This document shows, piece by piece, positions 1 to 64,000 of a DNA stretch of 64,000 bases (position 1 is its first letter; the number at the start of each line of letters is the position of its first letter). The notes beneath the pieces are model-generated. The model was not told where the DNA came from and made no database searches. It saw only the letters and a list, made by a program, of their open reading frames with translations. The position numbers and the translations under genes were made by a program. Source of the DNA: Bugula neritina (Eukaryota > Bryozoa > Gymnolaemata > Cheilostomatida > Bugulidae); assembly GCA_964035545.1 (NCBI GenBank), contig OZ037766.1, positions 30,172,274 through 30,236,273 of the forward strand, in the 5' to 3' direction.

Positions 1-400
1 CTTTAGGAGTTTAGTATACTAAAAACTTTTATATTATAATTGAAAACCAATTGCTAACATGGATTGTGATGTGGGAATATCGAAAATTGCAATATTTTTT
101 TATCTAAAACAATTGGGAATTTTGTGTCTAGCGCTTAATAGGGGGTAAAATTGAGTTTTAATATAACAGTGCTTGCCTGTATACAAGACATATTATTCAC
201 AGTGCTAACATAAAAGGTTTTATGAAATGTTAGTTGAAGAAACTCTGAAAAATTTTGAATTTTTATTGAGTCAATAAATTAAATAAATGTCATCAATTGT
301 AGAGTTGATGAAAGTATTAATTCTATTTTTAAAGATTTGCCTTATCCACATATTAAAACTCATATGTTAAAAATAATAGTTATTTCAACACTATTTTCAA
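1..400 (+). repeat. 3' flank of a secreted-family gene copy lying upstream of the window
   Basis: The first 120 bases match the DNA downstream of the intact secreted-family gene (about 11,550-11,660), sharing GGAGTTTAGTATAC and CAATTGCTAACAT. Bases about 220-400 match the flank after the 50 kb relic (about 51,840-52,020), sharing ATTAATTCTATTTTTAA. The window therefore probably opens just past the 3' end of another family member. No coding sequence is seen here. Confidence 0.5.
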
Positions 401-737
401 AATCATCACAATGACTTCAGGTTTTACAAAGCTCTTTGAGTAAGCATATATAGCTACATATTAATGTATACATGTCACTAAGTTTTTAGATTGCAATCCT
501 ATATTGACTTGTATCTGTGATTATTCAAATGTCACCTGTGAAGTTGTTGTATATTCATACCAGTTGTAACATTTTAAGCTTGACCACAGGTTTTTTAACA
601 TAATAACCGTAATCTTTGTAAAGAAAACTCTACAGGTGACATTTGAATAATCACAAATACAAGTCAAATCTAGGATTTCAATCTAAAAACTCAGTAATTT
701 GTATACTTTATTATGTAGCTATGGTTACTCAAAAAAT

Positions 738-1025
<288 letters not shown>

Positions 1026-1800
1026 TATGTCTGTCATATATATATAAGTGATCAATAAAATATATGGCAACTGTTGCTGTCTACACATAATTAAAATAAA
1101 TGCATAATCCTCGTTAATACTGAAACCCCATGCCGAATGCAAGTTTAAACCCTTTGGTGCTTATAGTTGGTTTAGAAGCAACTGATAATAGACATGATAG
1201 GGAAGTTAGTAGCAGCTGCCCTTAACTGCTTTGTTTAAGATAGTAAGCTTCTAGCATTCCTACAGATTTCCATTATTCTCCTAATACTATCATCAGCAAC
1301 TACAAACAGTGTAGCAGTTCGTGGATGTTAGGAGATTCCTTGGCATGATGTCATATGATTTACATACCATATAACAATGAGCTGCTATGCAGAGCTTTTT
1401 GGTATGAGTTAGGAGAAGACAACTCCTGGGAGTAAAATTATATCTATGCTTCTAATAAAGTTGATGATAAAGTGTTTTTGCTTGTGATTTCGTGTTTTAA
1501 TTAACATTTACAATCATGCTAGTACACGTATGTTTTATAAGGAAGGAGCATTGAGGTTTACTAAGATTTTCTTTTGTTATTCAAATTAGTTAAATGTGTT
1601 AAGATATTTTCAATTATGTGGTACCACTGTTATTGTCTTAAAACTCAAAAAATTCTTTTAGTTTTATAGTTCGTGTTGTGAAAGCAAGGACATGAAACGA
1701 CTGAAAAAAAAGAAAAAAGTGCAAAAATTTTCCTATCACAGCGACTGTACACAGATTAAGACATAATGCTCTCACTTTATGGTCAGTAATTGAGTTCTCT
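1026..1800. other. no gene seen
   Basis: AT-rich DNA without a convincing exon, splice pair or repeat. A minus-strand frame at 1,638-1,826 has no splice context or coding bias and is not called. Confidence 0.5.
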
Positions 1801-1814
1801 ATAACCATCCAAGT

Positions 1815-2030
1815 CACAGCTAGCATTTTTTAAGGCTCGTGACTCTTAGATAAACTCCTAGAGTCACTTGAGCTCTCTGGTTTAAGCTTACACACCGTTT
1901 AAATATGCTTTAGTGAAACTACAATTTTTTATACTATAACTATTGCGAAGCTGTGGGCCATGGTACTCTGTTCTGTGCTGAGGAGGGGACAAATCCCAAA
2001 ACAGCTGCTGTACACAGATTGACACACACA
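1815..2030 (+). mobile_element. degenerate hammerhead-bearing repeat (retrozyme-like), copy 1
   Basis: This stretch matches 23,720-23,900 in order. It has the CTCGTGACTC / AGAGTCACTTGAGC segment, then TTACACAC and AAATATGCTTTAGT, then ATTGCGAAG and GGGCCATGGTACTCTG, then the hammerhead-like sequence. It is non-coding. It differs from the 23.8 kb copy by scattered substitutions, one of them in the ribozyme core. The (CA)n and TAGGG arrays that follow directly resemble the (TA)n array that follows the other copy, so the element seems to sit next to or seed simple repeats. Confidence 0.6.
1972..2018 (+). ncRNA. hammerhead ribozyme relic, catalytic G12 replaced by A
   Basis: Stem I pairs 1,972-1,977 (TCTGTG) with 2,013-2,018 (CACAGA). 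The core CTGAGGA is at 1,978-1,984. Stem II is GGGG/TCCC with loop ACAAA. Stem III is ACAG/CTGT with loop CTG, and the cleavage triplet is GTA. The base that should be G12 (position 1,998) is A, so the strand reads AAAAC where the ribozyme needs GAAAC. G12 is the general base in hammerheads, so this copy is probably inactive. Confidence 0.65.
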
Positions 2031-2070
2031 CACACGCGCGCGCACGCACACACGCACGCACACACACATG

Positions 2071-2242
2071 TAGAGTAGAGTAGAGTAGAGTAGGGTAGGG
2101 TAGGGTAGGGCAGGGTAGGGTAGGGTAGGGTAGGGTAGGGTAGGGTAGGGTAGGGTAGGGTAGGGTAGGGTAGGGTAGGGTAGGGTAGGGTAGGGTAGGG
2201 TAGGGTAGGGTAGAGTAGAGTAGAGTAGAGTAGAGTAGGGTA
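2071..2242. repeat. TAGGG/TAGAG pentanucleotide array 1
   Basis: A 5-base repeat of TAGGG with TAGAG units at both edges, about 34 units. The plus strand has runs of GGG separated by TA, which is quadruplex-compatible. Tyr-Pro-Thr-Leu open frames on the minus strand are repeat artefacts. It is followed by the shared GGTAACGGTTGG block. Confidence 0.95.
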
Positions 2243-2278
2243 ATGGTAACGGTTGGCAACGGTTGGTAACAGTTGGTA

Positions 2279-2394
2279 TATAACAGTACAAAAATTTCAA
2301 CGGGTGGCTTTTACAATGCAATGCAACCCGGAGAAATTTCAACCCGGCCAAATTGAAATTTTGACCGAAAATCGTGAAGGTATAAACGCAACTT
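2279..2394. repeat. right end of an AAGTTGCGTTTATACC-type inverted-repeat element
   Basis: This is nearly identical to 15,258-15,370, including AAAATTTCAACGGGTGGC and the terminal GGTATAAACGCAACTT. Only the right end is present. It abuts intron DNA of the first secreted-family relic, so it or a linked rearrangement removed that copy's first exon. Confidence 0.7.
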
Positions 2395-3661
2395 TACTAG
2401 ATTTTAAATGAAAATGGAACAGGCATTAATGACACAGGTAAAAATGGCACACAGATGTTAAACTTTTCCAAACCCCAAACCTTTATCCCAAACTCAAATC
2501 CCCATTCTAAACCATCAAATTTTCATATGGAAAGTGCGTCATTTTTATCTGCTTTTTCATATGTGTTATCTTAATACCTGTGTCACTTTACCAATTAAAC
2601 ACTATGTTACTAGCATCAGTGTACTTTAAATCGTGATTCAATATTCATTAGGCTATTTGAAAAAACTATAGCCAAAGTTAAAGTAAAGTTGTTTTTAAAA
2701 TAACAAAATAAGTTTTGATACTGATGACCAAACTTTTTTTTCTCCGAATATTTAGATAGTAAATTTTAAAATTTCAAAGATTATTTACTGCTTTTCATTG
2801 TTATGGCCCAAATTTGATTGTTTTCTTTCAGATTGTCAAGACTGCTTACGTACTCGTAGTCAAGCATGTCTTCGCCGTCTAGAAAATAGTAGGAGAGGTA
2901 AAAGTAGTAGAAAAGCCAGAAGAAAAGGCAGAAAAAGTATAAAAAAAGGAAGTAGAAGTAGTAGAAAGAAAGGGGGCAAATCTGCAAGGAGAAATAGCAG
3001 AAGACAACAAAAGAGAGATGACAGAAGAGCTAGAAGAAGAGGTCTTGGGAACAGAGCTCAACTCTGCAATGTAGCAGCAGGACAGCTCTGTGTTACTTTT
3101 TGCCAGCCGCCAACCTCAGCAACTACACCATTTCCAATTACTCCAGCACCAATCACCCCAGCACCATTCACACCACCTCCATTTATACTATACCTGTCAT
3201 TACACCAGCACTCATTACACCAGCTCCTATTACACCAGCTCCTGTCACTGCTGCACCACCAACTCCCGAACCAACCTCCACAACAACCTCTGCACTAACC
3301 CTAGCACCAACCCCTTCACCAACCCCCGCACCAACCCAAGCCCCAACTCCAGCACCAACCACCACAACAACCACCACAACAACCACCACAACAACCACCA
3401 CAACAACCACCACAACAACCACCACAACAACCACCACAACAACCCCCACAACAACCGCTGCACCTGGTCCAAAGGGAAAAAGATGATAATAAAAAATGTG
3501 TTTGAAACCGTAGCATCTGTGCAGTTGGCTGCATGTACTAAATTATTTTGACCGTTTGATTTCTTTTTTGTTTTGCAAATTAACATGTTTTTTGTGAAAC
3601 TATGATGATTTGGAAAATTTTGATGTCTATACTGAATTTGCATTTGTAGCTATCAAATAAA
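2395..3661 (+). pseudogene. secreted Cys/basic/Thr-Pro protein family, copy 1 (exon 2 only, frameshifted)
   Basis: Intron DNA at 2,395-2,831 matches the intron of the 50 kb copy. Exon 2 starts after CTTTCAG at 2,832 and reads CQDCLRTRSQACLRRLE, then a long Lys/Arg/Ser-rich stretch, then a QLCNVAAGQLCVTFCQPP block and Pro/Ala/Thr repeats. A TA dinucleotide present only in this copy (about 3,191-3,192, compared with the 19 kb copy) shifts the frame. The downstream frame then continues as a long Thr tract and ends in the family-type tail GPKGKR, with a stop at 3,484-3,486. A polyadenylation signal AATAAA lies at 3,656-3,661. Exon 1 with the signal peptide is absent, because repeat DNA takes its place. 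Only these two defects are visible, so inactivation looks recent. A chimeric 5' exon outside the homology cannot be fully excluded. Confidence 0.8.
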
Positions 3662-4005
3662 TTTTATTGTTTTATTTACAACTGCACAAGCTAAATTATA
3701 TTCCTTTTTTACTATAACGCACTTTATAAGAATATTCATGAGCAACATCATCATTTGTTAAACATTTCTAACTAAAATAGTCAATTTCAGAATTCAAAAA
3801 TTTCACAATTACTTTACACTCTATATAATATATTGTCCAGCCACAATTAATTTCCATGCATCTGTTACGCAGTGTCAAAGCTTTTAGAAGTAAGTTGTAT
3901 ATTCTTTAATTTGCTGCTATATTTTGTGTTGAGCTGCAATAATATAAATTATATTTAGTTTGTGTAGTATGATTGTACTGATAGAGCACTAGATAGCAAC
4001 TGACA
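3662..4005 (+). repeat. shared 3' flank of the secreted-family duplications
   Basis: Segments such as GTGTCAAAGCTTTTAGAAGT and GAGCTGCAATAATATAAAT recur after the 19 kb relic (about 19,860-20,110) and after the 50 kb relic (about 52,030-52,170). The gene copies therefore moved as blocks of at least 2 kb and not as processed cDNA. No gene is seen here. Confidence 0.7.
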
Positions 4006-4007
4006 AC

Positions 4008-4560
4008 CAACCCCACTAACAATTTACATTTATATCACATTCGAAAAAACGTTTATTAAAATATGTTTAAATGTCGACACCTTTTTTACTGCATATAATA
4101 GAATATTTAGGAAAAGCATTTTTGCCAAAACATTTCACAAATGTTGAGTTGCATTAAGTTGCATGTAGATGTGTTTTATACAACTTTGGTAAAAAGTTGT
4201 GATTCAACATTATTTAAATGTTTAAGTTTTAATGTATCTCTTTGTCTCACACAACGTTTAGGCAAAACGTTTTCTGCAAACCATTTTACCAACGTTTTAT
4301 AAACAAGTCATACAAACACTGCTATAATGTAGCTTTGATAACATTTTTATAATTTGTAAACCAACGTTAAGTTGAATGTTGAAATGTAAATGTAATTTAG
4401 CTTTTTTATCCAAATCGTTCTATAAACAACTTTTCATAAATCTTATTATAATATGTTGTGTAAACTCTATGCAGCATTGCAAATATAGGTTATTATAACC
4501 ATATGGCAAGGTTTACATAACCATTGCTATATGAAAGTATCTATATAGCAGTAAAATATT
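4008..4560. repeat. AACGTT-derived block, CpG-depleted copy
   Basis: This matches 44,091-44,640, where AACGTT and close variants recur every 20-40 bases. Here many of those CpGs have become TG or CA, as expected from deamination of methylated cytosine. No coding potential. Confidence 0.7.
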
Positions 4561-5013
4561 TTAAAAGTTTTGTATTGTTATTTATCAAAAGGACAAATTC
4601 ATACGTGGAGAAAGGACAATTCCTCATTTCTTCTTCTCTATTGTGCATCATAATAAGGTGTATTAACATTTGCAGCAGATCAACTATCGTGATAGTTGAC
4701 AACCGTCATAGCCAATCAGCGGATTCAGATTTGATACACTATAGGCCTCCAATTAGTAATGCATTGGGATGAGTGCTATTGACAAACATCTATATAGTTG
4801 ATTGTACAAGTTTGTATAACGCGCAGTTGAATAGCAGCATTGAAGTAGCTAAGTAGTGTTTCTGCTATCAGCAATTATGTAATGTTTTCTTATTTGTGCA
4901 GTAGTTACGTATACCTGTGCATTTTTTGTATAATAAACTCTTTTTTACTTTAACTTGGCAATATTGCATTAGCTCTAAATAACCCGTAATTGATGAAAGC
5001 GCAAATTCACAAC
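4561..5013. mobile_element. 453-bp insertion flanked by AATATT direct repeats
   Basis: The duplicate at 44.64 kb runs straight through this point. Here 453 extra bases lie between AATATT (4,555-4,560) and AATATT (5,014-5,019), which looks like a target-site duplication. The insert contains an AATAAA near its right end (4,932-4,937) and a short open frame at 4,524-4,772 that I do not recognise. Its class is undetermined. It could be a non-autonomous element or a retrocopy. Confidence 0.55.
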
Positions 5014-5527
5014 AATATTATACAAGTGAGGCTTTTATATTGGATGTGTGTTCATAACTTTATTGTTTAAAAATGAAGAACAATAATTACAAACAATGAT
5101 TATTACTAAAAAAACATGTGTAACCTAAATTGAAGACATATTTGTCCAATTAAATGACCTAAAATGAGTTACATATAAAATAAATGTGGCAATGAGCAGA
5201 TAAATAAATTCATATTGGAGCTAATGCAACAATTATAGATAGCAACAGGTCTTAAGAAGTACAGCAAAAACTTAAACAGAAAAAAATTTAAACCAATTAT
5301 TTTAAAATGTTGCTTTAAAACATATATAGCTATTTAGTGAAGTCAGCGAAACATACTTTTCTGTATATTATAAGCAAGTAAACGAAATAACACCAATTAT
5401 CATATTTATAGAACGCTACTTCCTTTATATCCAAAGCTGAACATTAGCAACGAGCTTTATTACCACTTTGGAGATTTAAAGTTATTTTAGCTCTTTCTAT
5501 TAAGCTTCATCTAAAATTGAGGCCTAA

Positions 5528-7770
5528 CTAAATGTTATAAAATATAAATAGGTTTCTGAAAATTGTGAATTCAGTCTGCTCATTCTTTTCCTCAAAACAT
5601 ATACTTAAAACTTCAAGGTCACGTTCTTTACAGTAAGATAGTGACCACCTACAAAGCACCAGAATACACACTAGAAACAAAAAACATACAATGTAAATGT
5701 ATATAAGCTGTGGTGAACTGAAGTGGTGTTTCAGAATAAGCTGTGAAAATGGGTGGGCAACTTCAAATTTCTGTATATTCCCCTATAAATATGACAAACA
5801 ATTTGATATATTCCTAAATGGGTAGGCAACTTTGAGCTTATGTACATTTCACTATAAAAATGACAAACAAGGGTGCAGATCATAAATGGGTGACAACTTC
5901 AAGTTTATGCAAATTCTGCAATAAAGATGGCAAACAAGACAGCTTTGATAGTGGGTGGGCAACTTCAATTTTAACTAGATTTTACTATAAAAGTGACTAA
6001 CAAGAAAGTTGAAATATGGGTGGGCAACTTCAACTTTATAAAAATTTTGCCATAAAGATGACAAACAATAAAATTAGGAAATAGGTGGGCAACTTCAATT
6101 TTATGTACATTTCACTATCAAGATGGCATACAAGAAAGTTAGAAAATTGGTGGGCAACTTCAATTTTATGTACATTTCACTATCAAGATGGCATACAAGA
6201 CTGTTCAGAGGTTGGTGGGTACTTTATATTCAATGTAAATTTTATTTTTGAAATGACAAACAATTTGACACGTTTATAAATGGGTGGGCAACTTCAATGT
6301 TGTGTACATTCAGTTATAAAAATGACCAACAAGAGTGTTCGGAATTTGGTGTACAAACTAGACTTTATGTAAATTTTACTATAAAGGAGATAAACAAGAA
6401 ATTTAGAACATAGTGTAATGGATTTTCATCCCCTATCGTTTTGAAAAATTCTAGTTGCTATCACTGAAAAATACCCTGCCTTTTGTTCTCTCTCACAAAG
6501 TTACTACAATAGGTAGGCAACTTCACGCTATAAAGATGATTAACAATAATATCTGATCATAAGTGGGTGACCTCAACTTTATACACACTGCTCTATAAAA
6601 ATGACAAACAAATAAAAACTTGTGAAAATAGGTGGGCAATTTCTAATTCATGTACATTTTACTATAAAAATAACTAACAAGGAAATGGAAAAATGGGTAG
6701 GCAACTTTCAGTTAAATTCCAATAAATTACTTAAAACTGCGAAATATTGCACTTTTCAAATAATTATTGATATAATGTAGATTTTGACTTAACTTCGTAC
6801 ATAACACCATTAGTGCATAGCTTATATGTTTGCATTTAAACAAAATTTTAAACTTTTTAAAAAAATTGATAACTATTATAATGCAAAATTTAAATTAATA
6901 AAATATGTTTCTTTCCAACATTACAAGCTTCAAATAATCAGAATTGGGCTCACCAACCTATCAATAAGTTCACATAGTGGCACCTGTGCATTTACTCATA
7001 TACAGTGTGTAAATTACAGATAACTTCATTGGTATGACTATAAATTTACCTGAATAGCCAAGTACATGGGAATAGCTAAACTTCTATCATTCAATACAAG
7101 CAAGGTATAGATAGATTCTTCTTGACGCAGAGCCTGGATGTTTCTCATATCAAGTAACCACAGATGTGAAAATGGCCTAAGGGAAATAAGAAAATATACA
7201 CAGACTAAACTAATAATTGAAATAGGCTATAACAAACTATTTTCTGACAAAAAAGGAATATTTTGTAAAAAGCTAGAATGGTAAGGGTAACGGGAAGGGG
7301 GAGCACAGCGGTCATATAAAGGGTACAAAAAGCTGGCCAAGTTGTAAGAGAATTTATTTACTTAGAGTTGGGATTTTTTTGTAAAAAGGTATTGACATAA
7401 TTATTTAACCATTGTAGATTCAACACTTGCAGAACATACATGTTGAAAAGGCGAGTCAAAAACTGTATTTATACAGCTACTTTTTGTAAATCTTTTAAGA
7501 TGTCGTTAAAGCTTAATAACTTTTTACACTCAAAGGTAACAATAAAAACCTATAAAGTTTACTGATGTTGTTGCCATTGCTTGTCTCTACATTGTTTAAC
7601 TAGTATAACAGCAAACTCTAAAATAGATTTCCCTTGAGCCACATTTATTTTCAAATTGGCCACACGGAGCACAGTGGCCAAGCTGATTATTGCACCCTGA
7701 TCACTGTTATTAGTTTGTTTGCCAAAAATTTTAGTTGAAACGTTAATGAAATTTATAGATATAGCCATTT
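5528..7770 (-). pseudogene. 3' exons of an unrecognised gene, copy A (frameshifted last exon)
   Basis: I do not recognise this protein. Three minus-strand pieces fit together. An exon ending at 7,563 (open from at least 7,768) encodes ILEFAVILVKQCRDKQWQQH and has donor CA|GTAAAC. A 127-nt exon at 7,050-7,176 (CTTAG|G ... CAG|GTAAAT) encodes PFSHLWLLDM, RNIQALRQEE, SIYTLLVLND and RSLAIPMYLAIQ. The phases match, CA|G giving Gln. The terminal exon at 5,528-5,670 has a strong TTTGTTTCTAG acceptor. Compared with copy B it lacks one base near 5,659-5,660, so phase 0 reading stops early, although the shifted frame still reads a conserved CFEEKNEQTEFT. A possible further upstream exon at about 7,800-7,890 (MAIEVLTSPDVYIRG) could splice into the frame at GAIISLATVL. 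The 1-kb minisatellite lies in the last intron. The gene could be functional with an alternative 3' end. Confidence 0.55.
5745..6715. repeat. degenerate minisatellite, unit 60-70 bp, about 14 units
   Basis: Repeats of the form GGGTGGGCAACTTCAATTTT, ATGTACATTTCACTATAAA, ATGACAAACAAG. Unit starts fall near 5,752, 5,820, 5,886, 5,952, 6,018, 6,083, 6,148, 6,212 and 6,281, with further units to 6,715. Units are diverged, and a unique insert near 6,410-6,500 interrupts the array. It lies within the last intron of the minus-strand gene. Open frames here are chance. Confidence 0.9.
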
Positions 7771-8403
7771 CTGAGTTGTTTGTAAAATATCAAGGACATC
7801 ATGGTAAGACTACAAAGCTACAAGTTGAAGCTCCCCTAATATACACATCTGGTGAAGTTAAAACTTCAATTGCCATTTTATACATCATACAAAACACTCT
7901 GCTGTTGCTACTATAGTATAGATAGTAATGATATTCATTTTATATTATATCATTGATCGAATATTCATGCATATGTGACTAAAATAAATTGAAATTTGCT
8001 CATTTGCTCCCCCTCTCCCTTCCATGTACTCCAGCCACAAACCGAAGCCATGCACCTTAGCTACAAATCAAAGAAAAAAGTTCATTCATAATTGTGTAGT
8101 ACATGTTACTAAAGTTTTTTTCTGATAAAAGTTCCTCTGAAGTGAAAATAAAAAAAACATTTTCAGATCTAAACAGTAATGAAAATGGCACCATAGAACC
8201 GAGTGATTTGCATTTTATTTTGCTTTCCACTGCTATCCGTGGTGACACAAACTGTACAGCTAAAACATGAATTTTGCTGTAGGTCTGAAAGAATATTTTT
8301 ATTTGTTTGTAATATCAAATGAATAAAAATCAAATGCTACAAAATCCGCAAAGTTTAAATATATTTGTTGTGTCCCACCCATTGGCCATTATATGTTGGT
8401 ATG
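7771..8403. other. possible upstream exons, otherwise no gene
   Basis: Minus-strand frames at about 7,800-7,890 and 8,057-8,248 could be further exons of the gene ending at 5.5 kb. The second reads VQFVSPRIAVESKIKCKSL and onward after a TTTTAG acceptor. The splice phases do not all agree, so they are mentioned only as candidates. Confidence 0.3.
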
Positions 8404-9632
8404 GGAATATTTTGCTATTCATACATGATTGGTTAAGTATACAATTGTAGACGATATCACAATATGTTGAAATTATATAAAACTAACTAACAATCTACCA
8501 ACATTCAAGTGAAATATTTTATCTGTTATATCATATGTGTATATATACAGTCAAGGGAGACTGACATAATACACTGAGCTTCAACTACCACTTTGCTTTT
8601 GCGACAGTCACTTAATACAAGACAGTGCATTGAAGCTAATGAATCTGGATTAGTGTAGGACAGATAATAACAGTTAATCTCGTTATTTATGTTATAGGGA
8701 TGGCTGAGGCTGAAATAATAGTAAATTATTTATAACGCAAGCTCTGAAATCAATCATGGACAGTGGGTGGCAGCCAAGAACAGCAACTATCTCGTAAAGA
8801 TTTTTTGAAATGCCAATTTTGACTATTTAAATGTTTTAAATGACAAAATTGGGCTTTGCTTTTAGAAAGATTGTGCTTTTTGACAAACCTTGAGATATCA
8901 TTTGCTCTGCTAATTATACGTTTAACATATGAGGAGAGGGGCATGCACCCTATAAAACATTCACAATTATATGTGTGTAACTGCAGAATTAATGTAAATT
9001 TCTGGTGTCATCAAACAGATATTCTACATTTTAGTGTAGCACAGCATGTCTTCTGGCCCTAATTAAATTTAACCAGAAAAAAGCAAATTCAAAATGTTTT
9101 TGGACCTGCCTAATTAGATAAAACGTTATATGCTAAACCGTTCTCAACAGTCACTTTATTGAAATAAAAACTTTTTCAATGAATCATTAACCCCTACCCC
9201 TACTTCAAGGTACCCTGGAAAAGATGGTAAAATATATCCAACAATATATTTCAGCCATTATAATAACACTAATATACATACTCCAACTCTATATCCTAGC
9301 AGAGATGCATATAAAATATGTTGAGATTTTATACTGTGCAAGTCTACTATATATTAATTCACTTCATATAGAGTAGAGTAGAATAGAGAAGAGAAGGGTA
9401 GAGTAGAGCAGGGCAGGGCAGGGCAGGGCACGGCAGGGCAGGGCAGGGCAGGGCAGGGCAGGGCAGGGCAGGGCAGGGCAGGGCAGGGCAGGGCAGGGCA
9501 GGGCAGGGCAGGGCAGGGCAGGGCAGGGCAGGGCAGGGCAGGGCAGGGCAGGGTAGGGTAGGGAAGGGAAGGGAAGGGTAGGGTAGGGTAGGGTAGAGTA
9601 GAGTAGAGAGGAGTAGAGTAGGGTAGAGTAGG
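8404..9632. repeat. left arm of a large inverted repeat (right arm 13,545-14,919)
   Basis: The sequence reappears reverse-complemented at 13,545-14,919, from ATTTTGCTATTCATAC at the outer edge to the pentamer array at the inner edge. Shared landmarks are GTGGGTGGCAGCCAA, GAGGGGCATG and ACCCCTACCCC. A third, direct copy of its inner part lies at 23,990-24,455. It has no coding content. Together the arms flank the intact secreted-family gene. Confidence 0.9.
9369..9632. repeat. GGGCA/GGGTA pentanucleotide array 2
   Basis: TAGAG units at the edges and about 28 GGGCA units in the middle, then GGGAA and GGGTA variants. The opposite arm holds a CCCCG/CCCTG/CCCTA version at 13,545-13,918. Pro-Ala-Leu-Pro-Cys open frames are artefacts. 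Confidence 0.95.
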
Positions 9633-9775
9633 GTCATGGTAACGGTTGATAACGGTTGGTAACGGTTGGTTATATAATAAGAAATGTTGGTCTGATATAT
9701 TATAACAGTAAAGATGAAATACAACCCGTGAGTCTCTAGGGCCTAGCAATTTACTCAACTGGCAATATTGTCACT
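9633..9775. repeat. shared block after pentamer arrays
   Basis: GGTAACGGTTGG repeats followed by AACAGTAAAGATGAAAT and TCTAGGGCCTAGCAATT. The same block is at 17,690-17,890, where a 66-bp inverted-repeat element interrupts it, and in shortened form at 2,240-2,285. Confidence 0.75.
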
Positions 9776-9852
9776 GTTTCAAAATTAATCTCACTGAAGC
9801 ATATAAAGTCAAGATTAAGGATCTACAGGTTTAATTACTTTGAGTATTTGGA

Positions 9853-9860
9853 GTATAAAA
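9853..9860 (+). promoter_or_regulatory. candidate TATA box of the intact secreted-family gene
   Basis: TATAAAAA within GAGTATAAAAAGCC lies about 190 bases upstream of the start codon at 10,053. A start site about 30 bases further on would leave a 5' leader of roughly 165 nt. Position and sequence fit a TATA box, but no other promoter element was identified. Confidence 0.4.
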
Positions 9861-10052
9861 AGCCTGATTATGAAAACAAAAGTTAGTCTATTGAAGGCAG
9901 AAAAGGCACAACATCAAAAACTTTAAGGTGAAGAATGCTTTTCTTGATAACTAGTTATATATTTGTATTTTTCATATTCAAAAATTAATAAAATATAACA
10001 AACTTGATCTCTACTTATAATATACTTACAAATTTTTTTGAAGAAGCTGAAG

Positions 10053-11201
10053 ATGAGAACTTGGATCTTGATAGCATTTGTATTGAGTGTAGCAGTGGTG
10101 TTTGTCTCTTCACAAAACCAAGCAGACTTTTCCTCTGCAGTATCTCTGTGTAAGTAATTTAATTCTTTATGATTATATGTTATTTTTGTAAATTTTGTTA
10201 TTAGATTGCAGTAAAGTGATAGTCAAGTGATTGGGCAAATTTTTAAACTTTTTCAGACAAAAGAAATTGGAAAAAAGAATTATCTGAATGTCTTAATTGA
10301 AGCTAATTGTTTTGACTTTTCTAGCATTAGGAAATATGTCTGCTACTTTGTATACTGTTGATAAAAATATAGCAAATTAAATTTTGATACCTATTACGTA
10401 ACTGCATTTTATAGAGGTCAAAAGGAAATTATACTTTACGTCATTTCTATGGCCAAATTTTGATTTGTTATTTCAGCATGCCAAGCTTGTTTACGTTCTC
10501 GTACTCAAGCATGCCTTCAGCGCTTAGGAGTAGGTAGAGGAGGCAGGGGTGGTAAAGGGAAAAAGAGAAAAAATAAAAGAGGAGACAGGAGAGGCAATAG
10601 AAGAGCGGGCAAGAGCAAGAGAGGCAATAAAAAAGGGGGCAAAAGAAGTAAAAGAAAAGGGGGCAAGAGAAGTAAAAGAAAAGGGGGTAAAGATGGAAAG
10701 AGATCAGCTCGAATTTGCAATATAGAAGCCCAGCGACTCTGTATTAGCTTTTGTCAGCCACCAGCCCCAGCACCTACACAACCACCAATCACACCAGCTC
10801 CAATTCGTGCAGCACGAATTACACCAGCACCAATTATGATACAACTTATTACACAAGCACCTATTAGACCAGCACCAATAACACCACCACCAATTACTGC
10901 TGCACCAACCACTGCTGCACCAACTACTACTACACAAGCCATCGTCGCACGATTCGCTGGCGCAATCATCTTCGCACCAGCACCCACTACAACAACAACC
11001 ACTACAACAACAACACCCACTACAACAACAACACCCACTACAACAACAACACCCACTACAACAACAACACCCACTACAACAACAACACCCACTACAACAA
11101 CAACACCCACTACAACAACAACACCCACTACAACAACAACACCCACTACAACAACAACACCCACTACAACAACAACTTCAACGCCAGATAAAAGAAAATA
11201 A
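10053..11201 (+). CDS. secreted Cys/basic/Thr-Pro repeat protein, intact family member
   Basis: The family is not one I recognise. Exon 1 is 10,053-10,149 and exon 2 is 10,477-11,201, with donor T|GTAAGT, acceptor TTTCAG|CA and a phase 1 junction giving Ser. The product is 273 aa. Residues 1-20 (MRTWILIAFVLSVAVVFVSS) form a typical signal peptide. C-x2-C-x7-C follows at about residues 34-45 (CQACLRSRTQAC). About 65 residues are dominated by Lys, Arg and Gly (KGGKRSKRKGG repeated). A second Cys cluster, CNIEAQRLCISFC, has spacing C-x7-C-x3-C. The rest is mucin-like: Pro-Ala-Pro-Ile-Thr repeats, a short hydrophobic VARFAGAIIFAPAP, then about ten TTTTTP hexads and a basic end (STPDKRK). Thr-rich tails of this kind are usually O-glycosylated, so a mucous, adhesive or matrix role is plausible but inferred. 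It is the only copy here with both exons open. Confidence 0.85.
10980..11172 (+). repeat. 18-bp coding minisatellite (TTTTTP hexads)
   Basis: Tandem 18-base units (CCCACTACAACAACAACA) encode Pro-Thr5. Variation in their number would change protein length in steps of six residues without a frameshift. Other family copies use different repeats at the same place: 9-bp ACCACAACA in copy 1 and 12-bp Pro-Thr-Pro-Ala units in the 50 kb copy. Confidence 0.9.
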
Positions 11202-11366
11202 ACAAAAACTACATTTGAAACATTAGCTTCTCTGCAATTAATCGGCTGTATTTTAAATTGTCTACCAATTAGCTATTTTTTTTTTTGACAAAACAATTTT
11301 TGTTGCGAAATTTAGGTAGTTTAAAAGGTATTGGTGTTATAATGCTTTTTCTCCTTTTGACTATCA

Positions 11367-11372
11367 AATAAA
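11367..11372 (+). terminator. polyadenylation signal of the intact secreted-family gene
   Basis: AATAAA within CTATCAAATAAAGTCTACTGG, 166 bases after the stop codon. The same context is kept in copy 1 (3,656), the 19 kb relic (19,728) and the 50 kb relic (51,289). Confidence 0.85.
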
Positions 11373-11663
11373 GTCTACTGGTTATTTAAAATCCTAAGCT
11401 AAAATATTTTATGCTTGTTACTAGACATTTAAGGAATTCGCAACATCAGAACTTGGCAAACATTTCTAACAATACTTACCATTCCAAAAACTACAAAAAA
11501 AAATTTGACAAAGTTATCAATTTCAGATGAAGCATGCATGTGGCTAAATTTTCAATTTGACTTCAGGAGTTTAGTATACAAACAACTTTTATATTATAGC
11601 TGAAAGCCAATTGCTAACATAAATTGTGATGTGGGAAAATATTTTTTATTTAAAATAATTGGA

Positions 11664-11944
11664 TTAGATTAGAGAAGAATAAGGTAGAAAAGAGTAGAGT
11701 AGAGTAGAGTAGAGTAGAGTAGAGTAGGGTAGGGTAGGGTAGGGTAAGGTAGGGTAAGGTAGGGTAGGGTAGGGTAGGGTAGGGTAGGGTAGGGTAGGGT
11801 AGGGTAGGGTAGGGTAGGGTAGGGTAGGGTAGGGTAGGGTAGGGTAGGGTAGGGTAGGGTAGGGTAGGGTAGGGTAGGGTAGGGTAGGGTAGGGTAGAGT
11901 AGGGGAGGGTAGGGTAGGGTAGGGTAGGGTAGGGGAGGGTAGAG
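11664..11944. repeat. TAGGG/TAGAG pentanucleotide array 3
   Basis: About 55 units, mostly TAGGG in the centre and TAGAG at the edges. It is followed by the shared block AATAAATAACAAT. Confidence 0.95.
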
Positions 11945-12028
11945 TATAACTTAAGGTAATAAATAACAATTGTTCTAATCATGTTTTGTAGTTATGAGTG
12001 AGAAAATTTGTGCTGTGAGGCCCTACAC
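11945..12028. repeat. block B, left part (interrupted by a LINE)
   Basis: TAATAAATAACAATTGTTCT to GTGAGGCCCTACACCT also appears at 17,100-17,187 and 24,470-24,553. Here a non-LTR retrotransposon follows immediately after CCCTACACCT, and block B resumes at about 13,325. Confidence 0.8.
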
Positions 12029-13324
12029 CTTGATTGATTGATTGATTTTATTTCTATCACTAACCTGATATATGTTGTGCCAAAAAAAGGTGTTGAATAC
12101 CGATGCCCCTGATATTAAAAATGATAACAGTGTAACATACATGGCTTAAAAATAAGAATAAAAAGTCTCTGAGGCTGGAAATCAATTGACAAAAATTATT
12201 ATACAAGTTTATTTAGCTTGAGTGCTGCCTGGCGTATAAAAGAATCTCTGCCCCATGCATGTGCTTCTGTATTTAATAGTACGATATCGTCCTGATGGGC
12301 CCTTTTCAAGAAAGTCCTTTAGAAAATGATTGTCATCATGTATATATTGCAGTAGCAAGATTTTAGTTCTGACATCTATTAGATTGTCGATATCCCCAAG
12401 ATCTTTGATGCGCCTAGTTTGAGTGCCTCTTTAAAAAAGTGCCGGAGTTGCTTTTTATCTTTAGCATACAGGGAGATGTAAAGAATGGGCAGACAGTAAG
12501 TAAGAAGGGAGATAATAAAACTTTTAAATAGCATACTAGCCAGGGTGGTTGAACAAAGGTAAACAAAATTTCTAACAATATATAACATTCTTTGACTAGC
12601 TTTTGTTGCCACAGAGTTAATGCGCTCTTCAAAACGAAGTTTGTTGTCTATATCCATACCCCTACATATTTCACATTGTCACTAAAACTGATACTAACAT
12701 GATTCAAAATCATAGCAGGGGTGTCTGGCTAAATCCTGTTAGTGGAAAACAATATTTCTTGGGTCTTACTTGGGTTCAACAAAAGGGCTAAGGAATTACA
12801 TTCATTGGATATTCTATTTACTTCAAAAAAATAATTACTCAAAGCAGACTCATCCGAAATACAACCTATTACACAAGTGTCGTCTGCATATTTTAAAATA
12901 GTGACATTATATACTAGTTTGAGATGTAATTCCATCAGTGTAAACAGAAAACAAAAGAGGGCTTAACACAGAACCTTGGGGAGTGCCTGTAAAATTGGTA
13001 ACAATAGGCTGAGACATATAGTGCCATCAACTAATGTTCTTTGAACTCGGCCACTGAGGAAACTGGTTATTCATCCTGTTACATTACAGTCCAGATGTTG
13101 TAGCTTAGGTATAAGATGACTAATGTTTATAGTACTAAAAGCAAAAAAGAGAAATCTAGGAACAGGCATGGTGAGTAATTACAATTAGCTTGTCCGTCAA
13201 TAAAATTAGTAACAGTCGTAGCGAGGCAGAGCGCTGCATCCTGGGTTGAACGGTGTGAGCGATAAGCAAACTGAAATTTATCCAAGGGAGTGTGGTTAGA
13301 GATGTAGTTCTTCATAAGTCTCTC
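12029..13324 (-). mobile_element. 5'-truncated non-LTR retrotransposon (CR1/L2/Jockey-like)
   Basis: The minus strand carries reverse transcriptase motifs in order. DKFQFAYRSHRSTQDAAL is near 13,280. The FLDFS block (motif A region) is near 13,160. TGTPQGSVLSPLLFSVY (motif B) is near 12,980. KYADDTCVIG (motif C, the catalytic Asp pair) is near 12,890, followed by SLALLLNPSKT near 12,780. The C-terminus contains AWGRDSFIRQAALKLNKL near 12,200. The 3' end is a short (ATCA)n tail, seen as TTGATTGATTGATTG on the plus strand, which is usual in this group. The reading frame is broken by stops and frameshifts, and the 5' half is missing. The insertion splits block B, which is intact at 17.1 and 24.5 kb. 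Confidence 0.9.
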
Positions 13325-13540
13325 TATAAATATTTATTATATAGACTATTCTGTAATTAGACTATAAGTTAACTAACTATATATATAGCACTACTATATA
13401 TCTTAAAAAACAACACCACCTGTAAAAGAATTTCTTGCACTAGACTGGGCTTGAGGACTACACTTCACCTGGGCTAGGGTTTGTGCCCTTTCAACTACTG
13501 TTTTTATTTACTAATTCACTTTCAAAGCTAGCTTAGCTCA
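13325..13540. repeat. block B, right part
   Basis: TATTATATAGACTATTCTG to GGGCTTGAGGACTACACTTC and CTAGGGTTTGTGCC matches 17,200-17,380 and, in part, 24,560-24,660. A short piece recurs at 54,222-54,290. Confidence 0.8.
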
Positions 13541-13544
13541 GCTA

Positions 13545-14919
13545 CCCTACTCTACCATACCCTACTCTACCATACCCTATTCTACTCTTCCCTATTCTAC
13601 TCTTCCCTACTCTACTCCACTCTACTCTGCTCTGCCCTGCCTTGCCCCGCCCCGCCCCGCCCCGCCCCGCCCCGCCCCGCCCCGCCCCGCCCCGCCCCGC
13701 CCCGCCCCGCCCCGCCCTGCCCCGCCCCGCCCTGCCCTGCCCTGCCCTACCCTACCCTACTCTACTCTACCCTACCCTACTCTACCCTACTCTACTCTAC
13801 CCTACTCTACTCTACTCTACTCTTCTCTACCCTACTCTACCCTACTCTACTCTACTCTACTCTACTCTACTCTATCCTACCCTTCTCTTCTCTACCCTTC
13901 TCTTCTCTATTCTACTTTATTCTATATGAAGTGAATTAATATATAGTAGACTTGCACAGTATAAAATCTTAACATATTTTGTATGCATCTCTGCTAGGAT
14001 ATAGAGTTGGAGTACGTATATTAGTGTTATTATAATGGCTGAAATATATTGTTGGATACATTATACCATCTTTTCCAGGATACCATGAAATAGGGGTAGG
14101 GGTTAATGATTCATTGAAAAATTTTATATTTCAATAAACTGACTGCATGTTGAGAACGGCTCAGCAAATAAATTTTTTTTTATTATAGGCAGGTCCAAAA
14201 AACATCTTGAACACGTTTTTTTCTGGTTAAATTTAATTAGGGTCAGAAGACATGCTGTTTTACACTAAAATGTAGAATATCTGTATGATGACGAATTTAC
14301 ATTAATTCTGCGCAGCTACACACATATAATTGTGAATGCTTTATATAGGTTACATGCCCCTTTCCTCATATGTTAAACTTATTAGCAGAGCAAATGATAT
14401 TTTAAGGTTTGTCAAAAAGCACAATCTTTCTAAAAGCAAAGCCCAATTTTGTCATTTAAAACTTTTAAATAGTCAAAATTTGCGTTTCAAAAGAATTTTA
14501 CAAAGTTTGCTGTTTTTGGCTGCCACCCACTGGCCATGCATGATTTATTTCAGAGCTTGCATAAATAATTTACCATTATTTCAGCCTCAGACATTCCTAT
14601 AACATAAATAACTGTAAGCGCATGCTTTAGATGATTAACTGTTATTATCTGTCCTCCACTAATCCAGATTCATTAGCTTCAATGCAAAGTCTTGTATTAA
14701 GTGCATGACTGTCGCAAAAGCAAAATGGTAATTGAAGCTCAGTATATTATGATATTATGTCAGTCTCCCTTGACTGTGCATGTACACACATATATATAGT
14801 AGATAAAATATTTTACTTCAATCTTGGTAGATTGTTAGTAAGTTTTATATAATTTCAACTTGTAATATATTCTACAATTGTATACCTAACCAATTATGTA
14901 TGAATAGCAAATTATTCTC
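13545..14919. repeat. right arm of the large inverted repeat
   Basis: Reverse complement of 8,404-9,632. The outer edge stops exactly where the AAGTTGCG inverted-repeat element begins at 14,920. The inner edge is a pentamer array at 13,545-13,918 (CCCCG, CCCTG and CCCTA units). The open frame at 14,336-14,602 lies inside this repeat and is not credible as a gene. Confidence 0.9.
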
Positions 14920-15368
14920 AAGTTGCGTTTATACCTCTGCTGAAAAAAGTACCGAGTTTAGGTTAATAACGCTTTTCCGGGTACCCCTTTATAGTCAAAC
15001 TTAAACTCGTTGAAATCATATTGATGCGGTTGCTCACTTTCTGAAATTGAAATTTGACTCGCATAATAGCTATTTGATGCCCTTTGTAAATGTCGTGAAT
15101 TAGTGAAGCGGAAAGCATAAAAGCGATAATTGAGAAAGCGTAGGCTATATAATTATAACCGTATAAGTACGTTGTCTAATCGCCAAAGTAATAACTAAAT
15201 AACGATGTTTACACGGAGTTATTACTCCTATTCTAAAATTGGCCGATTAAGTTATCACAGTACAAAAATTTCAACGGGTGGCTTTTACAATGCAATGCAA
15301 CTCAGAGAAATTTCAACCCGGCCAAATTGAAATTTTGACCGAAAATCGTGAAGGTTTAAACGCAACTT
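14920..15368. mobile_element. 449-bp terminal-inverted-repeat element (MITE-like)
   Basis: The left end is AAGTTGCGTTTATACC and the right end GGTTTAAACGCAACTT, inverted with one mismatch. It has no transposase. Internal sequence near the right end (AAAATTTCAACGGGTGGC) is shared with 2,279-2,394. A 66-bp miniature with the same ends is at 17,798-17,863. Confidence 0.7.
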
Positions 15369-15890
15369 CATACAAACATTTTCAACAGAAATATTTACTA
15401 AACTGTATGTGGGGGAGAGTTATTATAGACATGGAATGCATATACAATACATGGTGCATACAGATTCAAAAATAATATGTTCAGGGCATTACCAGTATCT
15501 AAATAAAGTGCTTCTTTCCCCAAAGATATTGGTCAGTGAAATGGTGTAGTGACCAAAGTTTAACTGAGGTGATTATTATTTACATAATTCAAATGCTATC
15601 AGTCAGAGTGTTATATATATAGACAATTTATAATACGCAAATAAAAATATGCAAATATATACTACTTGAAATTCCTAATTGGTTGTATTGTAATTATTTC
15701 TAAAGTATGCATGCAGGACACATATATACTGTGTGCGTGTGTCTACTGTATTATACCAGTTGTCGTATTTGATTTATTGACGCTTGATTAAACATTTCAA
15801 TTAGGTTCATCTTAATAAAACTACAACACTATAAATTATCAACAAAAAGAAAGAGAATCTAAGTATAAAATAACATAATGGAATACAGAA
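15369..15890. other. no gene seen
   Basis: AT-rich unique DNA. The frame 15,278-15,475 overlaps the inverted-repeat element and is not credible. Confidence 0.5.
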
Positions 15891-15894
15891 TGCC

Positions 15895-16005
15895 TGGTGG
15901 TTCTGTTCATAGTAAGATACTGACTACTAATTTTCATCTTATACTTGCTTGCTATAATAAATAACTATAAATAGCTATAATAGCTATAAACAGTAGCTAG
16001 CTAGT
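15895..16005. repeat. inverted flank of pentamer array 4 (partner 17,395-17,525)
   Basis: TTCTGTTCATAGTAAGATAC to TATAAACAGTAGCTAGCT is the reverse complement of about 17,405-17,510. The 1.1 kb pentamer array and block B therefore sit inside an inverted repeat. Confidence 0.75.
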
Positions 16006-17092
16006 AAAGTAGAGAAGAGTAGGGTAGAGCAGAGTAGGGTAGGGTAGAGTAGAGTAGAGTAGAGTAGAGTAGGGTAGGGTAGGGTAGAGTAGGGTAGGGT
16101 AGGGTAGAATAGGGAAGAATATATTATAGTAGGGTAGGGTAGAGTAAAGTGGGGTAGGGTGGAGTAGGGTAGGGTAAGGAAGAGTAGAGTAGAGTAGGGA
16201 AGAGTAGAGTAGAGTATAGAGTAGAGGTGGGTAGGGTAGGGTAGGGTAGGGTAGGGTAGGGTAGAGTAGGGTAGAGTAGAGTAGAGTAGAGTAGGGAAGG
16301 GTAGAGTAGGGTAGGGTAGAGTAGAGTAGAGCGGAGTAGGGTAGAGTAGAGTAGAGTAGAGTGGGGTAGGGTAGATCAGGGTAGGGTACTAGAGAAAAGT
16401 ACAGTAGAGTAGAGTAGGGAAGAGTACAGTAGAGTAGGGTAGGGAAGAGTACAGTAGAGTAGAGTAGGGAAGAGTAGAGTATAGAGTAGAGGTGGGTAGG
16501 GTAGAGTAGGGTAGGGTAGGGTAGGGTAGAGTAGGGTAGAGTATGGAGTAGAGTAGAGTAGAAAAAAGTAGAGTAGCGTAGGGTAGAGTAGAGCGGAGTA
16601 GAGTAGGGTAGAGTAGAGTAGAGTAGAGTGGGGTAGGGTAGAGTAGGGTAGAGAAGAGTAGAGTAGAGTAGAGTAGGGAAGAGTAGAGTAGAGTAGAGTG
16701 GGGTAGGGTAGAGTAGGGTAGGGTAGGGTAGAGTAGGGTAGAGTATGGAGTAGAGCAGAGTAGAGATGAGTAGAGTAGGGTAGGGTAGAATAGGGTAGAG
16801 TAGAGTAGAGTAGGGTAGTGTAGAGTAGGGTAGTGTAGGGTATGGTAGAGTAGAGCGGAGTAGAGTAGGGTAGAGTTGAGTAGCGTAGAGTGGGGTAGGG
16901 TAGAGTAGGGTAGGGTAGAGAAGAGTACAGTAGAGTAGAGTAGGGAAGAGTAGAGTAGAGTGTAGAGTAGAGGTGGGTAGGGTAGAGTAGGGTAGGGTAG
17001 GGTAGAGTAGGGTAGAGTAGGGTAGAGTATGGAGTAGAGTAGAGTAGAGAAGAGTAGAGTAGCGTAGGGTAGTGTAGGGTAGGGTAGAGTGT
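16006..17092. repeat. TAGAG/TAGGG pentanucleotide array 4 (1.1 kb)
   Basis: A mixed array with higher-order structure. Longer units, from about 150 to about 300 bases and containing GTAGAGGTGGGTAGGG and GAGTAGAGCGGAGTAG, recur several times. It holds the longest open frame in the first 20 kb (376 codons of Leu-Tyr-Pro-Thr on the minus strand). That frame is produced purely by the stop-free 5-mer and is not a gene. Confidence 0.95.
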
Positions 17093-17394
17093 AACTTGAG
17101 GTAATAAATAACAATTAATCTAATCATGTTATATATTAAAGTTTTATGGCTATGACTGAGAAAATTTGTGCTGTGAGGCCCTACACCTAATGGTTTTTTA
17201 TTATATAGGCTATTCTGAAATTAGACTATAAGTTATGTAACTATACATATAGCACCACTATGTATCTTAATATTACAACACCACCTGTAAAGTTTTTTCT
17301 TGCACCAGACTGGGCTTGAGTACTGCACTTCACCCGGGCTAGGGTTTGTGCCTGTTCCACCACTGTTTTTGATTACTAACTCACTTTCAAAGCT
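17093..17394. repeat. block B, uninterrupted copy
   Basis: The same sequence as 11,945-12,028 plus 13,325-13,540, without the LINE. It gives the pre-insertion arrangement of that site. Confidence 0.8.
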
Positions 17395-17797
17395 AGCTTA
17401 ACTCAGCTGTATAGCTAGCTACTGTTAGCTATTATAACTATTTATAGGTATTTATTATAGCAAGCAAGTAGATGAAAATTAGTAATTAGTATCTTACTAT
17501 GAACAGAACCACAAAGTATTTTTATACCATCATGTTATTCTATACTCAAGTTTTGTTTCTTTTTGTTGATAATATTTTATAGTGTTGTATATAGTTTCAA
17601 TAAGAAATGATCAATTTCTTGTGTAATGTTTTGTAATGCTATCAGTCCATCATTTATTATATTATAGTTAACATTGCTTTATAGGTGTCATGGTTGTTTG
17701 GTTGGTTACGGTTGATAACTGTTGGTAATGGTTGGTTGGTTATATAAGAAAGGTTGGTCTGTTATATAATAACAGTAAAGATGAAATTCAACCTGCG

Positions 17798-17863
17798 AAG
17801 TTGCGTTTATACCTCTAATGAAAGGTATAAAGGTATGAAGGTATAAAGGTATAAAGGCAACTT
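17798..17863. mobile_element. 66-bp miniature inverted-repeat element
   Basis: AAGTTGCGTTTATACC at one end and AAGGCAACTT at the other, with AAGGTATAAAGGTAT repeats between. It sits inside the block shared with 9,700-9,740, which lacks it (AACCCG directly before TGAGTCTC), so it is an insertion or internal expansion. Confidence 0.55.
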
Positions 17864-17929
17864 GAGTCTCTTGGGCCTAGTAATTCACTCAACTGGCAGA
17901 CTGTGAAGTGAAAACTTCATACCACCTAT

Positions 17930-19150
17930 GCATAGACATTATAAATGATCAGAATAATTTGGCTGTATTTTTAATTTGTTTTAAGTAACAGTTATTTTTT
18001 ATTATTATTTTTATAAAGAGTAATCTTTTATGGTTAACACCAGCATGCTATTAGATTGGCAATGAGCAGCTAGTTAACTGACAATTGTATTATCAAGCAG
18101 AATTACTATAGATATTATAGTTTTCATGTTCGAAGAGCTGATACTCTTCAAGCAACTTTCTGGATAAGATGGGAACGTCAAACAAAAAATTATAGCTTGT
18201 TTTTTTAATAGTGTGTCATAGCTGCTGGTCATTACTTCATTTCTCATATTTTGTTATAATTACTTTAGGCTACTATACCATGCAACAGCTGAAGTCATAA
18301 AGTTATTCAAATTTTGTATAGTTTCAATAACTTTATATATAGCCTACTGCCAATTGAATTTTTTGCTATTCTCATTATAATGAAACTTTATCAATAACAA
18401 AAATTTTATTTTTCATTTGCCAGAATGATAATCGAGTTAGTTTACTTCATTTAGTACACACCGGCAACTTATGACCTATCATTAAAGTTTGCTCAAAATC
18501 AATCGAAATTTACTATACACGCTATTTTTATGTGCTGGTATTAACTATACGCAAAACAGAAAAGGCTGGAAGGGGATTCCCCAAAATTAAAGCCAGGTCA
18601 TTGTCATGTGCGCTTAATATTCTATATGTGCTAACCGTTACGAAAAAAAAACCGTAAAGGTCCGTAACCAAAACTAGCTGAATAATTAGGAAAAAACATC
18701 GGAAATAAAGCAAAATTAAAAAGAACTTTGATTATTTAGGTGTATTTTTTGGTGTTTTACTAGTTTTGGCTAAAAGACCATGTTCAAATTACCAGCTAAA
18801 TTGTGAAAAAATAGCAAAAAACTGAAGTTATCCAGTGTGTACTAAATTAGGTAAAATGACCCAATCACATATCTATAGTCTCTTGATGTTGACTTAAATT
18901 ACATAAAAATAGTTTATTGGGACAAAGAAGAGATTAGATTCTTTTAATCTTGGATTAGCCAGAGGTTTGGGCCCTGCAGTTGACAATAAGTATTATATAT
19001 TGTCTAAGATCTACGTATTTAAATATATTATTTTATGGCATTTAATAAATATTACCAACAGAATTATAACGGTTCAGCAAGTAAATCCAACAAAATAAAA
19101 CCACGATTTTTAGCTTTAGTTTATCTGAAATAATTTTAGTTGAAAACATC
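17930..19150. repeat. duplicated block (partner 24,660-25,480), no gene
   Basis: AT-rich DNA shared with 24,660-25,480, for example ATTATCAAGCAG, AGAATGATAAT and GAGTTATAACGGTT-type segments. The match ends where the secreted-family relic begins at about 19,170. Short minus-strand frames such as 18,528-18,713 have no support. Confidence 0.6.
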
Positions 19151-19170
19151 AGCTATGCCTTCATAGAAAA

Positions 19171-19733
19171 GTTAAAAGAGAAATTAGAAATAGTAAAGGG
19201 GGCATATCTGGGAGGAGAAGTAGCAGAAGGCAACAAAATAGAGATGACAGAAGAGCTAGAAGAATTGAGGTCTTGGGAACAGAATTTAAATCTGCAATAT
19301 AGAAGCAGGAAAACTTTCTGCTATTTTTTGCCAGCCGCCAACCTCAGCACCTACACCATGTTCAATCACCTCAGCATCAATCACTGCAGCACCATTCACA
19401 CCATCGCCATTTATGCTACCTTTCATTACAATAGCACTCATTACACCACCACCAATTACATCAGCTCCCGCTTACACCAGCCCCTACAGCACTGCAGCTC
19501 CAGTTACGACTGCACCAAAAACTACTGCAACAGCAACTGCTGAACCAACTCTAGCGCACCAAATAAAAAAATGCATTTGAAAGCGTGGCATCTGTGCGGT
19601 GGGCTGTATTGAATTTCTTCGATCAGTTGATGGTTTTCATACTATGCAAATTAACATGTTACTTTGTAAAACTATAATTATTTAGAAAGTTTTAATGTCA
19701 ATACTAATTTTGTAGTTTTAGCTATGAAATAAA
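19171..19733 (+). pseudogene. secreted Cys/basic/Thr-Pro family relic, copy at 19 kb
   Basis: The 5' part (exon 1 and the first Cys cluster) is missing. The basic region survives only as a fragment near 19,200-19,260. Just after it, in the family frame, comes a TAA (about 19,288). From there the frame reads CNIEAGKLSAIFCQPP and a Pro/Thr tail of about 80 codons to a TGA at 19,578-19,580. The second Cys of the cluster is Ser, and the long Thr repeat is absent. AATAAA at 19,728-19,733 is kept. It is clearly decayed. Confidence 0.8.
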
Positions 19734-20140
19734 TTTTATTAGTCAATTGAAATCATTAGCTAAATTATGTAACTTTTTTTACTATATACGCACTTCATTT
19801 GTTAAACATTTCTAACTTGAATAGTCATTTCAAAAATTTCACAAAAAATGTATACTCTAATATAGTACCCAGCTACAATTAATTTCTACGCTATTATATA
19901 GTGTCCAGCCACCATTAATTTACATTCTAATCCAGCGTTCATCCACAATTATTTTGCACGAATCTGTTACTCAGTCTCAAAGCTTTTAGAAGTAAGTTCT
20001 ATATTCTTTAAATTGCTGTTATATTTTGTTTGGAGCTGCAAGAACATGGATTATAATGAGTTTGTGTTACAGTATGACTGTATTGATAGAGCGCTATAAA
20101 TAGCAGCTAACAACCAGGTTAAACCATAAATAAGTAAATA
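19734..20140 (+). repeat. shared 3' flank of the secreted-family copies
   Basis: Contains CTCAAAGCTTTTAGAAGTAA and GAGCTGCAAGAACAT, matching the flank of copy 1. It ends near 20,140. Confidence 0.65.
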
Positions 20141-23156
<3,016 letters not shown>

Positions 23157-23268
23157 AAACATCTAACTAAATTGCTCTTTTCTTCAATAATATAATTGCT
23201 CATTATTATACACATAATAATTTGAGCACTTTTACATCTGCTGTTTTTTAAAAAACTTGCGCCACGAC

Positions 23269-23271
<3 letters not shown>

Positions 23272-23327
<56 letters not shown>
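23272..23327. repeat. (TA)n microsatellite
   Basis: Pure TA units directly outside the left arm of the inverted repeat at 23,331. Confidence 0.95.
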
Positions 23328-23800
<473 letters not shown>

Positions 23801-23847
23801 AAACTATAAGTTTTACTATTGCGAAGGTGTGGGCCATGGTACTCTGT

Positions 23848-23894
23848 TCTGTGCTGATGAGGGGACAAATCCTGAAACAGCTGCTGTCCACAGA
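23848..23894 (+). ncRNA. hammerhead ribozyme, complete core, GUC cleavage site
   Basis: Stem I pairs TCTGTG (23,848-23,853) with CACAGA (23,889-23,894). CTGATGA is at 23,854-23,860. Stem II is GGGG/TCCT with loop ACAAA and G-U pairs at both ends. GAAAC is at 23,874-23,878. Stem III is ACAG/CTGT with loop CTG. The cleavage triplet is GTC, with the cut after 23,888. Every invariant core base is present, and all three helices close in a type I arrangement. It is unrelated in sequence to the Penelope ribozyme 700 bases upstream and is not next to a reverse transcriptase, which suits a non-autonomous retrozyme-type element. Activity is inferred. Confidence 0.87.
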
Positions 23895-23899
23895 TTAAG

Positions 23900-23900
<1 letters not shown>

Positions 23901-23989
<89 letters not shown>
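23901..23989. repeat. (TA)n microsatellite
   Basis: TA units between the hammerhead and the next repeat block. Confidence 0.95.
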
Positions 23990-23992
<3 letters not shown>

Positions 23993-24660
23993 TGAGGAGA
24001 GGGGCATACAATTCTACTAAGCATTCGCAATTACATGTGCAACTGCAGAATTAATGCAACTTTCTGGTGTCATCATAAAGTTATTCCACATTTCAGTGTA
24101 AAACAGCATATTATGTTTTGTGGTCCTAATTAAATTTAGACAGAAATAACAAAAAGCAATAGTTCTTAGCTTTTCTACAATGAAATGTTTTTTAACTTGC
24201 CCAATAAAATAAAACTTCATCTGCTAAAGTGTTTTTATAGCAGTCACTCTATTGAAATATTGCATGAAATAATGTTTCAATAAAACATAACTGATAAAAA
24301 AAGACTTATACTTCAAAGTACCCTGAAAAGGATGGTATATAATCCAAAACTTTATTGCAGCCATTAAAATAACACTGATGTACGTACTCCATACCCTAAT
24401 AGAGATGCACATAAAAGGCTGAGACATTATAATGTACAAGCATACTATATATAAATTCACCTAATGTATTTAAAGTAATAAATAACAATTAATCTACTGA
24501 TGTTATATTAAAACTACAGCTGTGAGTATGAAAATTTATGCTATGAGGCAATACACCTAACAGTTATAGACCATTTTGTAATTTTACTATAGGTTATATA
24601 ACTATATATAGCACTAATATATATCCTAGTAGTACAACACGACTTGTGTAAATATTATAA
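23990..24660. repeat. third copy of the 9 kb arm joined directly to block B (array-free)
   Basis: GAGGAGAGGGGCATAC to ATATATAAATTCACCT matches 8,930-9,365. It runs at about 24,455-24,470 straight into AATAAATAACAATTAATCT of block B. In other copies a TAGGG array lies at this junction. This is effectively the array-free site. Confidence 0.75.
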
Positions 24661-25480
24661 ATGCACAGATTAATTCTGTTACATTTTGCATTTGCTTTCA
24701 GTAAACGAACTTTATTTTTTATTTAACTTTATAAAGATTGATCATACGTGCAACACACACATGCTATTAGCATTTTTAAGCAATGAACAGCTTATATAGT
24801 AAACTGACAATTGTATTATCAAGCAGTTACTATAATAGTTATAATGTTAAAGTTTTCATATATTTGAAAAGTTATTAAATGTACAAGTTTACGTACTTTT
24901 CAAGTAACTGCATGTATATATAAAAACTGCCTGATATGAAAAGAGTTTTAAAATAAATAACTTTAGGCTAATGATATATACTCAAGGTTAAAATGAAAAA
25001 TATATCTAAATTTTAAATTGTCAATAACATTTAGCTACAAGGGCTATATTATGTACTTATAATGCTTAAAGGTATGAAGTTTATTGTATAATCGTTAAAC
25101 TCAATCCTAATCAATAACAGCAATTTTAATATTTATTTGCCAGAATGATAATTATTTTTCTGCAGTCTCTTATTTACCTAAAAGATATAAAAATATAGTT
25201 AATTATTAGGAGATTAGGTTTTTTAATCTGTGATTAACCAAGAGTGTGGGGTATGCAGTTGACATTAAGTGATACATAATATTATCTACCTACATGATTC
25301 CATTTGTTATGAGAAATGTATTAGTTTAAGGTTTCTAATAGATATTACCGACAGAGTTATAACGGTTTATTAAGTAAATCCAATGAAATAGAACCAGTCT
25401 CTTATACTACGCACTTTTTAATTACATAAGCTTATCTTAAATGATTTTAACTGAAAACAACCAGTATATCTATTATCCTA
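24661..25480. repeat. duplicated block (partner 17,930-19,150)
   Basis: Matches 17,930-19,150 in order. No coding sequence. The copies diverge at about 25,480, just where the 19 kb gene relic begins in the other copy. Confidence 0.55.
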
Positions 25481-27201
25481 TACCACTATAGAAGTCGTAG
25501 AGAACTTCGGGTCAATCAGTGGTAATGGGATTTGTATTACATTATATAGATTTCGTCAACGATCCTAGCCTAATGAGGCGCAATTGAAATAAGTAATTGA
25601 TTGGCTGGAGGTACAACCAGTTCAACTTCATTGGTTAGGCAACGATCGTAACAACTAAAACAAGTGGTGGATACAGTTAGGGTTGACATTAAAACACGGC
25701 AATTTCTAGCAGTAATTTGCATTCTAAATCAATTTTTTCATGCAAAAGGTTTTAGAAGCTAGGAGTTATGAGAAAGAATAATATAATGTAATACTTTTGA
25801 TTGAAAAGCTTTAACAAATGCAGGTTTGAATTTTTGTTTAAATCCGCTCCTTTTAGACTTTGTTCTAAACAAAGGATATTAATTACTGTAGCTATTAGAT
25901 AAGAATTTAGTCTTGTAAGTATTTTGAAAGCATAATTGTCTTCTCACTCAATTTCAGCTCATATTATAAATTTATCAATCTTCATTATAAAGACATAATT
26001 GTCTTCTCATTAAATAATAGTCTATTACAACTTTATTGCTACCATAATATAATATCATTTTGTAAAATGTTTTTATTTTCATAGCATTTTTTGCTTAGTA
26101 TTATAAAATTTTATGCTGCATTGTATATAGCCTACATATGCATATAATGAGCTGCATGTAGTAGACGAAAAGAAATATCGCAATTATATAAAAGATGTAG
26201 AAATTATTTGTAGAATATAAACAAATGCAAAATAATTTAACAAACATATAACTTTACGAACCTCAGCATTTAAGTTTAGTTTGCGGCAAGAATAATTTTT
26301 TGCTTGTAAAAAATTAAGTAAAAGATACCAACAATTTTGTTTCTTGTTTTTAATGTTATATTTGTTAACATTGTAGATGTGCCTGTATTACACTATATTG
26401 AGTTCTGATTATTTTGGTTTAACATTGTAAATAACATATTGTGCAGTATATACAAAATGAGCACATATATAAAACATATACTCATTATAGTGAAAGTATA
26501 AGTTCTAATTTTTTTTGCAAATTCATGCATACTATTTGAAATATATGCATACAACTTGGTGTTTCTGATTTGTACATGAACAATTTTATTGCTAAATGCT
26601 AAGTAATTATTTAAATTTTTCTACAACAAATTCGTCGACATGTTTTATATACCATCTTTTAGCAAACACTTGCAACATTCCCATGCAATTACATATAACT
26701 GTAGCTGTAGTAAGCTGTTCATAAAATAGCAACTATTATGAGTGCTGCATTTTTACACACACACTCACACACGCACACACACATGAAGAAAAGCAAGCAT
26801 ATAGTTTACTGTCATGAGTTACTTGCAAAAATAAGTTGAAATATATGTTGAAGACTTCATACATTAATACAAATGGTATACTCTCAGACAGAGGAGCGAC
26901 ATAGTGCACATGCTCTTAGGAGTTGCATTATCACCTTCTTTCTTGGTGTCATCAAAAATATGGCATTGAAAGAAGACAATCACTGCTTTGTGGTTTACAT
27001 ATTTGTATTCCTTTTAAAACGTAGTTAAAAAATATATATACATATTTTCTAACTTGAAAAAATGCTCTATGTAGCTGCTTATATTTTAAAAGAAATTTTA
27101 GGTAGCAAAAGTAAGGAATTTTTGACATATTTACTGCAGGGGTGTGATAAACAAATGGACATAACATGCTTGTTTTAAAGCTAAAATATGATGTAACAGA
27201 A

Positions 27202-27204
<3 letters not shown>

Positions 27205-27281
<77 letters not shown>
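27205..27281. repeat. (TA)n microsatellite
   Basis: About 38 TA units. Confidence 0.95.
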
Positions 27282-27285
<4 letters not shown>

Positions 27286-27725
27286 TATATACATAATGAA
27301 TGTCATTTCACTATATAACAAGAAGAAATAGGCTGCTATTTTTACACTTCTGTGCAGTAATTTAAAAGCTTTGATAGCTTAACCTTCTTCATCTGGATAA
27401 CAAATTTTAGCGTGGGGTGCGGGTTAATAAAAATGTAATCACAAGAACATGTACATAACTTAATTTCTCCATTATTGCACCAACTATCAATATTTACTTA
27501 ATAACTAAACCCTATATTTAGCCCAGTGTTCAGTATCTAAGTAATATGTATGTACTATATACACTGTCCACCTGTTGAGTGTTATTTAAAAAGTGAAAGA
27601 AATTCTACAACTATAGTCATATTTGACCCATCACTATTATTACACATATCAATGTGTAAAATTAGTAAAAATAATTTAGTGGAAGTATTTGACAAGAATG
27701 CAAGATTGCAAAAAATTTAGCTAAC

Positions 27726-27795
27726 TTCGAGGATTGAACCCATACCCAATGAGTGCAAAGGAGACGCTGTTTACCACGAAGCCAATGCATCATCT
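27726..27795 (-). repeat. tRNA-derived relic (SINE head or tRNA pseudogene)
   Basis: The minus strand has an A-box-like TGGCTTCGTGGTAA and a B-box-like GGGTTCAATCC at tRNA spacing. The T stem and acceptor stem do not pair properly, so it is not a working tRNA gene. Confidence 0.5.
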
Positions 27796-29788
27796 TAGGA
27801 AGAGTGCCAATACATAAGGGATTATACTATAATGATATAAACAACAGCTAGAAAAATGAGTGGGTTATATTCCATCAGGGTGTTCACTAGCAGTGAATTG
27901 CCATCTTGTTTTAAAATTGGCCTATGACTCTGTTGCTACTTGCAAAGGTATCTTGATTAAATAAACCAACGGTTAAAAATAAACTGTAGTTTGTATATTA
28001 TTACTAAGGCACAGCCAGCGGTCAGAGCTATGGTATATAAATATACACTGATGTACTAGGACCTAGGTAATAGATTGACAAGTCAAATTATCTTTTATAG
28101 GTAAACACACTTTGGTTTGAGAAAACATGCATGCAGCCTTAATTTTAGGTTTACGTCAGCAAATCATGAAAAGATCTAAACTAATATTAGAGGTAAATTT
28201 TAAAAATTAAATTAATTTTACTTATTTTTACAATAACAAATTTTTTGGAGAAAATAAGTTGCTTCCTTTTTGTTGCAATGATATTCAACTTGCTTGAGCT
28301 ATGGCCATCAGTGATGAAATTTGAAACCCTGATTGTTTTGAGATAACTTTGTGACTTGTTATACATTTTTGCATATCTTTACCAACATATTACTTGATTC
28401 ATGATAGTTTTCACATTGCAATTTATGGCATCAGTTGAGACTTGCACTCTGACAAAATATTAACAAAGCCAAACATATGGCCACACTACAGTGAAAGCTG
28501 GTTGGTTATATTAATTGTGGCTGCACTAGTCATGGTCCTAGCAGTTGGCCTACCATGGTATTGCCAGGTGCGAGCAAGCTTACAAGCATTTATATAGCTA
28601 TAGCTAAACTGATAAGCTTACAAAACATGTTGGCTAACATTATGCAGTTCACAATAGGCATATGGAAAACAAAGATGGTCAAAGGGTAATGATATTGTGG
28701 TTGACATAATATGTTAACTATAAATAGTTCACGAATGCAGTTCCATTAGGCCTACTGGATTACCACTTATTTGCACTAACAGAATGTGTTACAAACGGGC
28801 CAGCAGGCAACTAAACCGTGTAATGCACAACTATTGACGTTATGCTATGTCATTATGCTCTGAAGTACGTTCTGTCATGGCTGAAAGTCACACTACTCTA
28901 CACTTGCAGTAGCAATTCGTTTACTACTTCCATCACCAACACTTGCATTTTTATAGGGGCCAAATTCCTGTACCAAATGGTGTGCTATTCTTTCAAAACA
29001 GAGTACTATAAATATTATTTTGTTCATAGATTTTAGCAGACAAAGAATTTATACTAAAGACTACCCTATAGAAATTCTATTTAAGAAAAAACTTCAATCC
29101 TAAAATACTACCTATTGACTTATACAGCTGAACAGAAAAAGAAGTAACCGCAGTTCGAGTATTTAGCATATCTGAGCCACAATTCAAAAATAAATAGAAG
29201 CATAGCACATGTGCATAGTTAATATCATATTATAATAGTTCATATAGTTTGTTTGCCTTTGACAGCATATTGAATATTTCTCTACTTGGCTGTAGGTAAG
29301 CCCTGCAGTTTTTGTTTTTATCTTAATTTACAATGAAAGAATAACTTGAAAAATGCAACCAAAAACTTATTATTGAAAAAAGGCTTTTAACTACTCTGCT
29401 AACTATGGCTTTTAATTGTCAATAAATGACCCTTTTAATCTAACTATTGCATGGTGCTGAGACGACTGATAATTATGTGTAAAAATGTGTGCAGGTGGGA
29501 TTAATTAGCTGAGAAACTTTATTAACCTAAGCTCTTAAACTACAAGAGCGTTGATTAGGGGTGCATGGTAAAACGAAAGTTATTTCACTGCTTTTCCTCT
29601 ATAAAACTGAAGCCTTTCCAAATATATTTTTTATTGCACCAGCTGGTACAATCTAAAAATAAAATAAAGCTGAACAATCAAATTAAAAGAATAGGCGTTT
29701 TATATCTTAACTTGTTGAAATGGTGCAGTAAAATTTGTTTGTTGCCTTTTAGGTAAATATTCACCAGGGCTGACATTGACTTCTTTAT

Positions 29789-29949
29789 CACTGCGTTTCC
29801 ATGACTTCGCATAATGCGAATGAATTCTGTACGGATTATTTGCGGTTTGTGGTTTGCATTAACTTATAGTTGCGTTTCATCGGATGTAACTGTTCCCATT
29901 AGCCGAATGAAAAAATCCATTCGCATAATGCGATAATGGAAACGCAGTG
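29789..29949. mobile_element. 161-bp MITE with CACTGCGTTTCCAT termini
   Basis: Perfect 14-bp terminal inverted repeats (CACTGCGTTTCCAT / ATGGAAACGCAGTG) extend imperfectly inward through CGCATAATGCGAATG. TA is found at or next to both outer edges. It has no coding capacity. The DNA at 29,955-30,095 looks like a more decayed relative. Confidence 0.8.
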
Positions 29950-30567
29950 TACTTCGCTTCTATGACTGAGCATTGTGTGAATTTGTAGTTGCAGTAACTC
30001 ATCAGTTGTGGTTTCCTTCGTTATGTAATTAGTTCCATGAGGTGATGAGAAATCCATTTCGGAATGAGAATGATGAATTGCAGTGCATGTAGGCTGCAGC
30101 TTCCAATTTTCTTAAATCAACCATTAGGCTATGTGTACAAAAAAAGGCAAAATACTTTGCTGTGGCCAACAGTCTGAAAAATACCAGCTAGCACTGAATA
30201 AAGCACAATAAGTATAGCTTATTTGCAATGCAATGTTGAGTTTTAGAAAGGTCTCAAGTTAGTGTTATTTCCTCACCACTCACGTGGAAAATTTACCAAT
30301 ACTCCCTATTGCTAAGATTTTGTGCTATGCATCTAATTACTAAGGTGTGAGTTTTTAGAACCAATACTAGAATGTAACTCCTTGCGATTATGTGGGAGAG
30401 AGATGACATATTTGTTGTCAGTCAATATATATTGTAGGCTTGCCTATTACAGAGCTCAAGCCTAGCTCTTTACAATAAAAAGTACAAAGGTATGAAAGAA
30501 CAATAGTATGACAACAGAACCATGCGGTATCGTAACAATCAGGATGCAAATCATCTTGATTATATAG

Positions 30568-32881
30568 CTAGATGCTTTTCTTCTCTAACGTAGATGTTCT
30601 TGTCAATAGTGAAGCTGCACTTAAACTCAAATGGCCACTTTCTTTTAGACCTGTAAAAGCAAAATATATTTCAACAGTCAAACTAAATAAGTTGAGGCGA
30701 TGGTTTCATTGAAGTGACACATAGCAACAGAGTATGCAAAACAGGGGTAGAAAAAGAAATAGGGTAAGGCTCCATCAAGAAGACTCCAACAAAATTGAAA
30801 ATGCTGATATAAAATGTGCATTTGACTGACAATGTCTTTTGGCAATAAATTATGACTGCAGACAGCCCCTAGTTCTTAGTACCTAGAGGATCAATTAGGT
30901 TTCATGGAGATGAGTTGTGCTACATAAGCAATGAGGGTAACTAGTCAATATTCTGAATGCCCATTGCTCCGAAGGTCCATTAGTCCGAAAATTAGTACAC
31001 ACAGGCATCCTCAATGAGAATATCATTAATTTCACTCACAATTCAGTTTAAGTTCTAGCTATGTTATTGCTCTGTGGGTGGCATGTGTGTTGCCTACTTG
31101 CTACATCATCTATCAACATGATTATGCGTACGGTACATTATTAATTACAGGCTTGCGAGGTGACAGGCTAATGAATAGCTTGGTGTGTACTTTGTTTATG
31201 GAGCAGCCATAATGGAATGTTGATAAACGATACAGCCCTTATTGATCATAGTGTAATCTCAGGCTAAACAATCACAAATAGGCAACACACATGCCACCCA
31301 CAGATCAATAATATAGCAAGAACTTAAACTGAATTGTGAGTGATATTAATGATATTCTCAGTGAGGATGCCTGTGTGTACTAATTTTCGGACTAATGGAC
31401 CTTCGGAGCAATGGGCCTTCGGAATATTGCTTCGTCCCCAGAAATGAAGGGATCTGAGACAGGGCGGCAGTAAATGCAGTAACTATATTTGTGGGAAAGA
31501 GAAGGCTGGAATAATATGGGCACCTATGCAGCAGAGAACAATAAAACAAGAAGGGAATCAGCTACATCAGTGTGAAACTCCAGAGAAAGGGAGCAAGACC
31601 AAAACATTTAAACATGGGGGTTAAAAATCAAAAGAGATCATAGATTAGTGCAGAACACTGCGACCTAAAAGAATACAGTGAAGAATAGGAGGATGGCAAA
31701 ATTAAGTAAAACAATGAGTATGAGAGTGACACCACTTGTGAAGCCGAAGTTCTATTTCTTTTAATTAATTGGTGAAAAAATATAATAGCAACTTTTATGA
31801 CAGTCTTGTAGATTGGCTGTGTGATGAGGTGACTTGAATACAGCAGCCATGTGTAAAACCTGGCTGCAAATTAAAGCAGAAGGTGAACATTTTATGTATA
31901 ATATAAGAGATATATTCAAAAATTGAAATTACCATAAAAACTGTAGTCCTTGTCTGATAGTCAAAATAAATTGGCTGCCATCCATAATTTCATCATTCAT
32001 AATTTCATCTTGATTACACTGCAAAACAAAATGAAGTATTTTGTTGATCACATGTATGAGTTTGAAATGAACTATGGTAACAAATATTAACATAATATTT
32101 CCTTGCATTTAGTGCATTTTTTAGTTAAGTTACTAGTCTGAATACTTCACATTGCAGTTTAATTTTCTAAACCAAACATACATTGATGAGCCTGAACTGA
32201 ACAAGTGTTAGGTCAGCTTGACTAAAATATAACCATAAATACCATCAATATAAATTAGGGGTTTGTTGATTAAAATATAGTAAAGTAACAGAGTAAAATT
32301 AAAACAACCCTGAACAATAGCGTAGTAAAAGTGTACATTCAGGACTCCACACTTAAGGAGTATAGGAGGATGACAAAAATCAAGTTCAACCATATGAAAA
32401 ACTAGGAAACATACTGACATCATGTCCAAATATTCTTCCAACTGTCAAACATTTTAAACACTTAAGAAGAAAAATACCTCAAAATTGTGTGCATTATTTT
32501 TAGGTCTTCAAAGTTAATGCTTGTTCATGAAGATAAAGAAAAAAAACTGAGAAACTGATTATTCATGTAAAAGTAAATGTAATAATTTGACTATGTTCTG
32601 TAGTAAAAAAATTATGATGACTTCTTTTTCTAATATGTGTAAAGAGATAATATACTAGGTAAGCAATGCAGGGCTTTTTAATCTTTTAAATTTGTGCTCA
32701 AAGTATATTATATTACCACTAAGCCTTAAGATATGCAATTTATTTTTAGATCATCTGTTATCATAATAGACTTTTAATTTTGTACAAATGATTTACCTGG
32801 ACAAGCAAAACAAAGTCTTTCCATTACATCTTCTATGTCAGCATTTTTCAGCTTCACCACAACAGCCATCGAGTAGTTCAT
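30568..32881 (-). CDS. possible two-exon gene for a 55-aa protein
   Basis: I do not recognise the product. Exon 1 (32,797-32,881) starts at ATG and reads MNYSMAVVVKLKNADIEDVM, then ERLCFACP, with donor G|GTAAAT. Exon 2 (30,568-30,650) follows acceptor TTTTACAG and reads LKESGHLSLSAASLLTRTST, then LEKKSI and a TAG stop. The junction is phase 1 (G+GT gives Gly) and fits. An acceptor CTTTTTAG lies just before the start codon, so a non-coding 5' exon is likely, possibly at 34,351-34,466. The 2.1 kb intron contains a foldback element. Further coding exons inside the intron were not found but could exist. No AATAAA was seen soon after the stop. Short length makes this uncertain. Confidence 0.45.
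30946..31429. mobile_element. foldback element with 150-bp inverted arms
   Basis: Arms 30,946-31,096 and 31,278-31,429 are nearly perfect reverse complements around a 181-bp spacer. Landmarks are CATTGCTCCGAAGGTCC, ATTAGTCCGAAAATTAGTAC and GGTGGCATGTGTGTTGCC. No transposase. It lies in the intron of the candidate two-exon gene. Confidence 0.85.
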
Positions 32882-34350
32882 TTTAAACTAAAAAGAAATA
32901 ATTAATTTAGGAAATACAATGATTGCCTATGTAAAAAGTGGCAATGTATGCACGTATGGCATCTGAAGCCACATTTAACTAACTATTCAACTTGCTAATA
33001 TCATTTTTAAATAAGTTTTTGAAAATGGAATTAAGACAGTTATGAAAAAAAATTGATAACAATAAGAATATATGTTGAATTAAGTAACCATAGGTAGCAA
33101 CTATAATAATCATAGTGAAAGAAATAATTTCGAAGGATGATGAAGTAATTCAACAGAATAAAAACTATGATGCGACTTTTAATTGTCACAATAAGAACTT
33201 TGGACAAAAAAAAACTTTGCAGGCTTTGAGTTATATATAAATAAAACCCTTTGGAATTTTTTGAAAAATAGTCTTACGAGACATAATAATACATAGTTAA
33301 GTTTTAGATTTTTACAACACACTATGACTCATAATTAGTTAATAAAATATTCTTTTGTAACTGCATAGTGCATATAACATCTATTTGAATCAATTTGATG
33401 GAGTTTGTGAAATTTCTTGTTTGAAAATTACAAAAACTGGCGGCATGTTCGAGTTGTTGAAAATAGCAAAAAACAAGTAGTAAACAAAGTTAAATAACAT
33501 TTGCAAAACCTTATACAATGTGCTGTTAAATGCTTGGACAGATACTATCTTGAATAAGATTAATGCAAGCTTAAAAAAACTTTAAAGTTGAAAGGCATAT
33601 ATTTTGTTACCATCATAATTCATATGCTGTGTAATCAAGCCACATCTTGAGATATAAATATTTTTCTGCTCCGTGGTCTCTTCAGTACTTAGACCTATGC
33701 CTTGCCACACTCTACCACTGCACTTAGCCTTCAATCATAAATCACGATGACATGCAGTGTAAATGTTGCAGCTGTGGCCTGGTGAATAAGGATATTTTCC
33801 AACCACAATTTTTAACAAAACAAAACAAGTTCTCACCTAAAAAACTAGAAATCAACTATAAAGAAAAATAATTGATTTTTAGTTTGATTATATGGTTTAA
33901 ACCTGCATTTGCATAGGGGTAGTTGAAGTCTAAACATTCACCAGATTCGCATACATTATTTTCAATATTTCATGTTACCTAAAACTAAAATATATTTAAT
34001 ACTAAAACATTTATTAAAGTGTAGTAACTGACATGTTCAAATGTGTGCCTTAGCCTGCATCACACTCAAAAAGTAATTGTGAGAGGAAACAAGCTTTGCT
34101 TCCATTTTAGAAGTCAAGAGAAGTACCGTCACCTTACATTGGTAGCAACAGATTGTGTACCAAGAAATTGTTTCTAAAACTCCACAAAAATATAATTAAA
34201 ACGTTGAAGATTCTACAGGCAAAAAGTTCTGAATAGATTTTTATAAGCAGAGGACAAATTAAATTTTGCAAATAATTTCAAGCACAAATAGTCACTAAAC
34301 AAACTTTATATGCATATAAATAAAAGCCAGCAATACATTAATTAACTTAC

Positions 34351-34466
34351 TTGCATTATATAAGGATAAGCACAGATCTCCCTCTCTCCATATCCAATGC
34401 CTTACATATAAGTGCCTGAAACCGTCTTTGCAGCTTTCCATTCAATTCCTCCACAGTGGTCACCAA
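34351..34466 (-). other. candidate exon
   Basis: After acceptor ATATTTCAG the minus strand is open for 36 codons (LVTTVEELNGKLQRRFQALI and onward). Strong donors occur after 20 codons (AT|GTAAGG at 34,406) and after a TAA (CAA|GTAAGT at 34,351). It may be a non-coding 5' exon of the gene at 32.9 kb or a coding exon of another transcript. An open stretch of this length is not significant alone. Confidence 0.25.
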
Positions 34467-35682
34467 CTGAAATATTCTGAAAAATTAAATAATAATTTAA
34501 CGTACCCATACAATTCTTACTTGTTTGCTCATATTGAAAACAAAAAAGATGAAAAAATAAAACAAGACATGTGACCATCGAACAATAGTTGGTAAATTGT
34601 ATTGTATTGTAAATCATACGCAATCAAATTGAGAGCCTCAAACAGCCCTCTAAAAAAGTTGGTTATGCTCAACCATGCCGTGTATTTTTGATGTCATATG
34701 GGAGAACCCCACTTCATATATGTGATTAGTTTAAAGAAGAATTACAAGAAAACAGCATTTGAAAGCTTTCTTATCAGTTTGCTACTATAACCGCATCGGT
34801 TTTAAAGAGTTTTTTGCATTGCCCATTAATGAAATTATAAATGGTAACCGTCACAGATCATATCCAGAGTTTCTACCATTTGTTTATGCCAGTTCATTCT
34901 GATTTTTTGATTGATTTTTATCCTCAATCTTTCATAATTTTTTTTCAACTTGCAAAAGTGGTAAAACAATTTATATTATAGGATAAATGGTACTGGTTCA
35001 ACTTTTTCACAGAGCGATTCAATCTGCCCCCTACAGAGGCACGTTGTAAAAAAAAATTAGTAAAAAAATGGGCTCTATGTTAGTGAGTAAAATGTTTACA
35101 CATTTGATTTCAAAGGACAAAGACAGCAACATATGACTGACTTTTATGGTTATGGTCTTTGGATTGGCAAAATAATTCTCTACAAGTCATGCTAAAGAAC
35201 ACAATTTTTGGTTCAACTATATCCCCACCCTCGCCAATACGATATGAATTTCAATAGCCTTTCTCAGGGTTACCACTGTAATTCCAGAGAGCTATGCTTA
35301 AAAACAGATTTATAGCAATTTTTCACAGAAATTAAAACATGTTGAGAGCATATTTAGCTTTTAATTGGTGTGTACATTGTCTTATATTACCTCATAAATA
35401 CTGAGGAAAACATGAATTACCAACAAAACCAAAAATTATCTATGGGTGTCCAAGAAATTTGAGCATGACTGCATTTGCAGAAAATTATTATAAAACAAAA
35501 TTGTTTGAACATGCAACCCACAAACAGATGAGAACTAAGATATTACATATAATTATATATTGTAATGCTGTATAAATATAGTGTGTCAGGGAATTTTCAA
35601 ATAGGTATTATGAATAAATACAAATTGATGTAGAATTTTAATAAATATGTAAGATGCACCTACTTTTCACGCAGCTTCAATC

Positions 35683-36270
35683 TTTATTTATTAAGTTTCA
35701 ACTTTTTGCAGCATCACTTCTGACGTCATCTTCTGCCATACTCCTTTCAGTCAATGTCTCAAGTTGTGGCAAGCACAGGGAATAGCTATAGCCTATTCAT
35801 CATTATCAAGAGTCTATAAAAATCATTCCAAACAGATAACTTTTAAGTTGTAGTCAGCAGCTATGAACAGAGTTGTCATTGTGAACATTTCAATAATGAA
35901 AAGGATATTTATATTCCCATTGAACTTAAATACCCATATTATAAGTACATCTAATAACGCAGCAAACTCCCTTTTAAAATCACATTAATATAGCATCAGC
36001 AAAAGAACACTAAATGGCAAAAGCAGTTTGAAAACCAATTTCAGATTGAAAATTTAATTGATCAAATATTGCTTTTTTATTTAGATTAAGACTCATTGCG
36101 GTAAACAAGCAAGAAAACTTTGTGATATGGATAAGAAAGGTTTTAAAACAAAAGCCATGATTTTCAAAAAGTCTGCACCACACTTAAAATCAACACCATC
36201 CTAGATGCTACACCAGAGCAACGAATAATTAAAACAGTATACCTTGGAGAGTTAATAACTGATATTGCAT
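35683..36270 (-). CDS. possible small minus-strand gene, 40 aa, with polyadenylation signal
   Basis: The terminal exon 35,698-35,792 reads YSYSLCLPQLETLTERSMAE, then DDVRSDAAKS and a TGA. It is followed within 15 bases by two overlapping AATAAA signals (35,683-35,692). A 28-nt exon at 36,243-36,270 (MQYQLLTLQ, donor G|GTATAC) joins it in phase, giving Gly. The acceptor has a weak pyrimidine tract, and no homologue is known to me. The polyadenylation context is the best support. Confidence 0.28.
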
Positions 36271-37250
36271 GGTTAAAATGAACAAGAAATAAAGAGAAGA
36301 AATGAACTGGCAAAAAATGCTTTCCAGAATATTTCTTAAGTATATTGACATTAGAAAAATCAAAATACAAACACGAGAGAAATTACTATGCAAAAAATTC
36401 TTCCCCATATAACAAGCAGATATTATTAGTTATTTATCAGTAACGCATCTACTAGGCATAGACTCACAAGGTTTCATAGTTGATTGTAAGAACAAGGTCG
36501 GCAAAGGTTTTTGGATGTTGCAATAAAGATAAAACTCAAACCTTAGTGTGTTAGGATAAATGAGCAAAGACTCTACCTATGCTACCAGAAGCAGCAACTG
36601 GTCCCAAAAAGTGGAGTAAAACTTTACACTTTTAATGATGATGTTTTATGATCATTATTATTAAAAAAATGTATATCATACTGATAAAACTATAGCGGTA
36701 AATGTGAAACATATAATTCATATCAATATTCACACCGTATAAGAGTATTTACTTAAAATGGCTTATTCATTTGGAATTGTAACAATACTCACAAGTAACA
36801 GAACACGTACCAATAAAATAACAATCACTGTAAAAAATGAGTATTTAACACCATAAAAACCTAAAGCATTGATACTTGTGGTACATCTAGTACTAAAGCA
36901 CTTACAGACTTACAGTGGTAGTCTGTTATCACTAAATCTAATGATTTTCACAGTTCTCAATCAAGGTATTAGACACCATAACTATTAACTACTAGTGGGC
37001 CTACTACTACTACTAGTACTAGTAACTAGAGTACTACTACTACTAGTACTACTACTGTACTAGTAGTAATAATAATTTATATCAAAAATGAGCACATTGT
37101 TTTACTAATAATATTCTCAACCTAATAGCAATAGTACCAACCTGATCCGTAATGGGTTTTCCTGAAGAATGGAACTAGATTGTAATTACCGACATGTGTA
37201 TACATACTAAATTAGTCTCTAATAATATATTATTATGAAATTTATGATTA
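36271..37250. other. no gene seen
   Basis: AT-rich. A short interrupted ACT/AGT trinucleotide patch lies at 37,001-37,070. Confidence 0.5.
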
Positions 37251-37450
37251 TCGCCCCATTTGCGGAGTAGTCAGGCCGAGTTTATTATGAACACAAGAGT
37301 CGAGTAAATTTGCGCAGATAAATTACTGGCCACCATGATAGACCAGACCTGTTTTGACCGAATATCGGTTCTACTTGAACACTAGAATCGCCCCCAAGGT
37401 CCAATGCCTAATTGAGTCCGCGGCTCCTTTGGTCAAATGACCCAAAGATT
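37250..37450. promoter_or_regulatory. CpG- and GC-richer pocket, possible promoter
   Basis: CGCCCCATTTGCGGAG, GCCGAGTTT, TCGAGTAAATTTGCGC, AATCGCCCCC and TCCGCGGCTCC stand out in an otherwise CpG-poor region. The location upstream of the minus-strand exons at 36.3-30.6 kb would suit a 5' region. No TATA or initiator was identified. Confidence 0.3.
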
Positions 37451-37519
37451 CAATTTCAATTTTGAATACCATAGGCGTGCTCAAACTTATAGTTATAGGC
37501 TAGGGCATATGCATGGTTA

Positions 37520-38470
37520 TTATTGGAAAATAGATTAATAATTAGTAATACTAATACTAATAGTAATACGAATGCACTAATGGTAATAGTTATAATGTCA
37601 CGATTAGACTTTACATTTGCTCTTACTCTTAGTCTTAGTTATAATCATATTTATAAACATGAATATCGCTCTCACTCTGACTCACACTCTAACTCTAAGT
37701 CTAAGTCTATCAGCATCACTATCAGTATCACTACCAATATGAATATAGCTATAACTATAAGTATTACTCAATCAGTTTCACTATGACTATGATAAAATCA
37801 TAAAATGATAAATAATCCACTAATACTTAGTGATAACAGTTACTGATTAGAGTGATCTTAAATTAGTAATCAGTATGAGTATAGCTGTGAGTATAACTCA
37901 CTGTAGTACTCTTAATCATAATCATAATGGTAGTGGTATGAGTATCACTATCAGTATGGGATCAACTAATACTAATAGTAATACTGTAAAGTGTAATACT
38001 AATACTAATACAGTATTACTAATAGTAATAGTATCAAATCGAAATTAATCAATAGTAAATATAGTTATACTTAAACTTAAAGACTTATACTTATAGTAGT
38101 AATAGTTATACTTATAGTATTAGAACCTAATACTATGTCTATAGTCTATGACGGCATGACATACCCATAAATGGTGATGTCTAAGTCCTACTTCAAAGTA
38201 GCAGTTAAACTTAAAGTTTGATATTCTACTCTGTATAACCGAGACTGACTATCATACACCTTACATGTCATGCTGAGTATCATTATGATTATCACTTGAG
38301 GTTTATGAGTATCACTTTCAGTAAGATAATCATACTATGACTATGAGTTATACTTATAGTCACACCCCGATACCCATACTTCTACTTCTAGTGATCTACT
38401 CTTACTCCTAGTTCTACGGGCAAGGCTACTCACTCATACTCATAGTCATAGTAACTGATAGTGGTGTAAC
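37520..38470. repeat. cryptically simple ACTAAT/AGTATC-rich region
   Basis: About 1 kb of drifting trimer and hexamer repeats: TAATACTAATAG, CTCTAACTCTAAGTC, AGTATCACTATCAGTATC. It is not a clean array. The 87-codon Ser/Thr/Ile-rich frame at 37,523-37,786 reflects the repeat. Confidence 0.7.
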
Positions 38471-40030
38471 CTAAACTAATACTATAACCAATGCCAAAAG
38501 ACAAGGTAAAGCTAAAATTAAAAATAGAAACCAAAGGGTCATAAATCATATATGTAATGGTGTTTTAGTTTATGATTGTTTATGTTCATTTTATGTTTAT
38601 TCTACCAAGTACCAACTCATCAGTCACTTAGTTTTATAGTGATAATTATACTTACACTTATAGCCTACACCCTATAGCTTATTTAATTTTGACTCTACCT
38701 TGCCCTTTGGCAGTGATTTAGTTTTAATTAAATTGTTATATTTAATGTTTTTCATGAACTTTATGAAATTTTATTGATAAGATATCATATAGTAATAGTG
38801 ATAATTGTATCATAATGATGATATTGATATATAAAACATTATGACCATCAATGTATCACTGTGAATGTAATAATTTTTATATAAGTAAATTAATTTACTA
38901 TTAAATAAAACTTGTGCAAGTTTATAGTTGGCATCCCTGTGAGAAACCCCTGATGGGAAAGGTTTTTTGTTAAATGGGGCTAAGCAATTATTTGGTTGGA
39001 GCATAGGAGTAATTATGACTGGATGCTTTTCCTAACAAATGACAGTAATGAAAAATTGAATATGATTGTTATCTAATCATTATGTAAGGTTAACCTTTAT
39101 GTTAGGAATCTCAATAGCACGAGCATACAATTCAATCATCGCCATGTTGGCTGTGATTTTCTTAATCATACTTATTAAGCTTGCAGTTTTTGATATTTGA
39201 TGGATATAGTATTCATAATAATAGTCACTTAAATTTGATGGTAATATTGATCAATAAATTTTAAGTACACTGACTAAATCTAATGATTAGTGGTAATGAA
39301 ACTAACGACACTCAAACTGATTTGCCTCAAGACTGAATTATGTTTTCTAAGTGATGACAGACTAAGATTAAGTTTAATAATAGGGCAGTAGTACATGTAA
39401 CTAAAAGTATAAGCTAAAGTATACAACCATAAGTGAGTAACCATGATGTTATCTCGACCAACGCAATCTCAATACTAATACCTGATTTATTGAAAATGTT
39501 ACTATATATTTGAGTATGAGTATGTAACTGTATTGATATGATAAAACTTATACAGTTATGCACATAGTGCTAGTGAAAGTATCTCAAACCGTTGCAAAAT
39601 CCAACTTTATTCAAAACTTTGCTACAAATACTTGAGTTTTTATTTTAAGGTTGATCATAAAAAGTTAAAATTATTGTGAATAAATTAATTTTAACTGTTC
39701 ATTTTACTTCAACATTATCTTTTAATTTAATAAAGTTTTAATGAATATTAATTTATTTATTTTTCAACAAGTCACTGTTTTAATTAATATAGATATAAGT
39801 TTAGGTATCTAATAACTTTAACCATCATTATATTCATCATTTTTAATTTGTATGCCAATTGCTAAATTATAATACCTATACTGATATCACCACTGTTGAA
39901 TTATTTTTCTTATTCACCTATGTTTGTAATACGGTTATTGCTTGTTAGTTAGTAGCATATATAACAACTATAGTAATAGCTATAACTACAAGCATATTTA
40001 ATATGCTAAGGTATATTGAGAGATTGTCAT
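38471..40030. other. no gene seen; SINE tail fragment at 38,925-38,985
   Basis: CTGTGAGAAACCCCTGATGG, then GAAAGGTTTTTTGTTAAA, is the reverse complement of the tail of the tRNA-derived repeat at 54,610-54,675. Otherwise AT-rich DNA without exons. Confidence 0.4.
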
Positions 40031-40580
40031 AAATATCTCAGTGATCATATACATGACACCCTTAGCATTCATGTCTTGAACATCTAGCCATAGCTCCCTT
40101 TATATTGTTTCCAGTGTTGAATGCCCATCCTGCAAGAATGCTTTGCCTCCATTTGAGAGGTGGTAAATTGATTGGATTTTATGTAAAATTTCTTAAGCTC
40201 TTGTTTCAGGACATCCTCAAACCTTAGATATAAGTTCTTCTAGCTGGATGAGTTCCTTTTGATATTAATGCATGCAATCGAGTGCGGCGGATGAGATACT
40301 TTGGCATGTTGACCAGCTCAGTGAAGACAGAAGAAATTCAGTTTTGAAGAAAGAGAATCCGGGTCTGTGATTTCAAATACATCTTCATTTATCATTTTAT
40401 CTTCCCAGATTTTACTCAACATGTATCTTAAACTCCAGGTAAGAAAAGTGCTGAGCTTTGATTCTTGCAGTCCACATGTTGCCCATGTTTTTGATCCACA
40501 AGGAAGAATGCTGAGAACACAAACTTCGTAGACTTTTCTTTTGGCGTGAATATTAGGGTGGTTGTTTGTCCATATTTGCT
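40030..40580 (-). mobile_element. decayed non-LTR retrotransposon, C-terminal reverse transcriptase region
   Basis: Read on the minus strand from about 40,560, the sequence gives VYEVCVLSILPCGSKTWATC, then LSTFLTWSLRYMLSKIWEDK, MINEDVFEITDPDSLSSKL and HWAGQHAKVSHPP. These match the order of the connection domain of endonuclease/reverse transcriptase LINEs, whose familiar forms are YGAETW, the helix ending in KWQDKI, and RRLRWAGHVARM. Stops and frameshifts interrupt it, and motifs A to C are absent. It belongs to a different element from the one at 12 kb. Confidence 0.75.
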
Positions 40581-42174
40581 ACTTCACAAAGTGGAATTAT
40601 TTTGGTATTTGTCATATCCTGCAGAGCCCATTTAAATGTTTGAGCAGAAAAAGTAAAAATAAATATTTAGCAGTGTGTTTACTGTTTTGATGATGGTTTT
40701 AGGGAAACATGTAGATTTACCATTCATGTACTTGTGACAGGCCTGTGTTTCAGCGATTATAGGAGAGTAGAATTTTTCTTTAATAGAAATTGAGTCATGC
40801 AAGGGAAGCTGGTTTCCTTACTTTATTAAGCAAAATATGCTATCACAACAACAGAAGTGTTGCTAGCCTTGATTTGGAAACATTTTATATTTATAACTCT
40901 GATACTTATTTTGAGACATTTGGCTGCATGTTGGATAGATTGCATAGCATCTTTACTTGCGCTAATACTTAGAAGCATTTACTTGGTTTTCCTATAGTTT
41001 TATTTTGAATGTTTTTATGACATATTGCAGAACTGTGGGTTCATTCTACTTGTAAGTATATTCCATAGGTCTAACTCAAACCCTGTGAATTTTCAAGTTA
41101 CTATGGCAAGCTATGATGAAAGAAATGCTAAACTGGACAGGTAATAGAAAAGAAAGTCCGATAATTTTTTTAATTGTAATTTAAATTACTTAGCTTGCAT
41201 TATTCAGCAGTATGGTAGCAGTGGTAGAACCAGCAGCAGTAGCAGCAGGAGTAGATCATAGTATAGTAGTATTGATAAAATGATTGATAGATTAGAACTG
41301 TAATTTTGAATATTAAAAATATGACAATGCCGCTGTGCGCCATAAATTTCTTGATGGCCATTAAAATCAGCCATTAAATCAGTTTTCTTTTGGCTAGAAC
41401 AAGCACTGCTGCCTGGACGTAGTAATATATTATATGTATGAACTGTATGTTAATTATATGTAGAGGAATTATTTTTGCTAGCTTTAATAAAAAACCCTGC
41501 TCGTTTCTCATATTATTGTATTGTCAGTTTCAGCAATTTCAGGCCAGATACATTTAAATTATACCTTGCAAATTTTAGGCCTGTTCCAGTCTACCTGTCA
41601 AAACATTTGTTTGATCTAAACTAATTATGATGGCCTTCCAAGCAATGTAGTTAGCAAAAGTGAGAGAACTAATATTGCTTTTTCAGCCTATATTATGTTT
41701 GAAACCAGTAAAATAATAGAAATCATGAAACTAGTAATAGGCAATCCTATAATGCTGTTTAATAAACTTATTTGCGCTGTTACTTTAGTGATTTCGACGC
41801 TGTTTTATAAATTATTAGCAATCTTTCAAAGATGAATAAATATACATTTTCTTTTAGTATGTCACCAATTGGAATATTTTGACCTGTATACCTATCTAGT
41901 GGAGGTGTTAATTTGTAAGCATATTGGTTTTACCAAGATTATTGATTAAAGCAGTTGCTGAAAGCCAAAATAAAATGCTAACCAAAGTTCATATCTAGTG
42001 GGCTACAATTTGCCAACTTCTACAAAGCATATAATAGCTAGTAATTGTTTCTATGCTGTACCACTTGACGGTCTGTTCTCTTTTACCTTACTCTATATTA
42101 TGCTGTATAAATTCTAGCACACCTATCTGGTTTTTAATCATTTCTTGCACCATATGCCAATAATTTTTACGTAG
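40581..42174. other. no firm gene; possible short exon near 41,098-41,140
   Basis: TTTTCAAG, then ATGGCAAGCTATGATGAAAG to GGACAG|GTAATA, could be a small exon (MASYDERNAKLD). Its phase does not join in frame with the exon at 42,175, so it is not included in that gene. Confidence 0.3.
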
Positions 42175-43516
42175 ATGCATACAATCGGACAGCTGGATGG
42201 CCTGGCCATTGTGGAGAAGCATCATAACCACCTGCTTGGTGTTGGAGCCGAGTGCATATCAAGGTGGGTAGCACAACTTCTCAGTTCATAAGTAGCAGCC
42301 TAGTTTTTTAAAAGGTTTGACTATATTAAAATATAAACATTTTGTTATTGCACTAATACAATGATAAAATGAGCAAACAGTTTCCAATATAACTTGCTGC
42401 TGGTGAGATTTACAGTATTTGTAGTAGAAACAATATTAGTAGTGGTGGTGGTGGTGGCGGTGGCGGCAGTGGCAGCGGCGGTAGTGGTAAAAGTAATAGT
42501 AGCAGCAGTAGTAGCAGCAGTAGCAGCAGTAGTAGCAGCAGTAGCAGCAGTAGTAGCAGCAGTAGTAGTAGTAGTAGAAGTAGAAGTAGTAGCAGCAGTA
42601 GTAGCAGTAGCAGTAGTAGAAGTAGTAGCAGCAGCAGTAGCAGCAGCAGCAGTAGTAGTAGCAGTAGTAGAAGTAGTAGCAGCAGCAGTAGCAGCAGTAG
42701 TAGTAGTAGTAGCAGTAGTAGAAGTAGTAGCAGCAGTAGTAGTAGCAGTAGTAGAAGTAGAAGTAGTAGCAGCAGTAGTAGTAGTAGCAGTAGCAGTAGT
42801 AGAAGTAGTAGCAGCAGCAGTAGCAGCAGCAGCAGTAGCAGTAGTAGTAGCAGTAGTAGCAGTAGTAGAAGTAGTAGCAGCAGCAGTAGCAGTAGTAGTA
42901 GCAGTAGTAGAAGTAGTAGCAGCAGCAGTAGCAGCAGTAGTAGTAGTAGTAGCAGTAGTAGTAGTAGTAGTAGCAGTAGCAGTAGTAGCAGTAGTAGTAG
43001 TAGAAGTAATAATAATAAAATAATAACATTATTAGTAGTAGTGGTGAAGTTGCTTTTGGTTCTGACGTTAGTACTGTTAGTGGTAGAGATGGTGTTGGTA
43101 GAAATAGGATTAGTGGTTGTGCACTCATAGTTGAAGGCATAAAGCATAAACCAGAATTGAATACATATATAACATAGATATGATATGACTTCTTATTTAT
43201 ATTGATTTACTATCTTGCATGAACATGGCATTTTCGCTATCAACATTAGTGTTTGTATTATATACTTTCACTAAATAAGCTTGTTAAATTTATAAAAAAT
43301 TATGTAGGTGATGACTTTTGCATATCTGTGTTTAATTTTAAAAATATCATGTTGCATAATTATTTTTTAGGTGTCTGGTGAGCGGACGACTTCATTTTCG
43401 GCTGCTTCATGGCACCTTTATTTTCGGAAAAGATGTAACCACTTGTAAAATCAGTTTTTTTATGGTGAACTAAACAATATAATGTTTAACAAAATTCTTT
43501 TTTGGTTAAAAATAAA
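42175..43516 (+). CDS. last two exons of an unrecognised plus-strand gene
   Basis: An 89-nt exon (42,175-42,263) between TTTTTACGTAG and AG|GTGGGT reads MHTIGQLDGLAIVEKHHNHL, then LGVGAECIS. Its codons are markedly richer in G and C than the surroundings. The next exon starts at 43,371 after TTATTTTTTAG. The phase 2 junction AG|G gives Arg, and it reads CLVSGRLHFRLLHGTFIFGK, then DVTTCKISFFMVN and a TAA at 43,471-43,473. AATAAA follows at 43,511-43,516. A donor GTAACC after GKD (43,434) could instead continue the gene. The 1.1 kb intron holds the AGY trinucleotide array. Upstream exons were not identified. Phase agreement, codon bias and the polyadenylation signal support a real 3' end, but the function is unknown. 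Confidence 0.5.
42432..43017. repeat. (AGC/AGT)n trinucleotide array, 590 bp
   Basis: Mixed GTA and GCA units, with a 33-60 bp higher-order pattern marked by GTAGAAGTAGTAGCAGCAGC. Frames read as poly-Val/Ala or poly-Leu and have no start context or splice support. The array is intronic in the gene above. Confidence 0.93.
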
Positions 43517-44090
43517 GGTATACTGTCTTTGGCTTTCTGTTATTTCTATATTGTGTTCTTCTGTTGCTATGTGTAATTGATGAGATGACTCCAAACTCTT
43601 GCACATCCGCCACAATAAAGTTGATAATTTTGCTATGTGCATCAAGATTTTGTTATAAGTAGATATAGTTTTGCAATGATAGTGTTGATGCTGCAGCAGG
43701 TAACATTCTAATAGGATAAACCAAACAGAATTTAAGCTAAAACATTCTAAAAAAATACAGCATTGCTTGAGCCACCTTGCCTTCTCTTTTTTCTAGACAA
43801 AAGTTGTTAGCTAAATAAGGAAAAGACAAATTAATGATTTCTGTGAGAGTTGTCTACTACAAAAATTACGTAGCAGATCATCATTAGTAACCATAACAAC
43901 ACGTACATGTTTACAGCACTCATGTGCTCTCTTTGTTCTGATTCGTCAACAGTCGCGCCCTAGACAGTCGATGCTATCTTACGAAAATATATTGTTTATT
44001 GCGGCTAATATCGCGAAATGGCAAAATGAGGATCGACCCTGACAGTCGTAAAAGCCATGCGATGCACTGAAACAACAGCTATGCGTTCCT
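43517..44090. other. no gene; CpG-rich pocket at 43,930-44,080
   Basis: CAGTCGCGCCCTAGACAGTC, TATTGCGGCTAATATCGCG and GATCGACCCTGACAGTCG form a CpG-rich pocket just outside the duplicated block. It may be a promoter or an unmethylated repeat remnant. Confidence 0.3.
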
Positions 44091-44109
44091 CCCCACTAAC
44101 AATTTACAT

Positions 44110-44520
44110 TGATATGACGTTGTATAAACGTTGGAAAAAACGTTTATTAAATGTTTAAATGTCGACACAATTTTGTACTATATACAACGTTTGAAACAAA
44201 CGTTTATCGCAAAACGTTTTACCAACCTTTCATAAACGTTGCGTTGCATAACGTTGTGTAAATGTTTTTCATACAACGTTGGTGAAAGGTTGCAATCTAA
44301 CATTGCTTAAATGTTTAAATTTAAATGTATCTCTTTGTCTCGCACAACGTTTAGGCAACAACGTTTTCTGCAAACCATTTTACCAACGTTTCATAAACAA
44401 GTAATACAAACGTTGCCATAACATTTCTTCGGCAACGTTTTTATAATGTTGCAAAACAAGCGTTATCTAGATGTTGAAATGTAGACGTTATTTAGCTTTT
44501 TTATCTAAAACGTTCTATAA
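44110..44520. repeat. AACGTT-rich block, CpG-preserved copy
   Basis: AACGTT or ACGTTT/AAACGT occurs about every 20-40 bases over 400 bases. The motif is self-complementary, so short hairpins can form throughout. The equivalent stretch in copy A has lost many of these CpGs. Confidence 0.75.
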
Positions 44521-45125
44521 ACAACTTTTCATAAATGTTATTATAATGTTGTATAAACTCTATGCAGCATTGCAAATTTAGGTTATCATAATTATTTGGC
44601 AAGGTTTACATATAACCATTGCTATATTAAAGTATATATAGCAGTATAATATATACAAGTGGAAGTTTTATATTGTGTATTGATAACTTTATTGTTTAAA
44701 AGTGAAGAGCAATAATTACAAAAAATAATTGTTACTAAAAAAACATGTGCAACCTAATATAAAGACTTATTTGTCAATTTAAATGAGCTAAAAAAAATTA
44801 CATATAAAAAAATGTGGCTAATAAGTAGATAAATAAATTTATATTGAAGCTAATGCAAACATTATAGATAGCAACAGCTCATAAGAAATACACAAACAAT
44901 TTAAGCAGCCAAAAAAGTAAAGCTAATTTACAAATGTTGATTCAAAACATAGCTATTTAGTAAAGTCAACAAAGAAAACATTTCCGTATATAAGCAAGTA
45001 AACGAAATAATACCAATTATCATTTTAGAACGTTAATCCCTTTATATCCAAAGCTGAACATTAGCAATGAGCTTTATTTACGCTTTGGAGATTTAAAGTT
45101 ATTTTAGCTTTCTTATTATTAAGCT

Positions 45126-46876
45126 TCATCTAAAATTGAGGTCCAACTGAATGTTACAGATTAGGCTTCTGAAGACTGTGAATTCAGTCTGCTCATTCTT
45201 TTCCTCAAAATATATATTTAAAGCTTCAAAGTCTTGCTGCTCTTTACAGTAAGATGGTGACCACCTACAAAGCAACAAGAATACTGACTAGAAACAAAAA
45301 ACATTCAATGTAAATGTATATATAAACTGTGGTAAAATGAAGTCGTGCTTAAGAATGTGTTGTGAAAATGGATGGACAAATTCAAATTTTTGTATATTTT
45401 TCTATAAAGATGACAAAAAATTTGATATATTCCTAAATGGGTAAGCAACTTCGACCTTATGTGCATTTCACTATAAAATGACAAACAAGGGTGATCAGAA
45501 ATAGGTGACAACTTCAAGTTTATGTAAGTTTTGCTATAAAGATCGCAAACAAGACAGTTCTTAAAATGGGCGGGCAACCTCAATTTTACCTAGATTTTAT
45601 TATGAAAATGACTAACGAGAAATTGTTGGAAACTGGGTGGACAACTTCAATTTTATGTACATTTCACCATAAAATAATATGACAAACAAGAAGGTTGGTA
45701 ATTGATTGGCCAACTTCAATTGTATTTACATTTCACTATAAACAACTAGCAAAAAAGTTAAATGGGGGGCAACTTCAATTTCATGTACATTTTACTATTC
45801 ATATGGCAAATAAGGGTGTTCAGAAATTGGTGGACAACCGCAATTTTATGTATATTTCACTATAAAGATGGCAAGCAAGAGTGTTTAAATATTAGTGGGT
45901 AGCTTCAATTTAATGTACAATTCACTATAAACATGACTAGCAACAATGTTTTTAATATGGGTGAGCAACTTTAACTTTATGTATATTTCACTATCATGAT
46001 GGCAAACAAGACTGTTCAGATATTGGTCAGTATTTTTAATTATTTTACATTTCACTATAAATATAAAAAAGATTGTTCAGAGATTGTGGGTACCTTCAAT
46101 TTAATATAAATTTTGTGTACATTTAACTATAAAAATGACTAACAATAGTGTTTGGAATTGGGTGTGCTAGTTTTACTAAAAAGATGACTAACAAAACAGT
46201 TGGAACATAGGTAGGCAACTTCACCTACATTTTGCTATAATGATTATTAACAATAATGTCTGATCATAGGTGGGCGACCTCACCTTCATACATACTGTTC
46301 TATAAAGATGACTAATAATTGGAAACTTGTGAAAATAGGTGGGCAACTTCTAATTCATGCACATTTTACTATAAAAATGACCAACAAGAAAATTGGGAAA
46401 TGGGTAAGCAACTTCCAGTTCAATTCCAATAACCTACTTTAAACTGCTAAATATTACACTTTTCAAACAATTATTGATATAATGACCTAACTTTGGATAT
46501 AATATTATCAGTGCATAACTTATTTATTTTTATTTATAAACTGAAACTTTAGACTTTTTGAAAAGTTTGGTCAATATTATAAGGCAAGAGGTGATGTATT
46601 AAATACTCCTTTCAAACATTACAAGCTTCAAATAATCAGAGTTGTGCTCACCAAACTATCAATAAGTTCACATAGTGGCACAGCTGTGCATTCCTTCATA
46701 TACAGTGTGTAAATTACAGATAACTTCATTGGTATGACCATAAATTCACCTGAATAGCCAAGTACAGGGAAATAGCTAAACTCCTAACATTCAATGTAAG
46801 CAAGGTATAGATAGGTTCTTCTTGATGCACAGCCTGGGTAATTTTCTTATCAAGTAATCACAGGTGTGAGAATGGC
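45126..46876 (-). pseudogene. 3' exons of an unrecognised gene, copy B (damaged penultimate exon)
   Basis: The terminal exon 45,126-45,287 (162 nt, acceptor TTTGTTTCTAG) is fully open in phase 0. It reads SVFLLLCRWSPSYCKEQQDF, EALNIYFEEKNEQTEFTVFR and SLICNIQLDLNFR, then TGA. The penultimate exon (46,750-46,875) shows two defects: the acceptor TTAG|G has become TGAG, costing the phase base, and TGG has become TGA after FSHL. Substitutions between the copies in the terminal exon are mostly conservative, as if that exon was under selection after duplication. The minisatellite lies between the two exons. A third, more decayed penultimate exon is at about 49,232-49,365. Confidence 0.65.
45360..46425. 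repeat. degenerate minisatellite, unit 60-70 bp, about 16 units
   Basis: The same unit as at 5,745-6,715 (GGTGGGCAACTTCAATTTTATG ... ACAAACAAG type; shared pieces GGGTGGACAACTTCAATTTT, CATTTCACTATAAA). Copy number and unit order differ from copy A, so the arrays evolved separately after duplication. Stray units recur at about 48,495-48,530 and 48,735-48,830. Confidence 0.9.
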
Positions 46877-46985
46877 TCAAGGGAAATTATTATTTTTAGC
46901 CCACAAATAATAAAATATGCACAGATTAAACTAATAATTAAAATAGGTTTTAACAAACTATTTTCTGGCAAAAAAGAAATATTTT

Positions 46986-48480
46986 GGAAAAAACTATAAT
47001 GGTATAGGTTGAAGGGGTTAGGTGCAAAATGCATAACTATGTTCATGAAAACATTAATTATGCATGTGTACAGTATTCGAGCTATAAAATTTCTATATTA
47101 TATAAACTACTTGCTTGGAGCAAAATCAGCAACTTGGAATAATTTGAGGAATAAAATTTGTGATGGCTGCTGTCATTTTTGGTCTCTTGGGGGTCATCCA
47201 AGATTTCTACTTTTTGATGTGGATGAATAGAGTAGGACTTTGTGATCACATTGCACTTTAAACTTTTGAAATCAGTCAAATAGAACCAGAGATATGCCCG
47301 GTTATGCACACAGCGGTCCACAACAAACGACTTCTATTATTGCGAGTAATTAACAGTCAAAGTTCGGCGACTTAAAATTATACTAAATTCGTTGTTTATC
47401 TACCTAGCAACAGTGTCTTCAATTAGCTCCATCAGCCCAAAAATTAGTTACCAGGGGTAGTTTTTTATGCTGATCATGAAAATATTCATTTAAAATTCAT
47501 ATCTGCAATATCTTAATCAATATTTAAGAGTTGAGTTCAGTATAATGAGAACATTTTGATGATTATCCTAAGAGATTAGTACTATAATGCCACGTGGTTT
47601 CATAATTAAAATCCAACTCTTTTGGATCACTGTTGTCACTAAGTTCATCATTAGTATTATGACCACTACTCTTCAGTCCTTGTCCTTAATTTTCAATGTA
47701 GAAACATTCTTTTAAATTGTCAACATCTGTTATCTATTAACTTGCAGTGCGATCCAGTCGCCATGTTTATTATTAGTAACAATTCTCAGTCAAATTATAC
47801 TTAACTACGTTACGCTCTACACTACGCCGCTATTTTAACTATTGTTAAAGGTCGCGCTATTATGCTCTAATCACGTGACCAGCTTGCCAACCATGGAATG
47901 GCTCATTAAAACACCAATCATTCATAAACCATAGCAAATATCACAAAACTGATTGGACAGCTGGAAAGAGCACATGTTAATTGACTATTATACACTAAAA
48001 GCTGAAATTGACCTATTTATGACAACTATAGATAAAACCCCTTACAACTAACAATAGCGAATAATGCCAAGAGACCAAAACTGACGGGAGCCATCACATT
48101 TATGGAGATGATTAAACAATTTCAATTTGATGTAGGTTATACTGTCATTTTAATTAACCTTCTTTAAATTTTATCAGTGACTTTGGCTTTAAGCCGCAAA
48201 TTTAATATTTCAGTAATTAAAAAATAAATAGCAATTATACACACAGAGTTAAATAAATTGCGCCGAATTCAAATTCAAGTTTTTTTCTCTCAAATTATAT
48301 AGTAAGTATTAATTTGTTCACAACTATGCTGATTGCATGTGTTAATCACTGTGTCGTGACATTCATGCATGAACGGATATAATCTACACGCACATACTGC
48401 TTGTTTTATAATAAACACAATATGAAGTATAATCTGAATTATTCTAGAAAGAATTAGCAGTAATTTGGAGTTATTTATCC
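46986..48480. other. no supported gene
   Basis: A minus-strand frame at 47,082-47,321 (79 codons, containing VEILDDPQETKNDSSHH) has no splice or start support. It could be a fragment of an unknown repeat. The rest is AT-rich. Confidence 0.4.
47750..47900. promoter_or_regulatory. CpG-rich pocket with CACGTGAC E-box
   Basis: GTGCGATCCAGTCGCCATG, CTACGTTACGCTC, CTACGCCGC, GGTCGCGC and AATCACGTGACCAG. CACGTGAC is the core of USF/MITF-type sites. A promoter is possible, but no adjoining exon was identified. Confidence 0.3.
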
Positions 48481-48489
48481 AATAAAGCT

Positions 48490-49375
48490 TTATAAAGTGG
48501 GTACGAAACTTTTAATTTATGTATGATCTACTAACCACTATGCCATAACTTGATGATTTTTGTTCAATTGAACAGAATTGCATTGTCAAAAAAAGGTGCA
48601 ACCTGCATATTTAGATAAAAGCATGAAAGATTGCCTTTAATTAGTATGTATGTTCAAACAAGGAATTAGTATACATAACATTTGATTAAATCAAAGACTA
48701 TAACAAAGTTGTTATTTAAGGCGATTTTAAAGAGTAAGTAGGCAACCAAAATTTATTGTAAATTTTACTGTAATGATGACCAGCACAAATGTTGTGAAGA
48801 AAGTAGGAAACTTCAATTCAAAATAGGTAATCATGCACTCTGTCTAATGAAACTGGCACAGACTAAAAGGGCATAGGTAATAACTAATAATGGCACAAGT
48901 AATTTAATGGAAAAATGAAATATTACAGTAATTGAGTGCCTTGATGATCAATTTAAACATGTAAAATTTTCAATCAACTCGAAAATTATTTTACAATAAC
49001 CTATGAGAAAAAAAGCAAAGTACTATTTTTCAATAGTTGCCTTTAAAACTTAAAAGATTGTATTCATAATGATTATTTATAGATTGCAAGCAATCTAAGC
49101 ATTGTGCCTAGCTTCACCAACATTACAAGAACAATATCGTTGGGAGTTGTGCTCACCATTTAATCAAACATGGTGGAACTTGTGCATTTCACAAATTTAC
49201 AGTATGTGCATAATTGGTACTATTACAAATTACCTTCTTAGCCAAATTATACTTGGAAATTGCTGAAATCCTATTTATCCGCCTATGCAGTTCTAGTTGA
49301 TGCCAAGCCTAGATATTTCTTATTAGCTTCAAGTAGTCACAGGTGTGATAATAGCCTGAAGAAAATTTATACTTG
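48490..49375. repeat. third, strongly decayed copy of the 4-7 kb block
   Basis: Stray minisatellite units (AGTAAGTAGGCAACC, AAGTAGGAAACTTCAATTC) are followed by a relic of the penultimate exon (minus strand, about 49,232-49,365) with several stops. The secreted-family relic begins only 100 bases later. Confidence 0.6.
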
Positions 49376-49477
49376 TTTGCCTGCAAATAATATACACATT
49401 TAAAGGATTGCTCGATCTTAGTTTATTACAATCAAATTATAATTATGAGCTATAATTTAATGTGTATGCAAACAATT

Positions 49478-51294
49478 GTGACTTTGCAAAGGGATATAAC
49501 ACTTGTTGTGAGCGTAGGAGTTGTGTTTGTATCTTCACAAAATTAACTGAGCTTTTCATCTGGACTATCTCTATGTAAGTTTTAAAAATACTATTTTCCA
49601 GACAAAGGCAATCACAAAAACTAAGTCCCTATTTTTTTGCTAATCTTTATAAAGTCTGTAATACGATTGTTGCAATTAATACCATCATATATAGCAGCTA
49701 CATTTGGTGAAGACTGTTTAATTTTTTATCTGCAAAACAAGTTCGAAAACCAAATAATTGTATAAGGCTAATAATTTTACTCAAGCTGATTTTTGTCATC
49801 TTAGTTACTGGATTGTAATTGAAAATAGCACAGACAACATTGACACAGGTACAAATAGCACACTGATGTTATACCTTCCCAAACCCAAAGTTCAAACTCT
49901 TATCCCGAACTCAAACCCTCATTACCAACCCAAAATTCTTCATTTAGAAAATATGTCTTTATTATCTGTTTTTCCATTTATACCTGCGTTATTTTACAGA
50001 ACACCATGTTACTAGCATCAGTGTAGTTTCTATGATTTGATATTCATTTGGCTTTTTGTAAAAACTAGTCAAAATGACAATTATTTTTAAAATATTAACA
50101 ACCTGCATTGTGATAGTGATGATCACACTTCATTTTTTCTCTAAATATTTAAATAAAAACTTTTCAAGGTTCATAAACTATTTACTACTTTTCATTGTTA
50201 TATTGCCCGAATTCAATTGTTTTTTTAGCTTGCCAAGACTGCTTACGTACTCGTACTCAAGCATGTCTTCGTCGTTTAGAAACTAGGAAGGGAGGCAAAA
50301 CTGGTAGAGCAGTTAGAGGAAGAGACAAAAAGAGAGAGAAAACAAAAAGCAGAACAAAAAAGGTGGAAAGAAAAAAGGCAAAAAAAAGAGAAAAACAAAA
50401 GGGCAAAAAAGTTGGAAGAAAAGGAAGCAGAAGTAGTGGGAAAAAAGGGAGCAGATTGCAGATAAGAGAAAAAGTAGGAAAAGTAGCAAAAAGCAACAAA
50501 GAACTAGAAAAACTAAAAGAAGTCTTGGAAACAGAGCTCAACTCTGCAATGCAGAGGCTCAACAACTCTGTGCTATTTTTTGTCAGCCACTAACCACGGC
50601 AGCAACGCCATTTTAAATCATCCCAGCACCAATCCCGCTCCAGCACCATTTACATCACTATCATTTTTAATACCTTTGATTACAATAGCACCCAGTACAT
50701 CAGCACCAATTGCACGAGCTCCCCTCATACGAGCTACTACTACACCAACACCAACAACCACTGCTGCACCAATCATTATTGGACAAGGTTTTGCTGGAGC
50801 AATTTTTGCTGGACCCGCACCAACTCCCGCGCCAACCCCAGCACCAACTCCCGCGCCAACCCCTGCACCAACCCCCGCACCAACCCCCGCACCAACCCCG
50901 CACCAACCCCCGCACCAACCCCTGCACCAACCCCCGCACCAACCCCCGCACCAACCCCCCACCAACCCCTGCACCAACCCCCGCACCAACCCCCGCACCA
51001 ACCCCCGCACCAACTCCCGCACCAACCCCCGCACCAACCTCCGCACCAACCCCCGCACCAACCCCCGCACCAACCCCCGCACCAACCCCCGCATACCAAT
51101 TCCTGCGCCGGGAAAAAGAAGATAAACAAAACTATTATTAAAAGCAGTAATCCTTGCATGAGCAGCTGGGTGTATTTCAGTTTTTTTCTTTTGATAGTTT
51201 TTACAATTGATAAACAATATTTTTTTGCAAAACTTTGTCGAGTTAACAAGTTTTAGTGCTAATACTGAATTTGTATCTGTACCTAACAAATAAA
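49478..51294 (+). pseudogene. secreted Cys/basic/Thr-Pro family relic, copy at 50 kb (both exons)
   Basis: Exon 1 (49,478-49,574) has the same 97-nt length as the intact gene, but its start codon is GTG and a TAA follows SVGVVFVSSQN. Exon 2 starts at 50,229 after TTTTTTAG (CQDCLRTRTQACLRRLE). The basic region is long and Lys-rich. The frame then slips before the second Cys cluster, which survives out of frame as CNAEAQQLCAIFCQP. A TAA follows near 50,615. Further on, [17 protein letters not shown] matches the hydrophobic spacer of the intact copy. A Pro-Thr-Pro-Ala repeat slips frame at least twice (HQPP, then TNPR). The end, [10 protein letters not shown], resembles the intact tail. AATAAA lies at 51,289-51,294. 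Multiple defects make it a clear pseudogene. Confidence 0.88.
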
Positions 51295-53230
51295 GTTTAC
51301 TTGTTATTTAACATCATATTTTAATTTCATTTTTTTCACTTTTCACTACACTTTAAGAATGAGCGACATCACAATTTGTTAAACATTTCCAACTAAAATT
51401 GTTTTCTCAATGCTCGAAAAATTTATTTTGAAAGCTTTACTTGTTTAAAATAGAACTAATGGCTAAGTTTTTAAATTTGACTAGCAATGTTGAATCTAAA
51501 TAGTTTCTATGATACAATTGATGGCCAATTATACTGACACAAATTGTAATGCTAATCTTGAATTAAAATAAATTTTCATCTAAATTAGCTTTAGTATCTA
51601 TAGTATGAAATTAAAAAAATACTTATTGCTGCAAATCTTCAATTATGAAGATTTGTTTTATATCTACACACCTATTTATGTGTCACATTCTTGCGATTTA
51701 TTGCATTTAAGTTTTCTTTGGTTTCACATGACACATGCAGCATAACATTAATATTTGAGAAGCTAAATCAGTGTTTTATGACGGTTTCTGGGCACAAAAA
51801 ATATCTGTTTAATAATGCACTGACGTATAAAGTTTCATAAAACTTTAGTTGAAGACATTCTAATAACTTTTAAATGTCTAAAGAGATGGTAACTAAATTG
51901 AATGTAGTTCAGCATGCAGTTGTAGAGTTTACCCAACTATTAATTCTATTTTTAATTAATTGCTGAAGTTTCTACATTTTTATTTCATATGTTATAAAAC
52001 ATTTGTTATTTTAATACAAGTTTTATAATACAGTGTCAAAACTTTTATACAAGTAAGTTGCAGCATTTGGTTTGCTGTTACTTTTGTGTTGAGTTGCAAT
52101 AATATAAATTATATTTAGTTTGTTTATTGATAGAGTACCAGATAGAAACTGACAACCAAGTGAAACCAGAAATGAGTAAATGCATTAATGTCAAGTGTCC
52201 ATGTGCTGCTAATTGAGTAATAAACAGCTGACATAAGAATGACAAAACATCAGTTTGTAAAATGGAAACAACAATCGCACCACATTTTCATTTCTTCACA
52301 TGCTACCCAAAAACATGGGTGCTCAGAAAAATGAATTTAAGGTTGAGGCTTGCATAAACTTATAGTTGGGTTTTCATTCTATGTAACTGTTTACAAACAT
52401 CTCATAACAATTATTTGCGTAGTTTAAAGCTTGACAACGTAGTGATTGTGAGTGCGGTTTGATGCTTATAGGGTAAGATTGCGTCTGGTAAAATATGTGT
52501 TACATTTTATGCAGTTTATAGTGTGTGACCCATTCTTTGTTATGTTGTGTGTAGAATATTTTAAATCAAAATGAGTATAGTTTAGTTGCATACTATATTG
52601 AATCAAAGCATGACTGCATAAAATCTGCGCAGAATGAGGTCTAATAAAAATTAATTAGTTTCTGGATTCAAATAAATATTTAAAAAGGAGAAATACCAGT
52701 TTTAGTGTTTTAGACATGTTTACTGCTTGTTTTAAAAATTGAAAATTTAAACTACTGTATGTTGAGATATTTATATTCAAATATTTACTAGTATATAGGC
52801 TGTAACTGCATTTCAAAGCCACAACGTGATTTTTGACACGGCATATGTTTAAATTTGATGTAACTTTATTGACTTTTTGTTTCCTGGTGAAAACCCTGTT
52901 TTCACACTATGAGATGCAGATAATTACATTCTTTAATTCGACTATTATATAGTTTCTTATATGACTGACATTCAACTTTGACAAATAAGTGTATGAAAAA
53001 CTACATACTGCGTTGATTGTAGCAATAAGTTTCAACTGCCTTACTTGTATAAGTTATATGGCATTAGCGTGATGCCATCACGTGATCCCATTACATCACA
53101 CTAAAGCCACAAGTATGATATCACTGTCAACAGAAAATAAACAAAGATGAAGGCATAAAAGATTGCGGAGGTTAATAATGCCTGGAAATTTAATGTAAGA
53201 AGGAATATGTGTAATTAACTAAAATTAATG
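51295..53230. other. shared family flank, then no gene
   Basis: 51,295-52,180 contains segments matching the flanks of copy 1 and the window start. 52,180-53,230 is AT-rich with no exon recognised. Confidence 0.5.
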
Positions 53231-53302
53231 TTATATAGTATAGGTATCCTTTACATATGCAGTACGAAAACTTCTGTAGCCTTAGGTATATATGTTGTTT
53301 AG

Positions 53303-53700
53303 CTTGCCAAGTATGCCTACGTACAACAGGGGAAAAAGATGGAGGAATGGAAGAAGGGGTGGCAACGCTAGAAGATCTGGAAGGAGAAGTCTTGGAAAAA
53401 TATAGTTCAATTCTGCAACACACAAACAGGAACACTCTATGCACCAGTCTTTGGATGTCAACCATTTACCACAGCACCTATATATACACTTCTTCCAATT
53501 ACTTCAGCTCCAGTCATTCTAGCTATAATACTCATTCTATAGCACCAACGACACAGCTGTACCAATTATAACAGATGTACCAATTATAACAGATGTACCA
53601 ATTATAACAGATGCACCAATCACTGCTGTATCAAACACTGACGAGCTATATAAACTACACCTGCAGCACAACACATACCAAAACCTCTAACTGCTCTTGC
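53303..53700 (+). pseudogene. secreted-family relic at 53 kb, reduced exon 2
   Basis: After GTTGTTTAG the exon opens with CQVCLRTTGEKDGG, retaining only the start of the Cys motif. The basic region is almost gone. The second Cys cluster is unrecognisable, although the DNA GAAGTCTTGGAA and TCTGCAA still aligns. Near its 3' end are three perfect 18-bp units (GTACCAATTATAACAGAT, 53,559-53,612). No exon 1 or AATAAA was found. Confidence 0.65.
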
Positions 53701-54480
53701 AGTACCTATAATGCAACTTATATATTTATATGATCATCACAGCAACTACAATTAGTAAGTTAGATACAAAGATGAAAACAAATACATAGATCAATATCAT
53801 AATTTATAACTAAACTTGAAAATAATATGCACTTGCTTTCATACTGCAAATCATACACTGTATTGTTATGGTAATCAGAGTTATTTTTCAATAATATTTC
53901 AGATACAATAAAAAGCAGTTTAAAAGTTGCACGTGCATTTAATCTCACATCTTCTGCTATAAACATTATTAGAAATAGCATTACAGCTTTTAAGTTCAGT
54001 TTGCTGCAATTACAAGTAACCATTTTAACTCACATCATTAAAAGCAATTCAGTGCATGTCACTGTAATCAATATTGCTAATATTTTTGTTTTAGCAATTT
54101 TATAGTTGTACTAAATTAAATAAAACATTTTTTTCTTTAACCAATACTTAAATGAAATGAAATTAAAGAGAGTAATCAATGTAAAACAATTTATGTAAAG
54201 TTTTTTTCTTTCAGTAAAAAGGGCTTGAGGACTGCGCTTCAACTCTGCCAATGTTTTTGCCTGTTTCACTACAGTGTTAAATGAGCATCAGACTCTACTT
54301 GTATTGCACCACAGTCGGTCAAAAGTGTTGAGAACGCAAAGTGAAAACCTAATATAATTTCTCTCGATCAATACGAAACTCAGGAATTGCAGTTAATTAC
54401 ATAATTTTTTAGCCTATCAGTATCGATATAAAATGTCAAAACCTCATTCTGTTATTGATGTTCAGAATGATTTATAGCAG
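53701..54480. other. no gene; block B fragment at 54,222-54,290
   Basis: GGGCTTGAGGACTGCGCTTC matches block B (13,450 and 17,310). The rest is AT-rich. The minus-strand frame 53,760-54,023 has no support. Confidence 0.45.
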
Positions 54481-54486
54481 CAGTAA

Positions 54487-54690
54487 TCTAGGAGTTAGAG
54501 CGTTTGCTTTAATTAACACGAGGTCATGGGTTCGAGCCAGGACAAAGGCCTATATTAGTGATGTTAAGAAAAACATCCATTAATATAAATATACTCTTGT
54601 GTCACAATTAAATAAGTCTTTTGCCTGCTTTAATAAGAAACCTTTCCAATTACAGGGGTTTCTCACAGAGATAGCGACTATAAAATTGCC
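54487..54690 (+). mobile_element. tRNA-derived SINE copy
   Basis: The head resembles a tRNA (GGAGTTAGAGCGTTTGC, B box GGGTTCGAGCC near 54,528). The body has TATATTAGTGATGTTAAG, and the tail CCTTTCCAATTACAGGGGTT. A relative lies at 58,690-58,930 in an intron of the neighbouring paralogue, and a tail fragment at 38,925 (minus). Confidence 0.55.
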
Positions 54691-54811
54691 TGAGAGTAAG
54701 TTAGAAATGATTTATTAATGAATATGTTCTAATGTAGTACCAAATCACAAGTAAAAGCCGTGCATGCTATTATTCAAATACTAAAGAGACTATACAAGTA
54801 AGTTGTATTTC

Positions 54812-56822
54812 CTAATCCGCAAATACCACATTCAATACTTCGCCTTCTGCTTCTTTGGAGAAATCTACTTCCAGCTCAGTACCATGTCTACCTCTTGAGG
54901 TGTCCTGAAATAGCAACCATGAAAAGATGACTCCAAAATATTATTGTTATTTAGCATACAAACTGCGATTATATAGTACCCTCATGTGAGTTGTAAAATT
55001 ATACACAGTATATGCATTACGTGTTTTAAGTGAATGGTACACTGAATGTTAAACTAACTCTATAGAAATTCTTTCAGGATTTTATTGAACACATAATAGA
55101 TATTTTAGGAAATCTGCCCTGATGAGTCATGCATATGAGATATTGTTTACTTATATAATATATAGGTAATATATAATATTCTGCCAGATGTTTTATTACC
55201 TTGATGAATTAACTTTAAGGCAATATTACATGGTCAGCATGTTGGCAGGATGAAATTTGCACAAGACAATTCTAATTAGCCACCAAATTGCAAAAATATT
55301 GTAGTTGAGTTTTGCCAAACATTAATCGGTGTGGCAGAAACTGAAATATTTTGAGTATACTGGCAAATATCTGCATGTTGTCTATTTGGTATTTAGAAAA
55401 ATTCACAAAAAATATTACGCGAAGGAAGCAATTATTTATTAATTGTGACTTTTTTGCATTGAGACTTTGGTAATGATGTTGAAGTTCTAAGTTAAATAGC
55501 TAAAATGAATTCAATGCTCAGACACGAGTAAAAACAACTGAAATACTGTAAATGACGTCAATATTATAAGGTCATTTTCAACATATAATATTATTATCCT
55601 TAATAGTTGTGCAATAGAGTTTAATAACTGCTATCGAATTTTCAACACTGCAACATGCTGTAACATTATGAGAAAAATGTTTATGTATGTATAATACTAT
55701 GAAAAGATTATAATGTTTACCGGTTCTGTACTTGTAACTCTATCTTTCTTGTTATCTAGAGAATTTTCTATCTTAGAAATTTGTATTGCTAATCTTGCAC
55801 TACTTTCTGATGGATAACTTTTTCTTCTCTTTTTGATCTATAATGGAAAGGAGCATTAAAACTTATTAATGTAAGTGATAAAATTTTGTTTGAGCAATTC
55901 AGTTTGAGTAATAACTTTTTGCGAGTCTATATATATAGCATGCATATACATATTAACAGAAATTACATTAAACTTTAGAAATCTTCTAAACTACTTTTGC
56001 TTTATCATAAAAGCTAAAATAGGAAAATTTGTAAATAAAACTTGTAATTTCTTACCTCTTCTTTTGTTGTTAATCCGTAGTGTAGATTTAACAACTTGTT
56101 TTTTGCATATGTATTCAGTTTATCCGATTTTGTAATAATCAATTGCAAGAGTTCAACTTTTTCGGAATAAGTTTTTCCTTTAAGAATGCTTGAGATGTCT
56201 ATATTTTGATGTTCTATCAGCCTGCTAAAAAACTATATTCTTTGTAAATTTCTTTACAATCAACAGTTAGCGTAATAATTATTAATACACAGACACATAA
56301 ACATGCACAAATATATAAGACATTCACTCACCGTGCTTTATTTGCTTTACAAAGTTTTTCTATAGATCTTTTCTTGCAGTGAATAAATATTTCAATACCA
56401 CAAATCACAGCAATCAATGGAATAAGGAAACCTGTGGAAAGTGAACATATAGGTAGAGCACACTTTTGATCACTAATCACAGCTACATTATATAATCTAT
56501 GAGTTTGCATCAGCAAACATGTGCGTGTTCTAATTGGATCTGTGTGCGTGTGTGGATGCTTGTGTGCGTGTGCGTGTGCGTGTGCGTGTGCGTGTGCGTG
56601 TGCGTGTGTGAGTGTGTGTGTATGGGTGTGAGTGTGTGTATATATGTATGCTATAGAGGAAGTCTATTTTTCTTTTCTGTTATTGATAGCAAAGCCTTAT
56701 TTTAAATACAGTATGACTATTATAGTAGCTAGAAATAGTGAAATATACTCACAGATGAGTGTGAACATCATGATGGCGACGTCACTCGGGATTGCCAAGA
56801 TACCATAATCTATGTCAGACAT
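54812..56822 (-). CDS. small single-pass membrane protein, paralogue B (181 aa, 5 exons)
   Basis: I do not recognise the family. Exons are 56,753-56,822, 56,332-56,431, 56,056-56,221, 55,721-55,837 and 54,812-54,904. All junctions are GT-AG and in phase. The protein starts MSDIDYGILAIPSDVAIMMF and has a membrane segment at about residues 15-41 with no cleavable signal, so the short N-terminus is probably outside. CGIEIFIHCKKR closes the membrane segment. The cytoplasmic part has a helical block (EKVELLQLIITKSDKLNTYA, then KNKLLNLHY; residues about 77-106), a second helix (ARLAIQISKIENSLDNKK), and an acidic C-terminus (VDFSKEAEGEVLNVVFAD). Exon structure and sequence match the gene 1 kb upstream, so the pair arose by tandem duplication. 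Start ATG: the first in frame, and exon 1 has the same 70-nt length in both genes. Confidence 0.82.
56530..56645. repeat. GTGTGC/GTGTGT-rich repeat in intron 1 of paralogue B
   Basis: GTGTGC hexamers followed by GTGTGA/GTGTGT. Cys-Val frames are artefacts. Confidence 0.9.
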
Positions 56823-57733
56823 GTTCAGGCAAGTCTCAAAAGTGTAATAAGAGCTGTATCAGTATAACAGCTATCAAATTTTGTTCTAGTGTATTTTTAT
56901 TAAGAAAAACAATCAAAACACTTGAAGTAAAAAATGCTTAACTCATTTATTTTTTGGAGGAATAGGCTAATTAGTTAGGATTTGTTTTAAATAACATTTA
57001 TATTCAACAAACAGAAACTTAATTAATTATGTGCATGCGCTGTGCCAAACAATAAATAGCAGCAAATTTTTATACAATATTTCTACATAGTAAATATAGA
57101 CATAAAAATTATCTATGCTCTATTAAAGTATTATAGACTGCATATATCAAATCTTTGAGAAAAACCAACGAAACATTTAGTTTTTCAAGTTTTATCTAAA
57201 GAGTCTGTGATTCTTTGATTTTGCTATAATTACACCATTTCAAAAATAGAATAGACAAGGTTATTAATTTATAACTTAAGGTTGAATGGCAGCATAATTG
57301 TGGAAATCAAGTTTTCCTTAAAATTATCCTTTAGTTATAAATTTCTCTTCCAGATGTAATATAAGTTGAAGTGGCTATAGAATTACTATTTTTCTATTTG
57401 TTTTTTGACATATTTTATTACAGGTAAGTTAGCCCATTCAATAAAAACTATAATGTCCCAATATTCTTATATTATTTGCTTTTTCACAAATTTTAATATA
57501 CATGTATTTTCAATCAATATAGCAGAATTTTTATTAATAAATATAAACTGAAGTTCTAAATGTTTAAGGCTGAGTATAAGTATCAAATAAAGCAAATAAG
57601 AAAAATAATTTGTTTCACTGTATAATTCACTGCTTTGCTGCATATATAAGTTAAAATCAACCAATCACGATATACTACTAGAGAAACTAGGTCAGCTTTT
57701 CTTGCAACAAAGTTGGATCCCATGAATATCAGA

Positions 57734-59825
57734 TTAGGTAGAGAAATGGTGTTTGAGAGAAGAGGGTGTCCTGTGAAATCTATGGGACCTGATGCTGCCA
57801 AAATCGCTGCTCATCATCGACGAGGGATACATGACGCTGATCACATCTCCTTCTGCCTCTTCTGAGAAATCAATGTTTAAATCTTCTCCGAATCTGCCCT
57901 TTTGCTTATCCTAAATAATCAGGTTAACAACAAAACTCATCTTAGTATGCACATGCATGCAGATATATATAGTATACAGAGAGAATCAAAATAATTGATA
58001 CATATATGAAGCAATAGTTGTTTAACTGTAAACTTTGTTCAGCTTTTTCTTTAAGAGTGTGTGTATAGCTACAATACAACTCACAAGAGTTTTCATTATA
58101 GCTACAATATAAGGCTACAATACTACTCATAATTGCAATACGTACGGAGTCTATATAGAATTTAGTTTTTAAAAGAAAACATATAAACATATTTGTGGAT
58201 TAGCATAATATTTTTCAATAATGTTATTTTCATTATCTTACATAGGCATTAGGTTCATTTAATTTGTTTTGAAGATAAAACTTTTACAGTTTATAGAGAT
58301 TAAAGTTATGTCGTTATCGGTTATAATCCAGTTTTAAAATTATTTTGGTATTTTTTATTTTTTCCAGCACCAAAGCATTAATTGCTGGTGCAGTTAAACA
58401 CACAATTTTTGTAAATTATTATAAAATGTTACACTGGGAAATCACTATAAACAAGAGAAGCACAAAAGGTTTGCATGAAGTCAGCAATAATTTTAAGAAT
58501 ATTTTTCAACTCTATTATTGTAATATTAAAATAAAGGTTTTTTCTTCAAGTGACCTGTGGCTTGTTTATAACTTCGTATAACCATAGAAGACTTTTAAAT
58601 ACTATATATATATATGGCAAATGCCATTCTAATTGTAAATTTATACATTTTTTTAATTTTCTCTTCAGTATATATATAAGTTCTTGTGTTCATTGAACTA
58701 AATTGCTAATAGACACGTGTGAATGTTATGCAGACACGATAATTAAATTATTAAATATGGGAGCAACCTTGTTCATGGGGTTAGAGCCCAAACAAAGGTC
58801 ATTATTAATGATGTTAGGAAAACCATTCAGTCATGATTGCTCTTGTGCACTATTTGAATACATATTTAACCTATTTCTTAAAAAAGCCTTTCTATGCATC
58901 AGCGGTTTCTGACAAAGATGGCAGCTGTAAACCTAATGTGATAGTTATTCTATTACAACTTACAGTGCCATTTGATCTCTCTTTCTTATGTTGTGTCGAT
59001 CCAGTCTTTTTGTTATCCAATGAATCTTCAATTTTAGAAATTCTTGTTGCTAGCCGAGCGATAAGCTGCTTATCAACAGGTTTCTGCTTCTTCACTTCCT
59101 GAAATAAAAACAAATTTTCTGAAATTTAGTTGCGATAACTCAATGAATCCATGTGCTTATATATAATCATTGCATGTTTGCATTGCTGCCTATTCTATGG
59201 CTTGTATAAGTCAATATTATTATTATCTGCTTTGGCAGTGAATTTTTTTCGCCATATTTTAGATACTACACAATCTAGTCATGAAAATTTTCTTAAATAT
59301 TCAGAAAAATTTTTTGCTTCAAAGTTATACAGCATCTAAACGTTAAATAGTTTTTTTAATAGCTAGGCTATATCTATGAGTTAGCAACTTCAAGTATAAT
59401 ATAACTACTGTTTATTATGGAACACAATCACTCTTAGAATAAACTACTTATAATTAGATTGAGGTGAGGTTCCAACCTCTTCTTGAGTAGTAATATTATA
59501 ATGTAGATTCAACAGCTTTTTCTTTGCATATGTTTTTAGTTTTTCAGCCTTTGAAGATATTGCTGTCAAAGTTTCTACTTTTTCAGTGAGGCTCATTTTT
59601 TTCAGCATGCTTGTTATGTTGATATTTCGATGCGAGCTGTGGAATCAGAAAAAATACTAACAAGGTTTTTGAACATAAATAAATATGCAAAACTTAGCTA
59701 CTACCCGGCCTCCCACACGATAACATGATGTATATATATCATACATAAAAATAATCTGCTATGAAATATATCATACATGAAAATCACATACTATACGTCA
59801 TATATATATATAAAATTAGAGCATG

Positions 59826-59879
<54 letters not shown>

Positions 59880-60304
59880 CATGCTCTAATTTTATATCAT
59901 ACATTACGATGTATTTTGCTTTAACATGCACTTACTGCGCTTTATGGCCAGTTCTGTTTTTCTTTCTCATAGCTCTCCGTTTAAGACAAATAAAAATCTC
60001 AATTCCAATTATGATCAGTGACAGTGGCGCTAAGAGCCCTGTTGAGTAATAAATTACCAAAGATGTGTATTTGATTGGCCACATGTGAGTAATAGTAAGC
60101 CTCTAATGTATAAGTGTCAACAAACAAAATTCTACTATATATATATAGCCTACAGATAGTTTACAAACAAGCATAGCAAATTCTCATCTTTTAAAAAGAC
60201 TGAATGATTTCTATGCCTCATATTGCATGCTTACACAGAATAAGATATATAATAAAAACAGTCTCGTTGGGCTTAGTGATTGTGGTAGTTACATCATCTT
60301 CCAT
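57734..60304 (-). CDS. small single-pass membrane protein, paralogue A (214 aa, 5 exons)
   Basis: Exons are 60,235-60,304, 59,936-60,038, 59,477-59,636, 58,964-59,098 and 57,734-57,910. All have GT-AG borders and continuous phase (1, 2, 0, 0). The N-terminus MEDDVTTTITKPNETVF holds one N-glycosylation sequon (NET). The membrane segment covers about residues 17-42 and ends GIEIFICLKRR, the part best shared with paralogue B. Conserved cytoplasmic blocks are LTEKVETLTAISSKAEKLKT, then YAKKKLLNLHY; ARLATRISKIEDSLDNKK; and GRFGEDLNIDFSEEAEGDV. Paralogue B ends soon after the acidic block. A has about 35 further residues rich in Ser and His, ending HHFST. There is no known domain that I can name. 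Coiled-coil or helix-bundle pairing between the two proteins is plausible but inferred. The gene lies 0.9 kb upstream of B in the same orientation. Confidence 0.85.
58690..58930 (+). mobile_element. decayed tRNA-derived SINE copy in intron 4 of paralogue A
   Basis: CATGGGGTTAGAGCCCAAAC, AAAGGTCATTATTAATGATG and GGTTTCTGACAAAGATGGC follow the order of the copy at 54,487-54,690. The B box is degenerate. Confidence 0.45.
59804..59901. repeat. perfect palindrome around a (TA)n core
   Basis: TATAAAATTAGAGCATGTTA, then about 50 bases of TA, then TAACATGCTCTAATTTTATA. Arms and core are self-complementary, so the whole stretch of about 98 bases can extrude as one hairpin. It is intronic in paralogue A (between exons 2 and 3). 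Confidence 0.9.
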
Positions 60305-62250
60305 TTTCTTTATAACTTTTACACCTTTTAAATATAAATTCAGAATACATTCATACTAGCCCGTAAAGCAGGTATAAAGCTTTTTACAATCAGAAACTAA
60401 GGGACAGTTATTACATTTAAATAAAAGCTTACATTTTTTTTCAATAATCAGTACCAGAAAGTGAACAAAAATGATTGTAACTATAATAATATACATGCAG
60501 CTACCCATTGCAAACACTAGCTATTATACACATTTTAACTTGCACTTGCCCTATATTTTATTTTCAAGCTTATGTCAAAGCAGTTTATTACAAATAAAGA
60601 AAAAATATTAGTTGAGTTATATGTATATAAATGAATAACATTTCATAAGAAAAATTCCTATATACTTATGGTAATTTCTTTTAGCAAACGTTTGTTATAA
60701 AATCCACCAGCACAAAAATAAATATTGTAGAATATAAGTGGGCTTACCTAAGAATGACTGTATGCTAAATTAAAATATATTATATCAATTTTTATTGTTC
60801 AGTATTTCCAAGAGGAAAGTGATAATATGTATTAAAGCAATTTGTGTTGAAATTTTGTTAGCATGCTCAGAAAAACAAAACAAAACTTTGTAATATAATA
60901 AAGAAAGTTAAATTATAATGCAGTGCAACAATTTTTTAAACAATATCAACTTTGTGATTAACAATAGTGCAAGAAAAGTTTAAATTTGCAATTAATTACA
61001 CTTTCATAGCATTGTTTTCGCTATCAAAAACCAAAGCTTAGGGTTCAGTTTTATTCTAACTTGTATCTATATAAAAAAATACATGAACCGTAAGGATTAA
61101 TAAAAAAATTAGCAGTATGAAAGACCTTGAATAGTTTATAGTTATTTTGAAGATTTACCTATCAGCAAATTATTTTTTCATCCCATCATAAAATGTAGTT
61201 TAAAACATATCCATATGTCATCATAGATTGTGGGCAGGATATGATAGGTATATTATACTCATATGTGAATGAGCTCAAGTAGATAATACCAATACTAAGA
61301 GTTATGTTCTCAACTCTATACAAGTATTGAATTTCATAACTATATATATACTGTCTAACAATGTCAATTACTATTATATATGTGTGCATAAATATGACTA
61401 GCACCACCAAAAATTTTAAACTAAACGCGTATTATAGCATTATAAATTTCATCTGTAATTATAGAGTGCAGCGAAATGTGGGCATATGACTTGATTATAT
61501 TAAAATATATTTATGCCTATGAAAATTGTATCATAATTGCATTACAATTACATGTATTTAGTTTGAAAAAATGTTTGTAACAATTGTGCAGATGATATGC
61601 TAATTTTGATTGCACTAAAACATGTTAATTAACCATGTCAAGAGCTAGTGTAGATCAAGTCATCATACTACTTTGTTTTGTGCATGTTCATTATTTATCT
61701 TCCTAGTATTTTATCAACTCTTTGAAATGCTTGTACACAATAGAAAAAAAGTTTTTTGAGTCATTAGGTTATAATTTTTTTCTTGTTGCTTTCCTCAATT
61801 ATATTCAATTTTCTAAGCATATTACCAGAATAAATTTAGGTTGTAAGCCCAGGTTTGTCAATAAGTAGAAAAAAAAATTAGTCCGTAGATAAAATGCACT
61901 GAAAATTTCAATTTAAATTAAAAAACTAGTAAAAAATCTGTAAAATATACTCTAAAGATATAAAAGGGCTGTTAACAGGAATTAAAAAGATTAGCTTTTT
62001 CTACTGGCAGCTAATTAATCATTCTTAGTTATTAAATAATCTCAAAGAGGAGGACCAGTAAACAAGAAATAAAATTTTATTTATTACTTAGAAATTGAAA
62101 ATTATTAGCTTTTTATGCAAATATAAAATTTTATGTGTTAAATTATAGTGGCCTATACACCAGGAAATCCTAAATAGCAATATTAATATTGAAAAATTGC
62201 AAGTAGCTTTAAACTAATGAAATTCTTTTTATGGTAAACAAAACCTGTAT
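60305..62250. other. no gene seen
   Basis: The DNA upstream of paralogue A has TTTATATTTAAAAGG on the minus strand about 20-35 bases before its ATG, too close to be a clear TATA box. The remaining 1.9 kb is AT-rich without exons or repeats of note. Confidence 0.5.
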
Positions 62251-62394
<144 letters not shown>

Positions 62395-62457
62395 TTATTA
62401 TAAATAGATATAGAAGAAAAAATTTATTTCCATTACTTCATTAATATATATATATAT

Positions 62458-62913
<456 letters not shown>

Positions 62914-63138
62914 CCGATTAAAAAATAATGCCAGTAAAAAAAAATAAATAGCTGGTTGCTAAACTTATTACAATAATTTTGGTTTTAATTTGTTTTGTCT
63001 AAAGAGCCTAAACATTTCACCAATTTTTGAACTATTTTTAACTCAATCTAGTAGCAAAGCTCACAAACATAACAATTACATTATTCTGCCATTTTTTAAA
63101 ATTACCTCTGCTTACCAGATTGTATCTTTAGAACTTAC

Positions 63139-63236
63139 ACAGAGAGATTGAAAAACAAAAAGCTGCTCTGCTTTTCTGAAAATACAAATACTACTGCTAT
63201 ACTAAATACAAATGCCATCAAAATTCCAATTCTTAT
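63139..63236 (-). pseudogene. orphan exon 1 of the secreted family (minus strand)
   Basis: On the minus strand the sequence reads from AAGATAAGAATTGGAATTTT to CTCTCTGT|GTAAGT. It aligns with exon 1 of the intact gene over its whole length (98 versus 97 nt), including GCATTTGTATTTAGTATAGC and the splice donor. The start codon is ATA, and a 1-nt indel shifts the last third. No exon 2 is found towards lower coordinates, where the (GT)n tract begins 230 bases away. A sixth family locus, and the only one on the minus strand. Confidence 0.7.
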
Positions 63237-64000
63237 CTTGAGTTTTTTTTCTAGAAAATATTTATTTTATTAGAAAACCGGAGATTAATTTTTGAGTTTA
63301 GTAAATCCATAAATAAATAAAAGTTACAAAAATAATGGTCATTTAGAAAAGACCTTACATAAAACTGTTGATTTTACAGTTTTGCTACTTTCAGTGAACT
63401 AATGTAATTTCTTTGTTCATAATTGTCTGTTTTTACGCATTAAATACTTAAATGAAATACACTCATGGTATTTAATCCTAATTTTAATTGGTTTAGTTAG
63501 ATTAAGTTTAACCTATGGCTATATGTCAGGTGGGTAAGTTTTATTGATTCCATAAAAAGTGACGGAGTCAACAAACTAGTAATGATTAGATGTTGCAGCT
63601 TAAAGTACTACTTTGATAAGCGTAGCTATTCCGTCTTTAATGATGGCAAATTGGCAGTTTTTTGAGTTTGTTTTAATATTTCATGCCAGTGGAGCGCTGT
63701 ATGTCACCTCAATTATGTTCTTGTTTAAACTAAACAAAGATTTATGCTCTGCATTCTAAAATGGCCCAGATGTGAAAATTGAAGCACTAAGTTCTGCAGC
63801 AAATGTAAAAGAATTGTAGTGAAAATAAAGAGCATGATGACTTTATCAATTCTTTCATTTAATCTAAAATATTAAATTTTCATTTCTAAGCAGAAATCAT
63901 CAATGTATTTTTTGTTTTGTATTTATCATTTGGCCTTCAATTAATAAAAAGCCTTTTAGTCTATGCAAGTTACAAGTAGATTTCTAAAACATGTTTGACT
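63237..64000. other. no gene seen
   Basis: AT-rich DNA without exons or recognisable repeats. Confidence 0.5.

Follow-up and report, generated by a model that had tools for sequence, protein, structure and literature searches.

Animal non-LTR retrozymes, as described by Cervera & de la Pena (2020), carry a type I hammerhead ribozyme in units of ~150-450 bp and form circles (PMC7229834). The class is further marked by dimers and larger tandem arrays, a GC content below 50%, strongly self-paired circular RNA, PLEs in the same genome, the lack of an LTR, primer-binding site and polypurine tract, and target-site duplications that, where present, exceed 4 bp. Their mobilisation has been proposed to proceed through a primed circle copied by the enzyme of a Penelope-like element (PLE) or a LINE (PMC7229834), and PLEs appear as candidate movers also in PMC7761336. 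The available portion of PMC7229834 names neither a start site nor a target repeat for these elements, and the strings 'microsatellite' and 'truncat' are absent from its main text. The LTR retrozymes of plants have a type III hammerhead, circles of 600-800 nt, PBS/PPT and 4-bp target duplications (PMC7229834). Among PLEs themselves, PAc from Anolis cuts AT-rich DNA and starts inside its RNA at a site non-homologous to the target (Frangieh et al. 2024; PMC11167929), and the Terminons/Athena PLEs of bdelloid rotifers are reported, in a review, to join overhangs of telomeric repeats, apparently with the aid of complementary RNA repeats beside a hammerhead (PMC12477314). In literature searches covering papers available without subscription, retrozymes together with microsatellites returned a plant retrozyme study and a guide to transposable element curation; retrozymes together with target-primed reverse transcription returned one paper that, by title, concerns non-autonomous LTR retrotransposons. 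Penelope combined with dinucleotide repeats and target-primed reverse transcription returned nothing, Penelope combined with TA repeats or microsatellite insertion only a passage on Dong LINEs (PMC3636483), and bryozoa combined with hammerhead ribozymes nothing. As far as this literature goes, the ribozyme and retrozyme family described here have not been reported from the phylum Bryozoa.

The window, by which we mean the whole 64,000-nucleotide stretch analysed, corresponds to C2:30172274-30236273 of the 215.8-Mb genome of the marine bryozoan Bugula neritina. A preliminary description had singled out in it a hammerhead motif at 23848-23894, which is of type I with a complete core and stems I, II and III of 6, 4 and 4 bp as read from the sequence. 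Stem I pairs TCTGTG (23848-23853) with CACAGA (23889-23894), the core comprises CTGATGA (23854-23860) and GAA (23874-23876), stem II pairs GGGG (23861-23864) with TCCT (23870-23873) around the loop ACAAA, and stem III pairs ACAG with CTGT around a loop of 3 nt. In stem II the window copy has a T where most copies have C, so that its first pair is G-U. All bases of the three helices, the invariant core and the 6-bp stem I that had been described within 47 bases are present, and the cleavage position given there, after 23,888, coincides with C17 of the ribozyme, 3' of which cutting is predicted.

A descriptor requiring CUGANGA, GAAA and NUH, with at least 5 bp in stem I and at least 3 bp in stems II and III, gave two matches in the 64-kb window, both on the plus strand (23848-23894 and 23106-23156), and none in 100 dinucleotide shuffles searched on both strands. 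Covariance models, which had been suggested as a check, did not recognise the motif: neither the window nor any of 15 further loci gave an Rfam match at the gathering score, nor did Hammerhead_1 (RF00163) reach its gathering cut-off of 34 bits in a genome search that scored 73 of 15744 first-look candidates, the sole match at E <= 10 having 25.4 bits and lying beside a PLE match. On a copy of the common type (L002) the best hammerhead model was RAGATH-1-hammerhead, whose 15.2 bits remain below its cut-off of 56.3. In E-value mode no hammerhead model matched the region 22800-25000, where most matches were due to the AT tracts. In view of the clear descriptor scan and genome copies, we do not regard this result as disproving the motif. 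Folded alone by a simple method without tertiary contacts, the common-type motif reaches -11.5 kcal/mol in the native fold against a minimum of -14.9 kcal/mol, a partly different pairing being preferred. Judged from its sequence, we regard the motif as a genuine ribozyme with a predicted cleavage site.

The suggestion that the motif marks a retrozyme family is supported by the genome, in which a 271-bp unit is present in hundreds of copies, both dispersed and in tandem. A 35-base pattern of the hammerhead core, with up to 3 mismatches, occurred 267 + 269 = 536 times, so that further genomic copies clearly exist, and the reversed pattern used as a control occurred 0 + 0 times. The unit length was taken from the spacing of adjacent copies, which are found as single, 5'-truncated and tandem forms; circle positions are numbered from the first base 3' of the cleavage site. 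Of the first 100 zero-mismatch places listed, 92 are represented in the 80 loci that we retrieved; 6 of the remaining places belong to C5, one to L003 and one to the window itself. After removal of overlapping BLAST matches and with at least 25 non-AT bases required, 89 arrays remained in these loci, the shortest of 0.18 and the longest of 3.07 units; 11 of them contain at least 2 hammerhead cores. Across the 60 arrays that reach 150 nt, identity with the reference unit has a median of 98.1%, which suggests that the sampled copies are young. Successive turns within an array differ less than arrays do among themselves in 8 of 10 arrays, and more in 2. Five natural units from tandem arrays (270-271 nt), folded as circles, gave -88.8 to -99.6 kcal/mol with z-scores of -5.7 to -7.3; these are weaker than the z-scores of five 267-nt units trimmed by ATAT (-8.2 to -10.0) but still strong. 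The GC content of both sets is 0.43-0.44, below 50%, and the exact hammerhead fold is absent from the minimum free energy structure of the circle. A tRNA scan found none, and no exact copy of a 27-base core was found in viral contigs. We class the 271-bp element as a non-LTR animal retrozyme; it has no reverse transcriptase of its own.

Table 1. Features of the locus in the order in which they lie in the window
Feature	Position	Strand	Basis or remark
(AT)133 microsatellite, 5' edge of PLE remnant	21398..21663	.	repeat scan
5'-truncated reverse-transcriptase piece of PLE remnant (199 aa), adjoining AT tract	21665..22261	+	ORF; weak Pfam RVT_1; YRDDG by eye
PLE remnant, GIY-YIG endonuclease piece, 177 aa, frame differs from reverse-transcriptase piece	22254..22784	+	
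PLE 3' non-coding region, ends CTATT before (TA)n	22788..23271	+	41 genome matches
Hammerhead of PLE, second in the window; core CTGAGGA..GAAAC, 8-bp stem I, cut predicted 3' of A23148	23106..23156	+	descriptor scan
(AT)28 between PLE and retrozyme copy 1	23273..23328	.	
Retrozyme copy 1, circle positions 6-191, hammerhead end missing	23322..23507	-	
Interrupted (AT)83 between retrozyme copies	23506..23671	.	
5'-truncated retrozyme copy 2, spanning circle positions 53-271 and continuing to 15	23670..23903	+	97.9% identical to L008 unit
Type I hammerhead ribozyme of retrozyme copy 2	23848..23894	+	predicted cleavage after C23888
Proposed start site of reverse transcription (ATAT) at circle positions 12-15	23900..23903	+	
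(AT)41 at 3' edge of retrozyme copy 2	23908..23989	.	TRF row 23900-23989

The layout of the locus (Table 1) accounts for the 130-bp inverted repeat to which the ribozyme had been linked as an arrangement not known from described retrozymes. The repeat exists, with 130 of its 133 common bp identical; it is not a special architecture, being formed by two opposite copies of one element, copy 1 (-) and copy 2 (+), around an AT tract. Since AT repeats are identical on both strands, insertion in either direction is expected, and opposite retrozyme pairs less than 1 kb apart were found also in L049, L051, L074, L079 and L085, and same-direction pairs in L018 and L045. The ribozyme had moreover been placed outside any reverse-transcriptase element, which is true for the 47 bases themselves; the same chain of AT repeats nevertheless contains, at 21665-23271, a PLE remnant with its own hammerhead that ends 0.6 kb upstream. 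The whole block of PLE and two retrozymes (21398-23989) is duplicated ~57.4 kb away on chromosome 2 (L108, C2:30137500-30139200), and in the duplicate copy 1 is complete, with its hammerhead and a normal 3' end; the window copy 1 has thus probably lost its hammerhead end by a later deletion. Priming at a second AU site, considered in view of the end of copy 1 at position 191 of the circle (CTATA), was dropped on the same ground; L037 may be a similar case. As copy 2 has a single hammerhead, its transcript would be cut once and no circle would be released from it alone; this copy is a truncated insertion product and not a source.

Elsewhere in the window, four similar-looking open frames on the plus strand (2756-3486, 10464-11201, 19085-19543 and 50177-51125) show by eye a basic stretch and long Pro/Thr-rich repeats, and perhaps represent a local mucin-like protein family. 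Two arrays 40 kb apart (5745-6408 and 45364-46113) have nearly the same 65-bp unit, which suggests a duplication within the window, and long pentanucleotide arrays GTAGG/CTACC occur in both strand senses at 2070-2242, 9408-9634, 11665-11946, 13542-13924 and 16003-17090.

The ends of the sampled arrays are markedly asymmetric. The 3' end falls at circle position 13-15 in 84 of the 89 arrays (GAG-ATAT, followed in most by AT repeats), and the 5' ends occupy 48 different positions, lying at positions 6-12, that is, at near-whole turns, in 24 arrays. The five arrays with odd 3' ends (positions 6, 27, 39, 191 and 195) were kept in all counts. As the 80 loci had been picked for a perfect hammerhead, 8 more loci of C1 were examined with a body probe and without a listed perfect hammerhead partner, and their 3' end is at position 15 in 7 and at 17 in one. 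Genome counts decrease away from the 3' end, from 536 (positions 237-271) to 383 (148-182) and 168 (17-51), a gradient that unequal divergence of the three probe stretches could have sharpened. In one subfamily GAGGTAT replaces GAGATAT (e.g. L107) and the end position is the same; the position beside the hammerhead thus seems to matter besides pairing. The constant 3' end, the variable 5' ends and the copy gradient point to target-primed reverse transcription from one site in the RNA.

The surroundings of these ends point to (AT)n as the target. A run of (AT)>=8 lies within 20 bp of 81/89 3' ends and 69/89 5' ends, being absent nearby at the other 20 5' ends, against a background of 37 in 4609 random places of the same loci. 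In the 66 arrays with AT repeats on both sides any target-site duplication is concealed. At truncated 5' junctions flush with AT the mean AT homology is 2.49 nt (n=39), compared to 0.71 at random break points (sd 0.14; 0 of 20000 simulations). Some of the 5' truncations may be later deletions on the AT side, since the comparison of the window copy 1 with its duplicate points to just such a deletion. It is quite improbable, in our judgement, that the flanking (AT)n was made by reverse transcriptase stuttering on AUAU and is no target at all: the uninterrupted AT tracts are indeed longer on the 3' side (median 40 bp) than on the 5' side (14 bp), as stuttering would have it, but AT is also found at most 5' ends and the window contains AT arrays free of any element (27205-27282, 59828-59877 and 62259-62390). 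The same flanks raise the question of whether the unit spreads as DNA, by recombination or conversion of AT tracts that carry it along in a satellite-type amplification. The AT tracts on both sides of so many arrays and the duplication of the window locus are in keeping with such a process; it predicts, however, equal variation at both ends, whereas the 3' ends coincide and the 5' ends vary, and the fall in copies away from the 3' end is likewise against it. Spread as DNA is already disfavoured by these data and we consider it very improbable. We take the family, its fixed 3' end, its variable 5' ends and its AT target as shown by the sequences, and the preferred reading remains target-primed reverse transcription into AT repeats.

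Every one of the 84 arrays whose 3' end is standard continues unbroken across the cleavage site, and none of the 89 has circle position 1 as its start or 271 as its end. Monomers cut open at that site are accordingly not the template, which must have been either closed or uncut there. Products of a whole turn or of several turns are consistent with a circle, and also with an uncut linear multimeric transcript, for which the element and the AT target would be the same and the hammerhead dispensable. Besides the passage of the arrays through the cleavage site, the Anolis PLE favours this alternative, as mutation of its hammerhead leaves insertion in vitro normal and RNA that had not been processed was considered to be the main substrate (PMC11167929). 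Few loci, however, can give multimers, given how rarely arrays hold two or more cores, and the strong folding as closed circles, together with circles published from other animals (PMC7229834), favours a circular template. We therefore hold an uncut multimer to be rather unlikely and continue with the circle.

In the PLE remnant the GIY-YIG endonuclease is at the C-terminus and the hammerhead in the terminal region. Its reverse-transcriptase piece matched Pfam RVT_1 at E 0.0094 with 16.1 bits, below the cut-off of 29.6, the motif YRDDG being recognised by eye; no PDB sequence matched this piece, and Foldseek gave no match at E <= 0.001. A genome search with Pfam GIY-YIG found 1 match, so that this model misses most Bugula PLEs, for which the genome holds 605 candidates, 150 of them scored. 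Open frames are long in many copies, up to 715 aa, and the core pattern of the PLE hammerhead is present in 9/11 other copies among the matches listed, the two lacking it being L090 and L093. A run of (AT)>=8 lies within 30 bp of 13 of the 14 PLE 3' ends examined, a number in which L001 and L108 represent the same duplicated locus and which leaves out the pieces in L010, L012 and L083 and the second-family copy L099. These ends fall at two alternative places ~80 nt apart (window 23194 and 23271), both at AT-rich sequence; we thus regard the presence of PLEs at AT targets as equally established at the sequence level. Same-strand pairs ~2.6 kb apart (e.g. C3:12297087/12299689; C9:2732085/2734671/2737251) are tandem or partly tandem.

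Two further observations concern PLEs elsewhere in the genome. A second family (L099, C9:2737200-2738700) has an endonuclease ~50% identical and a minimal hammerhead with the palindromic CTATATAG at stem III; its end sequence is ..CAGCATACATT before (AT)n, and a stray piece of it stands alone in an AT tract of L059. At C2:29948874-30030146 (G000) ten PLE endonuclease matches of equal score follow one another at intervals of ~9 kb, which probably reflect a tandemly repeated 9-kb unit with a piece of a PLE in it.

As the PLE ends use the same AT target, PLEs are likely to provide the machinery for the retrozyme. On C1-C4, 5 of 57 PLE loci lie within 5 kb of a retrozyme against 0.58 expected; the maximum in 5000 simulations was also 5, and 2 of the 5 loci are one duplicated locus. 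The enzyme might alternatively belong to a LINE or to another reverse transcriptase, PLEs merely sharing the preference for AT repeats: the proximity is a small-number signal, and Dong LINEs of the R2 group insert into microsatellites according to a passage of PMC3636483. The Bugula PLEs, on the other hand, combine hammerheads, AT-repeat ends and long open frames, and another enzyme appears to us somewhat improbable.

Thus, we propose, and consider highly probable, that the 271-nt non-LTR retrozyme is mobilised by target-primed reverse transcription at (AT)n with a circle as template, the enzyme most likely coming from a PLE. Tandem genomic copies would be transcribed and their hammerheads would cut the transcript into 271-nt monomers which are then closed into circles, steps that are known for animal retrozymes and that we infer for Bugula. 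The AT end of a microsatellite would pair with the AUAU that lies 12-15 nt past the closed junction of the cleavage site and so prime reverse transcription on the circle. Synthesis would proceed back through stem I, the hammerhead and the body and cover part of the circle, roughly the whole of it, or as many as three turns, the partial turns giving 5'-truncated copies and the extra turns tandem arrays, and the far end would be joined to AT repeats, often via short homology. The PLEs, with their own hammerheads and their integration at the same target, are the most likely source of the enzyme. The circle as template, the pairing of the target with AUAU and the PLE enzyme are the parts that we infer, and the non-homologous start of the Anolis element counts against the pairing.

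More tentatively, we suggest as one possible extension that retrozyme circles and PLE RNAs share a single integration machine, in which the PLE protein may use the hammerhead for recognition and AT microsatellites may prime at AUAU past the closed junction; in that case only RNAs with a closed junction, namely circles, would have the start site beside an intact hammerhead. The Bugula family offers sequence evidence on mobilisation: the start site is fixed, some products span several turns, the target is defined and a PLE bearing hammerheads resides in the same genome. This integration signature makes the mobilisation of retrozymes testable in a compact system consisting of a 271-nt RNA, an (AT)n target and long open PLE frames. 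The novelty here lies in the fixed 3' junction 13-15 nt past the cleavage site, followed by (AT)n in most arrays, with 5' ends that vary.

Compared with described systems, the Bugula family resembles the animal non-LTR retrozymes in its type I hammerhead, one per unit, in a unit length within their range, in forming dimers to short arrays, and in its GC content, its strong predicted self-pairing as a circle and the PLEs in the same genome. It differs from them in the very regular (AT)n target, in the single 3' junction, in the excess of single and truncated copies over multi-unit arrays in our sample, and in its host phylum. With the hammerhead satellites of schistosomes and newts it shares short tandem units with a type I ribozyme (PMC7229834; PMC8490949), but these form long satellites, whereas the Bugula insertions are dispersed, often 5'-truncated and located in AT repeats. 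Plant LTR retrozymes are likewise non-autonomous retroelements bearing a hammerhead, with a circle intermediate (PMC4918200) such as we propose for Bugula; the type of the hammerhead and the 271-bp unit set the Bugula element apart. The Bugula PLE is like PAc of Anolis in its GIY-YIG endonuclease, its hammerhead, its tandem copies and its AT-rich target, and its two 3' ends recall the optional tail described for PLEs (PMC11167929); unlike in PAc, the start sites look AU-rich and match the target. The nearest precedent for the proposed priming is that of the Terminons, with their reported repeat-primed start beside a hammerhead, even though these are telomeric, giant and coding while the Bugula element is interspersed in (AT)n, 271 nt long and devoid of a reverse transcriptase. 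If the shared machine is real, it would extend the Terminon principle to microsatellite-specific target-primed reverse transcription of a retrozyme from a circular template.
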